The notes under the pieces were generated by a model. It saw nothing but the letters and a program-made list of their open reading frames with translations. It was not told where the DNA came from and searched no databases. The position numbers were made by a program, and so were the translations under genes. Shown here one piece after another: positions 1 to 64,000 of a DNA stretch of 64,000 nt. The first letter of the stretch is position 1. Every line of letters starts with the position of its first letter. This DNA is from Paludisphaera mucosa (lineage in GTDB: Bacteria; Planctomycetota; Planctomycetia; Isosphaerales; Isosphaeraceae). Location of the stretch: assembly GCF_029589435.1 (NCBI RefSeq), contig NZ_JARRAG010000002.1, positions 310,001 through 374,000 on the forward strand. The letters are read 5' to 3'.

Positions 1-379
1 GGCACTCGCTGAACGTGTCGCCGGGGGCCGACCGGACCGCCTTGCCGTCGATGGCGATGTGTCGCAGGCCGGTGGCCTGACATACCGACCCCAACCACCC
101 GGCGACGCACGCCCCGAACTTCTTGGGGTCGAGCCGGGCGAAGAGGCGGTAGAAGGTGTCGTGGCTCGGGATGCCGTTGGGAAGGGCAAGGAACCGCCTC
201 AGCCATCCCTCCTTGGCCTTCCCGAACCGCTCGACCTCCTCCCACGAGTCGGCCCCGGCGATGACCACACACAGGGCGATGACCAGGATGTCGGTGAGGC
301 CGTGCCTCTTCGTCCGGTCGACCCGGGGGTCCGGCAACTCGGCGAAGTAACGAGCGAGCGATATCTCCGGACTCGGCAT
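1..379 (-). CDS. ISAs1-family transposase, N-terminal part (cut by window edge)
   Basis: Reading leftward from the ATG at 379-377, the protein begins with the small DDE_Tnp_1-associated domain. It shows the segment FAELPDPR followed by RHGLTDILVIALC and AGADSWEEVE, and later DTFYRLFARLDP and HIAIDGKAVR. The last motif carries the first catalytic Asp of the ISAs1 (H-repeat) DDE transposases. About 126 residues are visible and the rest lies outside the window. No terminal inverted repeat could be fixed in the 120 bases to the right of the start, so the element boundary is unknown. Family assignment is by motif recognition and is fairly sure; whether the full element is intact cannot be judged. 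Confidence 0.85.
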   Translation of the reverse strand, partial: MPSPEISLARYFAELPDPRVDRTKRHGLTDILVIALCVVIAGADSWEEVERFGKAKEGWLRRFLALPNGIPSHDTFYRLFARLDPKKFGACVAGWLGSVCQATGLRHIAIDGKAVRSAPGDTFSEC

Positions 380-556
380 GACGGGTCGTCCTCATCCCCC
401 GCCGGCTAGCACCTCGCCCGAGCGATCGACCGCCGCGGACGGGCCTCCTCCTGGTATGAGCCGGGCTCTTGCTCGGGGGCGTCACGACCGGCATGCTACA
501 CCACAACGTCCACCGTCGGAGGCCCGGCGAGGTGGCGGATTGGTCGGAGGTCAGGT

Positions 557-829
557 ATGCGGGTGACGCCGTTCCGAGAGCCGGCCCGGCTGCTCTTCCA
601 TCTCAATACGCACTCCCGAATCGTGCTGGAGCGATTCGAGGGTAATGGCATGGCCGACGGCGGGGAGTGGGACGTCCCAACCGAGTTGATTCCGGTGCGA
701 CTAAGGGCACTCGGCTCCCGTTTCGTGGTCGTCGGGCAATTCGTCGGCCCCGAGGATGGAGACACCGTGGACGAGCTTCGGGAGGCCCTGAAAACGCTCC
801 ATATCGAGGACATAGAAGCGGGGCGGTGA
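557..829 (+). CDS. Small hypothetical protein (90 aa)
   Basis: A 90-residue reading frame preceded by a good ribosome binding site (GGAGG six bases before the ATG). The product is acidic at its C-terminus (GPEDGDTVDELREAL, then HIEDIEAGR) and has a beta-rich middle (SRFVVVGQFVG). No signal peptide or membrane segment is visible and I do not recognise a family. Codon use has the usual strong GC3 bias of its neighbours, which together with the ribosome binding site supports a real gene. It stands alone, between the ISAs1 element and a gene-free 0.5-kb stretch. Confidence 0.5.
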   Translation: MRVTPFREPARLLFHLNTHSRIVLERFEGNGMADGGEWDVPTELIPVRLRALGSRFVVVGQFVGPEDGDTVDELREALKTLHIEDIEAGR

Positions 830-1362
830 TCCCACCTTATCTCACAGCGATAGAGATCACCCCCCTCTGCGGTCAAAACTTAAGATGCGTCAGCCCTGCG
901 GCGGGGTCTGACCGACGGATTCTCGACGTCCTCGCACGCCTCCGGCCCGGCGGCCGCGTCCTCTCTCTAGGAGACGGACGGCCGAGGGCCGGCTCGCATT
1001 TCCGGAGCATCGCCATTTGGGATCGCGCATTTCGGATCCACTGTCCATAATGGGGATCTCCTCGAAGTCTCACCCCTTGGCCTCGCGACGACAGGATCCG
1101 GCCCAGATTCAGGAGTGCGAAATGGACGAGCGAACCCAATTTCCGAGGCCGTCGAATCTGACTTAAGCCATTTAACATCAATGCAATGCGATCCTAACGC
1201 GTCGCAAAACCTGCGCAGTAACGAAGCCGATTTCGAACCCAACCGAAGCCGGGGGCGATCGTCGCGTCGCCTTGTCGGGGGATTGACGTCCGGGGCATAA
1301 TGATAGGATTCCCCACGAGTGAGCCCGCGCCCCACGCCCATCCGAGGCTTTGATCGACCACC
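830..1362. other. Gene-free stretch upstream of ygiQ
   Basis: About 530 bases without a convincing gene. The sequence is less GC-rich around 1140-1320 than the coding regions, as expected for a promoter region of the following gene. Only shadow frames run through it, and no repeat, tRNA or clear operator was seen. Confidence 0.5.
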
Positions 1363-3441
1363 ATGACGCCTGAGGCGATCGCCCCACCCCCCTGCTCTTC
1401 GCGGAACGAGGCGCCGACGCAACTGCCGGTGCTGCCGCTCGTCCCCATCACGCTGCCGCACCTGCCGGCCTCCCGCGCCGAGATGGACGCGCGGGGATGG
1501 GACGCCGTCGACGTGGTGTTCGTCACCGGCGACGCCTACGTCGACCACCCGGCCTTCGCGATGGGGATCCTGGGACGCGTTCTGGAGGCGGCCGGCTTCC
1601 GGGTGGCGATCCTCAGCCAGCCCGACTGGAAGAGCGCCGACGCCTGGCGGCAGTTCGGCCGGCCTCGCCTGTTCTTCGGCGTGAGCGCCGGGAACATGGA
1701 CAGCATGATCAACCACTACACGGCCAACAAGAAGGTCCGCAACGACGACGCCTACAGCCCCGGCGGCCGCATCAACCTCCGTCCCGACCGCGCCACGATC
1801 CCCTACTGCCACCGCGCCCGCGAGGCCTTCCCCGGCGTGCCGATCATCGCCGGAGGCGTCGAGGCCTCGCTCCGCCGGCTGGCGCACTACGACTACTGGA
1901 GCGACACGGTCAAGCGGTCGATCCTGCTGGACTCGAAGGCCGACCTGGTCGTCTTCGGCATGGGCGAGCAGCAGATCGTCGAGATCGCCCGGCGGCTGAA
2001 GGCCGGCGAGTCGGCGAAGGACCTCCGCGACATGCGCGGGGTCGCCTATGCGATGGGCGCCAGCGAGACCCCGCCGCAGGACGCCCTCGTCCTGCCGACC
2101 TACGACGACGTGAAGACCGACAAGCTCAGGTTCGTCGAGGCCACCAAGCGGATCCACCTGGAGACCAACCCGCTCAACGCCAAGCGGCTGGTGCAGTACC
2201 ACGACCGCCAGGCCGTCGTCGTCAACCCGCCCGCCCTGCCGATCAGCCAGGAGGACATGGACCGCGTCTACGGCCTCTCGTACACCCGCCGGCCGCACCC
2301 CATGTACAAGGGCGAGCGGATCCCGGCCTACGAGGTGGTCAAGGACTCGGTGACGATCATGCGGGGCTGCTTCGGCGGCTGCACCTTCTGCTCGATCACC
2401 GCCCACCAGGGCCGGATCATCCAGTCGCGGTCGCAGGAGTCGATCCTCGGCGAGCTGCGGCAGATGGGCCAAGACCCCAAGTTCTCGGGCGTCGTCTCCG
2501 ACATCGGCGGCCCGACCGCCAACATGTACGAGATGCGCTGCACCAAGCCCGAGGTCGAGGCCAAGTGCAAGCGGCTCTCGTGCGTCCACCCCAAGGTCTG
2601 CAAGCTCCTGGGGACCGACCACGGCCCGCTCATCGAGCTGATGAAGAAGAGCCGCGAGACGCCCGGCGTCAAGAAGGTCCACGTCGCCTCGGGCATCCGC
2701 ATGGACCTCGCCCAGAAGTCGCCCGAGTACCTGGAGGAGCTGGCGATGCACCACGTCGGCGGCCTCCTGAAGGTCGCCCCCGAGCACACCGACCCCAACG
2801 TGCTCAAGCTCATGAAGAAGCCCAACTCTGAAGACTACGAGGGCTTCGCCGAGGCCTTCCAGGAGGCCAGCCGCAAGGCCGGCAAGAAGCAGTTCCTGGT
2901 CCCCTACTACATCGCCTCGCACCCCGGCAGCGACCTGAACGCCATGATCGACCTGGCCGTCTTCCTCAAGCGCAACGGCTACCGCCCCGACCAGGTGCAG
3001 GACTTCATCCCCGCCCCCTTCGACATCGCCACCTGCATGTACTACACGGGCCTGGACCCGTTCACGGGCGAGGAAGTCTACGTCGCCCAGCACCTCCGCG
3101 ACCGCAAGCTCCAGCGCGCCTTGCTCCAGTACTTCCGCCCGGAGAACTACTTCGAGGTCCGCAAGGCCCTGCTGCAGGCCGGCCGGGCCGACCTGATCGG
3201 CGGCGGGTGCGACGCCCTCATCCCCGACCAGCCCCCGCGAGCCGCCGTGCAGGCCCGCCAGGCCGAAGCCCGCCGCAGCCTCGGCGAAGGCCGCTACGTC
3301 CACCAGGTCGACGCCGAGGGCCCGGCGAAGCCGCCGGCCGCCCCCCGGGCCCAGCCCGCTCCCGACACGAGGCCCGCCGCCAAGCCCGGCCCCGGCTATC
3401 GGCCTCACCGCCGCACCGCCCAGAAGCGCAAGCCGCGCTGA
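1363..3441 (+). CDS. ygiQ: YgiQ family radical SAM protein
   Basis: A 692-residue protein of the YgiQ family (UPF0313). These are radical S-adenosylmethionine enzymes of unknown reaction, with an N-terminal B12-binding-like domain and a [4Fe-4S] centre. The iron-sulfur cysteines are C336, C340 and C343 in the CFGGCTFC motif. The N-terminal part carries the family stretch [19 protein letters not shown] and the Gly-rich [12 protein letters not shown]. The last ~70 residues are a low-complexity Ala/Pro/Arg tail that varies in the family. The ATG at 1363 lies just upstream of the conserved start of the family; the ribosome binding site is weak, so a start a few codons downstream is possible. The next gene on the same strand begins 61 bases after the stop. 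Confidence 0.93.
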
Positions 3442-3502
3442 GGCACGTCAGCTCGAACAGGCCCGGATCCCGCGCCCCTTCCTTTCCGAGATCGTCCCGA
3501 CC

Positions 3503-4963
3503 ATGGCCCGCAAGTACGCCCACACCCCCCGTCGCGGCCCCTCGTCGACGGGCCCGAAGTCGTCCGGACCGAAACCGTCCGGCGCGAAGCCGAAGGGGGA
3601 ACGGCCCCGGCCCACGCCCCAGACCGCCCCGCGCGGCAAGTCGATGCCGGCGCTGGCGTCGTTGATCGCGACGCTGGCCCCGAAGGTCCTCCGCGACGTC
3701 CTGGACCGCGGCAAGCGGCTGGAATCGGCGATCGTCGACGCCCAGGGGGCCGACGCCAAGAAGCGCTCGACCCGGTCCGACCGCAAGCTCATCAACAAGT
3801 CGCTGGCGTCGCTCGTCCGCTGGTGGGGCTGGATCGAGCCCCTCAAGCTCGTGCAGGTCGAGGACCAGCTCTTGCTGGCCTGGCTGCTCGACTCGACCGA
3901 GCTGCCGGCCGTCCCCCGGATCTGGGCGAGCAAGACGGCCCGCGAGTATTCCCGGCTCTCCACCGGCGGCGACGCCCCCGGCTGGACGGCCCGCGCCGAG
4001 ACGCTGAAGCGGTTCGTGGCCGGCCGCGCCGTGACGGCCGACCCCTGGATGCTCTTCCCGGCCTGGCTCCGCGACGAGCTGCCCCTGCCCCCGGGCGAGG
4101 AGTCGGCCAAGGCCCGCCGCCTGACGTTCCTGCACGCCGTCCAGGCCCCGCCCTCGCTGTGGGTGGCCGTCCGCGGCCGGCCGCCGAAGGAGGTCTGGGA
4201 CGAGCTGGTCGAGGCCGGCCACGAGCCCTGGGTGCAGCGCCACATCGACTCGGCCGCCCGGCTCGAAGGCGACGTCGACCTGCGTCCGCTAGAGTCCTTC
4301 CAGGCCGGGGCCCTGGTCGCCCAGGACCTGGGGTCACAGGCCGTGGCCCACGTCTGCGACCCCGACCCCGGCGAGCGCTGGTGGGACCTGGGCGACGGCT
4401 CCAGCCTGCTCACCCTGGGCCTGGCCGACGCCATGAACGGCAAGGGGACGATCGTCTCGACGTTCGAGCACGAGCCGGCCCGCCGCGCCGCGGCCCTGCG
4501 GCTGCGCACCAGCCCGTTCCGCAACGTCGCCGCCAAGGCCTGGGACGGCCGCCGGCCGCCCGGCAAGCCGGGGACCTTCGACGGCGTCCTGGTCGCCCCC
4601 CCCAGCTCGGGCGTCGGCTCGTGGCGACGCCACCCCGAGGTCCGCTGGATCGTCAAGAAGGAGCAGCTCGCCGAGCTGGCCGCGCGTCAGAAGCAGCTCC
4701 TGGAGCTGGCCGCCACGGCCGTCCGGCCCGGCGGGACGCTCGTCTACACCGTCGGCACGGCCACGCTCCGCGAGACCCAGGGGCTCATCAACGAGTTCCT
4801 CCAGGAGCATCCCGAGTTCCGCCTCGACCCGTTCCCGCACCCCCTGGAAGAGACCCCGACGACGGGGATGGTCCAACTGTGGCCCCAGGTCCACGACTGC
4901 GAGTCCCGCTTCCTCGCCCGCCTGGTGCGGACCTCGAAGCCCGCCGCCGCCCCCGCTTCCTGA
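3503..4963 (+). CDS. RsmB/NOP-like methyltransferase lacking both family cysteines
   Basis: A 486-residue protein with a basic, Pro/Lys-rich leader (1-45), an NusB-like helical region (about 50-230) and a Rossmann methyltransferase domain of the RsmB/Nop2 family (about 255-480). The family places a catalytic Cys in motif VI and a second Cys for enzyme release in motif IV. Here motif IV reads APPSSGVGSWRRHPEVRW, with Ser368 in place of Cys. Motif VI reads VYTVGT, with Gly418 in place of Cys. The cofactor loop normally like DxCAGPGGK reads DLGDGSSLLT. Overall length and order fit 16S rRNA m5C967 methyltransferase, but the key residues are gone. It is probably a non-catalytic paralogue that may still bind RNA; this is inference. 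It follows ygiQ by 61 bases and may share its transcript. Confidence 0.8.
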   Translation: MARKYAHTPRRGPSSTGPKSSGPKPSGAKPKGERPRPTPQTAPRGKSMPALASLIATLAPKVLRDVLDRGKRLESAIVDAQGADAKKRSTRSDRKLINKSLASLVRWWGWIEPLKLVQVEDQLLLAWLLDSTELPAVPRIWASKTAREYSRLSTGGDAPGWTARAETLKRFVAGRAVTADPWMLFPAWLRDELPLPPGEESAKARRLTFLHAVQAPPSLWVAVRGRPPKEVWDELVEAGHEPWVQRHIDSAARLEGDVDLRPLESFQAGALVAQDLGSQAVAHVCDPDPGERWWDLGDGSSLLTLGLADAMNGKGTIVSTFEHEPARRAAALRLRTSPFRNVAAKAWDGRRPPGKPGTFDGVLVAPPSSGVGSWRRHPEVRWIVKKEQLAELAARQKQLLELAATAVRPGGTLVYTVGTATLRETQGLINEFLQEHPEFRLDPFPHPLEETPTTGMVQLWPQVHDCESRFLARLVRTSKPAAAPAS

Positions 4964-5023
4964 CCCGCGGGCTGGACGAACCGGCCCGCGGACCGTACCT
5001 TGGTGGAATCTTTGACAACCAGC

Positions 5024-5396
5024 GACCGGGTAGCTCAGTCGGTAGAGCAACGGACTTCAAGCGCGGCCTCGGCCGCGGAATAGGAGCCTCGCGCGGGAAG
5101 AAACCGAACCGCGCGAGTGGATGCCGCTATATGCTGGGACGCCCTGAGAGCCCCTCGCGCCACAACGCGGCCGGCGACGGCGAACGTGACGGCTCGAGAA
5201 GCGGGGGGATTGGGTCATCAGCAGGCAAGGAACCGGGGGATCCCCGGCTTCAGCCTCAGAGACTACACGCGGCACGCCTGCGACGGCGAAGAGATAGTCC
5301 AGACCATCAAGCCGATCCCCCCGGGGAACGGTGGTCGGTGAAAGCCGATGAGGTAGGTTAATCCGTTGGTCGTGGGTTCGAGCCCCACCCCGGTCA
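5024..5396 (+). tRNA. tRNA-Lys(UUU) interrupted by a group I intron
   Basis: A complete cloverleaf forms when about 300 internal bases are removed. The acceptor stem GACCGGG (5024-5030) pairs with CCCGGTC (5389-5395), with discriminator A5396. The D arm is GCTC/GAGC (5033-5048). The anticodon stem ACGGA (5050-5054) pairs with TCCGT (5362-5366). The variable loop is TGGTC and the T arm is GTGGG-TTCGAGC-CCCAC. Joining T5057 to T5358 gives the loop CTTTTAA and anticodon UUU. No CCA is encoded. The 3' part from 5361 is repeated at 38664, so this gene is the attachment site of the island to its right. The anticodon depends on the splice-site call, which follows the group I rule (exon ends in U, intron ends in G). 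Confidence 0.85.
5058..5357 (+). ncRNA. Group I self-splicing intron in the tRNA-Lys anticodon
   Basis: A 300-base insertion between anticodon positions 34 and 35. The diagnostic catalytic-core strings are present: AGACTACACGCGG (about 5259-5271) and GAAGAGATAGTCC (about 5288-5300). Their GACTA/TAGTC segments form P7. The upstream exon ends in U and the intron ends in G (G5357), as group I splicing requires. There is no open reading frame for a homing endonuclease. The small size and anticodon-loop position resemble the bacterial tRNA introns of the IC3 subgroup known from tRNA-Leu, tRNA-Ile and tRNA-Arg genes. Subgroup and exact ends should be confirmed by a covariance model. Confidence 0.85.
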
Positions 5397-5624
5397 CTCG
5401 CTCAAGTACCTGCTGAATCCGTACTTACGGATACCCGCCCAACCTGGGCGGTGCGGCCTGACTGATCCGTAAGCCGGTAATTACCGGATTCTGGAGGTCT
5501 CGTCGTGCCCACCGCCCGCGTCAGAACGCCCGCCTACCGCCATCACCGGCCGTCCGGCCAGGCCGTCGTCACCCTATCGGGCCGCGATTTCTACCTGGGA
5601 CGCCACGGCTCCCCCGAGAGCCGC
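5361..5624 (+). repeat. Proximal attachment-site repeat
   Basis: Left copy of the long direct repeat. The first 43 bases (anticodon stem, variable loop, T arm and acceptor of the tRNA, to 5403) are identical to 38664-38706. The remaining bases, including the ribosome binding site GGAGGT and first codons of the integrase, are about 90 percent identical by eye. The crossover is probably within or next to the anticodon-stem/T-arm segment. Confidence 0.85.
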
Positions 5625-6690
5625 GGCGAGTACGATCGGCTCGTGGCCGAATGGTTGTCCAGAGGCCGGAGGGTCCCCGGTCTCGGAGTCCCATCGGGGG
5701 ACGACCCCGCCGGTCGATCCGTCGCCGAGGTCATCCTCGCCTACATCCACTTCGCCGACGGCTACTAGACGAAGAATGGTTCGCCCGCCTCCGAAGTCCG
5801 GAACATCAAGCTCGCCCTCCGCCCGCTTCGATGGCTCTACGGCCCCAGCCGACTTCGGGCCGCTCGCGCTGAAGGCGGTCCGTCAGGCGACGATCGAGCT
5901 GGGGATCTGCCGCAAGGAGGTCAACAAGCGGATCCGCCACATCGTCCGCATGTTCCGGTGGGCGGTGGAGAACGAGCTGGTCGCGCCGACGGTCCACGCG
6001 GCGCTGAAGGCCGTCCGGGGGGGCTCTCCAGGGGGAGGGGACCGAGGCCCGGGAGTCCGCCCCGTGAGGCCCGTCCCCGACGCCGCGGTGGACGCCATAC
6101 GTCCATACGCCTCGCGCCAGGTGTGGGCGATGATCGAGCTCCAACGCTTGACCGGCATGCGGCCCGGCGAGGTTTGCCAGATTCGACCGTGCGACGTCGA
6201 TCGGGGCGAGCGTACCTGGACCTACACCCCGGACAGCCACAATACCGAGCATCACGGCAAGGTCCGGAGGATCTATTTCGGCCCCCGAGCCCGCGAGGTC
6301 CTCCTGCCCTGGCTGCTGCGAGACTCGACGGCGTTCCTGTTCTCTCCGGCCGAAGCGGTGGCCGAGCGGCTGGCCGCCATGCGGGCGCGCCGCAAGTCGC
6401 CCGTCCAGCCGTCGCAGCTCGATCGATCGAAGGCCGACCCGGCCCGCAGCCCGCGCGACCGTTATGACGTGTCCGCTTACAATCGAGCGATCGATTACGC
6501 CTGTCGCAAGGCCGGCCTGCCCAAATGGCACCCTCACCAACTCAGGCACAACGCGGCCACGCTGCTCCGGAAGGAGTTCGGCCTGGAGACGGCCAGGGCG
6601 GTCCTCGGTCACGGCTCCACCGCAGAGACCGAAATCTATGCCGAGATCGACCCGCACGAGGCCGTCGCCGCGATGGAACGAATCGGCTGA
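5505..6690 (+). pseudogene. Tyrosine recombinase (island integrase), interrupted by amber stop and frameshift
   Basis: The planctomycete-type integrase starts at the GTG/ATG region near 5505 after a GGAGGT site, with the N-terminal segment AYRHHRPSGQAVVTLSG. In that frame a TAG at 5766-5768 interrupts the protein after ILAYIHFADGY. Homologous sequence continues beyond it (KNGSPASEVRNIKLALRPLR), and then the frame shifts near 5850. The downstream frame (to 6690) holds the core-binding region and the complete catalytic domain: Arg in LTGMRPGE, HQLRH, LGH and the nucleophile Tyr in EIYAEID. The enzyme is therefore dead unless both lesions are bypassed. The amber codon is notable because a CUA-anticodon tRNA lies at 42770-42852. 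One lesion could be a sequencing error; two argue for decay. Confidence 0.85.
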
Positions 6691-6789
6691 CGGCGACACC
6701 CGGCCAGGCACGCCGTCGACCAGCGTGGGCGCCTGTCGATCATGTCGATTGACGCGGTCATCCCTGGGTGGCCATGGAGGGCCCCAGGG

Positions 6790-7091
6790 ATGACAGCCTG
6801 CTCGACCGACCTCCGCCAGCAAGTGGCGGCCTGCGACGCAGGCGACGCCACCCGCGAGCAGGTCGCCGCCCACTTCTCGGTGGGTCTCTCGCATGGATCC
6901 GCAAGCTGACCCGCCGGCGGCGCGAGACCGGCTCGATCGGCCCAGGCCTCGCGACGGCGGGCGGGCGCCGGCCTTCGACGCCGAGGCCGCCTCGCGGATC
7001 CACGAGGCGGTCCAGGCCGACGACGACGCCACGCTGCAGCAGTGGGCTCACGCCGCCGGCGTGGCGTGCCGCACCTCGGCCGTGCATCGGG
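6790..7091 (+). pseudogene. IS630-type transposase fragment (N-terminal helix-turn-helix part)
   Basis: Starts at the ATG at 6790 with STDLRQQVAACDAGDATREQVAAHFSV, a typical IS630 first helix-turn-helix cut here by a frameshift. It continues in other frames as WIRKLTRRRRETGSI and then FDAEAASRIHEAVQADDDATL and TSAVHRA. The catalytic DDE part is missing. An inverted repeat GTCATCCCTGG/CCAGGGATGAC (about 6759-6795) brackets the start and may be a hairpin from the old element end. Decayed debris next to the integrase. Confidence 0.75.
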
Positions 7092-7290
7092 CTGCAGGTG
7101 TCGGGCGTCGAGCCGACGAACAACGCGGCGGAGCGGATGTTGTTTCATGCGGTCTGCTGGAGGACGATCAGCTTCGGGACCGATTCGTCGAGTGGCTCGC
7201 GCTTCTTCGAACGCATCCTGACGACGATCGAATCCCGCCGCCAGTCCCGCGACCTGCTCGACTTCCTCGTTGAAGCCGCCTTCGCTCCTC
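7092..7290 (+). pseudogene. IS66-type transposase fragment (C-terminal)
   Basis: Joined directly to the IS630 debris, the frame beginning at 7092 reads VEPTNNAAERMLFHAV, WRTISFGTDSSSGSRF and ERILTTIE. This is the conserved C-terminal signature of IS66-family transposases (tnpC). Only about 65 residues remain. The abrupt join of two transposase families without spacer shows past recombination or deletion here. Confidence 0.8.
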
Positions 7291-7959
7291 CTACCCGGGG
7301 CGTGAACGGTCTCCCGGGCATGCTGCTGGTCTGCCTGACCTGCGATCTTCCGCCGGCCGCCTTCGTCCGTCTCGTTGGCCGGGGAGCGAAATCCGCCGCA
7401 CGCTCCCTCGATCCGCCGACCGGCAATACGGACCGGCCGCCGCGCGATTCGGCCCGCTCGGCGTTCGTCCTTCACGTCCCGGTGCAGGGTGACTGCCGCC
7501 GGCTGTGAGGCTGGGGGATCGCCAGGTCCCACGTAAGACCCCCCACCCACGCGCCAGGATGCCGACCGCCAGCGTGACGGCGACGACGAGCGTCACGGTG
7601 ACCGGGCCGAACCGCAGCAGGGTGCCACGCCCGGGAAGGGGATGTCGCATGATCCCCCGGAAGGCGACGTCCAGCAGCCCGAAGGCCAGGCACACGCCGG
7701 AGACGATCATGGCCGCGGTGATCATGACCATCGAACCGATGCTCTCCTCGTCTCCCATCGGCACCGCGAGCAAGGCGAGCAGCTCGAACAGGACGCCGAA
7801 CGCCAGCAGGAATCCACCCTGGAAGATCAGGAAATGGGACGCCAGGGCCGCCCCGGCGAGGATCGAGAGGCGGATGACGAGCCGGATGGTCCTGCTGGTC
7901 GTGGACTTGGCGACGACGGGATCGCCGGGCTCGACCCGATTGGCCGCCTCGGCGTCCAT
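7291..7959 (-). CDS. Membrane protein of unknown function, tail possibly replaced
   Basis: A 222-residue frame on the minus strand. Residues ~25-150 contain four strongly hydrophobic segments (starting IRLSILAGAAL, GFLLAFGVLF, SMVMITAAMIVSGVCLAFGLL and VTVTLVVAVTLAVGIL), so an integral membrane protein is likely. The first 24 residues are polar. After about residue 150 the sequence becomes Arg/Gly/Pro-rich and does not look like a folded domain. That part lies next to the IS66 remnant and may be non-native read-through. No family recognised. Confidence 0.5.
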   Translation of the reverse strand: MDAEAANRVEPGDPVVAKSTTSRTIRLVIRLSILAGAALASHFLIFQGGFLLAFGVLFELLALLAVPMGDEESIGSMVMITAAMIVSGVCLAFGLLDVAFRGIMRHPLPGRGTLLRFGPVTVTLVVAVTLAVGILARGWGVLRGTWRSPSLTAGGSHPAPGREGRTPSGPNRAAAGPYCRSADRGSVRRISLPGQRDGRRRPAEDRRSGRPAACPGDRSRPG

Positions 7960-8236
7960 GGTGCTTGTCTCAAAGAGCGTGGATTCGACGTCCCTCCTCT
8001 TGCATGGGGAAACCGGGCAGGATCGTGCCAGGAGACTGTGAAGTGCGACACTCGGATTGGACCGACAGGTAGCCGTCTTTAGGGTATGGGGCAGGGTCGG
8101 CGTGACGACGGCCGACCAGTTGAACCTCGACTTCCTGGATCGAAAACCGTGCGCGACTGGGGCCCTGTCACGCGGCAGCCCAGGCGGGATTTCCGATCGG
8201 GCTTGGCTGAGAAAGAGAATGCGCCGGTCTGGCGGA

Positions 8237-9775
8237 CGAATGGCACTTAGATTTTGCTAGCTCGTTTGAGCATATGGAGTTTGATCTCCCTTCGCGGCCG
8301 CTTCAATTCCTCATACCCTCTCGGCCCCTTCCTGGTCATGCGGGGCTCGAACCGGTCGGGCCGGTCGGCCACGCGATGCACGGCGATGGCCCCGAGCAGT
8401 TGCTCGTAGAGTTCCTCTTGGTCGTCCGCACCGCTGTGCGCCCGGTAGGCGATCAGCGGCCGGAACGCTTCGAGAACCTGGAGCGTCGCTTTGAAGCTGA
8501 TCGAGCGAGGTTCCACATTTTCGATGGTCGCCGCCTGTGCCATCACCGTGCGGATCAGGTTGTACGCCAGGACGTGGGCCCAGATCTCCTTGCGCACCAG
8601 CTCCGGCGTCTTGCACCGCAAAACATCCATCTGCAAGGTGATTTTGATCGAACGCAAATCCAACTCGTTGTTCCACCTGGCCCGGTAGAGCGAAGCCAGC
8701 TCCTCCGCACTCGCCAGCCCGGGGTCCAGGATGGTCGTCACGACGACGACCGACCGCGTCCGGAACCCGGGCTGCACTACGCGGAAGCGAACCTCGCGGA
8801 CGGTGATCGCCTCGGGCAGCGCGTTGTACGTCGCCCGGTCCACCGAGCGGATCGACGACGGCTTCTTCCACACGACCACGTGATCGTCCTTGCCCAGGCG
8901 GGTCCCCTTGCGGAAGTCGGCCCGGCGGTGCGCCGACAGGCGGCTGACGGTGTCGACCCCGCGTTGCTTGAGCAGGTACATTCCGACCCAGCCCGACATC
9001 AGGCGGTCGCCCAGCAGCACGTCGCCGGGGCGGAGCACGTCCCACAGCTGGCGCAGCAGGCTGACCTCGCCCTGGCCCTTGCCGGCGTAGCGGCAGACGC
9101 CCAGGTCGAGGATCGCGCCGCAGGACAGCGAGATGATCGCCCCGATCCGGGCGGGGGCGAAGCTCGTCCCGGGCACTTGGTTGTAGGCCAGAGGGTATTC
9201 CCGGCGGTTCTCCGGGGTGTCGGGCATGGAGACCGTCGAGCCGTCGAACAGGCAGACGCGGCGGCCCTTCCAAAGCCACTGCGGGTCGACTCGCGCGTCC
9301 AGGTTCCGCCCCACGAGGCGGGCCACGGCGGCGAAGAACCGCTCGGGCAGGCGCTTCCGCGCCTGGCAATACGCCCCCGTCTCGGAGCTGCACGGCTCGA
9401 GCCCCTGTGAGACCCGGTGGGCGATCAGCCGCGCGACGGCGGCGCGGCAGGACTGGTCGGCGTTGAGCACCTGTCCGATGAACACCCAGAGGGTTACCAA
9501 CGGGGCGTAGATGCGGTCATTCCAGGTCGCCTCGATCTCACGGAGGGCCTCCTCGAGGCCGCTGGCGGATAGGACGTCGGCGAAGGGGAGTCCGCCTTCC
9601 TGGACGAACTGTTGGCGGAGGAGGTCGATCTGATGCCGAAGACGTCCCTGCGCGTAGTTGAACATCAATCTGGCTCCGAGCCGGTGAGGGTTGTACGCCC
9701 TCATCAGAGCCAGAATGCCCGTGGCTTCCTATCCTGCGGCGGGGGAACCGTTTGTGAAAATCTAAGTGCCATTCG
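8237..9775. mobile_element. IS4-family insertion sequence, complete
   Basis: An element of 1,539 bases with perfect 19-bp terminal inverted repeats: CGAATGGCACTTAGATTTT at 8237-8255 and its complement at 9757-9775. It encodes one transposase on the minus strand. The 9-bp flanks TCTGGCGGA (8228-8236) and TATCGCGGA (9776-9784) match at seven positions and may be a diverged target duplication. The stop codon of the transposase lies inside the left repeat. Confidence 0.88.
8247..9704 (-). CDS. IS4-family transposase
   Basis: A 485-residue DDE transposase with all IS4 signatures. The first Asp is in LFDGSTVSMPDT (about residue 173) and the second Asp in LLGDRLMSGW. The YREK motif with canonical spacing reads YRARWNNELDLRSIK, giving Y-(2)-R-(3)-E-(6)-K. 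The N-terminal region carries GLPFADVLSASGLEEAL, typical of planctomycete IS4 members. The reading frame is uninterrupted and both terminal repeats are present, so this copy may be active. Its TAA stop is at 8247-8249, within the left terminal repeat. Confidence 0.93.
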   Translation of the reverse strand: MRAYNPHRLGARLMFNYAQGRLRHQIDLLRQQFVQEGGLPFADVLSASGLEEALREIEATWNDRIYAPLVTLWVFIGQVLNADQSCRAAVARLIAHRVSQGLEPCSSETGAYCQARKRLPERFFAAVARLVGRNLDARVDPQWLWKGRRVCLFDGSTVSMPDTPENRREYPLAYNQVPGTSFAPARIGAIISLSCGAILDLGVCRYAGKGQGEVSLLRQLWDVLRPGDVLLGDRLMSGWVGMYLLKQRGVDTVSRLSAHRRADFRKGTRLGKDDHVVVWKKPSSIRSVDRATYNALPEAITVREVRFRVVQPGFRTRSVVVVTTILDPGLASAEELASLYRARWNNELDLRSIKITLQMDVLRCKTPELVRKEIWAHVLAYNLIRTVMAQAATIENVEPRSISFKATLQVLEAFRPLIAYRAHSGADDQEELYEQLLGAIAVHRVADRPDRFEPRMTRKGPRGYEELKRPRREIKLHMLKRASKI

Positions 9776-10089
9776 TATCGCGGACCGAAGCGCGCACCAC
9801 GCCAGTCAGCTCCGATAATAGGGACGACGCGCCGGCTTGCAATGAGCGGTCCGCAATGGCTTTCCTCACGAATGGTGGGCGCCAAGCCGGGTGGTGCGGT
9901 CATGGAAACAGCCTTGGCAGATTGTTTCGAAAGATCCGTTCGATCTCGATTCCGCAGGCCCTGGCGTCGAGAGGACGATGACGAAAGTCGGCCGATTCGC
10001 ACCCTGCCAGGATGGGCTGATGAGGGTGTCCCGAACCTTACCTTGGTAGATTCGTGGAGTTCGTGGGAGTAGTCATGTCTTGATCCCGT
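9776..10089. other. Gene-free stretch between IS4 and fumC
   Basis: About 310 bases without a recognisable gene. No motif, repeat or hairpin terminator was identified, although the stretch lies just beyond the 3' end of the long leftward operon. Confidence 0.45.
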
Positions 10090-11538
10090 TCAGGCGCCGG
10101 CAAGGCCCTCGCCGATCATCTTCCCGGGATCCATGATCCGGTCGTACTCGTCCTCCTTGACCTTCCCGGAAGCGATGGCCACCTCCTTGAGCTTGGAGCC
10201 GTCGGCGGCGGCCTTCTCGGCGATGTGAGCGGCGGCCTGATATCCGATGACCGGCGAAAGGGCCGTGACCAACATCAGCGAGTCGTCGACGTAGCCGGCG
10301 ATCTTGGCCCGATCCAGGTCGGTCCCCTCCACCGAGAACTCGCGAAACCTCGCGCAGCCATCGGCGAGGATCGTCGCCGAGTGCAGGACGTTGTTGATGA
10401 TGATCGGGCGCATCGCGTTCAGCTCGAAGTTGCCCTGGCTCCCGGCGAACGCCACGGCGGTGTCGTCGCCGAGGACCTGGATGGCGATCATCACGATCGC
10501 CTCGCACTGGGTCGGGTTCACCTTGCCCGGCATGATCGACGACCCCGGTTCGTTCTGTGGCAGTTTCAGCTCGCCCAGGCCGCAGCGGGGACCCGACGCC
10601 AGCCAGCGCATGTCGTTGGCGATCTTCATCAAGGCCACGGCGAGCCCTCGCAAGGCCGCCGAGACGCGGACCATCGCGTCCAGCGACCCCTGGGCCATGA
10701 ATTTGTTGGCCGCCGTGACGAAGGGCCTGCCGGTCAACTCGGCGATCCGGGCGGCGACCTCCCGCGAGAAACCCCGGGGGGCGTTGAGTCCCGTGCCGAC
10801 CGCCGTGCCGCCCAGGGCCAGCTCGTAGGCCCCCGTGCGACTCCGCTCGACCTCGGCGATCCCGGCGCGCAGCTGCGAGGCCCAGCCCGACCATTCCTGG
10901 CCTACCGACAGGGGTACGGCGTCCTCGAGGTGGGTCCGGCCGATCTTCACCACGTCCATCCAGCCCCGGGATTTGGCCTCGATCGCCGAGGCCAGTCGGT
11001 CGAGCTCGGGGAGGAGTCGATCGTCGATCAGCTGGACCGCGGCGATGTGCATCGCCGTCGGGAAGCTGTCGTTCGACGACTGCCCCATGTTGACGTCGTC
11101 GTTCGGCCCGACCGGCTCCTGGCTGCCGAGTCGGCCGCCGAGGAGTTGGATCGCCCGATTCGACAGGACCTCGTTGACGTTCATGTTCGACTGCGTGCCC
11201 GAGCCCGTTTGCCAGACGAAGAGCGGGAAGTGGTCGTCGAGCTGGCCGGCGATCGCCTCGTCGGCCGCCCGGATGATGGCCTCGGCCTTCCACCCGGGCA
11301 GGCGGCCGCCGGCCTGATTGACCAGCGCGCAGGCCTTCTTGACGATCCCATAAGCATGGTAGACCTCGATCGGCATCTTGTCGCGGCCGATCGAGAAGTG
11401 ACGCAACGAACGCTGGGTCTGTGCTCCCCAGTACTTGTCCGCGGGCACCTCGACGGTCCCCATGCTGTCGAACTCATGCCGTTGGCCCGTCGCGGCGATC
11501 CCGATGGGCACGTCGCTGATGGCGGGATGGTTTGCCAT
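10090..11538 (-). CDS. fumC: Class II fumarate hydratase
   Basis: Catalyses fumarate + water to and from malate. The 482-residue product, from the ATG at 11538, has the fumarase/aspartase signature GSSIMPGKVNP with the catalytic Ser. It also has TGSGTQSNMNVNEV, the substrate-binding NDDVNMGQSSND and GRTHLEDAVPLSVGQE. Length and motif order are those of FumC, the iron-independent enzyme. The frame is open much further upstream, but homology begins shortly after this ATG, and the long extension is only a shadow of the malic enzyme gene. It is the last gene of a nine-gene leftward cluster, 50 bases after the malic enzyme gene, which suggests supply of malate to that enzyme. Confidence 0.95.
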   Translation of the reverse strand: MANHPAISDVPIGIAATGQRHEFDSMGTVEVPADKYWGAQTQRSLRHFSIGRDKMPIEVYHAYGIVKKACALVNQAGGRLPGWKAEAIIRAADEAIAGQLDDHFPLFVWQTGSGTQSNMNVNEVLSNRAIQLLGGRLGSQEPVGPNDDVNMGQSSNDSFPTAMHIAAVQLIDDRLLPELDRLASAIEAKSRGWMDVVKIGRTHLEDAVPLSVGQEWSGWASQLRAGIAEVERSRTGAYELALGGTAVGTGLNAPRGFSREVAARIAELTGRPFVTAANKFMAQGSLDAMVRVSAALRGLAVALMKIANDMRWLASGPRCGLGELKLPQNEPGSSIMPGKVNPTQCEAIVMIAIQVLGDDTAVAFAGSQGNFELNAMRPIIINNVLHSATILADGCARFREFSVEGTDLDRAKIAGYVDDSLMLVTALSPVIGYQAAAHIAEKAAADGSKLKEVAIASGKVKEDEYDRIMDPGKMIGEGLAGA

Positions 11539-11588
11539 GGTGTCTGATCCGGGTTTCCGAGGGGGAATGCGTGCCGCCTGGAGGTCGT

Positions 11589-13229
11589 TCACGTGCGACT
11601 GGCGCCGTAGGCCGGTTTGTAGATCATGCCCTCGATCCAGGCCCGGACGTCGGGGGGCCGCTCGACGGTCGCCCGGCCTTGATCGAAGAGGTATTCGGCG
11701 ATCCTCGTGGCCGTGGTCAATTCGGTTTCGAGGATGTTTTCCTGCCGGGGGAACAACATCCCCTTGTCGCGATCGGACCGGCCGACCTGGTCGGCGCTCC
11801 CCCGAGCGGCCTGGATGAACAGCTTGTCGTCGATGCGTTCGGGCCGGGTCGCGTAGACGGCCAGGCCGACCGCCGGGAAGACGTAGAAGTTGTTGGCCTG
11901 GCCCGGGTGGAAGGTCTTGCCGCCGATCTCGACGTCGGGGAACTGCACGCCCGTCGCGACCAGCGCCTTGCCGTCGGTCCACCCGTAGGCCTGCTCCGGC
12001 GTGCATTCCGCCTTGTCGGTCGGGTTCGACAAAGCGAAAATAATCGGCCGATCCGCATGCTTGGCCATGTTCCGGACCACCTCCTCGGTGAAGAGTCCGC
12101 CGACGGTGCTGACTCCTATCAGGATGGTGGGTTTGAGCAGTTCGACCGAGTCGGCCAGCGACTTGGTCGGCTTGAGATCGCGCGCGTAGGCCTGCTGCGA
12201 GGGGTTGAGGTCCTTGCGGCCCTGCTCGATCAGGCCGTTGACGTCGAAGAGGGAGATCCGGGCGCGGGCGTCGTCCTTGCCGAGTCCTTCGTCGATCATG
12301 GCCTCGACGATCATGTCGGCGATCCCGATCCCCGCCGAGCCGGCGCCGGCGAACAGGATCCTCTGGTCGACGAGCTTCTCGCCCTTGATCTGGAGCGCCG
12401 TGGTCAGCCCCGCGATCGTGACGCTCGCCGTGCCCTGGATGTCGTCGTTGTAGACGAGGTGCTCGTCCTTGTAGCGGGCGAGCAGCCGGATGGCGTCCGA
12501 GCCCTTCCAATCTTCGAAGTGGATGCAGACGCCGGGGAACACCGAGTTCGCCGCGGCGACGAACTCGTCGACCAGCGCATCGACCTCGTCGGGAGTCGGA
12601 GGCTCCTCGCGCAGGCCCGGGTAGAGCGGATCGGCCCGGAGCGTGGCGTTGGTGGTGCCGATATCGAGGTGGATCGGCAACAGGCAATCGGGCGGAACCG
12701 CGGCGCAGGCGGTGTAGAGCTGGAGCTTGCCGATCGGGATCGGCGCACCGTTGACGCCGATGTCGCCCAGCCCCAGGATCCGGCCCCCCGACGAGATGCA
12801 GATGAAGCGGACGTCCCGGATCGGCCAGTTGCCCAGGATGGCGGCGAACCGCCCTTTCATGTGCCTGGTCAGGTACATCCCGCGCGGCCTGCGGAAGATG
12901 TGGCCGTATTGCAAGCAGGCGTCGGCGATCGTCGGGTCGTAGACGATGGGCACGAACCGCGCCGGGTCCGACATCACCGTGGCATAGAAGAGCGTCTCGT
13001 TGATGTCGCAGAGATTCTGGAGGTAGATGTACCGCTCCAGGTCATTCGGCTTGGCTTCGAGGTGGCCGAGCACCCGCTCGACCTGACGCCCGAGCGTCTC
13101 GACGGCGGCGGGGAGCAGGCCTTCCAGCCGGGAGTCGCGCCGCTCCTCCGTGGTGAACGCGGTCCCCTTGTTGCGGAGCGGGTCGTTGAGCAGCACAGGA
13201 CCGGAGGTCATCGCGTCGGCCATCGTCAT
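11589..13229 (-). CDS. maeA: NAD-dependent malic enzyme (oxaloacetate-decarboxylating)
   Basis: A 546-residue malic enzyme of the long NAD type (SfcA/MaeA), converting malate to pyruvate, CO2 and NADH. The N-terminal domain has RNKGTAFTTEER and LQNLCDINETLFYA. The catalytic region includes YDPTIADACLQYG, RPRGMYLT and the metal site FEDWKGSDA, followed by VYNDDIQGTASV. The NAD-binding domain has the dinucleotide motif FAGAGSAGIG. The C-terminal FALSNPTDKAECTPEQAY and NNFYVFPAVGLAV are also standard. Starts at MTMADAMTSG; a few in-frame alternatives exist. It lies between the ThDP decarboxylase gene (113 bases upstream) and fumC (50 bases downstream), so malate made from fumarate can be drained to pyruvate. 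Confidence 0.95.
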   Translation of the reverse strand: MTMADAMTSGPVLLNDPLRNKGTAFTTEERRDSRLEGLLPAAVETLGRQVERVLGHLEAKPNDLERYIYLQNLCDINETLFYATVMSDPARFVPIVYDPTIADACLQYGHIFRRPRGMYLTRHMKGRFAAILGNWPIRDVRFICISSGGRILGLGDIGVNGAPIPIGKLQLYTACAAVPPDCLLPIHLDIGTTNATLRADPLYPGLREEPPTPDEVDALVDEFVAAANSVFPGVCIHFEDWKGSDAIRLLARYKDEHLVYNDDIQGTASVTIAGLTTALQIKGEKLVDQRILFAGAGSAGIGIADMIVEAMIDEGLGKDDARARISLFDVNGLIEQGRKDLNPSQQAYARDLKPTKSLADSVELLKPTILIGVSTVGGLFTEEVVRNMAKHADRPIIFALSNPTDKAECTPEQAYGWTDGKALVATGVQFPDVEIGGKTFHPGQANNFYVFPAVGLAVYATRPERIDDKLFIQAARGSADQVGRSDRDKGMLFPRQENILETELTTATRIAEYLFDQGRATVERPPDVRAWIEGMIYKPAYGASRT

Positions 13230-13342
13230 CCTTCCAAAGATCCGGGGGCTGTCGGAGGGGGCTCGCCTGGACCAGATTCCAGGGCAGATCGGGCCGCCAG
13301 ATTCATGGGTGATCTGGGAGGGTCCGGGACCACTTGGTCCCT

Positions 13343-14923
13343 TCAGCCGATCAGCGGTGGTACGGCGGGATCGATCCGGACGTGCACGAGGCTCGGGCCT
13401 TCCAGGCCGAATGCTTCTTGCAGGGTCGGAGCGAGGCGATCGGGCCGGTCGACCGGGCGATACGCCAGGCCATACCCCGCCGCGAGGCCGGCGAAGTCGA
13501 TCGCTCCGAGGTCCAGGCCGGGCACTCCGGGCGTGTGCAGGTAGTTGGCGAACGCCTTGAGGATCGCGTACTCCGCATTGTCAATCACCAGGAAGACGAT
13601 GGGCAGCTTCTCCCGGGCGGCCGTCCAGAAACCCTGGACGGAATACTGGGTCGCGCCGTCGCCGAGGACGCAGACGACCGGACGATCGGGGCGGGCCAGC
13701 TTGACCCCTACGGCCATGGGCAAGGCCGAGCCGAGGATGCCGTTGCCCGAGCAATAGAAGCCGCCCGGCTCGTCGCGGGGGATGAGCTTCTGGTTGGTCG
13801 CCAGGCTGGAGAGGCTCTCCTCGACGAGCACGGCGTGGGGAGGCATCGCGTCCGCCAGGGTCTTGTAGACGAAAGCCGCGGTGATCGGCACGGACGGATC
13901 GGCCGGCGGCGGCGTCGGGGCGGGCGGCGGATCGGGCCGACCGGCTTCGGCCACCAGGTCCAGGAGCTGCCTCACGGCCGCACGGGCGCAGCCGATGGCG
14001 GCGTCGCCGAACGGGGCCCGCGCCGCCTCGGACGGGTCGCTCGTGACGTGGAAGGCGCGAAGGCCCGGGGGCAGATAGGAGCCGGGGGCGTAAGGATAAT
14101 AGGCGAACACCCGCGTCCCCAGGATCAAGAGCGTGTCGAAGCCTTCGAGGCGGTCGGCCAGCGGCTTGATCGCGGGAGGGAGGAAGCCGTGGAAGAGCCG
14201 GTGGCCGGTCGGGAATCCGCCGCGGAAGTTCTCCGGGGGCCCGAAGACCGCCGCATTCAGCCGTTCGGCCAGGGCGATCGTCCGGGGCCACGTGTCGGGG
14301 TCGTCCAGCTCTTCGCCCGCGACGATGGCGATGCGTCGGCCTTCGCCCAGGGCCGCGGCGATGGACTGGATGGCCGCCGGACCGGGCACCGGCCCTCCCG
14401 CGACGGCTCGGCCGGTGAGGGCCGGGCATTCCTGCTCCAGGTCGTCCATGCAGATCGAGACGAAGACCGGCCCGCGCGGGGCGCTCATCGCGGTGTGGTA
14501 GGCCCGGGCCAGCGCGGCGGGCACGTCGACGGCGCGGTGCGGCTCGTAGGACCACTTGACGTACGGGCGCACCATCTCCACCTGGCGGCCCCAGAGGAAC
14601 GGCTCGATGAGCTCCATCGCCCGGTGCTGCTGGCCGGCGGTGATGACCAGCGGGGCCTTGGCGTGGTGGGCATTGATGATCGCCCCCATCGCGTTGCCCA
14701 TCCCGGCCGCCGTGTGAAGGTTCACCAGGGCCGCGCGGTCGCCCGCCAGGGCGTAGCCGACGGCCATGTTGACCACGCTCGCCTCGTGAAGCCCGAGGAC
14801 GTACCGGCAATCGTCCGGGAAGTTCATCAGGAACGGCTCCTCGGTCGAGCCCGGGTTGCCGAACATGGTCGTCATCCCGGCGGACCGGAAGACCTCGAAG
14901 CAGCGATCGGTCACGGTCGGCAT
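13343..14923 (-). CDS. mdlC: Benzoylformate decarboxylase-like ThDP enzyme
   Basis: A 526-residue thiamine diphosphate enzyme whose closest recognisable family is benzoylformate decarboxylase (about 528 residues). The family residues align: Ser in GNPGSTEEPFL, His in GLHEASVV, and the second active-site His in FPTGHRLFHG. The ThDP motif runs from GDGATQYS to VIDN with normal spacing, and the closing segment NYLHTPGVPGLDL matches. Its start codon overlaps the lutC stop by one base (TGATG), so translation is coupled. Substrate is not proven: the neighbours favour an aliphatic 2-oxo acid, for example 2-oxoglutarate to succinic semialdehyde, as much as benzoylformate. A mandelate-racemase-like relic lies at 38935-39370. 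Confidence 0.82.
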   Translation of the reverse strand: MPTVTDRCFEVFRSAGMTTMFGNPGSTEEPFLMNFPDDCRYVLGLHEASVVNMAVGYALAGDRAALVNLHTAAGMGNAMGAIINAHHAKAPLVITAGQQHRAMELIEPFLWGRQVEMVRPYVKWSYEPHRAVDVPAALARAYHTAMSAPRGPVFVSICMDDLEQECPALTGRAVAGGPVPGPAAIQSIAAALGEGRRIAIVAGEELDDPDTWPRTIALAERLNAAVFGPPENFRGGFPTGHRLFHGFLPPAIKPLADRLEGFDTLLILGTRVFAYYPYAPGSYLPPGLRAFHVTSDPSEAARAPFGDAAIGCARAAVRQLLDLVAEAGRPDPPPAPTPPPADPSVPITAAFVYKTLADAMPPHAVLVEESLSSLATNQKLIPRDEPGGFYCSGNGILGSALPMAVGVKLARPDRPVVCVLGDGATQYSVQGFWTAAREKLPIVFLVIDNAEYAILKAFANYLHTPGVPGLDLGAIDFAGLAAGYGLAYRPVDRPDRLAPTLQEAFGLEGPSLVHVRIDPAVPPLIG

Positions 14924-15606
14924 CAGATTTCTCCGGTTGCGTCGGCGGCCAGGAGCAGGATGGTCATGGTTCGCGCACCCTGCGCGCCGTAGATGACCAC
15001 CCCCTCGATGTCGGCGGTGGCCGACGGCCCTGCCATGAACACGCCGTAGGGGCTGCTCGCCAGGTCGAGGCGCGCGCCGTAGGCGTCGTGGAGCGTCGGC
15101 ACGACCGCCGACGGGTCGAGCAGGACGACCAGGTGCTGCGCGAGGACGCCCAGCGCGTCGACGACCAGGTCGGTACCGGAGAGCCAAACCGCCCCCGCCT
15201 CGGCCACGCCGAGCCGGCTCCGGACGATGCCAACGTCGACGTCGGCCAGGTCGTGAGGATCAACGACGTCGGCGATCCGCCGGGTCCCGGGGACCTCATC
15301 CGCGGCCGAGCAGACGACCTTGGCGTCGGGGAAGAGTTCGGCGACCTTCGCCCGGGCGGCGGCGGCGTCGGCCACCTCGAACGACCGGCCCCCCATCGCG
15401 TCCAGGTGACGTCGGAAGTAGGGGACGGGCGACTCCCCCTCGTCGGGGAAGTCATGCACCTCGCCGAGGTCGTCCAGGCTCCGGCGCCAGCCGACGCCCC
15501 CTTCGGTCCCGGAGTGATCCGTGGACGTCGGCACCTCGGGCATGGAGACCGCCGGCTTGGGCAGGTTGGCGCGGACCGTGGCCAGGATCGTCTCGCGGGC
15601 GGTCAT
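14923..15606 (-). CDS. lutC: LutC, lactate utilisation protein C (LUD domain)
   Basis: A 227-residue LUD-domain protein, the third subunit of the LutABC L-lactate dehydrogenase complex that oxidises lactate to pyruvate. Visible features are the N-terminal TARETILATVRANL, the central VVDALGVLAQHLVVLLD region and the C-terminal YGVFMAGPSATADIEG followed by GARTMTILLL. The LUD signature normally reads GPSxTADIE, as seen here. The gene overlaps lutB by four bases (ATGA) and its stop overlaps the start of the decarboxylase gene. That tight overlap makes a functional link between lactate oxidation and the decarboxylase likely. Confidence 0.93.
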   Translation of the reverse strand: MTARETILATVRANLPKPAVSMPEVPTSTDHSGTEGGVGWRRSLDDLGEVHDFPDEGESPVPYFRRHLDAMGGRSFEVADAAAARAKVAELFPDAKVVCSAADEVPGTRRIADVVDPHDLADVDVGIVRSRLGVAEAGAVWLSGTDLVVDALGVLAQHLVVLLDPSAVVPTLHDAYGARLDLASSPYGVFMAGPSATADIEGVVIYGAQGARTMTILLLAADATGEI

Positions 15607-16982
15607 GCGCCACCTCGATTCCGCTCGTGCCACGATCGGAACGTCTCGGCCGGCGGCGTGGGCATCTCGCGGTGCTTGGTCCAGGGGTTGAGCGGGTTGT
15701 CGACCACAGCCCTCGGCAGGTGCGCGATGGCCGCCAGGCCGATCGCCTCGGCGGCGTGGAACGTCGCCGGATGGGCCAGGGTCGCCCCCAGGGCCTTCAT
15801 CCCGATCGACTCGCCCGGCGCCATCAGGCCTTCCGAGGCGATCACCCGACGCCACTTGGCGATCTGGCCCGACACGTCGATCTTTACCGGGCAGACCTCG
15901 GTGCACGACCCGCAGAGCGTCGAGTGGAAGGGGAGCTCGCCGTACTTGCGGTGGTCGAACCCCGGGTCGAGGATCACGCCGATCGGCCCCGAGTAGGTCG
16001 CCCCGTAGGCCAGGCCGCCGCTGCGCCGATAGACCGGGCAGGTGTTCATGCAGGCCCCGCAGCGGATGCACTTGAGGACCTCCCAGAACTCGGGCGACCC
16101 CAGGCGGGCGCTCCTCGTGTTGTCGACCAGGACGATATGGAGCTCGCCGCCCGGCTTGGGCCCGTGGAAATGCGACGTGTACTGGGTCATCGCCGAGCCG
16201 AGGCCGCTCCGCGCCAGCAGGCGGACGAAGACGCCGAGGTCGCGGGCCCGGGGGACCAGCTTCTCGATCCCGACGCTGGCGACGTGGAGCTTGGGCAGGG
16301 TCGCCCCGATGTCGGCGTTCCCCTCGTTGGTGCAGACGACGAACCCGCCGGTCTCGGCCACCGCGAAGTTGGCGCCGGTCATCCCGGCATCCGCCCTGAG
16401 GAACTTCGGCCGGGCGTTCTGCCGCATCGCCTCGGCGAGGTGGTGCGGCTCGGAGTCGTCCGGGTCGGTCCCCAGGTTCTTGGCGAAGAGGGCCGCCACG
16501 TCGGTCCGCAGCTTGTGGATCGCCGGCACGAAGATGTGGCTCGGCCCCTCATGGTCGAGCTGCTGGATGCGCTCGCCGAGGTCCGACTCCACGACTTCGA
16601 GGCCGCGCCCGGCGAGGTACGGCATCATGCCGCATTCCTCCTGGAGCATCGACTTGCTCTTGACGATCCGCCTGGCCCCGCGATCCAGGAAAATCTGCGC
16701 GACGATCTCGTTGTGCTCGGCGGCGTCGCGGGCCCAGTGGACCTGGGCGCCTCGCTTCGTGGCGTTGGCCTCGAACTGCTCCAGATAGCGGTCGAGGTGG
16801 GTGAGCGTATGCTCCTTGAGCTTCGAGGCGAGGTCGCGGAGGCGTTCCCACTCGGGGATGGCGGCCACGGCCTTATCCCGGTGCTGGCGCATCCCCCAGA
16901 CCAGCCTGTCGTGCGTCTCCTGGTGCGCCGGGTCGGCGATGAACAAGGCGGCGTTCGCGGCGGCGTCGACGGGCCGACTCAT
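15603..16982 (-). CDS. lutB: LutB, iron-sulfur subunit of lactate oxidation complex
   Basis: A 459-residue protein with an N-terminal LUD domain (about 60-290; NEGNADIGATLPKLHVASVG, SHFHGPKPGGE) and a C-terminal ferredoxin-type part. The latter has two cysteine clusters, CIRCGACMNTCPVYRR (about 305-320) and CGSCTEVCPVK (about 360), which bind two [4Fe-4S] centres. This is the LutB/YkgF arrangement, working with LutA and LutC in cytoplasmic lactate oxidation. The start at 16982 overlaps lutA by four bases. A longer upstream reading frame exists but is a shadow of lutA. Confidence 0.94.
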   Translation of the reverse strand: MSRPVDAAANAALFIADPAHQETHDRLVWGMRQHRDKAVAAIPEWERLRDLASKLKEHTLTHLDRYLEQFEANATKRGAQVHWARDAAEHNEIVAQIFLDRGARRIVKSKSMLQEECGMMPYLAGRGLEVVESDLGERIQQLDHEGPSHIFVPAIHKLRTDVAALFAKNLGTDPDDSEPHHLAEAMRQNARPKFLRADAGMTGANFAVAETGGFVVCTNEGNADIGATLPKLHVASVGIEKLVPRARDLGVFVRLLARSGLGSAMTQYTSHFHGPKPGGELHIVLVDNTRSARLGSPEFWEVLKCIRCGACMNTCPVYRRSGGLAYGATYSGPIGVILDPGFDHRKYGELPFHSTLCGSCTEVCPVKIDVSGQIAKWRRVIASEGLMAPGESIGMKALGATLAHPATFHAAEAIGLAAIAHLPRAVVDNPLNPWTKHREMPTPPAETFRSWHERNRGGA

Positions 16983-17725
16983 GCGGGGCCTCCGTTGAGG
17001 ATCTGGGCGACGTGGATCACCTTCAAGGGGAGGCCGAGCCGGTCGATGATCCCCTTCATGTGCAGCAGGCACGACATGTCGGCCGAGGCGATGTACTCGG
17101 CCCCGTGGCGGTGGAAGTCGCGGACGCGGTCCTCGCCCATCTTCGACGAGACCGCCTCGTCGGTCACGCAGAAGCTGCCGCCGAACCCGCAGCACTCGTC
17201 GGGCCGGTCGATCTCGACGAGCGCCAGGCCCTCGACCTTCGCCAGCAGGTCCCGCGTCTTGGAGAAGGCCGGCCGTGTCGGGTGTTCCGAGGACCGGCAA
17301 TGTCCGAGCCCCCGGATCGCCGTGCAACTGTCGTGCAGGCCGACCTTGTGGGGGAACCTCGCACGGGGAAATGCGCCGACCTTCAGGTCGTCGTGGAGGA
17401 ACTCGACCAGCTCGCGGACGGCCCTCCGGACCCGGACGACCTCGGACGTCTGCTCGGTCGCGTCGAGGTGGAACCGGACGTGATGGACGCAGCTCCCCGA
17501 CGGGCCGACGACCGTTTCGAAGTCGCGGAAACAGGCGGCGAAATGGGCTTCGGTCGCCGCCGACTCGGGCTGGCAGCCGCTGTTGGCCATCGGCTGGCCG
17601 CAGCAGGTCTGATCGGCCGGGTAGCCCACGTCGATGCCCAGCCCTTCGAGCAGCTCGAGGGTGGCAATTGCGACTTCCGGGAACAGGGCGTCCACGTAGC
17701 ATGGGACGAACAGGCCGATATTCAT
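16979..17725 (-). CDS. lutA: LutA, (Fe-S)-binding CCG-domain subunit
   Basis: A 248-residue protein with two CCG domains, as in LutA/YkgE and the GlpC/heterodisulfide reductase family. The first has CYVDALFPEVA and QTCCGQPMANSGCQ, the second HDSCTAIRGLG and DECCGFGGSFCV. It is the partner of LutB and LutC. I chose the start MNIGLFVPCYVD at 17725 rather than the upstream ATG because family proteins begin here. A ribosome binding site (GAGAGGG) also lies about nine bases before it. First of four translationally overlapping genes lutA-lutB-lutC-mdlC, 65 bases after the reductase gene. Confidence 0.93.
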   Translation of the reverse strand: MNIGLFVPCYVDALFPEVAIATLELLEGLGIDVGYPADQTCCGQPMANSGCQPESAATEAHFAACFRDFETVVGPSGSCVHHVRFHLDATEQTSEVVRVRRAVRELVEFLHDDLKVGAFPRARFPHKVGLHDSCTAIRGLGHCRSSEHPTRPAFSKTRDLLAKVEGLALVEIDRPDECCGFGGSFCVTDEAVSSKMGEDRVRDFHRHGAEYIASADMSCLLHMKGIIDRLGLPLKVIHVAQILNGGPA

Positions 17726-17790
17726 CGATAATCCCTCTCGAACCGCCGCCCGAGTGCATCTTGGTAAGACCACTTCGAGCGGCGGTGGGC

Positions 17791-18660
17791 TCAAGGCGCC
17801 TTGTCGAACAGCTTCACGACGGCGGTCATGTTGAGATCACCCAGCTTCTCGTCGATCGCCCTCTGGAAGACGCCGCTCGCCGCGCTCGCGATCGGCGCCG
17901 ACGCACTCCCGCCCGCGGTCGTCACCGTGTAGCCGAGGTCCTTCTCGAGGAGCTTGATCGGGAAATGCGCTTCGAAGTTGCCGCTCAGCATCGATTCCGT
18001 GTCGCTCGTCAGGTGCGGGTTCCACATCGCCGTGCCCGCCACGGCGTCCAGGACCCGCTTCGGGTCGACACGCTGCCGCTTCAGCATGCCGATCATCTCC
18101 GCGATGGTCGCCGACTGGACGCCCATGAGCGTATTCGTGACCAGCTTCGCCAGCGCCCCGGCGCCCAGCGGCCCCGCATGGTGGATGCCGGAACCGAGGG
18201 CCTTGAGCAGCGGCTCCGCCCGCTTCATCGTCTCCGGATCGCCCCCGATCAGGAATATCAGCCGGGCGTCCTCCGCCTGCGGAGTGCTGCCGGCCACCGG
18301 TGCTTCCAACAGTGCGATCCCGGCCTTGCTGAAGGCATCGCCGAGTTCGCGGACCCACGCGGGGGTCAGCGTGGAACTCTCGATGGCGACGGCCCCCGGC
18401 TCCATTCCCGCCAGGGCACCGTTCGCCGGATCCAGCCAGACCTGTCGCGAGGCCTCATCATCGCGGACCATCGTCAGGACGAACTCGTTGCCTGCCGCCG
18501 CTTCGCGGGGGGAAGCCGCCGTCTTCGCGCCCGAGGAGGCCAGGTCCTTGGCGGCCTCCGGCACCAGGTTCCAGACCGTGAGTTCGTGACCCGCCTTCAG
18601 CAGGTTGGCCGCCATGCGCGAGCCCATCGCGCCCAGCCCGAGAACTGCGACTTTGCTCAT
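17791..18660 (-). CDS. NAD(P)-dependent beta-hydroxyacid dehydrogenase (HIBADH/GarR/GLYR family)
   Basis: A 289-residue member of the 3-hydroxyisobutyrate dehydrogenase family. The Rossmann motif GLGAMGSRMAANLLKAGH is at residues ~7-24, the substrate loop is EAPVAGSTPQAED, and the catalytic Lys is in GALAKLVTNTL. The segment FPIKLLEKDLGYT is also typical. Family members reduce tartronate, glyoxylate or succinic semialdehydes or oxidise 3- or 4-hydroxy acids; the sequence alone does not decide. The neighbouring succinate-semialdehyde-type dehydrogenase makes 4-hydroxybutyrate/succinic semialdehyde interconversion attractive. Start at 18660 is supported by a GGGGG ribosome binding site; the frame is open eight codons further up. 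Confidence 0.88.
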   Translation of the reverse strand: MSKVAVLGLGAMGSRMAANLLKAGHELTVWNLVPEAAKDLASSGAKTAASPREAAAGNEFVLTMVRDDEASRQVWLDPANGALAGMEPGAVAIESSTLTPAWVRELGDAFSKAGIALLEAPVAGSTPQAEDARLIFLIGGDPETMKRAEPLLKALGSGIHHAGPLGAGALAKLVTNTLMGVQSATIAEMIGMLKRQRVDPKRVLDAVAGTAMWNPHLTSDTESMLSGNFEAHFPIKLLEKDLGYTVTTAGGSASAPIASAASGVFQRAIDEKLGDLNMTAVVKLFDKAP

Positions 18661-18738
18661 GTTTACCCCCGGCTTGACTCGCACCCTGGAAAGAGCGTCG
18701 ATTGAAACATCCGTCCCGATTTCCGGATGGAGGCTCTG

Positions 18739-20118
18739 TCAAGAGTTTTCGATCCAGACGGTTTGCGCATTCACGAAGGCGTGGGCGCCGAAATGAGAGA
18801 GCTCCCGGCCATAGCCGCTGTTCTTGACGCCGCCGACCGGGACCCGAGGATCCGACGCCGTGACGCCATTGATGAAGACTCCCCCGGTATCGAGGTCACG
18901 GGCGATCTTGCGGGCCAAGGCGACGTCACTGGTCCAGAGATTGCCGCTCAGGCCGAACTGGCTCGCATTGGCCGCGACGATGGCCGCATCGACGTCCGGG
19001 ACGCGGGTCATCGCCGCGACTGGGCCGAATGTCTCTTCGTCGAAGGCAGGCATCCCCTCGGCCACCCCGCCCAGCACCGTGGGCATGTAGAATGCCCCAT
19101 CCCCTTCCATCGGCTTGCCCCCGCACAGCACGCTCGCGCCCTTCGCGACGCTGCCTTCGACCTGCCGATGCAGGGAGTCACGCAGGTCGATCCGTGCCAT
19201 CGGTCCCATCCGCATCGCGGGATCCATCGGGTCGCCGACTCGGATCGCCCTCGCCGCCTCGACGAACAACTCCTCGAACTCGTCGGCGATATTCCCCACC
19301 AGGATGAACCGTTTCGCGGCGAGGCAAACCTGACCGGCGTTGCTGAAGCGCCCCTTGATGCCCGCCGCGACGGCCCCGGGAATGTCCGCATCTTCGCAGA
19401 CGATGAATGCATCGGAGCCGCCCAACTCCATGACCGTCTTCTTGATCACCCTCCCGGCCTCGGAGGCGACCGCGGAACCGGCCCGAACGCTCCCCGTGAC
19501 GGACGCCCCCCGGACTCGCGGATCATTGATGACGTCGACGACATCTTCCGTCTTAAGGATCAGATTCTGGAACACCCCTTCAGGGAAGCCGGCCTCACGC
19601 ATCAGTCGTTCGAACTCGAGCGAACTGCCCTGCGTGTTGGGCGAGTGCTTCACCAGGACCACGTTGCCCGCCAGCAGCGTCGGGAGGGCCATCCGAGTCA
19701 GCTGCCATATCGGGAAATTCCACGGCATGATGGCCAGGATCGGCCCGAGCGGCAGATACGAGACGTAGGCGTCGACGCTGCCCGTCGGCGCGGGTGCATC
19801 CGCGAGCATCTGCGGCCCGTGCTCGGCATACCAATCCGCTTCCCGCGCGCACTTCTCCACCTCGGCTTCCGCTTCCGCGAGGATCTTGCCCATCTCGGTC
19901 GTGATCAATCTCGCGAGCGGGGCCTTGTTCTCCCTCAGTGTCGCGGCGAGATCCGAGAGGGACCGCGCACGCTGGTGCACGGATAGTTTCCGATACGTCC
20001 GGTAGCCCCGCTCGGCGCGCATGAGCGCGGCTTCCGTCTCCGTTGGTGTGAAAAACGAGAATGTTTCGACTTGCCGACCCGTGGCCGGATTTATGGTAGA
20101 AAATGTGGATGAATTCAT
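18739..20118 (-). CDS. Succinate-semialdehyde-type aldehyde dehydrogenase
   Basis: A 459-residue NAD(P)-dependent aldehyde dehydrogenase of the short GabD/YneI type, without the usual long N-terminus. Key residues are the catalytic Glu in VMELGGSDAFIV and the nucleophile Cys in NAGQVCLAAKRF. The cofactor region includes MPWNFPIWQ and VTGSVRAG, and the C-terminus has GGVKNSGYGREL. YneI-type enzymes oxidise succinic semialdehyde to succinate. The start MNSSTFSTINPATG at 20118 has an AAAGGG site and is where family homology begins; the upstream ATG at 20181 adds an unlikely leader. Lies between the SDR gene (69 bases upstream) and the reductase gene (78 bases downstream). Confidence 0.88.
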   Translation of the reverse strand: MNSSTFSTINPATGRQVETFSFFTPTETEAALMRAERGYRTYRKLSVHQRARSLSDLAATLRENKAPLARLITTEMGKILAEAEAEVEKCAREADWYAEHGPQMLADAPAPTGSVDAYVSYLPLGPILAIMPWNFPIWQLTRMALPTLLAGNVVLVKHSPNTQGSSLEFERLMREAGFPEGVFQNLILKTEDVVDVINDPRVRGASVTGSVRAGSAVASEAGRVIKKTVMELGGSDAFIVCEDADIPGAVAAGIKGRFSNAGQVCLAAKRFILVGNIADEFEELFVEAARAIRVGDPMDPAMRMGPMARIDLRDSLHRQVEGSVAKGASVLCGGKPMEGDGAFYMPTVLGGVAEGMPAFDEETFGPVAAMTRVPDVDAAIVAANASQFGLSGNLWTSDVALARKIARDLDTGGVFINGVTASDPRVPVGGVKNSGYGRELSHFGAHAFVNAQTVWIENS

Positions 20119-20187
20119 GATGCCCTTTGTGTGATCTGCCGATCCGTCGGCGATTGGTTGCCCAGGACCTCCGGTTGGCATGAACGT

Positions 20188-21048
20188 TCAAGGCCCGGGA
20201 TCAACAGCGGCGGGGGTCTCCGGCTTCATCTCGTAAGACTTCTGGAGGCTCGGCGGCCTGGTGCCGAGGCCGTCCTTGATCTTCTTGTCCCAGACGGCTT
20301 CGATGTTGGCCTTCGTCTCGGGGATCATCGACTTGGGCTCGAGATTGCGGTAGGTGTCGACCTCGCCCGCCGCGACGGCGGTCATGGTGGCGTACACCGG
20401 CTCGGGATCGAACTGCGCCCGGGGGAATGCGAGTTTCGAGTAGTCGAAGAGCCTTTCGGAGGGTTCATCCTCCCAGCTCTTCCAAGTCTCGAACCCGCGA
20501 TCGTTGAAGCCGGTCAGGAACGGGCCCGGGTTGATGGTCGCCACCTCGATCCCGAATTCCCGGAGTTCCAGGCTCATGGTCTCCGCGATGGCCTCGACGG
20601 CGTGCTTGGACGCCGAGTAGATCCCGGTGAATGGGTTGACATTGATGCCCTCCCGGGACGACACCCACACGATCCTCCCCCGGCCTCGCTTGACCATCTG
20701 CCTGGCGATGCCCTGGGTCAACAGGAGCGGCCCGATGACATTCACCTCGAATTCACGACGCATGTTGGCGGCCGGGATGTCGACGACGGATCCACCTTCC
20801 AGGACCCCGGCGTTGTTCACGAGGATCTCCACGTCCCACCCCAATGCCTTCCTGCGATCGCCTTCGTCGGTGACGTCGAGCTTCTCGACCCGAAGGCCGA
20901 CCCCGCGCGCCGCGGCTTCGCGTTTCAGGGTCTGCACCTGAGCGTAGATCTCGACCGAGGCGATGACGTCGAAGCCCTTCTCCGCGAGCCGCATCGCGAC
21001 CTCAAGCCCGAACCCGGACCCCGCTCCCGTGATCAGCGCGGTTTTCAT
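20188..21048 (-). CDS. Short-chain dehydrogenase/reductase
   Basis: A 286-residue classical SDR. The cofactor motif TGAGSGFG is at residues 7-14, NNAG is present, and the catalytic Ser-Tyr-Lys set lies in VSSREG and YSASKHAVE. LEIFGIEV-type text follows as LREFGIEVATINPGPF, which marks the usual substrate-loop start. Substrate unknown. I took MKTALITG at 21048, which has a GAGGG site ten bases before it; an ATG four codons upstream overlaps that site. It is probably the first gene of the long leftward cluster ending with fumC. Confidence 0.88.
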   Translation of the reverse strand: MKTALITGAGSGFGLEVAMRLAEKGFDVIASVEIYAQVQTLKREAAARGVGLRVEKLDVTDEGDRRKALGWDVEILVNNAGVLEGGSVVDIPAANMRREFEVNVIGPLLLTQGIARQMVKRGRGRIVWVSSREGINVNPFTGIYSASKHAVEAIAETMSLELREFGIEVATINPGPFLTGFNDRGFETWKSWEDEPSERLFDYSKLAFPRAQFDPEPVYATMTAVAAGEVDTYRNLEPKSMIPETKANIEAVWDKKIKDGLGTRPPSLQKSYEMKPETPAAVDPGP

Positions 21049-21419
21049 CGATACCCTCATTGATGTTCTCTGGATGGAAAACCACCTGGGCCCAGGACCA
21101 TGGCCCGCTTCCCGTGTGCCTGCAAGTTGCACCGCCGCACAAGTGATAACCAAACGGCGGCGATGTCGACCTGCTCGAGTCGCCGGAGGCTCTCAAGCCG
21201 CCGGTGGACGGCCTTTGCATGGAGAAGTTCAAGAGGCGGATCGACCTCATCGGCTGAACAACTTGCACGGCAAGGGCGGCAGTGAGCGGACATGAGGCTC
21301 GTGACCTTCTCCGATTCATCCCCAGCTTCGTCAGGTTGACGCCGGTGGTGTCGAAGGTCGGAGCTTATTATCGAGGCTTCATCGTGTTGGCGGTGCAACA
21401 CGACCAAGGATAATCCTTA
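21049..21419. other. Intergenic stretch before the SDR-led operon
   Basis: About 370 bases without a recognisable gene. It separates the monooxygenase gene from the SDR gene on the same strand, and probably holds the operon promoter or a remnant. Only low-quality overlapping frames are present, and no clear repeat or hairpin was found. Confidence 0.45.
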
Positions 21420-21890
21420 TCAGGCGGGCTTGACTGGCTGGCCCAGCATGACCCCGAACTTTCCATGAAGGATGTCGAGCCGGTGAAGCTGCGCCGGGTA
21501 GGCCAACAGATCATGGAGGAGTTCGGGGCGAGTGAAGAAGTTCTGGCCGCCCGGGCCATTATCATGGTCGTGCCTGGCCTGGGAGTTCGGGAAGGCTTCG
21601 AAGATGCCGAACGTCGTCTTCGAATAGCGCAGGGCGAACCAAGGTCCGGTCAGCGGCTCTTTGTCGATCCCATCGTGGATGTCCTGAAGGAAGGCCAGGA
21701 GCAGCTCCTCCTTGCCCGGCTTGGCCTCCATGTGGATGTAGTAGGCCTTCTGTCCGGGCGTGTCGTTGAGGCCGATGACGACGAAGCCCGGGTGGGACGG
21801 GTCGTCCTGCGACCAGTCCGGACTGGGGTTTGGAAACGGGGGGAGGCTCATTCCGTCGCCAGGATAGTTCTCGCCTGTGTTGTCGCTCAT
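21420..21890 (-). CDS. Antibiotic biosynthesis monooxygenase (ABM) domain protein
   Basis: A 156-residue protein. Residues ~45-150 form an ABM ferredoxin-like domain: KAYYIHMEAKPGKEELLLAFL, then PLTGPWFALRYSKTTFGIFEAF and a closing helix HDLLAYPA. Relatives such as YgiN are small quinol monooxygenases; the substrate here is unknown. The first ~40 residues are Pro-rich and polar. The ribosome binding site AAAGGA precedes the ATG well. It is transcribed away from the LysR gene, whose start is 174 bases away, which is the standard layout for a LysR target. Confidence 0.8.
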   Translation of the reverse strand: MSDNTGENYPGDGMSLPPFPNPSPDWSQDDPSHPGFVVIGLNDTPGQKAYYIHMEAKPGKEELLLAFLQDIHDGIDKEPLTGPWFALRYSKTTFGIFEAFPNSQARHDHDNGPGGQNFFTRPELLHDLLAYPAQLHRLDILHGKFGVMLGQPVKPA

Positions 21891-21982
21891 GGGCTTCCTT
21901 TAACTGGTCGGAGGCGGACCGGCACTTCACGACGGGATGAAGCGCGACTCCGCCTCGTTGTCGAGGACGATCGGAGACGTTT

Positions 21983-21993
21983 ATGGTTACCAT
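21983..21993. promoter_or_regulatory. Candidate LysR operator in the divergent promoter
   Basis: ATGGT-T-ACCAT, a perfect 5-bp dyad around one base, lies in the 174-base region between the divergently transcribed ABM and LysR genes. It is 72 bases before the LysR start and 90 before the ABM start. LysR proteins bind dyads in such regions, but this one lacks the exact T-N11-A form, so it is only a candidate. Confidence 0.35.
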
Positions 21994-22064
21994 GGAGCAC
22001 ACAACGGCGTCCAACAGCCGAAAACGATTGTCGGATCGCGCAAGGCGATCGAGGAGTTCGTCCC

Positions 22065-22961
22065 TTGGAACTGCGCCAGATCCGCTACTTCCTCGCCGTC
22101 GCCGAGGCGAAACACTTCACCAAGGCGGCCCAGGCGCTGGGCATCTCGCAGTCGACCCTCTCGGCCCAGGTCAAGGAGCTGGAACGCGACCTGGGAACCC
22201 CCCTGTTCGATCGGACCGGGAGAGCGGTCCGCTTTTCCGAGGCGGGCAAGGCGTTCCTGGAGCACGCCTACCGGACGCTCCGCGACGCCGAGGCGGGCCG
22301 CGACGCGGTCAAGGCGATACTTGCCGCCGACATCGGCCATCTGCGCGTCGGGGTAACGCATTGCTTCGGCACGCGCCTGATGCCCGAAATCGTCGCCGAT
22401 TTCATTCGCCGGCATCCTGGTGTGAGCCTGCTGATCACCAATACAAGCGGGCCAGCCATCCGCAACGGGGTCGCCTCGGGTCGCTTCGACCTCGGCATCT
22501 CCTACACGATGACGGATGCCAAGGAAGTCGACCTAGAGCCCTGGTTGGACGACGAGCTCGTGCTGGTCTGCCCGACGGGCCATCCGCTCGCCGGCCGGGG
22601 ATCGATCCGCTTCGCCGAACTCCACGGCGAGCCGCTGATCCTCACCGACATCGACTGCACGAGTCGCCTCCGGCTCGACGAGGTCATGGAGGAGCGTGAG
22701 ATCAGTCCGAAGATCATGCTCGAGATCAACGACACGAACACCATCCTCGAAACCGTCCGTCGAGGAGCTTACGCGACGATCATGCCTCGTCAGGCCGTCC
22801 TAGCCATCGAGGGGATCGAGGTGATCCCGATGATCGAGCCGAATGTCGCCATGCCCATCGCCATCATATGGCCGATCAACATCCCACGAACTTCGGCCAT
22901 GCTTGCGTTCCGAACGTCCATCCTCCAGGTCGAACCCCTGAAGTTTCCACCTCGGAGCTAG
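22065..22961 (+). CDS. LysR-family transcriptional regulator (TTG start)
   Basis: A 298-residue LysR regulator: winged helix-turn-helix at 1-60 (FTKAAQALGISQSTLSAQVK and LFDRTGRAVRFSEAG) and periplasmic-binding-like effector domain from about 90. I chose the TTG at 22065 because the protein then begins LELRQIRYFLAVAE, exactly like the family, and GAGGAG stands eight bases before it. The open frame extends far upstream but has no family homology. It probably controls the divergent ABM gene and perhaps the leftward metabolic cluster. Its TAG stop at 22959-22961 contains the TA target of the IS630 element that follows. Confidence 0.92.
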   Translation: MELRQIRYFLAVAEAKHFTKAAQALGISQSTLSAQVKELERDLGTPLFDRTGRAVRFSEAGKAFLEHAYRTLRDAEAGRDAVKAILAADIGHLRVGVTHCFGTRLMPEIVADFIRRHPGVSLLITNTSGPAIRNGVASGRFDLGISYTMTDAKEVDLEPWLDDELVLVCPTGHPLAGRGSIRFAELHGEPLILTDIDCTSRLRLDEVMEEREISPKIMLEINDTNTILETVRRGAYATIMPRQAVLAIEGIEVIPMIEPNVAMPIAIIWPINIPRTSAMLAFRTSILQVEPLKFPPRS

Positions 22962-24187
22962 TGTTCCGCCACACCTGAGTTTGTGGTTGTGGTAGGATCT
23001 CCCCCAATAAGGAGGAGATCCGCCATGGCCCTGAAGGACAAGCGCCTCGTCCGGTTGACCGACGCTCAGCGGGCGCAGCTGGAGAAGATGACCGCCGGGG
23101 GCCGCCACGCCGCGGCCGCCCTCGTCCACGCCCGCATCCTGCTCAAGGCCGACGTCGGCCCCGGCGGTCCCGGATGGGGCGACGCCGCGATCGCCGAGGC
23201 CGTCGAGTGCTCGGAGGGCACGGTCGCCCGCGTCCGCAAGCGGTTCGCCGAGGGCGGGTTCGAAGCGGCCGTCCACCGCAGGAAGCCGACCGGCCGACAA
23301 TACCGCAAGCTCGACGGGGCCCAGGAGGCGCGGCTCGTCGCCCTGGCCTGCTCGGCACCGCCCGACGGCAAGGCCCGCTGGACGCTGAAGATGCTGGCCG
23401 ACCGGCTCGTCGAAGTCGAAGCGGTGGACGCCGTCAGCGACGAGACGGTACGCCGGGTCCTCAAAAAAACGCGCCGAAGCCCTGGCTGAAGCAGCAGTGG
23501 GTGATCCCGCCCAAGGCGGACGCCGAGTTCGTCCGCGCGATGGAGGGCGTGCTGGAGGTCTACGCCCGCCCGCACGGCCCGAGGCGGCCGGTGGTCTGCG
23601 TCGACGAGGGCGGCAAGCGGCTGATCGGCGAAGCCCGGCCGCCGCCGCCCACCCGACCGGGCAGCACCGCCAAGGAGGACTACGAGTACGTCCGCCACGG
23701 CATGGCCGACCTCTTCATGGCCTTCGAGCCGCTGGCCGGCAGGCGGCGGGTCGAGGTGACCGAGAGGAAGACCAAGGCCGACTTCGCCCGGCTGCTGAAG
23801 CGGGTCGCCGACGAGTGGCACCCGGAGGCAGAGCGGGTCGCGCTGGTGATGGACAACCTGAGCACGCACAGGCCGGCCGTCCTGTACGAGGCGTTCGAGC
23901 CGGCCGAGGCGCGGCGGATCCTGGGCCGCCTGGAGTTCGTCTACACGCCCAAGCACGGCAGCTGGCTGAACGTGGCGGAGTGCGAGCTGTCGGTCCTGGC
24001 CCGGCAGCGTCTCGACCGCCGCATCCCCGACATGGGGGCTCTCAGGCGGGAGGTGGCGGCCTGGGAGGCCGACCGGAACGCGGCCGCCGTGAAGGTCGAC
24101 TGGCAGTTCACGACGGCGGACGCCCGGGTCAAGCTCAAGCGGCTGTACCCGGCCCTGGAAACCGTAAACTCAGGTGTGGCGGACCAC
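22961..24187. mobile_element. IS630-family insertion sequence
   Basis: A 1,227-base element flanked by the TA target duplication (22959-22960 and 24188-24189). The terminal inverted repeats run over 22 bases with one mismatch and include the perfect 17-mer CCGCCACACCTGAGTTT at 22966-22982 (complement at 24166-24182). It carries one rightward transposase gene in two overlapping frames. The insertion site was CTAG, shared by the stop codons of two convergent genes, and both stops are restored. Confidence 0.93.
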
Positions 24188-24190
24188 TAG
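23025..24190 (+). CDS. IS630-family transposase, made by -1 frameshifting
   Basis: The first frame (23025-23489) holds two helix-turn-helix segments (MALKDKRLVRLTDAQR, then GDAAIAEAVECSEGTVARVRKRF). The second frame holds the DDE domain: VVCVDEG, then LVMDNLSTH, and the Glu in PKHGSWLNVAECEL. The frames join at a run of seven A at 23463-23469. A -1 shift there gives ...VLKK-NAPKPWLKQQW, continuous with the family. Such shifts are normal for IS630, so this copy is likely functional rather than broken. The ribosome binding site AAGGAGGAG is strong. The TAG stop (24188-24190) is completed by the target-site TA outside the element. Confidence 0.9.
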
Positions 24191-25572
24191 CGATCGACCG
24201 CACCTACCCCCTGAGGACGAGAGCGGAAGTCAACGCCATCCGGTCCCAGCGGGCGAGAATGGGCCAATTGGGGCAGGCCATCGTTGTTCAGCCTGAAGCT
24301 ATGGAGGATGTTGCCCGCCTCGCTTTTATTCTCCTCGGTCTGGTTGACTCGCTGGCTGATGACATACAGGAAGCGCTCGTCCGGGGAGAGCGTGCATTGG
24401 AACGCGGTGCTGTCGGGTTGTTCGAAGTTTCGGTTGTTGATGAACCGGCCGCCGGGCTGAGGCACTTCAATCGCACCGATCTCGACGGGTCTTTCCGCGT
24501 GATCGCCCGAAATGTCGTAGGTCGACACCGTGGCCGCCCCCTGCTTCAGGTCGGGACGAGGCAAGTTGTTGACTGTATACAGGCGTGTCCCTGCTTTGTT
24601 CGGAAGCACCCAGCAAATGTCTTGGCCGCTGTTGGGCACCGAGCCGCGGAACTGAATGCCGCCGTCTGCCGTATACCGAAAGACCCCGAGGTTGTTTCGC
24701 GTAACGAATCCGACATACAGTAGCGGCAACTTGGGATGCGTCCAGAGCCCCAGCGGCATGGAAGGAACGCCGGGCATACCTTTGTATTTGTAGCTCGCAT
24801 CCGTTTCCGACAATTGGACAAGTGCGAGTTCGGAGAGGACGCTGTCGGGTCCGATCTTGAATACGTGCATCTGTCCCTTGACGCTCGCCTCGTCGCCCGC
24901 CAGGAACGACCGCTTGCCTTCGCCGTCGAAATCCGCATCGACCTCGAAGTCATTGCCGAAGGCGATTGCCGGGTTCGTCTGAGATACGTGAACTTGCGTC
25001 GGCTTGTGCCCGTCTTCGACCTCGACCTTGGAGACGAACCGTAGCGACCCGGTCGCCTCGATCCGGAAGGAGCAGTAGCTCGCTTTCGACCTGCCCTTCA
25101 GATCCTCGGCCTGGTGATAGTCGCCGTTGCGATTCGACACGAGCAACGTGCCGCCGCTTACGGAGAGGCTGTTGGGGGCTATGCCGTGGGACGGGAACGG
25201 CGATCCGGGGACATGCTTCAGCGAGCCGTCGCGAGTAATGTCAAAGACCGCGACCGTGTTGCTGTGGCCATTGACCGTGAAGAGCCGCCGTCCGTCGGCG
25301 CTGATCACCAGCGGCGTGTCGTTGTCATTTGGTCCTAGCTTGCCATGCGTATCGTTGTTGATGCCGGTGCCGCCGGTGTGGAACGGATTCCCAGGGTGAG
25401 GAGACATGGAGCCGTCGTCATGGCGGGAATAGCCGAGGACGGCGTTTTGACCCTCTCGGATGTCGTTGGTCTGCAGGAACAGATATCGACCCTCCTGAGC
25501 GATGACTGGGCTGCTGGACAGAAGGGCCGCCCACAGCCCGAAAGTAACGGCCTGCATCCTACGGTGTTTCAT
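24187..25572 (-). CDS. Secreted lactonase-family beta-propeller protein
   Basis: A 461-residue protein with a signal peptide (MKHRRMQAVTFGLWAALLSSSPVIA). The mature part consists of repeated beta-propeller blades resembling the 6-phosphogluconolactonase/YkgB lactonase family (GRRLFTVNGHSNTVAVFDI, GTLLVSNRNGD, GTRLYTVNN, DERFLYVISQ). Activity is not shown by the sequence; many such propellers act in the periplasm as binding or hydrolytic modules. It lies 190 bases downstream of the cytochrome P460 gene on the same strand and may be cotranscribed with it. Its TAG stop overlaps the IS630 target site on the other strand. Confidence 0.8.
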   Translation of the reverse strand: MKHRRMQAVTFGLWAALLSSSPVIAQEGRYLFLQTNDIREGQNAVLGYSRHDDGSMSPHPGNPFHTGGTGINNDTHGKLGPNDNDTPLVISADGRRLFTVNGHSNTVAVFDITRDGSLKHVPGSPFPSHGIAPNSLSVSGGTLLVSNRNGDYHQAEDLKGRSKASYCSFRIEATGSLRFVSKVEVEDGHKPTQVHVSQTNPAIAFGNDFEVDADFDGEGKRSFLAGDEASVKGQMHVFKIGPDSVLSELALVQLSETDASYKYKGMPGVPSMPLGLWTHPKLPLLYVGFVTRNNLGVFRYTADGGIQFRGSVPNSGQDICWVLPNKAGTRLYTVNNLPRPDLKQGAATVSTYDISGDHAERPVEIGAIEVPQPGGRFINNRNFEQPDSTAFQCTLSPDERFLYVISQRVNQTEENKSEAGNILHSFRLNNDGLPQLAHSRPLGPDGVDFRSRPQGVGAVDR

Positions 25573-25762
25573 GCTGAACGCCTCGGAGATAGGAATGAGT
25601 ATGAAGGAGCTGACGCCGCATTTTGACGTTGCGGGTCGTAAGCCGGGGTGAACGGCCCCGCCGGCGTGCGGCAGCCGGTGCGATATCGCTCGGCGACGAG
25701 GCCCGACTGAATCACCCCAGCCTGGGGAATCCTCGCCTTCGCGGAGACGACCGGCTTGCCGA

Positions 25763-26371
25763 TCATCGCTGCTCCGTCCTGGCCTTGGTCAGGACGTCCT
25801 TGAGGACGGGGTACACGTCGGAGAACACGAAGTTCGTTGCATTCTGGTCGTGACAGCTGTTGCATGACGCGACCTTGTTCCTGGATGCCCCCGTCTTCAG
25901 GGGGTATTTGTGGCCGAAGCTGAAGTAGGCCCAGTTGCCGGGCTCCTCCGCGAAGCGTTTGCCGTCCTTGATCGACACTTCCAGGCCGGTGAAACCCCCC
26001 TGGAAGTAGCCATTTCCGCTCGGCTGAACCTTCGAGCCGACGGAGGTCAGCTCCTTGACGATGACGGTTCCGTCGCGGTATTCGCCATGCTGCTCGACGT
26101 AGGCGAAGCTCTCCGGGTCCATGTATGTGTTGTGGAACTCAGGGAAGCTGGCTTCGCCCTCGTTCATGTCGTTCGGGGTGACGGGGGCCCCGAGAAAGAC
26201 CCACTTGCGAAAGCCGGCCGGCTGCTTGATCGAGCCGTCCTCGTTGAACTCCACGAGCGAACCCTTCGCGGCGGGCTGCCGGGCCAGCGACTCCGACTCC
26301 CCGGCCGTCCAGGCGGATGCGATGAAAGCCCCGCCGATCAACGCGGCCCACATCAACCATCGTCTGTTCAT
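25763..26371 (-). CDS. Cytochrome P460-family c-type haem protein
   Basis: A 202-residue exported protein with a signal peptide (about residues 1-25) and a C-terminal haem c attachment motif CNSCH. The body matches the cytochrome P460 domain: FRKWVFLGAPVTPNDMN, then FHNTYMDPESFAYVE, FRDGT-like YRDGTVIVKEL and WAYFSFGH. P460 proteins act in the periplasm on hydroxylamine or nitric oxide, or serve as electron carriers. The cross-linking Lys cannot be assigned by eye. The gene is transcribed away from the Crp/Fnr gene, and a palindrome at 26510-26525 lies about 140 bases before its start. Confidence 0.88.
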   Translation of the reverse strand: MNRRWLMWAALIGGAFIASAWTAGESESLARQPAAKGSLVEFNEDGSIKQPAGFRKWVFLGAPVTPNDMNEGEASFPEFHNTYMDPESFAYVEQHGEYRDGTVIVKELTSVGSKVQPSGNGYFQGGFTGLEVSIKDGKRFAEEPGNWAYFSFGHKYPLKTGASRNKVASCNSCHDQNATNFVFSDVYPVLKDVLTKARTEQR

Positions 26372-26734
26372 GGCTCGCTCCCATTATCCTTGTCCGTCGA
26401 CGAAGTTTGGCGACGATTCGTCCGTGCCGCGACGCGGGTTCCGCGTTGCAGGTCCGGCCGGTCGTCGCACAGGATTTTTCGGAGTATACAGATGCCCTCA
26501 TGGGGCTGCTGTCATTTGGATGACAAATTGTTCAAATTTTGATGTTGAGCCTTTCGATTCGATCGAGCGAAGGCCCGTGATTTCAGGTTCAGCAGGAGCG
26601 ATTTGCGAAAGCCCGAGGCAAGCGGGTACCATCGCCAGGATTTCCGCAGCGGATCGACCACGAGATGGGCCCGGCTTCCCCCAGGCCGAAGTCCGTTTAG
26701 CATCTCACGCGGAGCCTTGACCGAAGGGGCCTCG
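26372..26734. promoter_or_regulatory. Divergent promoter region between P460 and Crp/Fnr genes
   Basis: A 363-base intergenic region serving both divergent genes. It contains an AT-rich core near 26520-26560 (TTGTTCAAATTTTGATG) next to the palindrome at 26510-26525. No open reading frame of quality is present. Confidence 0.6.
26510..26525. promoter_or_regulatory. Palindromic operator TGTCAT-N4-ATGACA, copy 1
   Basis: Perfect 6-bp arms separated by TTGG. The same 16-base pattern recurs at 27448-27463, on the other side of the Crp/Fnr gene. Length and spacing are those of Crp/Fnr-type sites (5-6 bp arms, four- to six-base centre), so this is probably the binding site of the adjacent regulator. 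Confidence 0.7.
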
Positions 26735-27412
26735 ATGCAACTCGACAAGGAATGGGCCGAGCAGTTCGCCGGGGCCTGCGCGAATATCCCGTCATCGCTG
26801 CGAAGCTCGCTCCCGTCAGGGAAATTCATCTACTCGGGCACGCCTGGGGGCCGCTGCTGGGTCGTGACCTCCGGATACGTCAAACTGATCGACCCGCGTC
26901 CTGACGGGAACAGCGTCATCCGCTTGATCCATGGCCGCGGCGGCTTGATCGGCGCCAGACCGTTCGCGTCGAAGGCGTTTCATGGCTTCAAGACCGTCCA
27001 GCTCGAACAAGCGGTGGCCCATGGTCCGGCCGAAGTGCTCGAATTCGAAAGGACCGCCATGGAGAACGCCGCGCTCGCGGACCCCGTCCTGACGAGACGG
27101 CTGCTCGAATCGGCGGCCGTGCGGTCGGAATTCATCGAGCGACGCCTGCTCTGGCAATGCACGACGCCGATGCGGGTGCGTGTGGCGGCTACGTTGAGAG
27201 ACCTGATCTGCTACGAGGGGGATCGCTGCACCCACGGCCACACGATCGACGTCCGGCTCAGCCACCAGGAGCTGGCGGAACTCGTCGGGGCGGCCCGCCC
27301 GGTGGTCGGCGCCGAGCTGGTCCGGTTGCGGAAGGAGGGTTTGCTCGAGTACACCCGGTGCTATTTCTGCGTGGACGATCTGGAGGGACTGAATCGCATC
27401 GCCGATGGTTGA
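26735..27412 (+). CDS. Crp/Fnr-family transcriptional regulator
   Basis: A 225-residue regulator with an N-terminal cyclic-nucleotide-binding-like domain (about 10-120; SGKFIYSGTPGGRCWVVTSGYVKL, LIHGRGGLIGA). The C-terminal winged helix has the Crp recognition segment LSHQELAELVGAARPVVGAELVRLRKEGLLEY. Cysteines in the sensor part are scattered and do not form the Fnr iron-sulfur pattern, so the signal is unknown. The ATG at 26735 is where homology begins; an upstream in-frame extension has none. Two copies of a Crp-like palindrome flank the gene, before the P460 gene and before the RclC-like gene, which suggests a small regulon with all three. Confidence 0.9.
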   Translation: MQLDKEWAEQFAGACANIPSSLRSSLPSGKFIYSGTPGGRCWVVTSGYVKLIDPRPDGNSVIRLIHGRGGLIGARPFASKAFHGFKTVQLEQAVAHGPAEVLEFERTAMENAALADPVLTRRLLESAAVRSEFIERRLLWQCTTPMRVRVAATLRDLICYEGDRCTHGHTIDVRLSHQELAELVGAARPVVGAELVRLRKEGLLEYTRCYFCVDDLEGLNRIADG

Positions 27413-27447
27413 CCTCGATCCGATCGCCCGGGCCTGTTTCCCGAGGC

Positions 27448-27463
27448 TGTCATCCAGATGACA
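27448..27463. promoter_or_regulatory. Palindromic operator TGTCAT-N4-ATGACA, copy 2
   Basis: TGTCAT-CCAG-ATGACA. The dyad extends by two more pairs to CTGTCATC and GATGACAG at 27447-27464. It is about 116 bases before the start of the RclC-like gene and just after the Crp/Fnr gene. It matches copy 1 at 26510-26525 in both arms and spacing. Confidence 0.72.
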
Positions 27464-27578
27464 GATCGCCGGCCGCCCGGGTGATACCCTCTTCGCTGGA
27501 TGATTCGCCCCGGCGGTCGGCGGATTGCAGGGACTTCCCCTGAATCGACGAAGGGGCCGCCGCAGGAGATGGGGATCG

Positions 27579-28061
27579 ATGAGCGACCGGCTGAAAGCCA
27601 TCGGGCTGCATGTCTCGCGTTATGGCTTGGTGATCGTCCTCCTCTGGATCGGGGGGATGAAGTTCACCGCCTATGAGGCCCAGGGTATCGAGCCGATGGT
27701 GAGGAACAGCCCCTTGATGGGCTGGGCGTACCGGCTCGCGTCCGTCGGCGGGTTCTCCGCATTCCTCGGCGTCGTGGAGATCGCCGTCGGCCTGCTCATC
27801 GCCGCGCGCCGCGTTTGGCCCCTCGGCTCAGCCGTCGGCAGCGGGCTGGCCGTGGGCATGTTCGCGACCACGCTCACCTTCCTGATCACCACGCCTGGCT
27901 GGGAGCCGAGCCTGGGCGGCTTCCCGGCCCTCTCCGCCATGCCGGGCCAGTTCGTCCTGAAAGACATCGTGCTGCTGGGCGTGGCCCTGACGACTGCGGG
28001 CGAGGCGCTCGAAGCGGCCTGGCCGAACCGTAGCGGCAAGGTGGTGGAGCCTGGGGTCTGA
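27579..28061 (+). CDS. RclC/YkgB-like membrane protein (DUF417)
   Basis: A 160-residue inner-membrane protein with four hydrophobic segments (YGLVIVLLWIG, FSAFLGVVEIAVGLLIA, SGLAVGMFATTLTFLI and LKDIVLLGVALTTAG). The motifs GMKFTAYEAQGIEP and NSPLMGW, and FPALSAMPGQFVLKD near the end, are those of the DUF417 family. E. coli RclC, needed for reactive-chlorine resistance, belongs to it. The start MSDRLKAIG follows a GGGGA site; an ATG 18 codons upstream is unlikely. It is downstream of the Crp/Fnr gene with an operator in between, so control by that regulator is likely. Confidence 0.85.
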   Translation: MSDRLKAIGLHVSRYGLVIVLLWIGGMKFTAYEAQGIEPMVRNSPLMGWAYRLASVGGFSAFLGVVEIAVGLLIAARRVWPLGSAVGSGLAVGMFATTLTFLITTPGWEPSLGGFPALSAMPGQFVLKDIVLLGVALTTAGEALEAAWPNRSGKVVEPGV

Positions 28062-28132
28062 TTCACAATCCACCCGTCACTGATTAATCTACCCGAAGGG
28101 AGGTCGCCAGGCGGTCTGCCGAGGGGGCACCG

Positions 28133-28609
28133 ATGATCCGCATCCAATTGCCAGCCAAGGAGGTCGAGGACCTGGAGTCGGACCTGCGGGGGACCACCGA
28201 CCCGAAGCTCCGCACCCGGGTGCAGATCGTCCTGATGGCCCACCGGGGCCGCCCCCACGGCCAGATCGCCTGCGACACCGCCACCTCCCGCAGCACCGTC
28301 CAACGCTGGCTCAACGCCTACCCGGAGCGGGGCCTCGACGCCCTCCGGCCCCGCAAGCCGGGCAAGCCCCGACCCAAGCTGACCACATGACTCGCCCCAG
28401 TGCTCCAGAGTTGGGTCATCGAGGGGCCGCAGGCCTAGGGGCTGGATCGGGCCAACTGGACCCACGCCGAGTTGGCCGCTCACCTGTTCCGCACCCATGG
28501 CATCCGGGTCGGCAAGTCGGCGATGCAGGCCTTCTGCCGCAAGCACGACATCCGGCCGTATCGGCCGACCTACCGCTTCCTGCGAGGCGATCCCGAGAAG
28601 CAGGCCCGC
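28133..28609 (+). pseudogene. IS630-type transposase fragment
   Basis: The first 85 codons (from 28133) form a helix-turn-helix domain: RTRVQIVLMAHRGRPHGQIA, then SRSTVQRWLNAYPERGLDAL. After a stop, the homology continues in another frame with LFRTHGIRVGKSAMQAFCRKHDIRPYRPTY and FLRGDPEKQA, the link before the DDE domain in this IS630 subgroup. The catalytic part is missing: at about 28610 the sequence switches to the restriction enzyme gene. Confidence 0.8.
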
Positions 28610-30625
28610 CTGTGGATCACCGGCCTGGAGCCGGTCCATCGGAAGATCGGCGTGAAGACCGTCTTCGACCTGTCCGCCACGCCGTTCTACCTCAAGGGGT
28701 CCGGCTACCCGGAGGGGACGTTGTTCCCCTGGGTGGTCAGCGACTTCTCCCTGATGGACGCGATCGAGTCGGGCATCGTCAAGATCCCGCGCGTCCCCGT
28801 CGCCGACAACGCGATGACCGGCGACTACCCGAAATATCGCGACCTCTGGGTCCACATCCGCGACGGCCTGAAGGACGTGCGCCGGGGGCCGGAGGATGCC
28901 GGGACGCCCCCCCTCCTGCCCGGCCTGCTCGAAGGCGCGCTCCGGAGCCTGTACGGCCACTACGCGCGGAAGTTCGAGGAATGGGAGGCCGACGAGGAGT
29001 CGCGATCCAACGGCGGCACCCCGCCCGTGTTCATCGTCGTGTGCAACAACACGAACGTCAGCAAGGCCGTGTTCGACTACGTCTCGGGATACGAATCGGG
29101 GCGCCACCACCCCGACGGCGAGCCCGTCGTCGCCGGGGGCGACGTCTTGCCGCTGTTCGGCAACGTGAAGAATCAGCGCTGGATGCACCGGCCCAATACG
29201 ATCCTCGTGGACAGCCGACAGCTCGAATCCGGCGAGAGCATGTCCGACGACTTCAAGAAGCTCGCGAAGCACCAGATCGAGGACTTCAAGGCCGAGTACC
29301 GGCGGCGGTTCCCCGGGCGGGACGCCGAGAACCTGACCGACGAAGACCTGATGCGCGAGGTGCTGAACACCGTCGGCAAGCCCGGCAAGCTCGGCGAGCA
29401 GATCCGCTGCGTCGTGTCGGTGTCGATGCTCACCGAGGGATGGGACTGCAACACGGTCACGCACATCCTCGGCGTCCGGGCGTTCGGCACCCGGCTGTTG
29501 TGCGAGCAGGTGATGGGCCGCGGGCTGCGACGGCGGAGCTACGCCGTCGGCGAGGACGGGATGATGGTCCCGGAGTACGCCGACATCTTCGGCGTGCCGT
29601 TCAGCGGCTTCCCGGTCGCCGGGCTGCCCGAGGAACGCGCGCCGGCCACGCCGAAGCCCGGCAAAGCCGTGCGGGCGGTCCCCGAACGCCTGGTTGGCGC
29701 GCCCTGGCTCGAAGTGACCTTCCCCCGCGTCGTCGGCTACCGGTTCGACGTCCCGGCCGATCGCCTCTCGGCGCGGTTCGACGCCTCGCACCGCGAGGTC
29801 CTGACCACCCAGGACATGCCGACGACCACCCTGAACGCCCCGATCATGGGCGAGAACGCCGAGCTGACGCTGGGCGACGCGCGGGGGATGCGGCCCCAGG
29901 CGGTCGCCTTCCGGCTCGCCACCCACCTGCAACAGCGCCACTTCCCCGACAAGTCCTGGCTGTTCCCGCAACTGGTCGGCATCGTCCGGGACTGGCTCGG
30001 CGACCCCGACGGCGACTCGCCGAACGTCGACTACGGCGACGACACGTTCCCGGGCCTGCTCCTCTTCGGCGAGAAGAAGCACGCGGTCTGCGAGAAGATC
30101 AGCCGGGCGATCATCGCGGCGTCGGGCGGGGCCCAGCGGCTCCGGGCCGAGACGCAGCGCGACGACGCCCTCGGGACCACGGCCGGCGTCTCCTTCGACA
30201 CCGTGAAGACCTGCTGGACGACCGAGCCGACGAAATGCCACATCAACCTCGTCCCGCAGGACAGCGATTGGGAGACCATCGTCTGCCAGAAGCTCGAAGA
30301 GATCGACGAGGTGCGAGCCTACGCCAAGAACCAGGGGATCGGTTTCCGCATCCCCTACACCTGCGACGGCCGGCCCGGCAACTACTACCCGGACCTGATC
30401 GTCAAGCTCGACGACGGCCGCGGGACGACGGACCTCCTCAATTTGGTCCTGGAAGTGTCCGGGCAGCGGAAGAAGGAGAAGGACGCGAAGGTGCAGACGA
30501 CGAAGACCATGTGGGTGCCGGGCGTGAACAACCTCGGAGCCTTCGGCCGATGGGCGTTCCTGGAGATCGACGGCTCGAACCTCCACAAGACGAAGCAGGA
30601 GATCCGCAAGCTCCTCGACGGGTAG
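28610..30625 (+). pseudogene. Type III restriction enzyme Res subunit, N-terminally truncated
   Basis: From about 28640 the frame reads KIGVKTVFDLSATPFYLKGSGYPEG, the SAT motif III of the helicase core of planctomycete-type Type III Res subunits. It follows with IESGIVKIPRVPVADNAMTG and CNNTNVSKAVFDYV. Motifs V/VI appear as SMLTEGWDCNTVTHILGVR and QVMGRGLRR. About 670 residues remain, including the C-terminal nuclease-like region (NYYPDLIVKLDDG, with DGRGTTDLLNLVLEVSG). Walker A and the DExH box (motifs I-II) are gone, replaced by IS630 debris with which the remnant forms one chimeric open frame from 28472. It cannot be an active translocase. The paired mod gene follows and is broken too. Confidence 0.85.
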
Positions 30626-30886
30626 ATCCACGGGGCTGTTTACCCAAACAGGCCCTTTGGGTAAACACGCTTTCGGCCATCGGCGTTCGCGTGAATAGCC
30701 TGCATCCGCGACTTGCAGAAGACTTTGCACCGCCTCCCGCTCACATCGGTCAATACGCCCGAAGGAGCCGGGACGCCTCGTGAAACCCCTGTCCGCGGCG
30801 CAAACGGATCGACCGTGCCGACCAGATACTCGGGCTGCTCGACCAGCCGCTGACCGACGACTCTCCCACGCCCTGAAGGTGCCACG

Positions 30887-31503
30887 ATGGCGAAGAAGAA
30901 GCCCGCAGCCGCCTCCGTCCCCGTCGACTCGCACAAGCACGTCGCCGACACGCGGCCGAACATCCCGACGCGGGAGACGGCGGCGTTCGCCGACGACGGG
31001 ATCGGCCGGGCCGTGTATCAGCGCGACCGCTCGCTCGACCCGCAGCTCGTCTGGAAGGGGAAGGACGAGCAGGACGCGCGGCCGTTCGAGGTCCCCGCGG
31101 TGCCGCTGCACGTCCAGGAGAAGATCCACCCGCAGGCGATCGTCGAGGATGTGAAGCGTCGGGCGGCCGGCGCCAGGCCCGCCGCGAACACCCAGCTCGA
31201 CCTGTTCGCCGACTTCAACGGCCTGGACGACTTCGCCAAGAAGCTGGAGTTCTACCAGCACGACCAGCACTGGACCAACCGCCTCATCCTCGGCGACAGC
31301 CTGCTCGTCATGGCCAGCCTCGCCGAGAAGGAGCGGCTCCGCGGCCAGGTCCAGTGCATCTACTTCGACCCGCCCTACGGCATCAAGTTCGGCAGCAACT
31401 GGCAGGTCAGCACCCGCAAGCGCGACGTCAAGGACGCCAAGGCCGAAGACCTCACCCGCCAGCCCGAGCAGATCAAGGCCTTCCGCGACACCTGGGAACT
31501 CGG
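30887..31503 (+). pseudogene. Type III-like DNA methyltransferase (mod), N-terminal half
   Basis: Starts at the ATG at 30887 and reads about 205 residues of a planctomycete mod subunit: DTRPNIPTRETAAF, LDPQLVWKGKDEQD and QEKIHPQAIVEDV. The TNRLILGDSLLVMASL and YFDPPYGIKFGSNWQ segments contain the DPPY catalytic motif IV of beta-type adenine/cytosine amino-methyltransferases. Homology breaks off after AFRDTWELG at about 31503. Sixty bases later an IS5 element begins. The matching C-terminal part is found at 35233-36017 in the same orientation, so the gene was split by about 3.7 kb. Confidence 0.85.
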
Positions 31504-31561
31504 CATGGGCTCGATACCGACTGGCTGGCTAGTATTTCGGTTAGACGTGCTGATATCTCGA

Positions 31562-32394
31562 TCCTGTCCAATAAGGGCTGATTTCACCGGCGAAGGCGTC
31601 GGATCATCAGGTGGATCATGGCGATCTTGATGAAGGCCTCGCTGCTCTCGATCGTCCGCTCGTACTCCTTGGAGAGCCGGCGGGAGCGGCCCAGCCATCC
31701 GAACGTCCGCTCCACGATCCAGCGTTTCGGCTGGACCACGAACCCGACCTGGCCGGCCAACTTCCGCACCGCCACGCCGACCCAGGCCCACATGATCCGG
31801 CCGTGCGTCAGGGCCGTGTCGAAATGCGAGTCGCCCCAGACGACCTTCAGTCTCTTGACCGCCTCACGCAGCCGGTCCATCAGCGGCGGCCCGCCGGCGC
31901 GATCCTGGACGTCGGCCGGTACGACCATCAACGCCCAGATCAGCCCGCGAGTGTCGACGGCCACGAATCGCTTGCGGCCCGCCGTCTTTTCCCCCCCGTC
32001 GTAGCCGTTGGGGGAGCTGTACTCGGTCCCCTTGACCGTCTGGCCGTCGACGATGGCGACCGACGGCTTGGGCTTCTTGCCGACGGCCCGTCGCACCTTG
32101 GCGCGGAGGGCGTCGTGGACGCGGTCCCAGGTACCGTCGGCCTGCCAGGCCCGGAAGTAATGGAAGACGATTCGATACGGCGGCAGGTCGTGCGGCAGGG
32201 CCCGCCAGGTTCAGCCGTTCCGCGTCTGGTACAGGATCGCGTCGATTAAATCCCGCCGCTCATACCGCGCGGGCCGGCCGCCCGGCTTGGGGCGGGGGAC
32301 GTAGGGCTCGATAAGCCGCCATTGGCGGTCCGTCAGGTCGGTCGGGTAGGGTGTCCGGCTCATGCCATCCAGACTATCGGCCCCCTCTTCTGGA
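31562..32394. mobile_element. IS5-family insertion sequence (ends approximate)
   Basis: Imperfect terminal inverted repeats are visible: TCCTGTCCAATAAGGG near the left end (from about 31563) and, as complement, CCTTGTCCAGAAGAGGG near the right end (about 32382-32398). It encodes one leftward transposase interrupted by a TGA. It sits at the break of the mod gene. Exact boundaries and target duplication could not be fixed by eye. Confidence 0.75.
31584..32363 (-). pseudogene. IS5-family transposase with internal TGA
   Basis: The frame from the ATG at 32363 reads YPTDLTDRQWRLIEPYVP, then RRDLIDAILYQTRNG. A TGA at 32211-32213 interrupts it, and it continues in the same frame as TWRALPHDLPPYRIVFHYF. 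The rest holds the DDE core of the IS427-like IS5 group: IVDGQTVKGTEY, VVWGDSHFD and the Glu in RWIVERTFGWLGRSRRLSKEYE. Relatives usually have Cys or Ser at the stop position, so one substitution explains the lesion. The stop is not at a frameshift site, so this copy is probably dead. Confidence 0.85.
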
Positions 32395-32490
32395 CAAGGT
32401 CTGAGCCCGACTCGTGCCGTTTTTGCCCCCCCGGTTGCTATGATGAGGGAGGGACGACCTTCTCACCGACACCGGCCGAGGACGGACTCA

Positions 32491-32690
32491 ATGGCCATCC
32501 TACCCGATTCGCCTCGTGCCTTGTGGCACGACTTCGCCCGGTCTTCACCCGGACCACTTCCCGGGTGTCCTGGCCCCCCTCGCCGCCGCGATCCTGGCCG
32601 TCGGGCTACGCGCCATCGCCAACCTCCTCTGCACCGCCGGCTCCCTCGCCCCCGATGAACCCTCCGACTATCGCCGCGTCCGAGGCCTGG
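32491..32690 (+). pseudogene. Transposase fragment (IS701-like planctomycete type)
   Basis: The segments MAILPDSPRALWHDFAR and LAAAILAVGLRAIANLLC, then TAGSLAPDEPSDYRRV, lie in different frames over about 200 bases. They resemble the start of planctomycete DDE transposases of the IS701/IS4 superfamily. Everything after is lost. Debris to the right of the IS5 element. Confidence 0.5.
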
Positions 32691-32738
32691 TTGGAGGTGC
32701 TGAGCGGTGTGTATATGGCCCGTTGAACGGCGGTCTCC

Positions 32739-33429
32739 TCAGGAGCAGACGCCGCCGGTCTGGGTCAATCGACCCCTCCCCCCCCTGACGAGGACTAGAT
32801 ACTCCTCGAAAACCTCGTCGTCATGGGGTGCCAGGTCGTCGGCCCCCTCGGAGATGTACTCAATGCGCTCGGCTTGAAACGCCTCGAACACCTCAGGCGG
32901 GTTCAGTCGGCGTGCCGAGTCGGCCTCGAGCCACGCCGTGCAGATCGAGTCGGCCACGGAGCAGAAGACCGCGACCGATCGACGGTCGCGGCCCGATCCG
33001 AAGAATCCTTCCGCCTCTAAGTCGGAGAGGGCCAGAACCATCGCAGCGAACACGTTCGCCTTGTATTCGACGAATGCGCCGTCGTCCGACTCGTCATATC
33101 GGCCGCACCCCCCGATCATTGATCAGGGCGATCACGGGATCGAAAGCCTCGACCCCCACGCAGTCGCACTCCCAGTCGTAGGGCGACCAGCGGAAATTGC
33201 CCAGGAGGCCCGCCTCGGTGAACTTGCCGCTCGAGGCGTACTTTGACCGCACCCGGGCGTAGGCCTCTTCCGTGTTGGCCGACGGAGATAACACGACCGC
33301 GTCGTCCACCGTGTACAGGGCGAAGGCGTAGAACGTCTCGTTGGGTCGCATCTCTCGCAACTTGGAGAATGCGCGACGGGCGGATTCGGCGAGCAGCCGA
33401 CGCAGGAGTTCGAAATCGACTTCAGCCAT
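32739..33429 (-). pseudogene. DUF4303 family gene with a frameshift
   Basis: Two overlapping frames make one protein of about 225 residues. The first (from 33429) reads LLRRLLAESARRAF, ETFYAFALYTVDDAVVLSPS and ANTEEAYARV, then LGNFRWSPYDWECD. The second (to 32739) reads FVEYKANVFAAMVLALSDLEA, SVAVFCSVADS and SARRLNPPEVFEAFQAERI. Both parts are typical of DUF4303. The frame changes at about 33108-33113, a run of six C. DUF4303 proteins often accompany polymorphic-toxin loci, like the toxin 600 bases away. The indel may be real, phase-variable or an assembly error. Confidence 0.75.
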
Positions 33430-33567
33430 GGGAAAGCCCTCGGGGCGGCACCATCTGTCGGCGAGCTTGGAACGATCGGCGGTGCGGGCTTGGGTCGACC
33501 GCCTAGGGACAAAGGTCGTCCGCCGATCGGTCGATCCATCTTGTGCGGGGCCGCTTCCGCGCCCCTC

Positions 33568-34065
33568 TCAGTTCCTCTCGGCCGAGGTCAGTAGGGCGAT
33601 GATCTCCTCCCGGTTCCCTTTGCGGGCGACGCTCAGCGGCTTAGTCTCTTCGGGGTCGTCCGCGCCGGGCTTTGTGTTGATGCCGCGCTCGATGAGCAGC
33701 CTCGCCACGTCCGTGTGCCCGCCGACGATGGAGGCGAATAGGGGATTCTTCTCGGGGACGCTCGTGTCCATCCTCGCACCGCTGTCCAGGAGGAACCTCA
33801 CGATCTCTAGATGCCCCTCGGACGCGGCCTGGTCGAGGGCCGTGCCGCCGGAGATCCCGCCGTCGACGTCGGCAGCGGCCCCCATGCTCACCAGCAGCTT
33901 GACGATCTCGAGCTGCCCCTTGTTCGCGGCGAAATGCAGGAAGGTCCCGAACGGCGTCATCATGTCAAGGATCGCCTTATCGCCCCCGATCAGGGCGGCG
34001 ACCTTCTCCGCATCCCCTTTGCGTATGGCGGCGCGAATGTCATTGCCGGTCTGCTGGTCGCTCAT
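33568..34065 (-). CDS. Ankyrin-repeat protein, probable immunity partner
   Basis: A 165-residue protein made of four ankyrin repeats: FGTFLHFAANKGQLEIVKLL, GGTALDQAASEGHLEIVRFL, KNPLFASIVGGHTDVARLL and TKPLSVARKGNREEIIALL. No signal peptide or membrane segment, so cytoplasmic. The start codon overlaps the stop codon of the toxin gene by four bases (ATGA at 34062-34065), so the two are translated together. Ankyrin proteins are known immunity partners in polymorphic-toxin loci, and the position immediately after the toxin fits that role. Immunity is inferred. Confidence 0.85.
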   Translation of the reverse strand: MSDQQTGNDIRAAIRKGDAEKVAALIGGDKAILDMMTPFGTFLHFAANKGQLEIVKLLVSMGAAADVDGGISGGTALDQAASEGHLEIVRFLLDSGARMDTSVPEKNPLFASIVGGHTDVARLLIERGINTKPGADDPEETKPLSVARKGNREEIIALLTSAERN

Positions 34066-35225
34066 CGATCACCTTCTTCCCGCGGCGATTTTCCGAGTTC
34101 CTTGAGGGCGTCGACCATATCGTCGTATCCCCCTCCCCCGGCATCGACTTCCTTCAGTTTGTTGACGACCTTTTCCAGCGTCGGATAGGCGTGCTGGCCC
34201 TCGATCTTGTTCGGCGCCCAGACCAGGTTTTCCTTGCCGAATATCGGATCGATGCCATGCTTCCTCAGGATCTCCTGGCCTTCCTGCCTGGACCAGGGCT
34301 TGCTGGTCCGCCCCCAGGCCCTTCTTGAAGAGGATGTGGTGGGCGTGCGGATTGGGCATGTCCTTCGGGGGTCGCCGATGATTCGCTTGAGGTGGGCCCC
34401 AAAGTCGTATTTCTTGATGAACTCCTCGCTGACGTCGCCCGCCTTGAGGGCGGACGGGCCGGTACAGGAGTTGTGCGCCCAGACCGAGCAGCCCCACTCC
34501 GAGGAGCCGACGAAGTACGTGTGGTAGTCGGCGACCCGCAGGTTGTAGACCGCCCCCGACTCGGCCAGATCCCCCACGCCGGAGAGGATCACCGTCGACC
34601 CGTCGTGGGTCCGTAGGCGATCGCCTTCCAGCAGCATGTTGGCCGGGGTCCACCCGCGCCCCTCGACCCAGAACGGGTGCTCTGCCGTGGTCTTGATCGA
34701 TGCCGAGCCGATCCGCAGCTCCAACAGCGGGAGATAATCCTCGAAGACCTCCTGGACAAGACGAGGCTGGGGCGTCCCGTCGGGATCGTCTTCGGGGGCC
34801 GACAGGACCCAGTCCCCGGGGCGGAAGTCCTCGACCCGCTTCTCGCCCTCAGGAGTCAGCAGCGGCGTCCCGGCGGCGAAGCAGCCGCCCAGGATCGCCT
34901 TCAGCCGGCCGCGAATGAACTCGAGCGGGCGGGCGATCGACTCGAGGAGCTTGTTGATCGGGACCGTGTCGAGCATCTTGCACAGGCTCGTGAAGATCGG
35001 CCGGATCAACGCCATGAACCGCGAATTCTTGACGGCCAAGTCCATGGCCTTGTAGACGCTCTGGATATACGTCCCGAACTTGCCGGCATTCGCGGCGTCG
35101 CCGAGGTACGGAATGACGCCGAGGAAGCTCAGGAACGCGGCCTTGTACTCCCCGCGGCCCCCGGCGAGCGTCGTGCTCGCGAGGTCGCAGAACGGCGTGG
35201 GCTCGAAGATGCCGCCGATGTCCAG
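34062..35225 (-). pseudogene. Pretoxin-Hint-AHH polymorphic toxin, N-terminally truncated and misframed
   Basis: The frame enters from the opposite strand of the mod gene. Recognisable sequence starts at about 35225 with DIGGIFEPTPFCDLASTTL and VIPYLGDAANAGK, a pretoxin region. Then comes a Hint self-splicing/cleaving domain, from GGCFAAGTPLLTPEG to DYHTYFVGSSEWGCSVWAHNSC, with the start Cys and terminal His-Asn. The last ~110 residues are the toxin. The AHH nuclease motif PNPHAHHILFKKGLG is present, but out of frame between about 34284 and 34370; two opposite indels, one at a run of five G (34367-34371), restore the frame afterwards. The large secretion part that such toxins carry is absent. 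As written, it is probably inactive. Confidence 0.75.
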
Positions 35226-35232
35226 CGACACC

Positions 35233-36017
35233 TCGACAACCTCCGCGCGGCCGGCGTGAAGGGGACGGACAGGGCCCAGCGGATCACGCTCGTCCGGCTC
35301 GACCCGTTCCCCGGCGAGTTCATCCACGCCGAGGGCGAGACCGACGCCGGCGCGGCCGTCCGCGTGTGCGTCGGCCCCGAGTTCGGCACCCTCGGCGACG
35401 CCGACGTCAAGAAGGCCGCGCTGGAGGCGATCCAGGGGAGCCGCTGCGACCTGCTCCTCGTCTGCGCCTTCGCGTTCGAGGCGAGCGTCCACGAGCAGAC
35501 CGCCGAGCTGACCAAGGAGATCAAGTTCGGCAAGCTGGCGATCCTGCCCGTGCGGATGAACCCCGACCTGGCGATGGGCGACGAGCTGCTGAAGAAGACC
35601 GGGACCGGCAACCTGTTCACCGTCTTCGGCGAGCCCGACGTCAAGCTGACCACCGCGGCCGGCAAGGCGACGGTCGAGATCCGCGGCGTCGACGTCTTCG
35701 ACCCCAGCACCGGCGCGGTACGCACCGGCGACGTCGACGACATCGCCTGCTGGTTCATCGACACCGACTACGACGGCCAGAGCTTCTTCGTCCGCCACGC
35801 CTACCTCCTGTACGGCGGAAAGGACACGACCGAGGGCCCCTACGACAAGCTCAAGAAGGCCCTCCGCGCCGAGATCGACGAGGGCGAATGGTCCAAGCTC
35901 TACAGCGCCACGAGCCAGCCGTTCGACCCGCCGAGCACCAGCAAGATCGCCGTGAAGGTCATCAACCACTTCGGCGACGAGGTGCTGAAGGTCTACACCG
36001 TGCCGCGGATGTCGTAG
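35233..36017 (+). pseudogene. Type III-like DNA methyltransferase (mod), C-terminal half
   Basis: From LDNLRAAGVKGTD onward the frame carries the C-terminal region of the planctomycete mod subunit: DPFPGEFIHAEGET, VCVGPEFGTLGDADVKKAAL and CDLLLVCAFAFEASVHEQT. Then come LPVRMNPDLAMGDEL, DIACWFIDTDYDGQSFFVRH and KIAVKVINHFGDEVLKVY. It ends with a stop at 36017. It has no start of its own and no ribosome binding site; the frame is open far upstream only as a shadow of the toxin gene. It is the missing end of the gene broken at 31503. Confidence 0.85.
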
Positions 36018-36240
36018 GATTGATCCGACCCTCGACTTCACGTGGTCTCCTCGGCGCTCTTTTGCTTATGCCGGCATGAGTTGCGGCTGGTTTCGACCGC
36101 CGTCGCATCGACGCATTCTTAAAAGGCTGAACGAAAGCGCAGGCGGATTTCGATAACCCTCGCATCCGGCCGAGGCCCCCATTCGCGTCCTGACGGCTCT
36201 TCCGTCCCGGGACCGTCCGAGTCTTAGACGAAGGAGCGCC

Positions 36241-38187
36241 ATGGAATGGCGTGCCGGCTGCCTGCTCCTGGTCGCCTCGTCGCCGCTCCTGGCCGGCGGA
36301 TGCCAGGACGTCTCGATCAGGAAGGTGGGGGGGGCACCCGCCCTCTCCTCGGCGGGCCGCATGGAGCGGATCGGCCGATGGGCGGCCCGCCAGAAGACCG
36401 AAGCCGGTACGCCGCCCCCGCTGCGAGGAGCCGCGCTCGGGCCCGGCGCCGAGGACCTCTCCGACCCCGACCTCCTGCTCGCCCGCGCCGAGCGTAGTTA
36501 TCGGGCCGGCTTCCAGGCCGGACGCGGCGCGAGCGAGATCGACGCCCGCTACCAGGTCGACGCCCTCCGGGACGTCACGTCCGCCATCCGGGGCATGCTC
36601 CCAGGACCCGGCGGTCGGGAGGCGGACCCGAGGCTCGCCAGGGCTCGAGCCTTGCACAGCTCCGCGCAAGAGGAATTCCTGCGGGTCACGAGCGGCCGCT
36701 CGGTCCGGCTCGACGAGGACTGGCGTGCGGGGCTGGAGGAGAAGGGAATCCGCCTGACGATCGCGCGTGATTCGCATTTCCTCTCGCCCGAATCGTTCGA
36801 TCGCTTCTATTTCGACGACGATTTCGCCGTCAAGAACCTCGAGGACCAGCACAAGACCGAAGGCATCGGCGTGCCGCTGATCGCGCTGCGCAGGTTCGAT
36901 CTGAAGAAGCTCGAATCGCGGGAGGGAGAGGAGAAATTCCTCATGCCCCGGCAGGTCTACCCGATGACCGCCGTCCTGAAGCCCGAGCCGACCGCTCCGG
37001 GCGGGGCGTACAACCTCCGGCTGGAACTGCATGATCCGCTCGTCGAGAGCGACGTCGACCTCGGCGACCGGGCGGAACCGCTGGCCGCCGATCTCACCAC
37101 GCCGCTGGTCTATCACTTCGTCCAGAGCCCGCTGCCGATCCTCCAGGAGATCGGACTGCTCGACCCGCAATGGCTGGAGAAGGTGGCCGGCCTCTACATG
37201 CTGCACCCCTACGAGCCGGGCAAGATCCCGGTCGTGCTCGTGCACGGGCTGCGCTCCAGCCCCGCGGCGTGGATGCACGTGATCAACGACCTGCGGGGCG
37301 ACCCGGTCCTCCGGGAGCGATACCAGGTCTGGCTCTTCATGTATCCCACCGGGACGCCGTTCCCCGCCTCCGCGGCCAAGCTCCGCAAGGGGCTGGACGA
37401 ACTCCGCGAAGTCGTCGACCCCGCCCATGCGGACGCCGCGTTCGACCGGGCCGTGCTGATCGGGCACAGCATGGGCGGCCTGATCTCCAAGATGATGATC
37501 GAGCGGAGCGGCGACGAGCTCTGGAAGCTCGTCGGTCGACGGCCCTTCGACGAGCTTAAGGCCGAGGAGGAGCACAAGGCGATGCTGCGGCGGGTGTTCT
37601 TCTTCGAGCCGCACCCCTCGATCGCCAGGGTCGTCTTCATCGCCACTCCCCACCGGGGCAGCGACCTGGGCGACCAGTTCATCGGGCGGCTCGCCGACAG
37701 GTTGATCCGCCTGCCGATCTCGATGCGACTGCTCTACAAGAGCCTGCTCGCCCAGAACGGCGCCGATTTCTTCACGTCCGAGATCCGCGAAGGCGGACTC
37801 CCCTCGAGCATCGACGAGCTCCGGACCGACAACCGGCTGCTCCTGACCCTGGCGGGGCTGCCGCGCAAGCCCGTCCCCGCGCACTCGATCATCGGCCAGA
37901 TCGATCCGAATCTGCCGATCGAATACGGCAGCGACGGCGTGGTCCCCTATTCGAGTTCGCACCTCGACTGGGCCTCGTCCGAACTGGTGGTCGAGGGCGA
38001 CCACGGTTGTCAGGATGAGGCGGAGACGCTCCGGGAGCTACGGCGCATCTTGTATCTTCACCTGGGAAAAGCCTTGCCGGGCGGCGAGCCTGCGGAAGCC
38101 GCGACTACGGAATCCCCCGCCGACCGGCGGGACTCGAACCTGAACTTGCCCAACGCCATCCGGTCTTTGAGAGAGCCGCCCGAATAA
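36241..38187 (+). CDS. Lipase-like alpha/beta hydrolase, predicted lipoprotein
   Basis: A 648-residue protein. The leader MEWRAGCLLLVASSPLLAGGC ends in a lipobox-like LAGGC, so it is probably a membrane-anchored lipoprotein. The hydrolase domain (about 320-620) has VVLVHGLRSSPAAW as the oxyanion strand and nucleophile Ser410 in GHSMGG. ATPHRGSDLGD follows, and a late His in EGDHGCQDE completes the triad. The N-terminal ~300 residues resemble the accessory part of planctomycete lipases but have no named domain. Start has a good AAGGAG site seven bases upstream. Last intact gene of the island; function otherwise unknown. Confidence 0.87.
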   Translation: MEWRAGCLLLVASSPLLAGGCQDVSIRKVGGAPALSSAGRMERIGRWAARQKTEAGTPPPLRGAALGPGAEDLSDPDLLLARAERSYRAGFQAGRGASEIDARYQVDALRDVTSAIRGMLPGPGGREADPRLARARALHSSAQEEFLRVTSGRSVRLDEDWRAGLEEKGIRLTIARDSHFLSPESFDRFYFDDDFAVKNLEDQHKTEGIGVPLIALRRFDLKKLESREGEEKFLMPRQVYPMTAVLKPEPTAPGGAYNLRLELHDPLVESDVDLGDRAEPLAADLTTPLVYHFVQSPLPILQEIGLLDPQWLEKVAGLYMLHPYEPGKIPVVLVHGLRSSPAAWMHVINDLRGDPVLRERYQVWLFMYPTGTPFPASAAKLRKGLDELREVVDPAHADAAFDRAVLIGHSMGGLISKMMIERSGDELWKLVGRRPFDELKAEEEHKAMLRRVFFFEPHPSIARVVFIATPHRGSDLGDQFIGRLADRLIRLPISMRLLYKSLLAQNGADFFTSEIREGGLPSSIDELRTDNRLLLTLAGLPRKPVPAHSIIGQIDPNLPIEYGSDGVVPYSSSHLDWASSELVVEGDHGCQDEAETLRELRRILYLHLGKALPGGEPAEAATTESPADRRDSNLNLPNAIRSLREPPE

Positions 38188-38663
38188 GCCGTCCGGAGAA
38201 CAGTCGACCGGCGAGCGGGGGAGGCGAGAACTCGTGCGGGTTCGTTTCTCGCCGACAGGCCTAACGGACCTGGTTGGCGAAAGCGTTCAGTCCCGATCGC
38301 CGGCCAGGTCGGAAGGATGAAGTTTACGCATCGGGATAGGCCCTCATGCCGTCGGTTTGGGCGGACTTCCTGACGTCGCCCACGATTCCCGGACAGTCTG
38401 CTCGACCAAGCTTTCCCCACATCCCCCAAAGGGCGGCGTCTCAGGCCGAACCACCTGTCGATCCGACAGAAGTTCCGACCATCGCCACGACGACGGAGCG
38501 AATCGCCTCGGGCAGCTGCGGCCAGGCTGCCGTCACTTCTGCAAGATCGACGTCGGGAGCACTTCGACGCGTTTCGGTGGGCAGAAGGTGGGCGACGCTG
38601 GTCGACGATCGCCGTAAACCGCTGGTCGGTTTAGTGTCACCGGAATCGAGTTGATGTAGGTCG
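38188..38663. other. Intergenic stretch with a small ORF relic before the distal repeat
   Basis: About 475 bases. On the minus strand around 38450-38640 the text LPTETRRSAPDVDLAEVTAAWPQLPEAIRSVVVAMV resembles short C-terminal tails that I associate with planctomycete integrase-linked open reading frames. This recognition is weak. No complete gene was found. Confidence 0.35.
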
Positions 38664-38930
38664 ATCCGTTGGTCGTGGGTTCGAGCCCCACCCCGGTCAC
38701 TCGCTCGGGTACCTGCTGAATCCGTACTTACGGACACCCGCCCAACCTGGGCGGTGCGGCCTGACTGATCCGGAAGCCGGTCGTCACCGGATTCCGGAGG
38801 TCTCGCCGTGCCCATCGCCCGCGGCCGAACGACCGCCTACCGCCATCACCGGCCGTCGGGCCAGGCCGTCGTCACCCTCTTGGGCCTCGATTCCCGCCAC
38901 CTGGGACGCCACGGATCCCCCGAAAGCCGT
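38664..38930 (+). repeat. Distal attachment-site repeat with integrase N-terminal relic
   Basis: Right copy of the long direct repeat (see 5361-5624). It starts at the tRNA anticodon stem (38664), contains the T arm and acceptor strand, and continues into the integrase start at 38808. The integrase text is AYRHHRPSGQAVVTLLG, ending after about 42 codons at GSPESR. Relative to the left copy it has one three-base insertion in the coding part. It marks the right end of the island or of a second, mostly deleted element. Confidence 0.85.
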
Positions 38931-38934
38931 GTCC

Positions 38935-39370
38935 TTCGTCGAGCCGGCGGGCCGGGCGAGGTGCTCGCGGCGGACGCCAACACCGGCCGGCTCATGCGCG
39001 AGGCCGCCCGCGTCGCGCCCGGCGCGGGCGACGTCGACGTCCACGTCGTGCAGTCCTGCCCGGGCTACGAGGAGCGCCCGTCGACCCGCCGCCGGACCGG
39101 CCGCCCGTTCGCCCTCGACGAGCCGGCGGACGGCCTCGGCATGCTGCCGAGGGGCCGCGCCGAGGGGGCCATGGACGTGGTGGACCTGAAGATCTCCAAG
39201 CTCGGAGGCCCGACGAAGACGCGCCAGGCGCGCGACCTCTGCGCGGCGACGGGCGTCGTCACGACCCTGGAAGACGGCTGGGGCGAGGTCCGCCACGGCG
39301 GCCGTCGCGCACCTCGCGCACAGCACGCCCGAGGGGTTCCGGTTCACGGCCGGTGCGAAAGGGCCGGGAG
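38935..39370 (+). pseudogene. Enolase-superfamily (mandelate racemase/muconate lactonising type) relic
   Basis: Directly after the integrase relic the frame reads ADANTGRLMREAARVAPGAG, then VDVHVVQSCPGYEE, FALDEPADGL and MDVVDLKISKLGGPTKTRQA. TGVVTTLEDGWG comes next, and after a frameshift AAVAHLAHSTPEGFRFTAG. These match the barrel part of mandelate racemase-like enzymes, including the metal-ligand Asp/Glu positions and the KISKLGG strand. The N-terminal capping domain is missing. It was probably a chromosomal gene cut by the integration, or cargo of a lost element. Confidence 0.75.
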
Positions 39371-39394
39371 GGAGGCGATCGGGCCCGTCCGCCC

Positions 39395-41680
39395 TCAGGT
39401 CGCCCCGCCGGCGAGCTTCGCCGCCTCGGCGTCGATCACGTCGGGCTCGGCGATCTTCGCGATGAGTTGGTCGGTGCTGGCGGGGTCGACGGCCCGGCAG
39501 CACTCGGTCAGCTTCGCGGCCAGCTCGCGCAGGTCGGCCCGCCAGGCGAGGTTGGAAGGGTCGGCGTCGGCCTCGACGTCGAGGGAGCAGGCCCGCTCGA
39601 ACTCGCCGCAGAGCATGACCATGCGCTGGACGTGGCGGAAGATGATCCCCTCCTGTTTCGTCAGGTCCAGGGTCGTCACGAACTTGTTGAAGTCGCCGCC
39701 GAACTCGACCATCTCGCCGACGCACCAGAGCGGGTGCGTGCGGACGTCGGCCACCTCGGGATAGCGGTGGTCGAAGTAGGACCGGAGCTTCTCCGCGAAG
39801 CTGGGGGGCCGCTTCTCCCAATCGTCCTCGTCGTCGTCGTCCTCCTCATCTTCCTCGACCTTGGCGATCATGAGCCCGCGGCGGATCAGCTCGGCGTCGA
39901 TCTTCGAGGCGGCGAGGGCGCCCGACTCCAGCAGCTTGAGCGGGACCCGGAGACGCTTGCGGACCGGCCCGGGCACCTCCAGGGAGCTCTCCATCGCCTG
40001 CAGGCGCTCGTCGGCGTCGGCCTCGGCCAGGAGCTCGGTCAGGAAGGCGCCGTAGAGGGGATGGATGCTCCGGAAGGCCAGCAGCCTCCCCAGCGCATGC
40101 GTCGGCCGGGCGAGGGTCGGCGCGTAGGGCGTCGGGGGCCGGCCGTCCTCGGGCGGGCCCGGCGGCTCGGGGCTCAGGGTCACGAAACCGCCGTCCTGCA
40201 GGGCCAGGAGCATCCGGTCGAGCGCCTTCTCGCCCGCGGCGATCCGCGGGTCGTCCGTCAGCCGCTTGCGGACCACGGCGCGGATGCGCTCGACTTCCGG
40301 CGAGACCTCGAGCAGATAGGCCAGCAGCCGCCAGGGGAGCGGCCCCTTGCTGTAGAGCTTGCCGGGCGGCGCCGCCTGGAGTTGGTTGAAGTGCCCCTCG
40401 ACCCAGTACTGCTCGGTCTCGCGGCGCTTCGGACGCTTCTTCTTGAGGGCCTTCTTCGCCTTCATCAGGCCCGGATCCCGGGTGTCCTCGGGGATGGCGT
40501 CATACTTCGCCTTCCATCTCGCGAGGTCGACGTCGTCGGGATGGGCGAGGGCGTAGACGAAGCCTCGGTCGTCGAACTGAGGTCGGCCGGCCCGGCCGAA
40601 GATCTGGTGGGCGATGCTGGCGCCGATCAGCTTCTTCGCGCCGAAAGGCCCCTTCACCAGCGACGAGAGGACCACCGAGCGAGCCGGGAGGTTGATGCCG
40701 GCCGCCAGGGTCTCGGTGCAGGCGACGACGGGGAGGAGCTTGCGCTGGAAGAGGTCCTCGACGACCAGCCGATACTTCGGCAAGAGCCCGGCGTGGTGGA
40801 CGCCGACCCCCCGGTGGAGCAGTCGCTTGAGCTTGGGGCCGGCCCCCTGGCGCAGGTCCAGCCCGTTGACCCTGTCGTGGAGGTCCTTCTTCTTCTCGTC
40901 GGACAGGTTGAGGTCCTTGCCCATGACGTTCTCGGCGACGCTCCAGCACTCCTCGCGGTCGAAGCAGAAGACCAGGGCGGGCGTCCGGGGGCCTTCCTCG
41001 TCGCCGGCCGCCATCGCGACGAGCTGTTCGTCGAGGAATTTGTCGGGCACCCATTCGTAGGTCAGCGGCACCCGGCGTTCCTTGCCCTCCACCAGGGCGA
41101 TCCTGCGGTCGTGCTGCCTCGCCAGCCAGCCGACGAACTCGGCCGAGTTCCCGACCGTCGCCGAGAGCAGGAGCAGCCGGACGTGCTTGGGGAGCATGCC
41201 GAGCGACAGCTCCCAGACGATCCCGCGGTCGATCTCGGCGAAGTTGTGGAACTCGTCCATGACGCAGGCCGTCACGTCGGAGAAGTCGTCCCGGTTGAGC
41301 AGCCGGTTCAGCAGGATCTCGGCGACGACGACGAGCACCGGGGCGTCGGGGTTCACCTTCCGGCTGCCGGTCACCAGCCCCACGTCCTCGCGGCGGAAGC
41401 CCCACTCGACCGCGCGGTCCTGCATCTCCTGGAACTTCTGCTCGGTCAGCGCGATCAGGGGCGTCGTGTAGTAGGCGACCTTCCCCGTATGGAGCGCCTC
41501 GAAGAGGGCCGCCTCGGCGATCAGGGTCTTGCCCGTGCCCGTCGGCGCGCAGACGAGGACCCCTTGCTCGGACTCGAACCAGGCCGCCAGCGCCGCGTCC
41601 TGGACGGGGTAGGGCTGGTAGGGCAGCTGGTCCACATACCGCACGTAGAGCTCGTCGCGAGTCGGAATCTCCAACGGCAT
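39395..41680 (-). CDS. Ski2-like superfamily II DEAD/DEAH helicase
   Basis: A 761-residue ATP-dependent helicase. Walker A APTGTGKT is at residues 45-52, the DExH-type box reads VMDEFHNF, motif III is LLLSATVGN, and motif VI is HQIFGRAGRPQFDD. The C-terminal half (about 420-760) has a winged-helix/helical region with a charged segment EEDEEDDDDEDDWEK. This order is that of Ski2/Mtr4/HelY-type helicases acting on RNA or structured DNA. The start MPLEIPTRDEL at 41680 has a GGGAG site; an ATG 18 codons upstream lacks one. The gene ends close to the enolase-type relic and belongs to the chromosome flank. Confidence 0.9.
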   Translation of the reverse strand: MPLEIPTRDELYVRYVDQLPYQPYPVQDAALAAWFESEQGVLVCAPTGTGKTLIAEAALFEALHTGKVAYYTTPLIALTEQKFQEMQDRAVEWGFRREDVGLVTGSRKVNPDAPVLVVVAEILLNRLLNRDDFSDVTACVMDEFHNFAEIDRGIVWELSLGMLPKHVRLLLLSATVGNSAEFVGWLARQHDRRIALVEGKERRVPLTYEWVPDKFLDEQLVAMAAGDEEGPRTPALVFCFDREECWSVAENVMGKDLNLSDEKKKDLHDRVNGLDLRQGAGPKLKRLLHRGVGVHHAGLLPKYRLVVEDLFQRKLLPVVACTETLAAGINLPARSVVLSSLVKGPFGAKKLIGASIAHQIFGRAGRPQFDDRGFVYALAHPDDVDLARWKAKYDAIPEDTRDPGLMKAKKALKKKRPKRRETEQYWVEGHFNQLQAAPPGKLYSKGPLPWRLLAYLLEVSPEVERIRAVVRKRLTDDPRIAAGEKALDRMLLALQDGGFVTLSPEPPGPPEDGRPPTPYAPTLARPTHALGRLLAFRSIHPLYGAFLTELLAEADADERLQAMESSLEVPGPVRKRLRVPLKLLESGALAASKIDAELIRRGLMIAKVEEDEEDDDDEDDWEKRPPSFAEKLRSYFDHRYPEVADVRTHPLWCVGEMVEFGGDFNKFVTTLDLTKQEGIIFRHVQRMVMLCGEFERACSLDVEADADPSNLAWRADLRELAAKLTECCRAVDPASTDQLIAKIAEPDVIDAEAAKLAGGAT

Positions 41681-42146
41681 CGGCCGCAATCTCCCGGGCT
41701 GGTCGTCAGGAACTCCGTCGAGACTCTCTCGCATGGGTTGGAATCGAGCCCGCCCATGCGAAACGCCCGGGAGATCCGGATCGGACGCCGAGCCCCGGGT
41801 CGGCCTCTCACGCGAGGCCCCCTCCAGTGTGACCGCCGACGCGCCCGCACGAAACCCGGTCCTCCTCGACGAGACCCGCGAGAAGAGCGATCACGGCGCC
41901 CTCGCCGGGTCCATCGTCGCCTCCGCTCGCTTCGACGTGGGCGACCGCGGCGATTCTGGTGGCCGGGGGGGGAATGATGAAGCGACGCCGATCCTCGCAT
42001 GATGCCTCTCTCAAAGTGGGCGGGAAGGTCGACTTCCCGTCGATCCGCTCCGGGAGGATCGGCGGTGGGCCGCTTGACCCGCCGGGCTCGATGTGATGCA
42101 CTCCGCTCGGGGCACCTCCACGAACAAGCGGTGCGGAAGAAATCTC

Positions 42147-42692
42147 ATGATGCCCGATCGACTCGAACGCCAGGTCGCCGCGCTGATCCTCCTGGTGGCG
42201 ATCACCGCCGGTCACGCCGACGCCGAGGACTGGGGCGCCTACGCGATCGTGCCGGCCAGCTCGACCAACCTGACCCTCGAGGTCGTCGGCGCCCCCGACC
42301 GCTGGCTCCTGGCCGTCGCCGACGCTGGGTCGAAGTGGGCGTACAGCTACCGGATCAACCCCGACGGCTCGCTCGCCGACCGCGAGCGGTACTTCTGGTT
42401 ACATGTCCCCGACTGGGAGGACGACGCGGAGGCCGAGGGCGTCTGTTACGCGAGGGAAGGACAACTCCTGATCGCGACTCGCTTCGGCGTCCAGTCCTGC
42501 GCCGACGACGGGCCGAGCCAGGCCATCATGCCGCTCCCCGGCCGCTCGAGGCCGCTGGGGCTCTGCTTCGGCGGCCGCGACCACGATGTCCTCTACGCCT
42601 TCTGCGGCGACCGGATCTATCGCCGCAGACTCACGGTCCACGGAGTCGGCTCCTTCACCCCGTTCACGCCCGTTCGCGGGACGCCGCTCTGA
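42147..42692 (+). CDS. Exported SMP-30/gluconolactonase-like protein
   Basis: A protein of about 180 residues with a signal-like segment (VAALILLVAITAGHADA) and a short beta-propeller part. WLLAVADAGSKWAYSYRINPDGSL, AEGVCYAREGQLLIATRFGVQ and GRDHDVLYAFCGDRIYRRRL resemble the last blades of SMP-30/gluconolaconase proteins, including the Asn/Asp-rich calcium region. It is much shorter than a full propeller (about 300 residues), so it may be a C-terminal remnant or a domain used in another way. Start uncertain: ATG codons at 42093, 42147 and 42150 are in frame; GGAAGA precedes the latter two. Confidence 0.65.
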   Translation: MMPDRLERQVAALILLVAITAGHADAEDWGAYAIVPASSTNLTLEVVGAPDRWLLAVADAGSKWAYSYRINPDGSLADRERYFWLHVPDWEDDAEAEGVCYAREGQLLIATRFGVQSCADDGPSQAIMPLPGRSRPLGLCFGGRDHDVLYAFCGDRIYRRRLTVHGVGSFTPFTPVRGTPL

Positions 42693-42769
42693 TCGTTCCT
42701 GCGCAGAGCCCTGGGGAGGTTCGGTGCGGGAGGGTCGGGATGCCGCCCAGCCGCCTCCTCGTGGACTGA

Positions 42770-42852
42770 TGGGTGTGGAGGGATTTGAACCCCCTCAGTC
42801 AGGGACACCGCGTTTAGAGCGCGGCCCGGCTCTCCAACTCCGGCGCACACCC
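42770..42852 (-). tRNA. Class II tRNA with CUA (amber) anticodon, tRNA-Tyr-like
   Basis: An 83-base cloverleaf. Acceptor GGGTGTG pairs with CACACCC and the discriminator is A. The D stem is CCGG/CCGG with GG in the loop. Anticodon stem CCGCG/CGCGG encloses loop CTCTAAA, giving anticodon CUA (plus-strand bases 42815-42817). The 13-base variable arm includes GTC-CCT-GAC, and the T arm has loop TTCAAAT. All stems pair well. The anticodon loop equals that of the E. coli supF amber suppressor, and the variable arm and A73 fit tRNA-Tyr. It should therefore read UAG. No CCA is encoded. First to be listed of three class II tRNAs spaced 6 bases apart. Confidence 0.85.
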
Positions 42853-42858
42853 GAAGAG

Positions 42859-42941
42859 CGGAAGCGGCAGGATTCGAACCTGCGGTGGTTGCCCGCACCT
42901 GGACAGCAACCAGGCACGATAAGCCTCTCTGACGCGCTTCC
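42859..42941 (-). tRNA. tRNA-Ser(GCU)-like, unusual D arm
   Basis: An 83-base gene with acceptor GGAAGCG/CGCTTCC, discriminator G, and anticodon stem CCTGG/CCAGG. The loop TTGCTGT gives anticodon GCU (plus-strand bases 42905-42907). The variable arm has 14 bases and the T arm is GCAGG-TTCGAAT-CCTGC. The D arm (TCAGAGAGGCTTATCGTG) hardly pairs and the anticodon loop ends in GT instead of the usual purines. The identity is likely Ser by anticodon, long arm and G73. The odd D arm may mean a decayed gene or an unusual structure. Confidence 0.65.
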
Positions 42942-42947
42942 AAGATG

Positions 42948-43030
42948 CGGAGGGAGAGGGAATCGAACCCCCAAGTCCTTGCGGACGGTAGTTTTCGAGA
43001 CTACTGCCTTACCAGTTAGGCTATCCCTCC
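42948..43030 (-). tRNA. tRNA-Ser(CGA)
   Basis: An 83-base class II tRNA. Acceptor GGAGGGA pairs with TCCCTCC and the discriminator is G. The D stem is GCCT/AGGC with loop AACTGGTA. Anticodon stem GTAGT/ACTAC encloses loop CTCGAAA, giving anticodon CGA (plus-strand bases 42995-42997) for UCG. The variable arm has a clear hairpin GTCC-GCAA-GGAC. The T loop is TTCGATT. All stems are intact. Upstream-most of the three tandem tRNAs on this strand. Confidence 0.88.
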
Positions 43031-43551
43031 GTCTGGCGTGGACGAGACCGGCCGAGCGTCCACCTGCGATAAGGAGGACGATCGGATCGTCTCGGATCCC
43101 GAACGGACGTCTGGGATCGGGGCCGGCGTCCCACCGGCGAATCGGAGCCGTGCATCACGATGACGGCGAGGATCGAGGCGCTCGACAGGGCGAGCAACGT
43201 CGAACCGGCGAGCACGGGCCGTGCGTCAATATGAGGACAGGCGGCCCCGACCGGGATACCGCGAACGCGAACTCACGGATCGCGCCGGGAGCACGAGAGA
43301 GGTGGCGAGTTGTTCGGGATGGGTGTTCATAATCGAACCGCATCATGGCTTGAGAACGAGAGGCCAGTTGCAGGTCTGACGCAGAGGGTGCTCACCAGGT
43401 TCGCAGTTGGACGAGAGCTTTCGGGGGGGCCTCGCCTCGGTGCCTTCCGCCTGGGCGCTCCGGGCTCGATTCGTCCCGTATTCCACCCCGGAGCGGATCA
43501 CGCTCGCCCGTCTCACGGCATCCCGCGAGGATCCGGGAACAGGCCGGACGC
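43031..43551. other. Gene-free stretch beside the tRNA cluster
   Basis: About 520 bases upstream of the tRNAs. A short minus-strand frame (43021-43215) begins MLAGSTLLALSSASILAVIV, which looks like a membrane leader, but it runs into the tRNA and then becomes Arg-rich. I found no convincing gene. The tRNA promoter should lie near 43040-43090. Confidence 0.45.
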
Positions 43552-44931
43552 TCAACCCGCGCCCCAGCGCCGCCGCTTCCGCCTCCACTTGAGACGACTC
43601 TTCCGTGGGGCGTAGTACGACCCCAGGGTCTGCATGGCGACGATCGAGAGCCAGACCGCGAGCAGCCAGCAGGCCAGGCTCGCCGGGATGTAGGCCCAGA
43701 ACGCCCGGTCGCGCAGGGCCAGCGCGGCCGCGAAGGCGATCCCGACGAGGGCGAAGAGGGCCGCGATGGTCAGGTTGAGCCCGAGGAACGACGGGCCGAG
43801 CCGCGCGATCGCGCCGAAGACCGCCCCCGGCCGGGCCGCCAGGTCGTCGTCGTGCAGGAAGGTCAACATGAGAGCCATCAGGGCGTAAGGGAGCCCGGCC
43901 AGCCCGAGGGCCGCGGCCACGCCGGGACTCCACGTCCCGCCCGACGAGGTCAGCGTCATTCGGTAGGTCGCCAGCGGCAGCAGGCCGACGCCCGCCCCGA
44001 GCACGATCCAGAGGAGCCAGGTGCCCATGCCGTCCAGGAGGCCGTCGGCGTTGCGGTCGGGCGGGCGAGGCGGCAGGGGCTCCCCCTCGCTCGAGGCCAC
44101 AAGCACCCGCGCCAGGTACTGGAGATCGTAGACCATGACCAGGGGCGACAGGATCAGGACGGGCAACGCCGAGATCAGGGCGATCAGGCGGCCCATCGAG
44201 GGCGTCCCCATCAGTTCGCCGTCGGCGAGGATGGCCAGGCAATACTCCGGAACCAGGGTGCCCATCACCCAGGCCGCGCCCCCGATCGCCGCGACCATCG
44301 CCAGGCCCTCGACCCCCCGCGACGGGTAGAGGAGTTGCGGAGGCCACCACGGATCCAGGCGCTGCGGCTCGGCTTCCTCCGGCTCCCTCTTCGCGCCGGC
44401 AGCCCGCGGGGCGAGAGGCGGGTGGGACTCGGCGTCCTCGACCGTCCCTCGAGGCTCCTCTGGGAGCTGCACCGACGTCGACGCGGGCGGGTGCGCGCCC
44501 AGTTCATAGTGGCCCTGCCAGGTCCACTCGCCGTCGGTCGCCTCGGCCGTTTCGGCGGGCGGCGCAGGCTCGTTCGGGACTTCGGGCTCGTCGGGCCACG
44601 GCCCCAGAGGCCCGCGCACAGTCGCCCGGTCGAGCGCACTAGACGTGGCGCGAGGCGGTTCGGCCGGGGCGAGGTCGTACGCCCCCTGCCAGTCCCATTC
44701 GTCCTCCTCGATCGCCAGGGCCGTCGCGGGCTCGGCCGGAGCGACTTCGGGGCCCTGCCGGAGCATCTCTAGCACCTCGTCGTCCGACACCGCCTCGGGC
44801 GGAGGGGCCTTGGCGCCTGTGGGCATTCGGAACGTGCGACCGCAGCCTGGACAGCGCCCGCTCTTGCCGGGCGCCATCCCCGCCGCATTCAACCGCCGTC
44901 CGCAAGGACAGATCAGAATCGTCGCACTCAT
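43552..44931 (-). CDS. Zinc-ribbon multi-pass membrane protein
   Basis: A 459-residue protein. An N-terminal zinc ribbon (CPCGRRL and CPGCGRTFRMP, residues ~9-36) is followed by an acidic, Pro-rich linker (about 40-195). It contains two imperfect repeats around WDWQGAYDL and WTWQGHYEL. After that come about seven membrane segments (from MVAAIGGAAWVMGTLV onward), and a strongly basic end RKSRLKWRRKRRR. The combination of ribbon and membrane domain is common in planctomycetes, but no function is known. Two ACAATTGT palindromes lie 55-100 bases before the start. Expressed alone, on the minus strand. Confidence 0.8.
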   Translation of the reverse strand: MSATILICPCGRRLNAAGMAPGKSGRCPGCGRTFRMPTGAKAPPPEAVSDDEVLEMLRQGPEVAPAEPATALAIEEDEWDWQGAYDLAPAEPPRATSSALDRATVRGPLGPWPDEPEVPNEPAPPAETAEATDGEWTWQGHYELGAHPPASTSVQLPEEPRGTVEDAESHPPLAPRAAGAKREPEEAEPQRLDPWWPPQLLYPSRGVEGLAMVAAIGGAAWVMGTLVPEYCLAILADGELMGTPSMGRLIALISALPVLILSPLVMVYDLQYLARVLVASSEGEPLPPRPPDRNADGLLDGMGTWLLWIVLGAGVGLLPLATYRMTLTSSGGTWSPGVAAALGLAGLPYALMALMLTFLHDDDLAARPGAVFGAIARLGPSFLGLNLTIAALFALVGIAFAAALALRDRAFWAYIPASLACWLLAVWLSIVAMQTLGSYYAPRKSRLKWRRKRRRWGAG

Positions 44932-45286
44932 GGCGTTTACCCGCTCATTCGACTCCCCGCCCGGCGACGCCGCATCGCCGTTAACGACAATTGTAGTGGC
45001 ATGAGTGACGGTTCTTCAATGACAATTGTCAATCAAGCCGTGAGGCGTGCGCCAGGCGCGTGCGAACCGCTCCAGCCATACCGAGGAGCGACCGTTGGAG
45101 CCGGTCTTCCTTGAGGCGACCTGACCCGCATGCGAGGGGCATGGCGGGATCGCCGTCCAGCCCGAGGGGCCGAGGACGGGACTGTGCGGCAGGCGCCGCG
45201 GCGAAGGATGCATCCCCACGGTCGATGGTCAGTCCCGTCATGGGGCTGCTTTCGTCCCATCCAATCGAAGATCGTTGATGATGGGT
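44932..45286. other. Intergenic region with promoter-type palindromes
   Basis: About 355 bases between the YebC gene stop and the start of the zinc-ribbon membrane protein gene. No gene is apparent. The part next to the membrane protein gene holds the two ACAATTGT palindromes listed separately. Confidence 0.5.
44986..45031. promoter_or_regulatory. Paired ACAATTGT palindromes, candidate operator
   Basis: GACAATTGT at 44986-44994 and the perfect 12-base palindrome TGACAATTGTCA at 45020-45031. Their centres are about 35 bases apart (three to four helical turns), in an otherwise GC-rich region. They lie 55-100 bases before the start at 44931 of the zinc-ribbon membrane protein gene. This is a good place for a repressor or activator, but the protein is unknown. 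Confidence 0.5.
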
Positions 45287-46024
45287 CTATCCGGACGTCG
45301 ATTCGCCGGGAAGGTCGACGTTGTGGTAGATCTCCTGCACGTCGTCGCAATCGTTGAGCATGCCTAGCAATTTCTCGAACACGGCCAAATCGTCCCCGCT
45401 GAGAATCTTGCCGACCTGCGGGAGGAAAGTGATCTCCTGAACCTCCAGCTCCAGACCGGGGAACGCCTCGAGCAGGGCCATTTTCGCTTTGTAGAACTCG
45501 GCGGGAGGAGCGAAAATCGTGATGCCGCCATCCTTGCATTCGACCTCTTCGACGGCGACATCCGCGGCGAACAGGGCCTCGATGACCTTTTCCTCGTCGT
45601 CGCCGCTGAAAGAAAGCACCGCCAGGTGGTCGAACGACATGACCACGGATCCATTGGCGGCCAATTTGGACCCCGTCTTGCTGAAGCAGTTGCGAATATC
45701 GGAGATGGTGCGTGTATTGTTGTCGGTCAAGCAATCGACGATGACCAGGGAGCCGCCGGGACCAAACCCCTCATAACGCGCGGGCTGGAAGTCTTCGCCC
45801 CCCGCGCCGGCCGCTTTCTGGATCGCCTTGTCAATCACATGACTGGCCACGTTGTCGCGCTTGGCCTTCTCGACGAGTGCGCGCAAGGCCGGATTGGCTT
45901 CCGGGTCGGGCACTCCATTCTTGGCGGCCATGTACAACTGTCTTCCATACTTGGAAAAGAGCTTGGATTTCTGAGCGGAGGTTTTGAAGATCGACGCCTT
46001 GCGCTTCTCGAAGATCCGTCCCAT
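45287..46024 (-). CDS. yebC: YebC/PmpR-family DNA-binding regulatory protein
   Basis: A 245-residue protein of the YebC family (TACO1 in mitochondria), implicated in transcription control and in relief of ribosome stalling at proline runs. Family features are present: KRKASIFKTSAQKSKLFSKYG, then AAKNGVPDPEANPALRALV and KAKRDNVASHVIDKAIQKA near the N-terminus. YEGFGPGGSLVIVDCLTDN and NRT-like NTRTISDIRNCFSKTG follow. Standard YebC starts AGHSKWANIKHRK; this one starts MGRIFEKRKASIF, which is the subgroup lacking the SKW motif. Length and domain order are otherwise normal. GC content is slightly lower than in the neighbours. Confidence 0.93.
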   Translation of the reverse strand: MGRIFEKRKASIFKTSAQKSKLFSKYGRQLYMAAKNGVPDPEANPALRALVEKAKRDNVASHVIDKAIQKAAGAGGEDFQPARYEGFGPGGSLVIVDCLTDNNTRTISDIRNCFSKTGSKLAANGSVVMSFDHLAVLSFSGDDEEKVIEALFAADVAVEEVECKDGGITIFAPPAEFYKAKMALLEAFPGLELEVQEITFLPQVGKILSGDDLAVFEKLLGMLNDCDDVQEIYHNVDLPGESTSG

Positions 46025-46169
46025 GCGAATCCTGCCTTTTTATTCCGGTGACCGGGGATGTAGCAGGGCGAGAGGCCCGAGGTGGGTCTCGGTCTGTAGA
46101 ACCCGGCGAAGAGGATGCTCGTCACGTTGATTGTACCGGAACTCGTGCTCGGCCAGGTACCTCGGGAAG

Positions 46170-46997
46170 TTATCCCGGTCGGCGCCGCGGCGGATCGCTG
46201 CGTCCACTCGGCGGCGAGTCAGGTCCGCTCGGACCCAGGACTGCGAATGGCGGGAAGTGCCGTGGCCAGGTCGCCGCCAGGGGCGGCCAGGACATCATCG
46301 AGTTGCCGAAGCTCACCGGTCTGAAGCACGTTTCGCACGACGAGTGAGTCGCGGCCCTCCCGTCGTCTGGAACGCCTCCGCAAGGCCCGGCGGCCGATCC
46401 ATGACGACGCGACCCCGGCGAGGGCGTGGGACGAGGGTTCAGGCACGGCGGATTGCGGTCTGAACGACCGTGACGTCGCCGTTCAGGAACGCCCCCGTCC
46501 GCGTGTCGACGAGGATCGGCGCCATCCCAAACAGGCTGACCGGGGCCCGCCGCACTGAGATCCGGCGGGGTGAACGGTGAACGGGACTGCGACGTCGTCG
46601 AGGAGGTAGGTGGAGAGGTCGAGTCTCGCCCTGGACGATCCAGCCCTTCGCGTTGCGTCCGGATGCAATCTTCCGCCACGGTCGAAGACTCAACGACGTG
46701 CAACGCCGGTGCTGATCGACCATTCAGGTTCACGAATGCGTCGTCGAGCGTCTCGGCGACCAGAGTCTCGGCGCCCGAGTTTAAAATCCACGCTTTAGCC
46801 GAATCCTGGTTCGTCTTGACCTGGATGCCCACCGACCGAGTCGCCGCCGCGTGGGCGACAAGCAGGTCGACGCCGCGGGCATTCCTCATGGTCAGGCGCG
46901 CGATGTATCCGCGGCGGCTGAGCTCGGCGGCCACGAAGCAAGCTCCGGCCGCGCCGGCGAGGCCGGGGATCAGACGGGCAGGCTTCTGAAGCGGCAT
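46170..46997 (-). pseudogene. Nuclease-fold DUF (PD-(D/E)XK-like) protein, broken after ~115 residues
   Basis: The first ~115 residues (46997 down to about 46650) form the start of a family with a restriction-endonuclease-like fold. They read GACFVAAELSRRGYIARLTMRNARGVDLLVAH, then SVGIQVKTN, and FVNLNGRSAPALHVVESSTVAE. The Asp of GVDLLV and the QVK motif are the expected active-site positions. After residue ~120 the frame becomes Pro/Arg/Ser-rich and homology-like text continues only weakly in other frames. The gene is therefore probably a frameshifted remnant. Its function is unknown; relatives often occur near mobile DNA. Confidence 0.6.
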
Positions 46998-47208
46998 GGG
47001 ATCGTCTCAGGCGAAGATGTGCTCATCCACTCTTGAGAATCATGTGCACGAGACGTTTCCGTGAGATGGAGTCGGTGGCGTGATCGGCGACCCCCCGGCC
47101 TCGAAGAGCGGACTACGTCATTGCCCGCACTCTCTCGGCCGGCGAGAATGAGGCCGAGATTCGCATCGGTGCGAACAAGTACTGAAACCGCCTCCAGAAA
47201 GGCTGGCC

Positions 47209-48024
47209 ATGGAAGACATCGGACCTCCCGATCACGTACGTCCCTATTACCCCAAAGCCAGGTGGTCGTCGTTCTACATCGAGCTGTTCCTCCTCTATGC
47301 CAAGGTCCTTCACGGCGCGAAAGAGGAACAGGTCGCCTTCCTGGCCAGCATCTGCAGCGACGACCTCAACAGCGTGAGCATGCCGAAGACGGATATGATC
47401 GGCCCGTTCAACCAGGGCGGCCTGGATGGCTATCCGTTTTCGGGGATCACCGGCCTCGGTGCATTCTCCCACCACATTCCCGACTGTGGCGTGGCGTTGA
47501 TGCTCTTCGGTCCGCACGTGGGGATCACGGACGACCAGCAAGTAGGCATGGTCGTCCGTCCCGGCCAGGGAAAGGCCACGACGTGCTGCGGGGCGGCGGC
47601 GGCCGCCCTGAAAGCCCTGGAGGAAGGGACGATCGCGCCCCTGGAGCCGCACTGCTACCCGGTGAACGACTACCAGCAGGAGCGGATCCGGCAGACGGTC
47701 CTGGAGCATCAGGAGGAGATCAAGGCGGCCGGCGACGAAGCAAGCGCAGGGCGGTTCATCGCCATGTCCGAGATCATCTACCGAAAGTCGAAAGAGGCCT
47801 TCGTCCTCCAGGTGGAGGCGACCCCGTTCGAACACCCCGCCTACTACTTCGGCGGGATCCTGATCAATCAGGACGGTCGAAGGAAGTCGTTGATCGCCCT
47901 TCGTGATGCGGCGAAGGTCGAGCACGGCGTGTACACGGACTTGACCCAGGACTTCGAAGGATTCGCTGAGAAGCGTTTCGATGCGTACAAGGCCGGGGAC
48001 AAAGAAGCCTTCAGGAGTTTGTGA
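47209..48024 (+). CDS. LCIB/C-like carbonic-anhydrase family protein
   Basis: A 271-residue protein matching the LCIB family, named after the limiting-CO2-inducible proteins of algae and related to beta-/theta-type carbonic anhydrases. The central stretch FSGITGLGAFSHHIPDCGVALMLFGPHVGIT and the following KATTCCGAAAAAL are diagnostic. Likely zinc ligands and active-site residues are the Cys and Asp in ICSDDLNS, His in FSHHIPD and Cys in TCCGAA. It would hydrate CO2 in the cytoplasm (no signal peptide). Activity in this family varies between members and is not proven by sequence. Start MEDIGPPDH at 47209; it stands alone. Confidence 0.78.
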   Translation: MEDIGPPDHVRPYYPKARWSSFYIELFLLYAKVLHGAKEEQVAFLASICSDDLNSVSMPKTDMIGPFNQGGLDGYPFSGITGLGAFSHHIPDCGVALMLFGPHVGITDDQQVGMVVRPGQGKATTCCGAAAAALKALEEGTIAPLEPHCYPVNDYQQERIRQTVLEHQEEIKAAGDEASAGRFIAMSEIIYRKSKEAFVLQVEATPFEHPAYYFGGILINQDGRRKSLIALRDAAKVEHGVYTDLTQDFEGFAEKRFDAYKAGDKEAFRSL

Positions 48025-48115
48025 CCCGAGCGGGATCGGCCGCAGGCCGGTGTCGATCCGGCCTGCGGCCAAGACGGCCACGGAGTCGAGTCGCAGGCCG
48101 TAGCCGACCCCTGCC

Positions 48116-48322
48116 TCACTCTTCCTCCTTCGACGGCTCGTACATCGGCTCGGCCTTGCCGAAGAAGCCGCTGACGTCGACCGCGATGGGGTATGCGGCG
48201 GAGCATCCGGGGCAGACCCAGGCGAAGTCGTATGTAATGCCGGCGGCCCCATAGGAAACCACCACGTCTTTGCGCCGCTCCATGAGCGTGGCGCACAGGG
48301 GGCAGGTGGGTTGCTTCTTCAT
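48116..48322 (-). CDS. Small zinc-ribbon protein (68 aa)
   Basis: A 68-residue protein with two cysteine pairs, CPLC (residues ~7-10) and CPGC (about 37-40), forming a zinc ribbon, and a C-terminal acidic tail SKEEE. I chose the ATG at 48322, where MKKQPTCPLC begins; the frame is open upstream without homology. It is followed upstream by the 105-residue membrane protein gene, 23 bases away, so the two are probably cotranscribed. Confidence 0.7.
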   Translation of the reverse strand: MKKQPTCPLCATLMERRKDVVVSYGAAGITYDFAWVCPGCSAAYPIAVDVSGFFGKAEPMYEPSKEEE

Positions 48323-48345
48323 GACGGCCTCCCGTCGCCTCGGGC

Positions 48346-48663
48346 TCAACCGGCTCCCCTGATGCTCGCCCACCAGATCACGAAGGCCGCGGCGATCGCC
48401 AGAGGCACGACGATCAGGCCCGCCGTCCGGGCGCGGCGAGAGCGATATGCGGCGTAGGCGGCGGCGTCGAGGTAGTAGCCGCCTTCGGCCTCGTGCACCG
48501 CTCCGCCGGCGAGCAGGTGGCGAAGCACCCGTTTCCCCAGCCAGTTCTGGACGGGGACCGGAGTGGCCGAAGCTGCGTCGACCGCCCCGGCTTCGCGGAG
48601 ATGCTCGACGATCCGGCGTTCCTTCTTCCTTGCGATCGCCACGATGGCGGCAGTGCTCATCAA
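48346..48663 (-). CDS. Small membrane protein with helix-turn-helix-like N-terminus
   Basis: A 105-residue protein. Residues ~10-70 are helical and polar (KERRIVEHLREAGAVDAASA, then QNWLGKRVLRHLLAGGAVHE, YYLDAAAYAAYR) and look like a small winged-helix-type fold. Residues ~80-100 form one membrane helix (GLIVVPLAIAAAFVIWWA). I do not recognise a family. Cotranscribed with the zinc-ribbon gene downstream. Confidence 0.6.
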   Translation of the reverse strand: MMSTAAIVAIARKKERRIVEHLREAGAVDAASATPVPVQNWLGKRVLRHLLAGGAVHEAEGGYYLDAAAYAAYRSRRARTAGLIVVPLAIAAAFVIWWASIRGAG

Positions 48664-48943
48664 TCGTCTCCGTGGGAATGGGTGAGCTCTTCGACACGGA
48701 GAGGATTCGTGCGAGGAAGGAGAAGATTGTAGCAGAGTGGTGGATCGGGAATCTCGCCTGAGGGGCGGAGGTAGCGGTTAGGGTCGTGATCCGATCATTC
48801 AAGGGTTGAAAACGCTCCCCCGAACGGCTCAAGGCGATGAAGGGTCGTCTGGAGCGGCTGCGGGAGCAGGGTGTCGAGGCGGTCGACGATCGAGACGAAC
48901 GCCTCGGACCCTCCGACGCCGCAGGATCGCGGGCGGCGCTACG

Positions 48944-50362
48944 CTACTTCACTTCGGTTTGGGCTTCGTTCGCCAATCGACGCACGGCGTCGACGACGAC
49001 GTCCTGGACGCGAGGCTCGAAGAAGCCGACCATGGGGCCCAGGCTTCGACTCCACGCCCAGAGCGTCACGCCGATCGCCTCGTGCCCTCCCTCGGCGACG
49101 ACCTTAGCCGACGGCAGGTAGCCGAAACAGTCGTTGTTGTATCCGGAGATCCAGAGCCCGTCCGGGCCGAGAGCCTGGCGCAACAGCGTCGCATACTCGG
49201 CGACCGGCTCGCCCGGCAGCGCCGCCAGCGTCAGGCCCTTTCCGAGGCGCCAGACGGTCACGGGCGCCGTGTAGCGGGTCGGCAGCCGCTCGCCCGCGTC
49301 CAGCACCTCAAGCATGTGCCGGGCCTGCCACGCCTGGAAATTGGGCCGATCCAGGTAGCTTTTGATCTGCTCGCGGGACAGTTGCTGCAGCGGCAGGTCG
49401 ACCTGCGCAGAAGCGACCTGGAGCGGCCCGACGACCGGGGCGAGCGGCCCGTCGAGCACCCGGCAGACTTCGCGGCCCAGCGCCTCGCCGTGCGTCCGGG
49501 CCTGGTCGATCGAGCCGCGAGGCTCCGGGTTGGCGTCGCCGCCGCAACCGGCCAGGAACAGGGCCGTGGCGCCCGGGTGACGCGCCTCGACGACCGCGCG
49601 GGCGTAGCCGGGGTAGTCGGCGCTGATGGCGTTCTGGAAGCCGGCCGCCACGGCGTGGCAGGAGCATCCGAAGACCACGGCCATGGGCTTGCCTTCCGTC
49701 GAGTCGACCCGCAGGACGGGGACCGCGTCGTCCACCGGCGCGGCCGGGTTGGGCGACATGACGACCCCTTCAGGCCTCGGGAGCCGGCGGCTGGTGGGGA
49801 CGGTCGTGCGGCCCGTCGCCCAGGAGAGCCGCGCCGGCTTCAAGTCGGCGAGCGCCCGCTCCACCAGGTCGACGAGCTGGTCCTGCAGCCGGCGGGTGTA
49901 GGCGATCGTCGCCTCGGCCTGCTCGGGCGTCATGTCCGGGTGGGCGACGTTGAGCTTCAGGTTCGGGTCGAGGCTGACGACCGGCCCGGTGTGGGTGTGC
50001 GACGCGTTGAAGATCAGCCTCTCGCGGCCCAGCCCCGTCCGCTCGGCGATCCGGCGCGTCACGGCGTCGGTGACGACGACGGACTGGAACGCGACCAGGT
50101 CGGCCGCGACGAGCACGGCGCGGCGTCCCTGCGCGTCCTCCAGGGCCAGCGCGCGGGCCGACAAGTCGTCGGACACCGCTTCGAACGGCCCCTTGCGGGT
50201 GGTGTAGCCGAGCAGGGTCAGGGGCCGATCGGGCGTGATCATGACCGTGGCCGTTCCGGCCTTCCAGGGCGGTTCGCCGCCATCGGAACTCCCGACCGCC
50301 GTAAACCCGGCGACCAGCATCAAGATCCCGACCACGACCGCTCGGCGGAGTCTTCTCATCAT
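48944..50362 (-). CDS. Exported neutral/alkaline ceramidase-like protein
   Basis: A 472-residue protein with a signal peptide (MMRRLRRAVVVGILMLVAGFTAVG). The mature part resembles the N-terminal domain of neutral/alkaline non-lysosomal ceramidases: GTATVMITPDRPLTLLGY, then RALVLEDAQGRRAVLVAADL-like text, and NASHTHTGP. FGCSCHAVAAGF and FLAGCGGDANPEPRG supply further metal/active-site-type residues. Planctomycetes have many such proteins of unknown substrate. The C-terminal immunoglobulin-like domain of true ceramidases is missing. Start at the tandem ATG 50362 has GAGGAG directly upstream; a longer frame reaching 50515 is unlikely. Confidence 0.85.
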   Translation of the reverse strand: MMRRLRRAVVVGILMLVAGFTAVGSSDGGEPPWKAGTATVMITPDRPLTLLGYTTRKGPFEAVSDDLSARALALEDAQGRRAVLVAADLVAFQSVVVTDAVTRRIAERTGLGRERLIFNASHTHTGPVVSLDPNLKLNVAHPDMTPEQAEATIAYTRRLQDQLVDLVERALADLKPARLSWATGRTTVPTSRRLPRPEGVVMSPNPAAPVDDAVPVLRVDSTEGKPMAVVFGCSCHAVAAGFQNAISADYPGYARAVVEARHPGATALFLAGCGGDANPEPRGSIDQARTHGEALGREVCRVLDGPLAPVVGPLQVASAQVDLPLQQLSREQIKSYLDRPNFQAWQARHMLEVLDAGERLPTRYTAPVTVWRLGKGLTLAALPGEPVAEYATLLRQALGPDGLWISGYNNDCFGYLPSAKVVAEGGHEAIGVTLWAWSRSLGPMVGFFEPRVQDVVVDAVRRLANEAQTEVK

Positions 50363-50628
50363 CGGCTCCTCAAGTTCAGGGGACCGCCAGCATACCGCCT
50401 CACGCCGCCGGGGGCACGGATGTCGACCCCTTGGCACCGGTGTTCCGGGCCGGGGAGACCCGTCGCGAGCGGTGGCGGATCGCCGGCGCCGCTCGCGCCG
50501 CGGACTTTTTCGCACATTCGACCCCTTTCGATGAAAGGATCATCCCGCTCGCGCACTTCCACCATGGGAATCACGAATCCGCTGATTCCGAAATGCACCC
50601 TTCTCGACACGCTGAAGGAGCGGTTTCC

Positions 50629-51318
50629 ATGACGAAAACGCGACGGGGATTGGCCCTGCTGACGATGTTGCTCCTCTCGGCCGCGGCCCACGAGGCGCGT
50701 GCGGGCTGGATGGTCGGCAGCTCGTATCAACTCGACTTCACCAACTTCCCGGTGGACGGCTCGACCACCGCGACCCTCGACCTCACCACCAAGACGGTCA
50801 ACACCAACCTGACCGTCACCGAGCAGATCTTCCAGGACGGCCCGTCATCGCAGTGGATCGACTTCAACTTCGAGACGATCGACGGCGGCCCGCTCGCGTC
50901 GAACCTCAACGGCACCTGGCGGATCGACGTCACCGGCGTCGACGTGACCACGCCCGCCCTGGGGAGCGGCTTCTACTTCTACTGGACGATGAATGGGGCC
51001 CCGGTCACGCCGATCTTCCCCTTCGGCTCGTTCGGCGGCATCGCGCCGATCCCCACCGACCCGGGGGCCGGATCGGCCTACGTCGTCGTCGGTTTCCCGC
51101 CCTACGGCCCCCTCAGCTCGTTCGACGCGTTCGCGTTCTCATCGCCCTACAGCTTCATCAGCTCGGGAGGGATGGACCCCGCGACGGTCAACGGCTTCCA
51201 CGTCGGGATCCGGATGACGGACGCGCAGGCCGTCCCCGAGCCCTCGTCGCTGGCCCTCGCGGGCGTCGGCGGCCTGGGGCTCCTCGGCCGCGCCCTGAAG
51301 CGTCGCCGGCGGTCTTGA
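50629..51318 (+). CDS. PEP-CTERM sorting-domain protein
   Basis: A 229-residue exported protein. Signal peptide MTKTRRGLALLTMLLLSAAAHEARA; a Gly/Ser/Thr/Phe-rich beta-type mature part; and a C-terminal PEP-CTERM tag with VPEPSSLALAGVGGLGLLG followed by RRRR. Such proteins are cut and anchored by exosortase and reach the cell surface or extracellular matrix. AAGGAG precedes the ATG at 50629. No catalytic motif. A longer upstream frame is not used. Confidence 0.9.
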   Translation: MTKTRRGLALLTMLLLSAAAHEARAGWMVGSSYQLDFTNFPVDGSTTATLDLTTKTVNTNLTVTEQIFQDGPSSQWIDFNFETIDGGPLASNLNGTWRIDVTGVDVTTPALGSGFYFYWTMNGAPVTPIFPFGSFGGIAPIPTDPGAGSAYVVVGFPPYGPLSSFDAFAFSSPYSFISSGGMDPATVNGFHVGIRMTDAQAVPEPSSLALAGVGGLGLLGRALKRRRRS

Positions 51319-51352
51319 CCCGCCGTCGCCCCCGTCGATCGGCCCGGACCGC

Positions 51353-53326
51353 TCAGACGCCCGCGTGGATCGCGGGGCGTCGGGCGGGGTCGGGCTCGGC
51401 CTGGCGGAGGACCTCGCGGGTCACGGGGGCCACGTCGCCCCGGCCGGAGAGCACGTAGCGGATCAGGTAGAGCAGCGGGTTGCCCTCGGTCCAGTTGAAG
51501 TAGGCGTGCGGCCGGCGGCCGGTCTCGTCGCGGAGGTGCAGCAGGAGCGCGGCGATCGCATTGGGGATCGCCGTCGCCTCGGCCCGCAGGACGCTGTGGT
51601 CGCCCACGGCCACCCCCCTGACCTCCAGGGCCTCGGCGAAGTCCGACGGGTCGCGGACGTAGATTTCCAGGAAGAGCACGGGGCAGTCGGACGGGATGAC
51701 GAAGTCCTCCCGCGTCTCGCGCTCCTTCGCCTCGTACTCGGCGAAGTCCTGGTTGTCCGGGTGGTTGGCGATGAGGTGGAGTTCCTCGTCGCCGACCTCC
51801 TGGATGAACCGCCGGGCCTCGGCGTCCAGCTCGATCCGGCCCACGCGCAGCTCCATCGTCCGCCAGAGCCGCGAGACGAGCGAGACGGCCACGATCGCGG
51901 CGATGAAGAAGCCGGCGATCTTCACGCCCTCGGGCCGTTCGATGACGTTGACGACCGTGGTGTAGGCGAACACGACCGCGATGGCCGCGAAGCCGACCGC
52001 GGCGCCCCGGGCGCCTCGCCGCCGGGCGGAGAGCGTGACGGCGACCGCGGCCGAGGTCATCAGCACCAGTACGCCCGTGGCGTACGCCCCGCCCTGGGCG
52101 TCGACGCCGGCCCGGAAGATGACCGTGACGGCGAACGCGACCGCCGTGTAGATCAAGACCAGCGGCCTCGCGGCGCGGGTCCATTCCGGGGCCATGCCGA
52201 ACCGGGGCAGGTAGCGCGGCACGATGTTCAGCAGGCCGGCCATCGCCGAGGCCCCGGCGAACCAGAGGATCAGGATCGTGGCCAGGTCGTAGGCCGTCCC
52301 GAAGGCCTCGCCGAAGGTCGCGTGCGCCAGGTAGGCCAGCGCTCGGCCGTTGGCCTTGCCCGCCGGCCGGTCGCCGGCCGCGGCCAGGAACTCCTCGGGC
52401 GGGATCAGCAGGGTCGTGACCAGGCTGCTGCTGAGCAGGAAGACGCTCATGATGAGCGCGGCGGCCACCAGCAATTTGCGGGTGTTGCGGATCCGCCCGT
52501 CGGGACGATCGGGGGTGTCGGAGGGGTCGCCCTGCACCAGGGGCATGACGGCCACGCCGGTTTCGAAGCCCGAGAGGCCCAGGGCCAGTTTCGGGAAGAG
52601 CAAGAGTGCGATCCCCAGCATCGCCAGGGGGTTGCCGTGCTCGTGGAACAGGCGACCCTTCCACGCGCCCAGGAGGTGGGGATGGGTCGCGACGTGGTAG
52701 AGCGCGTGGCCGACCACCACGGCGTTCAGGGTCAGGTAGACCGCGACGAGGGCCACGGCGATGCCCATCGCCTCCTTGAACCCCTTCAGGAAGACCGCCC
52801 CGAGCGCGGCGACGAGGACCAGCGTGACGGCGATCTCGTGGCCGTGGAGGGAGCGGGGCGTGAAGGGGTTCTCGACGATGTGGGCGGTGGCGTCGGCGGC
52901 CGAGAGCGTGATGGTGATGATGAAGTCGGTGGCGACGAACCCGAGCAAGGCCAGCACGAACAGCTTGCCCTTCCACCAGGTGAGCAGGTGTTCGAGCATG
53001 GCGATCGACCCTTCGCCGTTCGGACTCTCGCGCGCCACGCGGCCGTAGATCGGCAGGGCGCCCAGGATCGTCAGCAGGACGAGGATCAGGGTGGCGACGG
53101 GCGCGAGGGCTCCGGCGGCCAGCGCGGCGATGCCGGGCTGGTAGCCCAGGGTCGAGAAGTAGTCGACGCCGGTGAGGCACATCACCTGCCACCAGGTGTG
53201 CTCGTGGCGGCCGTCGGCCTTGGCGTCGGGCCCCTCGATGCCCTTCGTGTGCCCCTCCAGAAGCCAGCGGGCGAGCGGGCCGGGGTCCCGATCGGCCTGG
53301 GGCCGGGGGTCGAGGATCTGTGACAT
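51353..53326 (-). CDS. APC-type amino acid/cation permease with cytoplasmic C-terminal domain
   Basis: A 657-residue transporter. About twelve hydrophobic segments span residues ~50-460 (for example [22 protein letters not shown] and [14 protein letters not shown]). The early motif [12 protein letters not shown] is typical of planctomycete/actinobacterial APC permeases. The last ~170 residues are soluble ([20 protein letters not shown], then [13 protein letters not shown]), like C-terminal regulatory domains in this subgroup. Substrate unknown; relatives transport amino acids or potassium. The start [10 protein letters not shown] at 53326 was chosen over an upstream ATG at 53401, whose leader lacks homology. 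Confidence 0.85.
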
Positions 53327-53482
53327 GGTGCGCCCTGGTTGCTCGTCGGGACTCGCGTCGTCGAACCGCGACGGGATATCCCGGTCATCCGCTTCATGCA
53401 AGATGCAAGCCGAGCGGCGGCCCGCCGCCGGTTTACGGCGCCGAATTCCAGGAGGGCCGAGCGAGCCGGGGCGCGAGCCTCG

Positions 53483-53902
53483 TCACTTCCAGAGGAAGTG
53501 GCCGACCAGGAGCCCGGCCGTGAAGGTCATGGGGATCGCGGCGAGCACCAGGAGCGACCAGGCCAGGACCACGGCCGGCGCGAGCACGACGTCGGGCGCG
53601 CGGGGCGTCGAGGGGGAGTTCGTCGGGAAGGGCGTGGCGTCGTAGCGGATGGCGGGGATGACCGGATCGCCGGCGCGTTCCGGGCTCGCGATGGCGGTCG
53701 CGGCGAATTCGGGCTCGACGGCCACTTCCTCGGAGCCGAGGAAGGCCAGGTCGGGGGGCGTGGGGTCGCCGGCCGAGGGCTCGGGGACCTGGATCTCGGC
53801 CCGGCACTGGGGGCAGGTCACGACGGCCCCCGCGCGTCGCGTGGGGGCGCCGAGCAGCTTGCCGCAGCGGTAGCACCGGAACTTGATGGGCTCGTCGGAC
53901 AT
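53483..53902 (-). CDS. Zinc-ribbon single-span membrane protein
   Basis: A 139-residue protein with an N-terminal zinc ribbon (CYRCGKLLGAP and CPQCRAEIQVP, about 10-38), a Pro/Ala-rich acidic middle, and a C-terminal membrane helix (VVLAWSLLVLAAIPMTFTAGLLVG). The ATG at 53902 has a GAGGCG site. It is a short relative of the multi-pass protein at 43552-44931 in build only. Function unknown. Lies 157 bases upstream of the permease gene on the same strand. Confidence 0.75.
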   Translation of the reverse strand: MSDEPIKFRCYRCGKLLGAPTRRAGAVVTCPQCRAEIQVPEPSAGDPTPPDLAFLGSEEVAVEPEFAATAIASPERAGDPVIPAIRYDATPFPTNSPSTPRAPDVVLAPAVVLAWSLLVLAAIPMTFTAGLLVGHFLWK

Positions 53903-54215
53903 CGCACGCCTCGTCGCGTCGGAGGGCGTATTCGGTGGGGGTCGTCGTCCCAGGTTACCGCCCCCGCGCGGGCGACGCCACTCCCGGGGCGGGGCGTGCA
54001 AGGCGGACGAGGTCGGGCGATCAGAATAACCGGGGGCCCGCGAGCGTCTCTAGAACGACCACGACCGCGAAGTCGGGCAGGATCGGTGGATTCCGCGCCC
54101 GGACGCCGGGACGCGCCGGGACTCCGTCGGCTATGATTACAGTCGATGGAGCGCGCCGCCCGGCGGCGACGGCGGAGGTCCTGGACTCGCTCAGCTCAGG
54201 GAGGCGGCGGCCTTG
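53903..54215. other. Divergent intergenic region
   Basis: About 310 bases between the zinc-ribbon gene (leftward) and the hydrolase-like gene (rightward). It presumably contains both promoters. No operator, repeat or gene stands out. Confidence 0.45.
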
Positions 54216-56552
54216 ATGCACGACTCATCGACGAGAGCGCGGGCCGGCGGGATCCCGGCGCGGCCGGCCCTGGCGGCGGCCCTCGCCCTGGCGATCGCGG
54301 CGGGCCTCGCCGTCCGCGGCGACACCGTGGTGATGAAGAACGGCGTGACCTACCGGACGGTGGCGGCCCCGGACCGCGACAACACGCTCGTGTTTTTGTG
54401 GGACGGCCTCAAGAAGATCGTGGTCCGCGACTCCAAGATCGAGCGCGTGGTCGCCGACAACGTCCTGCGCACCGGCGAGAAGTTCTCGCTGGTGCAGCCG
54501 ATGACGGTCCACGCCGGGCTCATGCCGAAAGAGGTCGTGAGCGTGACGGCCGAGCCCTGGAACGAGAAGGGCCGGCGGCGGTTCCAGTACCTCGGGCGGT
54601 CGAGCAAGCCCATCGTCATGGAACAAGCGATCAACGAGATCAGCCCGAACGTAATCCGCTACCGCGGCGTCGACGGCTTCTGGCAAGGCCAGATCGCGAC
54701 CCGGGGCGTCCCCCGCGAGGTCTTGATGGGCCTGCTCCGCCGCGTCGAGCAGCAGAACCAGGGGGAGCGCGAGCGGGTCGTCCGCTTCCTGATGGGGGCC
54801 GGCTGGTATCCCGAGGCCAGGTCCGAACTGGATCGGCTCATCAAGGACTTCCCGAACAGCGACCTGAGCGAGCGCGCCTCGAACGCCCGCCAGTTCATCG
54901 TCCAGGCCGAGGCGACCCAGCGCCGGTCGGACGTCGACGCGATGCGCCGCGCCCAGCAGTTCAAGGCCGCGGCGGCCCTGCTGAAGACGTTCGACGACAA
55001 GGAGATCGGCACCGAGCTGCAGATCGAGGCCCGCGACCTGGCGCGTCGCGACGAGGATCAGCGGCAGGCGGACCTGGCCGTCGGCAACGAGCTGCGGCGG
55101 GTCGAGTTGAAGCTGGCCCCCCAGGTGCACGCGGCCTGGAAGGGCCGCCTGGCCGAGGTCCACAGGGCCCTGGCCGAGGCCCCCGACGCCGTCCGCGACC
55201 GCCTGGCCGCCTGGCGAAAGGCGAAGGCCGAGGCGACCGCGAGCGACGAGGCCGAGTTCGCCCTGGCGATGTCGGGCTACGTGGCGGGCCAGGATTCGGC
55301 CGTCCCCGACCTCGCCGCGGCCGGCGTGCTCTGGCAGGCCCGCGACGAGATCGCCGCCTACCTCACCAGCGCCGACGACACCTCGCGCGAGGAGATCGCG
55401 GCCCGGCTCGACGACCTGGAATGGCCCGAGGGGACCCCCGAGGCGCCCGGCTTCCGCAAGATGGAGCTGGCCGAGCGCATCTGCCGGCTCATGCCGCCCC
55501 CGCTGCGACGTGCGGCCGACGAGGCCGAAAAGGGCGTCATCAAGAACGTGGTCGAGGCCGACGACTCGATCCCGACGACCTACCTGGCGAAGCTGCCGCC
55601 CGAATACCACCACTCGCGGTCGTACCCGGCGGTCGTGGTCCTGCACTCGGGGACGGGCCCGCAGGCGGCCGTGGACGAGTGGCAGGCCGAGGCGGCGCGG
55701 CGGGGATACGTCCTGATCGCGCCCGAGTACGGGGCGGCCGAGGGCGCGACCGACTACCACTACACCCCGGGCGAGCACGCCGCCGTCGAGCTGGCGCTCC
55801 GCGACGCGCGGCGGCGGTACGCGATCGACCCCGACCGGGTCTTCGTGGCGGGCCAGCTCGCCGGCGGCAACATGGCCTGGGACCTCGGCCTGGGCCATCC
55901 CGACCTGTTCGCGGGGGTCGTGGTCGTCTCCGGCTTCCCGGCCAAGTACGTCCCCCGCAGCCTGGCCCAGCACGAGCGGCTCCCCCTGCTCTGCGTCCTG
56001 GGCGACCTGGCGCCGGCCGCGAACGAGGTCGTCTTCGGCAGCTACCTGAAGCCGATGATCCTCAAGGTCTGGGACGTCACCTACATGGAGGTCTACCGCC
56101 GCGGCCTTGAGGAGTTCCCCGAGGACGTCCCGACGTACTTCGACTGGATGGAGCCCCGCCGCCGCGAACCCTTCCCCAAGTCGTTCGAGGCGTCGACGGC
56201 GCGGACCTGCGACGACCGCCGCCACGGGATCGTCGTCAAGGGCTTCACCGAGGGCCGCACGACCGCCGCCGAGGCCGTCGAGCCGCTGGGCCGGAACCTC
56301 AACCCGGCGACGCTCAAGATGCGGACGAGCAGCCTCAGCAACCTCGTCGACCTGACCGTGAGCGGCGTCGACAAGCTTGACGTCTGGCTCAACCCGAAGC
56401 TCGTCGACTTCAAGCGCAAGCTGGAGGTCCGGGTCAACCGCAAGGCCCTCTACAAGGGCCAGCCGAAGCTCGACCTGCGGCCGATGCTCGAGGACCTCCG
56501 CCTGCGGGGCGACCGCGGCCAGATGTACTGGGTGAAGATCGAGGTCGGCTGA
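54216..56552 (+). CDS. Exported alpha/beta-hydrolase-like protein without nucleophile Ser
   Basis: A 778-residue protein. It has a signal or membrane segment near the start (ALAAALALAIAAGLAVRGD), a helical, tetratricopeptide-like middle (about 170-420) and an alpha/beta hydrolase domain (about 440-650). The oxyanion strand is AVVVLHSGTGP. The nucleophile elbow, normally GxSxG, reads GQLAGG with Leu548 in the Ser position. Folding motifs (DPDRVFVAG, GHPDLFAGVVVVSGF) are otherwise kept, so it is probably a non-catalytic relative, possibly with a binding or scaffold role. The ATG at 54216 is preferred to the TTG one codon upstream. Confidence 0.8.
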   Translation: MHDSSTRARAGGIPARPALAAALALAIAAGLAVRGDTVVMKNGVTYRTVAAPDRDNTLVFLWDGLKKIVVRDSKIERVVADNVLRTGEKFSLVQPMTVHAGLMPKEVVSVTAEPWNEKGRRRFQYLGRSSKPIVMEQAINEISPNVIRYRGVDGFWQGQIATRGVPREVLMGLLRRVEQQNQGERERVVRFLMGAGWYPEARSELDRLIKDFPNSDLSERASNARQFIVQAEATQRRSDVDAMRRAQQFKAAAALLKTFDDKEIGTELQIEARDLARRDEDQRQADLAVGNELRRVELKLAPQVHAAWKGRLAEVHRALAEAPDAVRDRLAAWRKAKAEATASDEAEFALAMSGYVAGQDSAVPDLAAAGVLWQARDEIAAYLTSADDTSREEIAARLDDLEWPEGTPEAPGFRKMELAERICRLMPPPLRRAADEAEKGVIKNVVEADDSIPTTYLAKLPPEYHHSRSYPAVVVLHSGTGPQAAVDEWQAEAARRGYVLIAPEYGAAEGATDYHYTPGEHAAVELALRDARRRYAIDPDRVFVAGQLAGGNMAWDLGLGHPDLFAGVVVVSGFPAKYVPRSLAQHERLPLLCVLGDLAPAANEVVFGSYLKPMILKVWDVTYMEVYRRGLEEFPEDVPTYFDWMEPRRREPFPKSFEASTARTCDDRRHGIVVKGFTEGRTTAAEAVEPLGRNLNPATLKMRTSSLSNLVDLTVSGVDKLDVWLNPKLVDFKRKLEVRVNRKALYKGQPKLDLRPMLEDLRLRGDRGQMYWVKIEVG

Positions 56553-59231
56553 TCTGCCCTAATGACTCACCGGCTTTGCATGCACCAAATGAGAAATCAA
56601 GCATCCTAACCATTCCTGCGGCCGCATCACCTTGCTAAACGATGATCGACGACCATTCGGTTTGACACGATGTTGCAAGTCTCGCTCGAATACGTCAAAG
56701 TTGATCAAGGACATCTAAAAGAGCTCGCAAAAGAGAAAGGGCTAGGAATCCATGCAAGTCACGAACGAGAATACTCTAAGAAAGGCGTTTGCCGGCGGAA
56801 TCAATCTGTTTCTCGGTGCCGGCTTCTCAGTGCTGGCCAAGAATGCCGAGGGACGGGCGCTTCCAGTAGGTCGGACACTTAACGAGGAGCTCGGCACCCT
56901 TTTCAAAGTAGACGGAGTGGATCATTTGACTCTCGCCCAACTCTGCACGATCATCCAGTCGGAAAGACGTCAGGAGTTGGACGACTATCTGCGACGCCGC
57001 TATAGAGTGAAGTCGTTCGACCCGAGATATTCGGCTGTACAAACACTGAATATCAAGAATATATTCACCACCAATATAGACGACCTAATACAGTCTATGT
57101 ACGCCGCCAGCAAAACCCACTACCTGAACAATATCACACTAAGAGGTGCGTCCTTCAACGAGAAAAGGGCGATCGATTTCGCACCCCTACATGGATCGGT
57201 CACTGACGAAACACGCCAGTTGACTTTCGGGACCCTCGATCTAGCCACGGCGTTCGCATCTGACCAAGATCTCTGGAGCTTCTTCATGAGAAGCATCCAA
57301 TTGTTCCCCACACTCTTCTGGGGATACAGCCTCAGCGACGCCGGGGTTCTGCAAGCATTAAACCCTAGTTCTATCAACATGCGTCAGCACGAGGACAAAT
57401 GGATCGTACTTAGAACAAGAGACGATGCAGAGATCAGGTATTTCACGGCGTTAGGATTTCAAATCCTTATTGCCGAGACGAATGAAATGCTCGACTATAT
57501 ACGAGGCCTAGGTTTAGCCGTGCATCCAGCGGCTTCCCCAGTCTCCAAGTCGACCGAGGAACTCTTTCCCGAGGAGGCAATTCCTGCAATCGGCTCTGTT
57601 CCAGTTCGACCGCTTCAGGAATTTTTCTTCGGCGCCCCACCGTCGTGGAGCGATATATACTCACAGCGACTGCAACGAACTTCACACTACGCAAAGGTCG
57701 TCGATTCAATCAATGCACACCGAGACACAATAATCGTGGGAATGCCGGCCTCAGGCAAGACAACTCTATTAATGCAAGCGGCGGCGCACGTCAAATTCAC
57801 CGGACATAAACTTGTCTGCAATTCACTGACTCCTGAAAAAGTGCAACTTCTACTGCGTCGACTGGGGCCAGATCCTGCATTGATTTTCGTCGACAATTAC
57901 ACGGACAGCGTGGACGCATTCGTAGCACTCACTGGCGCCGCAAACGTAGTCGCAGTAGGAGTTGATCGCGACTTTAATTTCGAAGTAACGTCACACCTCT
58001 TGCCACTCAACGACATAAGCGTTATCAATATTACCGATTTAAGCGAACCTGATATCCAAAAGATATTCGAAAACGTCCCCCTCGACATTCGAACCTCTCA
58101 TCTAAATAGACCAAAAGTGGCGAGAGGGCTTCATCCATCTCTTTACGAGATTATCGAATCGAACATAACTAAGCCATCACTTCGAAAGCGATTTGCAGAA
58201 ATGCTCCGAAAGCTCGAAGGGAGCAGCCCAAACCACCTCGACTTGCTTGGCATGTGCTGCTATGTGCACTATTGCCGATGTCCCGTCTCCATGGAGACGA
58301 TAGCGGCCTTTCTCCGCGATGTGTTGTCCGATTACATGGAGGCCTATACATGGCTCGAGCAACTCGGCACTCTTATTTCAGAAGATGTCGGGCCACTGTT
58401 GGACCCACCTCAGGATTACTTTACTCCCCGGTCGAGCTTGGTATCCGAAGCGATTTTTCAACAGCTACCCCCCAAGTCGCTCAAACGAGTTCTCCTCAAG
58501 TTCCACAGAAATGTCTCGATTGTCAAGATATGCAGATACGATATTTTTCGAAGAAAGGCGTTTGATGCCGATATCGCTTACCGAGCCTTCTCAAACTGGG
58601 AAGAAGGCATCGAATTTTATGAGCTGGCATATAAACGAGACGGATCGTACTTCACCAAGCAGCAAGGCGCGCTTTACCTCTCCAAAAAGAAACGCTTCCC
58701 CGAAGCATTCCGCTTGATTGACGAAGCCATCTCAATGAGCAGGGGCAGGATTTTCTCGATTCGAAACACGCATGCGATGCTCTTGTTTCAAGCCAACATC
58801 TTGCAGGATCACGATGACAAGACAGTGCGCGCCACCCTCTGCCGAAGCATGGAAATACTCAACGAGTGCCATACTCAGGACAGGCGCAAGCTATACCACG
58901 CTATAGTGTTTGGCAAACAGGCGGTCGAGTTCCATAATGTGTATTCCGATGATATCTCTAAAAGCTACCTCGAACTTGCAGACAAATGGCTCACCGAGGA
59001 AGTCAGACGTTCGCCATGGAACTACGACGTCCGACACGTGCATAACAATGTCAGACTATTAAATGCAAATTAGAGACAAGCGTATTTTGAACTAAGCTGT
59101 AACTAGTGACGCGTCACACGCTAACTACCGCATTGTCAAGGCAGCAATGTCTTGACAATATGACCTCGAATAGACCTTCTCTGCTTTGCAGCCCACGATC
59201 CGATAGCCGAGCCCGGGAGCGCTTCGTGACG
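56553..59231. other. AT-rich insertion carrying one gene
   Basis: The base composition changes abruptly: roughly half A+T here against about 70 percent G+C on both sides, and the codon use of the single gene inside follows the low-GC pattern (many ATA, TTA, AGA). No integrase, IS, terminal repeat or tRNA was found at the edges; the flanking genes are intact. It looks like a recently gained segment between the hydrolase-like gene and the amylase gene. Confidence 0.8.
56752..59073 (+). CDS. SIR2-domain plus P-loop (STAND-like) NTPase, predicted defence protein
   Basis: A 773-residue cytoplasmic protein. Residues 1-~280 form a SIR2-like NAD-binding domain: FLGAGFS at 20-26, FTTNIDD at 105-111, and the catalytic-type His147 in LHGS. 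A P-loop ATPase follows: Walker A GMPASGKTT at 330-338, Walker B ALIFVDNY with Asp381. The part after ~560 is helical and repeat-like (YELAYKRDGSYFTKQQGALYL). SIR2 fused to a STAND-type NTPase occurs in antiphage proteins such as Avs5, where phage sensing leads to NAD depletion; the role here is inference. AGGA precedes the ATG. The gene ends in TAG and is the only one in an AT-rich insertion. No partner gene is visible. Confidence 0.82.
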   Translation: MQVTNENTLRKAFAGGINLFLGAGFSVLAKNAEGRALPVGRTLNEELGTLFKVDGVDHLTLAQLCTIIQSERRQELDDYLRRRYRVKSFDPRYSAVQTLNIKNIFTTNIDDLIQSMYAASKTHYLNNITLRGASFNEKRAIDFAPLHGSVTDETRQLTFGTLDLATAFASDQDLWSFFMRSIQLFPTLFWGYSLSDAGVLQALNPSSINMRQHEDKWIVLRTRDDAEIRYFTALGFQILIAETNEMLDYIRGLGLAVHPAASPVSKSTEELFPEEAIPAIGSVPVRPLQEFFFGAPPSWSDIYSQRLQRTSHYAKVVDSINAHRDTIIVGMPASGKTTLLMQAAAHVKFTGHKLVCNSLTPEKVQLLLRRLGPDPALIFVDNYTDSVDAFVALTGAANVVAVGVDRDFNFEVTSHLLPLNDISVINITDLSEPDIQKIFENVPLDIRTSHLNRPKVARGLHPSLYEIIESNITKPSLRKRFAEMLRKLEGSSPNHLDLLGMCCYVHYCRCPVSMETIAAFLRDVLSDYMEAYTWLEQLGTLISEDVGPLLDPPQDYFTPRSSLVSEAIFQQLPPKSLKRVLLKFHRNVSIVKICRYDIFRRKAFDADIAYRAFSNWEEGIEFYELAYKRDGSYFTKQQGALYLSKKKRFPEAFRLIDEAISMSRGRIFSIRNTHAMLLFQANILQDHDDKTVRATLCRSMEILNECHTQDRRKLYHAIVFGKQAVEFHNVYSDDISKSYLELADKWLTEEVRRSPWNYDVRHVHNNVRLLNAN

Positions 59232-60698
59232 ATGGAGAGACCAGACACGCCGGATTGGGTCCGAGACGCCGTCTTCTACCAGATCTTCCCCGACCGCTTC
59301 GCCCGCAGCCTGACCGTGCCAAAGTCGAAGAACCTCGACGAGTGGGGCTCGCCGCCCACGTACCACGGCTACCAGGGGGGCGACCTGGCGGGCGTGGCCG
59401 AGCACCTCGACTACCTCCAGGACCTGGGCGTCAACGCCGTCTACTTCACGCCCGTCTTCCAGTCGGCCTCGAACCACCGCTACCACACCCACGACTACGA
59501 GAAGGTCGACCCCATGCTGGGGGGCGACGCCGCGCTCCGGCGGCTGCTCGACGCGGCCCACGACCGGGGCATGCGGGTGGTCCTCGACGGCGTGTTCAAC
59601 CACGCCAGCCGGGGGTTCTTCCAGTTCCACGACATCCTCGAGAACGGCCCGGACTCGGCCTACCTCGACTGGTTCAAGGTCAGCGGCTTCCCCGTCAACG
59701 CCTACCACCTCGACGTCGCCCCCAACTACGAGGCCTGGTGGAACCTGCCGGCCCTCCCCAAGTTCAACGTCCGCAACCCGGACGTGCGCGAGTACCTGCT
59801 GAACGTCGCCGTGCGCTGGGTCGACTTCGGCATCGACGGCTGGCGGCTGGACGTCGCCAACGAGATCGACGACGACGACTTCTGGCGCGAGTTCCGCCGC
59901 CGCGTCCGCCGGGCGAACCCCGAGGCCTACATCGTCGGCGAGGTCTGGACCGACTCCCAGCGCTGGCTCCAGGGCGACATGTGGGACGCGGTGATGAACT
60001 ACCACTTCACCCGCGCCTGCCTCGCCTTCTTCGCCCGCGGCGAGGTCGACCAGGGCGAGCTCCAGAAGACGAGCCTGCACCCGACCCCCGAGCCGGGAGC
60101 CGAGGCGTTCGCCCGCTCGATCGAGCGCCTGCACGGGATCTACGCCCCCGAGATCACCGCCGTCATGCTCAACCTGCTGGGGAGCCACGACACGGCGCGG
60201 TTCGTCACGCTGGCGAGGGGGGACGTCGCGGCCCTGCGGCTGGCGACCCTCTTCCAGATGACGTACCTCGGCGCCCCCTCGATTTACTACGGCGACGAGA
60301 TCGGCCTGCAAGGGTCCCACGACCCGGCCAACCGGGGGGCCTTCCCCTGGCACGACCGCGACTCCTGGGACAAGGACCTTTTGCACGAGTTCCAGCGCCT
60401 GACGGCCCTGCGGCGGACGCGCCCGGCCCTCCGCCGGGGCTCGTTCCACGTCCTGCACGCCGCCGGCGACGTCTTCGCCCACGCCCGCAAGCTCGGCGAC
60501 GAGGCCGTCGTCGTCGCCTTCAACGTCGGCGCGTCGACCCAACGTCTCGACCTGCCCGTCGGCGCGTGGATCGCCGACGGCGTCGAACTCGCCGACCCCT
60601 GGTCGCACCAGGGCGTACGGGTCGAAGCCGGCTCGGTCCGCGGCCTGGACATCCCCCCCCGCTCGGGCAAGGTCCTGGCCACGTCGCTGGGCGCGTAA
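59232..60698 (+). CDS. GH13 alpha-amylase family glycosidase
   Basis: A 488-residue glycoside hydrolase of family 13, neopullulanase/maltogenic type, without signal peptide, so probably cytoplasmic. The four conserved regions are DGVFNH (region I), GWRLDVANE (II, nucleophile Asp), GEVWTD (III, acid/base Glu) and LLGSHDTAR (IV, with the third Asp). [13 protein letters not shown] marks the N-terminus of the subfamily. It would hydrolyse alpha-1,4-glucans, cyclodextrins or maltooligosaccharides. [10 protein letters not shown] at 59232 starts where homology and normal GC codon use begin; upstream codons in frame belong to the AT-rich insertion. Confidence 0.92.
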
Positions 60699-60704
60699 GA
60701 TAAA

Positions 60705-60852
60705 TCCCCTTCTCCCCCCGGGAGAAGGTGCCGCGCAGCGGCGGATGAGGGTCGTCGGAGTTCGCGAGCGGTTTGAATCGCGAGGGCGCCCCCGAAATCC
60801 CTTGACCCTCATCCGGCCATCCGGGCCACCCTCCCCCGGGGGGGGAAGGGAC
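60705..60852. repeat. REP-like repeat: two inverted units
   Basis: Between the amylase and methyltransferase genes lie two ~49-base units in opposite orientation. They share 12-base arms CGGATGAGGGTC (60742-60753) and GACCCTCATCCG (60804-60815). Each unit has an outer GC hairpin; the first is CTTCTCCC-CCC-GGGAGAAG (60709-60727), eleven bases after the amylase stop, so it could also end its transcript. The layout is that of bacterial interspersed REP pairs. Confidence 0.7.
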
Positions 60853-60906
60853 GATTGCGGCGGCCTGATTGCTCACCTCGACTTGAACGTTTGGAGCATC
60901 CCCGAC

Positions 60907-61701
60907 ATGGCCACGCGACGCCCTCCCCCGGCCTGGCGGCTCCCCCAGGGCGTCAATGCGCCCTTGTGGGAGTACCTGAACACGCCCCGGCTCGCCGCCG
61001 AGGAGGACGCCTACTTCGCCGACCACCCCCTGTTCGACGCCGACGCCGAGGCGCTCCACGGCCGCTTCCGCACGCCCGGCCGGCTCGTCGACCTCGGCTG
61101 CGGCGCGGGGAGGCATGCGATCCAGTTCGCGAGCCGGGGCTTCGACGTCGTCGCGATCGACCTGGCGCGGCCGATGCTCGAGGTGGTCGGCCGCAAGGCC
61201 GAGGAGGCCGGGACGCGGTTGCTGACCATCCAGGCCAACCTCTGCGACCTGGGCTGCCTGCCGTCCGGGAGCTTCGACTACGCCCTCTCCATGTTCAGCA
61301 CCCTGGGCATGATCCGGGGCCGCGACGCCCGCCGACGGGCCCTCGGCGAGGCCGCCCGCGTGCTCCGGCCCAGGGGGCGGCTGGCGCTCCACGCACACAA
61401 CGTCTGGCTCAACCTGCGCGACTCGCAGGGCCGCAAGTGGCTGCTCCGCCAGGCCCTCCGCCTCTTCGGCGGCGGCGACGAGTTCGGCGACCGGCGGATG
61501 ATCTACCGGGGGATCCCCGGGATGGAGGTCCACCTCTACCGCTGGGGCGAGCTGAGGCGCGAGCTGGCCCGCGCCGGCTTCCGCGTCGACGAGGCGATCC
61601 CGCTCGACGAGGTCACCGCCGCCCCGATCCCGAATCCCGGCCGATTCCCCAGCCTCCGCGCCGGCGGCTGGCTCGTCTTCGCCAGCCGGATGGGGACCTG
61701 A
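60907..61701 (+). CDS. Class I SAM-dependent methyltransferase
   Basis: A 264-residue methyltransferase. The SAM-binding motif VDLGCGAGRHAIQFASRG is followed by the acidic VVAIDLARPML (motif II), then FDYALSMFSTLGMI (motif IV) and AARVLRPRGRLALHAHN (motif V/VI). This is the Methyltransf_11/25 type; the substrate is not predictable. The ATG at 60907 is preferred because the upstream in-frame codons run through the REP-like repeat. The convergent serine acetyltransferase gene ends 18 bases after its stop. Confidence 0.87.
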   Translation: MATRRPPPAWRLPQGVNAPLWEYLNTPRLAAEEDAYFADHPLFDADAEALHGRFRTPGRLVDLGCGAGRHAIQFASRGFDVVAIDLARPMLEVVGRKAEEAGTRLLTIQANLCDLGCLPSGSFDYALSMFSTLGMIRGRDARRRALGEAARVLRPRGRLALHAHNVWLNLRDSQGRKWLLRQALRLFGGGDEFGDRRMIYRGIPGMEVHLYRWGELRRELARAGFRVDEAIPLDEVTAAPIPNPGRFPSLRAGGWLVFASRMGT

Positions 61702-61719
61702 ACGCCGGACGTCGTCAGT

Positions 61720-62691
61720 TCAGATCTGGTAGTTGAGCCGCTGGGGGTAGGCGTCGTCGGCGCGGACGTCGGGGCTCTCGCGGTAGCGGAGCTTGGGGTT
61801 CTCGATGGTGACGGTCGTGAAGGGCGCGACGCTGCGGGTGATCCAGGCGGAGGAGCCGATGACGGAGTGGTGGCCGATGACGGTCTCGCCGCCGAGGATG
61901 GTGGCGTTGGCGTAGATGACGACGTCGTCCTCGATCGTCGGGTGCCGCTTGCGGCCGCGCACGACCTCGCCCGTCGACTCGTCGCGGGGGAAGCTGAGGG
62001 CGCCCAGGGTGACGCCCTGGTAGATCTTCACGCGGTCGCCGATCTCGGTCGTCTGGCCGACGACGACGCCGGTGCCGTGGTCGATGAAGAACTCGCGGCC
62101 GATCCGGGCCCCGGGGTGGATGTCGATCCCGGTCTTGCCGTGGGCGTACTCGGTCATCATGCGGGGGATGAGCGGCACGCCCAGGTTGTACAGCTCGTGG
62201 GCCAGGCGGTAGACGGTGACGGCCGAGAGGCCCGGATAGCAGAAGACGATCTCGTCCTGGGACGACGCCGCCGGGTCCCCCTCGTAGGCCGCCTTGACGT
62301 CGCCCGCGACCTGGTCGCGCAGGTCGGGGATCTTCTCCAGGAACTGGAGCGCGAAGACCTCGGCCTTGGCCTCGGAGTCGACCAGGGGCTCGCGAGCCCG
62401 GCAGTCGTGCTGGAAGGCGCGGGTGAGCTGCTGGCAGAGCCGGTCGTACAGGCTCTCGACGAGGTCGCCGACGTGGTAGGCGACGTTCCCCATGTGCAGG
62501 TTCTGGCGGCGGCCGTAGCCGGGGAAGAGGATCTCGCGGAGGTCGCCCAGGATCTCGACCACCTCGCGGTAGCTCGGCAGCGACGAGTGGCCCAGGTGGT
62601 TGATCGAGTCGCAGCCCTGGTAGGTCGCCACGATCCGGCCCGTGAGGTCGGGGAGCGTCTCCCGCAGTTTCCCGTTCGCGTCCGTCGCCAT
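61720..62691 (-). CDS. cysE: Serine O-acetyltransferase
   Basis: A 323-residue enzyme that acetylates L-serine with acetyl-CoA, the first step of cysteine synthesis. The C-terminal left-handed beta-helix shows the hexapeptide repeats and active-site segments: [42 protein letters not shown] and [19 protein letters not shown]. The N-terminal ~150 residues are helical, longer than in the EpsC type, as in plant/planctomycete forms. Start MATDANGKL at 62691 has GAGG nine bases before; an ATG 18 codons upstream is less likely. Confidence 0.92.
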
Positions 62692-62918
62692 GTCCCGCAC
62701 CTCGAGCCGACGCCCCGCCACCGCAGACCCGCACGACCCCAGCATCTTACGGCAAGCCGCCCGGCCGAATCAACGCGGGCTCGCACCTGCAAACATGGGC
62801 CCATCAAGGCGTTCGTTGACTTGATCGCCGCTCCGCCCTAGCATGACTCGGGACCCTCTCGCTCCCTCCCCTTCGTGATTCGACATCCCGGCGTGAAACT
62901 CTGAGAGGCAGGCGATTG

Positions 62919-64000
<1,082 letters not shown>

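Follow-up and report, generated by a model that had tools for sequence, protein, structure and literature searches.

A tRNA gene with the anticodon CUA in a bacterium of the standard code raises the question of whether Paludisphaera mucosa re-reads UAG or carries a suppressor in form only. The gene lies in the window, a stretch of 64,000 nucleotides corresponding to C2:310001-374000 of the 8.2-Mb P. mucosa genome (G000); positions below without a contig name are those of the window. The original prediction, made from the letters alone, described a tRNA-Tyr-like amber suppressor that might recode UAG in some genes or be mobile.

The CUA tRNA gene and its neighbours

ARAGORN called a minus-strand tRNA with anticodon CTA at 42770-42852, labelling it "tRNA-Pyl", and the Rfam tRNA model, whose gathering score is 29, gave it 42.5 bits. 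The predicted gene is therefore real and, when checked for a pseudogene-like score, passes comfortably. It forms a class II cloverleaf with a long variable arm and G1-C72, in which all five stems are paired: acceptor stem GGGTGTG/CACACCC, D stem CCGG/CCGG, anticodon stem CCGCG/CGCGG, variable stem GTC/GAC and T stem GGGGG/CCCTC, the last with one G-U pair. Its anticodon loop is CTCTAAA (CUCUAAA, of the supF type) and its discriminator base is A73, so complete pairing, loop and discriminator are all confirmed as predicted. When six relatives were aligned, 144 of 144 pair cells (100%) were standard and six pairs showed compensatory change, with both sides altered. Free folding recovered the cloverleaf from neither the CUA gene nor its GUA copy. 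The long variable arm, G1-C72 and A73 are those of a bacterial class II tRNA-Tyr body, but the anticodon is CUA where tRNA-Tyr has GUA, as do the paralogue and all relatives described below. With a CUA anticodon in an otherwise normal elongator tRNA, the gene has at least the form of a natural amber suppressor.

The gene comes last in a trio of accessory tRNAs, Ser(CGA)-Ser(GCU)-Tyr-like(CUA), which all lie on the minus strand within 261 bases, separated by spacers of 6 bases. The features of the locus are as follows.

42770..42852, minus strand: tRNA gene with anticodon CUA on an accessory tRNA-Tyr body, the natural amber-suppressor form (ARAGORN; Rfam; GUA paralogue)
42859..42941, minus strand: accessory tRNA-Ser(GCU), damaged copy (Rfam, 34.7 bits)
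42948..43030, minus strand: accessory tRNA-Ser(CGA) (ARAGORN; Rfam, 59.7 bits)
43031..43420, minus strand: upstream region common to four genomic sites with a trio, a putative leader/promoter region (alignment)
43552..44931, minus strand: gene for a 459-aa zinc-ribbon/membrane protein, adjoining the trio at both P. mucosa sites

The housekeeping tRNA set is present beside the trio and includes the separate canonical tRNA-Tyr(GUA) that had been proposed as a check, at C2:3999325. The middle tRNA of the trio, Ser(GCU), is damaged: its anticodon loop reads TTGCTGT rather than TTGCTAA, with A37 and A38 gone, a variable-arm pair is lost and two pairs of the D stem are non-standard. Searches of Pfam, NCBIfam, PHROGs and PDB assigned the 459-aa protein to no family; its gene also occurs, without the trio, in G004 and G005. 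Elsewhere in the genome we observed an array of 23 divergent accessory tRNAs (L032:2266-8402; G000:C1:837265-843402), and similar arrays were seen in several Isosphaeraceae (L056, L058, L065, L067). ARAGORN also called tRNA-Ile genes with the anticodon AAU, unusual in bacteria, in L047 (G000:C2:2844474) and at L052:3108-3183.

Second trio, relatives and origin of the anticodon

P. mucosa has a second trio elsewhere (C2:2575502-2575811), made up of Ser(CGA), Ser(GCU) and Tyr(GUA). Its Tyr gene, a paralogue with anticodon GTA, bears out the tRNA-Tyr body that had been deduced from shape; it differs from the CUA gene at only 3 of 83 bases. The first difference is the anticodon itself, where G34 is replaced by C in the window copy; the second changes a T-loop base from G to A (TTCGAAT to TTCAAAT); the third is a T/C difference just 3' of the anticodon stem, at which G025 shares the window's T. 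The two Ser(GCU) copies differ at eight positions, and the DNA upstream of the two trios has diverged by ~21%. The DNA of the 459-aa gene matches across the two sites (window 43542-45025 and C2:2576177-2577674) at 83%, with 76% protein identity.

The paralogue bears on two other explanations of the CUA anticodon. That the gene encodes a pyrrolysine tRNA, in line with its ARAGORN label, is hardly conceivable: the label was assigned for the anticodon, the near-identical paralogue is Tyr(GUA), and the D loop is normal and the variable arm of class II. Matches to the PylS model lay at 23-24 bits, below its cut-off of 178, and such sub-threshold matches also occurred in 12 of 14 control genomes; the absence of PylS refutes a pyrrolysine system. 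A sequencing or assembly error at position 34 is conceivable in that a single assembly is the basis of the call, but the eight Ser(GCU) differences and ~21% flank divergence argue for a separate, real locus, and the assembly consists of 9 contigs and is 100% complete. We consider such an error very unlikely.

To place the CUA form among relatives, a covariance model built from it was run on 45 genomes of the family and 397 of the class. Five matches exceeded 100 bits in the family genomes, with CUA in the window gene only, and at E 1e-12 the class genomes yielded only those same five. The whole trio occurs in G025 and G003, and G035 has the Tyr gene and one Ser gene; every Tyr gene in these genomes is GUA. 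Matches in named genomes were to Paludisphaera soli, which has the trio, and to an uncultured Isosphaeraceae bacterium, placing the tRNA within the Isosphaeraceae. Since the window gene is the sole CUA among these matches, CUA is the derived state, found in one copy of one genome.

Comparison with the second copy, G025 and G003 showed how unevenly the trio has changed. Window-private changes number two in the CUA gene, one in Ser(CGA) and five in Ser(GCU), the last including both bases 3' of the anticodon and one member of a variable-arm pair; the upstream region differs among the same four sites by 21-27% at aligned positions. Together with the ~21% divergence between the two upstream regions, these counts indicate that the duplication was not recent, that the tRNAs were under constraint and that Ser(GCU) is now failing. 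The damaged Ser(GCU) copy suggests relaxed selection.

These observations cut both ways for a plain pseudogene, in which the trio drifts, the CUA copy is unexpressed or uncharged and the anticodon change is without effect. The copy is redundant, the adjoining Ser(GCU) has lost A37, A38 and a variable-arm pair, and CUA occurs in one genome only. Moreover, no sigma-70-like promoter or terminator was found within 1 kb, with the reservation that the scanned consensus need not fit planctomycetes. Against this, the stems of the CUA gene are intact, its Rfam score is well over the cut-off and it has 2 private changes in 83 bases compared with ~21% in its flanks. We regard a plain pseudogene as a possible but clearly subordinate explanation.

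The relatives outside bacteria point to phages. Five IMG/VR contigs contain an exact copy of the D-arm half of the CUA tRNA. A tRNA could be called in four of them, Tyr(GUA) in every case; in two of these four, both tRNA-rich, Tyr(GUA) adjoins tRNA-Ser(GCU) and other Ser genes. Since phage contigs share the D arm, and two of them place it beside Ser genes, the trio is best seen as a phage-type accessory set, with divergent, clustered tRNAs beside a housekeeping set and relatives in phages. Exact-pattern searches found no CUA form in viruses and no viral matches to the two Ser tRNA patterns, and plasmid and phage records gave short or weak matches only. The proposed mobile nature of the tRNA thus holds as far as membership of such a set. 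The CUA gene is thus a redundant copy of a phage-type tRNA-Tyr that arose by duplication and differs in a single base of the anticodon.

Several other features of the window were noted. A direct repeat of 241 bases (92%), with copies 33.3 kb apart, delimits 5349-38892 and holds a tRNA-Lys 3' end and an integrase start; this segment is probably an integrative island, and the trio lies ~4 kb outside it. At 5027-5400, an insert of ~300 bases that carries group I (IC3-like) core motifs (GAGACTACACG ... AAGAGATAGTCC) splits a tRNA-Lys(UUU) in its anticodon loop; Rfam gave no group I match for this insert. The split unit has a whole match in most of the 45 Isosphaeraceae, and two genomes of genus g17 match the 5' exon alone; no housekeeping tRNA-Lys(UUU) other than the split gene was seen. 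A SIR2-like gene with a STAND NTPase (56752-59073) lies in a stretch of ~49% GC, compared with 67%, and looks like an acquired anti-phage defence gene.

Use of UAG in the P. mucosa genome

If UAG were recoded, RF1 would be expected to be absent or altered, and UAG would be frequent in frame and would not serve as a stop. Instead, P. mucosa has an intact RF1-type protein (359 aa, with GGQ and the PxT motif) and an RF2-type protein, together with a single TyrRS. In a sample of 1.68 Mb, ~20% of the genome, the 1074 called genes ended in TAG in 88 cases (8.2%), in TGA in 921 and in TAA in 65, and in-frame TAGs were found only in broken genes. In a sister species without the trio, TAG ends 15 of 271 genes. 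The next in-frame stop lay a median of 77 codons past TAG, compared with 59 and 56 past the other stops (P = 0.54); a back-up stop in the 10 codons downstream was no commoner after TAG. TAG also closes yebC, a gene 2.4 kb from the CUA tRNA that has a full set of domains. Within the window, TAG is the stop of 9 of 43 called genes, several of them in or near the island, compared with the 8.2% of the genome sample; the TAG stops cited in the original prediction are real.

A test of conservation beyond TAG stops, which had been called for, did not favour recoding. Where TAG-ended genes were followed by coding-like sequence, a Pfam test showed mostly complete neighbouring genes with their own starts. 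The pairs tested were phosphoglucomutase/UvrC, UPRTase/nucleoside phosphorylase, ArsR/AHSA1, LysR/transposase, DUF2079/sulfatase and ABC ATPase/FtsX. When the called proteins of P. mucosa and related genomes were searched by tblastn against 1.7 Mb, only one homologue-supported in-frame TAG appeared. Stop usage, extensions and the tblastn screen thus revealed no genomic footprint of UAG read-through, and recoding is unsupported by stop usage, read-through lengths, a codon-signal scan or the homologue screen. The suggestion that UAG is recoded in some genes is not supported, given the presence of RF1, TAG as a normal stop and ordinary extensions; there is no evidence for recoding of UAG in P. 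mucosa.

Three in-frame TAGs in decayed genes deserve separate consideration. A tyrosine integrase pseudogene (5505-6690) has one at 5766, at the position of a tyrosine in its homologue near C2:3391719 (GYYRKNG), and a frameshift near 5842. A multicopper oxidase pseudogene (L110:7985-9970; G000:C1:307985-309970, minus strand) has a TAG at C1:309244, again at a tyrosine of the homologue in Paludisphaera G005 (ARIYRL), and apparently several frameshifts. The third lies in an ISAs1-type transposase (L031:5473, minus strand), at what we take to be a conserved tryptophan. Another candidate, at L110:18196, was dropped because its frame is full of stops. An IS5-type transposase at 32213 (minus strand) is broken by TGA and, like the ISAs1-type case, is an ordinary decayed insertion element. 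Considering that codon usage gives a chance of 0.09-0.14 for each TAG nonsense mutation to arise from a Tyr codon, the alignment with tyrosine in two of three cases, noticed after the fact, seems mildly unusual. However, since the integrase and the oxidase are also frameshifted, reading UAG as tyrosine would leave both broken. The integrase TAG, put forward as a hint of recoding, is followed ~75 bases on by a frameshift that such reading does not mend, and a study of code screening cautions that in-frame stops of pseudogenes can mislead (PMC8629427).

These TAGs bear most directly on an active, selected suppressor, expressed constantly or under stress, that inserts tyrosine at UAG and thereby rescues nonsense-mutated or mobile genes or extends proteins. 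The supF loop, the intact tRNA body and the two degenerate genes whose TAGs align with tyrosines would fit such a role. It is nevertheless improbable, since both genes would stay broken, back-up stops are not in excess after TAG, TAG is not depleted and the CUA form is confined to one genome. It is distinctly improbable, likewise, that this standard-code bacterium keeps a working phage-derived Tyr suppressor, perhaps for stress or infection, and tolerates or exploits UAG in decaying or mobile genes.

A probable latent suppressor and comparison with known systems

We consider it probable that the gene is a latent or weak amber suppressor, derived from a duplicated phage-type tRNA-Tyr by the change of G34 to C and kept as a near-neutral, redundant copy. 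The trio would have been duplicated, and the anticodon of the window copy would then have passed from GUA to CUA by the change of G34 to C. Provided that it is transcribed and that the single TyrRS charges it, this tRNA would compete with RF1 for UAG and place tyrosine there, much as supF does; most likely such suppression is latent or weak in a genome that still uses UAG as an ordinary stop. The CUA tRNA most likely persists owing to the redundancy of the trio, the small share of UAG among the stops and a probably poor expression of the accessory tRNAs. The explanation starts from what was observed, namely the sequence, its GUA paralogue, the one-base difference in the anticodon, the relatives in phages, the presence of RF1 and the use of UAG as a stop; charging by TyrRS, low expression and near-neutrality of the CUA tRNA we infer. 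Two observations run against it. The CUA body has 2 private changes compared with 5 in Ser(GCU), and its flanks have diverged by ~21%, which indicates that the gene is not decaying freely; and the TAGs of two broken genes fall exactly at tyrosine positions. Most likely, the gene is either a suppressor whose action is latent or weak or a copy that is drifting.

The locus illustrates an easy natural route to a stop-reading tRNA, by duplication of a redundant phage-type tRNA-Tyr and change of one base. As the P. mucosa genome carries a GUA and a CUA version as a matched pair, it allows a direct test of how active a natural amber suppressor is and what it costs. An automatic "tRNA-Pyl" or suppressor call, in turn, does not amount to evidence for recoding.

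E. coli supF (Su+III) is an amber suppressor tRNA-Tyr with G34 changed to C, the loop CUCUAAA, a class II arm and A73. The window gene shares all four traits; it differs in deriving from an accessory phage-type tRNA-Tyr, in belonging to a natural genome and in being a putative suppressor. Accessory arrays have a parallel in the trn operon of Anabaena sp. PCC 7120, whose 26 tRNAs are induced by translational stress (PMC10272220), a precedent that speaks for an active suppressor. In both bacteria a complete housekeeping set is accompanied by additional, divergent tRNAs, but P. mucosa has a short trio that is not known to be regulated; by analogy, conditional expression of the trio is possible. 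CUA tRNAs have already been reported both in a jumbo phage and in standard-code genomes. The Xanthomonas jumbo phage XacN1 carries them with no recognisable target genes (PMC5852040), and resembles P. mucosa in combining a phage-type tRNA set and a CUA tRNA with a standard-code setting; the P. mucosa gene, however, is chromosomal. The stretch of XacN1 that we scanned held no CUA gene for comparison. Suppressor tRNAs occur in 0.3% of standard-code bacterial genomes, a figure that spans UGA and other stops (PMC13092985). P. mucosa resembles these genomes in having a stop-reading tRNA while retaining its stops, and adds a case in which the origin of such a tRNA is resolved, by duplication of a phage-type gene.

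Follow-up and report, generated by a model that had tools for sequence, protein, structure and literature searches.

In a stretch of 64,000 nucleotides from the planctomycete Paludisphaera mucosa, hereafter the window (contig NZ_JARRAG010000002.1, positions 310,001 to 374,000), one gene of foreign composition encodes a protein in which a SIR2-like domain is joined to a P-loop NTPase of STAND type and to a conserved C-terminal region. Here, we describe this gene and its relatives, which form a family of full-length proteins found sporadically in several bacterial phyla. Most probably, it is an NLR-like anti-phage system that consists of this one horizontally acquired gene, with SIR2, STAND and sensor parts, and by analogy with characterised SIR2 systems it would abort infection through loss of NAD+. 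This reading draws on the domain order, on the conserved catalytic and Walker residues, on the insertion of the gene at an otherwise empty site, on the spread of the family across phyla and on the placement of its relatives in anti-phage hotspots. Single-gene SIR2-STAND defence is a known kind of system; the family itself is unnamed in the defence databases that were searched.

Results

Composition of the gene and its insertion between conserved neighbours

The gene, the segment in which it lies and the adjoining features are the following.

54213..56552, + strand: left neighbour, an ordinary high-GC gene outside the system; kept in congeners, without a Pfam match at E<=0.001
56567..59203, no strand: AT-rich inserted segment; boundaries to about 15 bp, from comparison with the empty sites of five congeners
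56752..59073, + strand: putative SIR2-nSTAND gene, the entire candidate defence system; intact, 773 aa, start ATG, stop TAG
59132..59159, no strand: 12-bp inverted repeat (hairpin) 3' of the SIR2-nSTAND gene; z = -4.1, without T-tract, single copy in the genome
59232..60698, + strand: right neighbour, an alpha-amylase family gene outside the system; kept in congeners, start set from congeners

The SIR2-nSTAND gene has a GC content of 0.50, against a mean of 0.679 (sd 0.037, minimum 0.586) over 38 further putative window genes, and no other gene of the window has a GC content this low. At third codon positions the values are 0.56 and 0.863, respectively. Rare codons of the TTA, ATA and AGA type are enriched about 10-20 fold, occurring per 1000 codons 7.8, 16.8 and 19.4 times in the gene against 0.4, 1.2 and 1.8 times in the other window genes. 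This composition falls well beyond the spread of the window. The reading frame was checked and contains no internal stop. An earlier, sequence-only reading had described a complete gene, the only one of low GC in the window, with a codon pattern foreign to the genome, and each of these observations holds. The low GC content is shared by the 199 bp located 5' of the gene (0.48) and by about 140 bp located 3' of it, so that the AT-rich stretch spans from just past the upstream stop codon to just ahead of the start of the alpha-amylase gene.

The same two flanking genes are adjacent in all five congeners compared (G001-G005). The distance between fixed anchors in the flanks is 73-85 bp in these genomes and about 2.69 kb in the window; therefore, the segment at about 56567-59203 is an insertion. 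A loss of this segment of about 2.6 kb, which would have had to occur five times, is less likely. The recent transfer of a single gene, proposed from its composition, is thus matched by a site that is empty in the five congeners. No integrase or target duplication was seen at the insertion, a repeat scan gave no convincing direct repeats in its flanks or inverted repeats at its ends, and the two intergenic parts that flank the gene have no extra copies elsewhere in its own genome. The planctomycete copy lies in no recognisable mobile element and stands alone, with no further defence gene next to it. The hairpin behind the gene is a possible transcript end. It was rejected as a feature of the family because the hairpins that exist in relatives have unrelated sequences. 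Transposase-like ORFs, judged by eye, are located at window positions 28472-32096, about 25 kb from the gene, and no link between them and the insertion was seen.

Domain organisation of the protein

The protein can be described as composed of three parts, in which the following features are located.

56791..57516, + strand: predicted SIR2-like NADase-type effector domain, residues ~14-255; Pfam SIR2_2 over residues 103-236
57616..57930, + strand: nSTAND_NTPase5-type P-loop NTPase core, residues 289-393; Pfam PF25199
57739..57765, + strand: Walker A motif GMPASGKTT, residues 330-338 (K336); G330, G335, K336 and T338 unchanged in 18 of 18 members
57880..57897, + strand: Walker B motif LIFVDN, residues 377-382 (D381); D381 in 16 of 18 members
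58462..58971, + strand: conserved C-terminal helical (TPR-like) region, residues ~571-740; highest conservation in the family

The combination of SIR2 and P-loop NTPase that had been read from motifs was recovered by profile search, with both matches above their curated cut-offs. The Pfam SIR2_2 match has an E-value of 2.6e-10 and 41 bits (cut-off 24.5), and the match to nSTAND_NTPase5 (PF25199) has an E-value of 3.2e-9 and 37.2 bits (cut-off 34). Both Pfam families are also matched by all 16 aligned homologues. A phmmer search of the protein against the PDB gave just one chance P-loop match. The SIR2 motifs consist of GAGFS at residues 22-26, TTNID at residues 106-110, which includes N108 and D110, and LHG at residues 146-148, which includes H147. 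Twelve residues, G22, G24, S26, N108, D110, G148, G191, D196, G330, G335, K336 and T338, are invariant in all 18 members. Position 147 is a histidine in 16 members and an asparagine in the other two (L033 and L037), which also have a glutamine at the position of D381. The catalytic Asn/Asp pair and the His/Asn position of SIR2 NADases are therefore conserved in the family, and NG in place of HG is also found in active Avs5.

The order of effector, NTPase and repeat part is present, with the STAND-type P-loop above its cut-off; the repeat part is weakly defined. A helical repeat tail had been proposed from the sequence. A TPR-like pattern is indeed discernible at about residues 637-665, but the best repeat profile for the tail, ARM_TT21_4th, matches weakly (E=0.19), so that the TPR assignment may be given only as a weak one. 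Mean pairwise identity within the family is 0.386 for region 571-740, compared with 0.355 for the SIR2 part and 0.315 for the NTPase part. Residues ~571-740 are a putative sensor or regulatory part.

Distribution of the family

Full-length relatives of the protein have 767-813 amino acids, are 28-48% identical to it and are found sporadically across several other bacterial phyla. A scan of GTDB genome contigs with the single protein gave no relatives, while a search with a two-row alignment gave 15 loci. These come from Kofleriaceae (Myxococcota), with 47% identity over the alignment, from Bacteroidota, Gammaproteobacteria, Alphaproteobacteria and Bacillota, and from one Gastranaerophilales and one Spirochaetia bin. 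A full-length relative with 31% identity is carried by a plasmid of an Oscillospiraceae bacterium, and IMG/VR holds further full-length relatives; a protein search of the phage collection found none. In Escherichia coli (E. coli), the family gene is present in 12 of 5426 complete genomes, and its product is 39% identical to the window protein. The protein WP_073461782.1 is an intact E. coli member. In one of the twelve genomes, E. coli P276M (L044, 12001-14306), the gene is split into three ORFs that are 95% identical to the intact copies, which is due either to a pseudogene or to sequencing errors.

Closer to the host, no family member was found in 99 relatives, which gave domain-level fragments at most, or in two samples of the phylum (392 and 294 genomes), which gave single-domain matches. 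The planctomycete matches, including G044, G097 and G143, were considered as members and rejected, being domain-level fragments only. In all 16 relatives measured, the GC content of the gene is lower than that of the surrounding locus.

Comparison with Avs5

The family resembles Avs5 in having a SIR2_2 effector, a STAND-type NTPase and a C-terminal repeat region within a single gene product of about 770 amino acids. The SIR2 and P-loop parts of the two align in the same order, and the N-terminal SIR2 domain (PF13289) with the motifs GAGxS, TxNxD and H/N-G is present in the family. These proteins could accordingly be taken for divergent members of AVAST type 5 (Avs5), if that name is stretched to cover every SIR2-STAND-repeat protein. 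We hold this to be unlikely, although several comparisons point in its direction. Besides the domain order and a length close to that of the 769-aa Avs5, a profile-profile alignment of the family with three Avs5 proteins covers residues 15-407 (E 8.7e-14), the A2 profile finds PDB chain 9nah (769 aa) at 1.6e-12, and the four published Avs5 clades themselves share only 18-21% identity (PMC12931631).

Model searches, the C-terminal half and phylogeny separate the two groups. The control was a bona fide 769-aa Avs5 encoded in a Kluyvera-family genome (L063), which scores 1177 bits with the NCBIfam model and 1463 bits with the PADLOC model. The window protein fails the NCBIfam Avs5 model NF041814, with 14.5 bits against a cut-off of 1000, and at E<=1 the PADLOC Avs5 model (PDLC02170) recovers none of 16 family members. 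Past residue 407 there is no alignment, and the C-terminal halves of family and Avs5 are unalignable. In a maximum likelihood tree of the SIR2-NTPase part, the 18 members are split from Avs5 and from a group of long SIR2-nSTAND5 proteins with 96% UFBoot support; Avs5 is represented in this tree by three sequences, none from the published Pseudomonas clades, and support inside the family is lower. The NTPase of Avs5 has been described as nSTAND3 (PF20720) (PMC12931631). That of the family is above the cut-off as nSTAND_NTPase5 and below it for nSTAND3 (20.9 bits, cut-off 27.2); the control Avs5, with 26.1 bits, is likewise below the nSTAND3 cut-off. By its sequence, the family falls outside the Avs5 equivalog. 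The separate lineage that the sequence-only reading had suspected is supported by the failed cut-off, the unalignable C-terminal halves and the tree. One of its arguments has to be dropped, however. A length of 773 residues with a short repeat part makes no distinction, because the Avs5 models span 763-771 positions and the control has 769 residues.

Other SIR2 proteins and published descriptions

A better alignment than with Avs5 is obtained with SIR2-nSTAND_NTPase5-TPR proteins of 1034-1048 amino acids encoded on plasmids of Vibrio, Klebsiella, Acinetobacter and Psychrobacter (L057, L058, L059 and L021), over 692 columns with an E-value of 5e-40. These proteins have SIR2 and nSTAND5 in common with the family and are about 270 amino acids longer, with a TPR match in L057 and L059. 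PADLOC models gave no coverage of them outside the SIR2 domain, and they are a further unnamed SIR2-STAND lineage. The protein of L059 has a weak cold-shock-like C-terminus. ThsA (Thoeris), DSR1/DSR2, SIR2-HerA and SIR2-APAZ/Argonaute share the SIR2-like NADase effector domain with the family, but they have other sensors and another layout and gave domain-level matches only.

No family-specific model that recognises the family was found in PADLOC 2.0 or NCBIfam 20. The openly accessible article texts that were searched held no name, phage challenge, NADase assay or structure for it, and a literature search for WP_073461782 gave no match. STAND proteins with a SIR2 effector and repeats have nevertheless been mentioned as a class in the P4 hotspot (Rousset et al. 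2022, PMC9122126). This class has the same architecture and the same psu-int site in E. coli, and it is likely to be the same as the present family. The term "undescribed", used of the gene earlier, is therefore too strong, while its narrower sense, that no family-specific name or model was found, stands.

Genomic context of the relatives

Two hotspots of anti-phage systems have been described, one in the psu-int interval of P4-like satellites and one at the cos-proximal gpA-gpQ (portal) site of P2-like phages (PMC9122126). Relatives of the gene occupy both. The E. coli copies, three of the 12 being examined in detail, have a partial psu on one side and an integrase on the other, at tRNA-Leu. 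In Kluyvera, a P4-like satellite runs from the alpha primase gene through psu and the SIR2-STAND gene to int, with alpha, psu and int complete; across two thirds of the alpha-psu stretch compared, this element shares about 78% identity with the DNA of phage P4. In an IMG/VR sequence (L082), a P2-like prophage has the gene shortly downstream of its terminase and portal genes. This placement, on the psu-int side in E. coli and Kluyvera and on the portal side in L082, does not extend to the window copy.

Other relatives are also often found in mobile elements, as the search for homologues and their neighbours proposed with the sequence-only reading has revealed. Prophage contexts comprise terminase, portal and protease genes (L031), spanin, endolysin and tail fibre genes (L039) and a baseplate and tail-fibre module (L083), with weaker phage matches in L037. 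An integrase adjoins the gene in L040, two serine recombinases enclose it in L034, and a Mob_Pre gene is near it in L032. A MvaI/BcnI restriction-modification set with Vsr is beside it in L025. For L024 and L026-L029, none of the neighbouring genes examined clearly belongs to a mobile element or to defence. In the Spirochaetia prophage (L031), the gene directly upstream of the family member, at 6281-7828, encodes a 515-aa SIR2 protein that corresponds to the PADLOC candidate PDC-S25 (E 3.7e-166, 552 bits), so that two SIR2 genes are adjacent.

That relatives sit in the defence hotspots of P4 and P2 supports a likely defence role, in line with the earlier proposal of a candidate defence gene. 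It could be asked whether such a gene guards its own mobile element or prophage against competing plasmids or like superinfecting phages and has no part in broad host defence. Satellites, prophages and plasmids do carry the family gene, and plasmids are targets of SIR2 effectors, SIR2-Argonaute among them, which would suit this role. We nevertheless give it little probability, as the systems of the P4/P2 hotspots are mostly active against other phage families (PMC9122126) and the planctomycete copy is outside any recognisable element. It is very improbable that the product works outside defence, in NAD-dependent signalling or in stress, or that the gene is a decaying foreign one without function here. 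The foreign codon usage of the window gene would suit such a reading; the full-length frame, all catalytic motifs in it and in nearly all relatives, and the placement of relatives in defence hotspots speak against it.

Discussion

The anti-phage system proposed here would most likely act as follows. In the resting state, the N-terminal SIR2-like, NAD+-consuming effector would be held off, with the central STAND NTPase as the switch and a sensing or regulatory role for the C-terminal region. A signal derived from the phage, received via the C-terminal part, would free the NTPase. The NTP-bound protein would then oligomerise and its SIR2 domains become active, so that NAD+ would be hydrolysed and the infection aborted. 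NADase activity, oligomerisation and abortive infection are proposed by analogy with Avs5 and other SIR2 systems. Defence by PaAvs5 needs N110, D112, the HG/NG site and the Gly and Lys of Walker A, and NAD+ loss has been measured (PMC12931631). The required residues correspond to the conserved positions N108, D110, H147-G148, G335 and K336 of the family, for which we infer an Avs5-like action.

A more tentative proposal, which we regard as possible but on balance doubtful, is that the family represents a separate, unnamed type of SIR2-STAND immune sensor, other than Avs5. Its C-terminal part, kept across several bacterial phyla, would then recognise one conserved phage feature or be switched by a host signal that is itself conserved. 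If so, this conserved C-terminal end would contrast with the fast-changing ends of NLR-like sensors. The present comparison brings single-gene NLR-like proteins together as one coherent family, which the defence models searched had overlooked. Its planctomycete copy is a clean insertion into an empty site, and its E. coli member WP_073461782.1 is intact and easy to clone. With this unusual C-terminal conservation, the question of what the sensor recognises is testable in E. coli.

Elsewhere in the window, three tandem tRNA genes are located at 42770-43030 on the - strand. They comprise Ser-CGA, an uncalled gene with a Ser-GCU anticodon loop and a gene called as Pyl (CUA) by ARAGORN. The "Pyl" gene is a copy of tRNA-Tyr. 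A second copy of the cluster is found in the same genome at G000:C2:2575502-2575825, and its Tyr-GUA gene differs from the "Pyl" gene in three bases, one of which turns GUA into the amber-reading CUA. The congener G003 has the tRNA cluster with GUA, and the four other congeners gave no match. Judged from these comparisons, the CUA copy of tRNA-Tyr is a candidate natural amber suppressor or a decaying duplicate.
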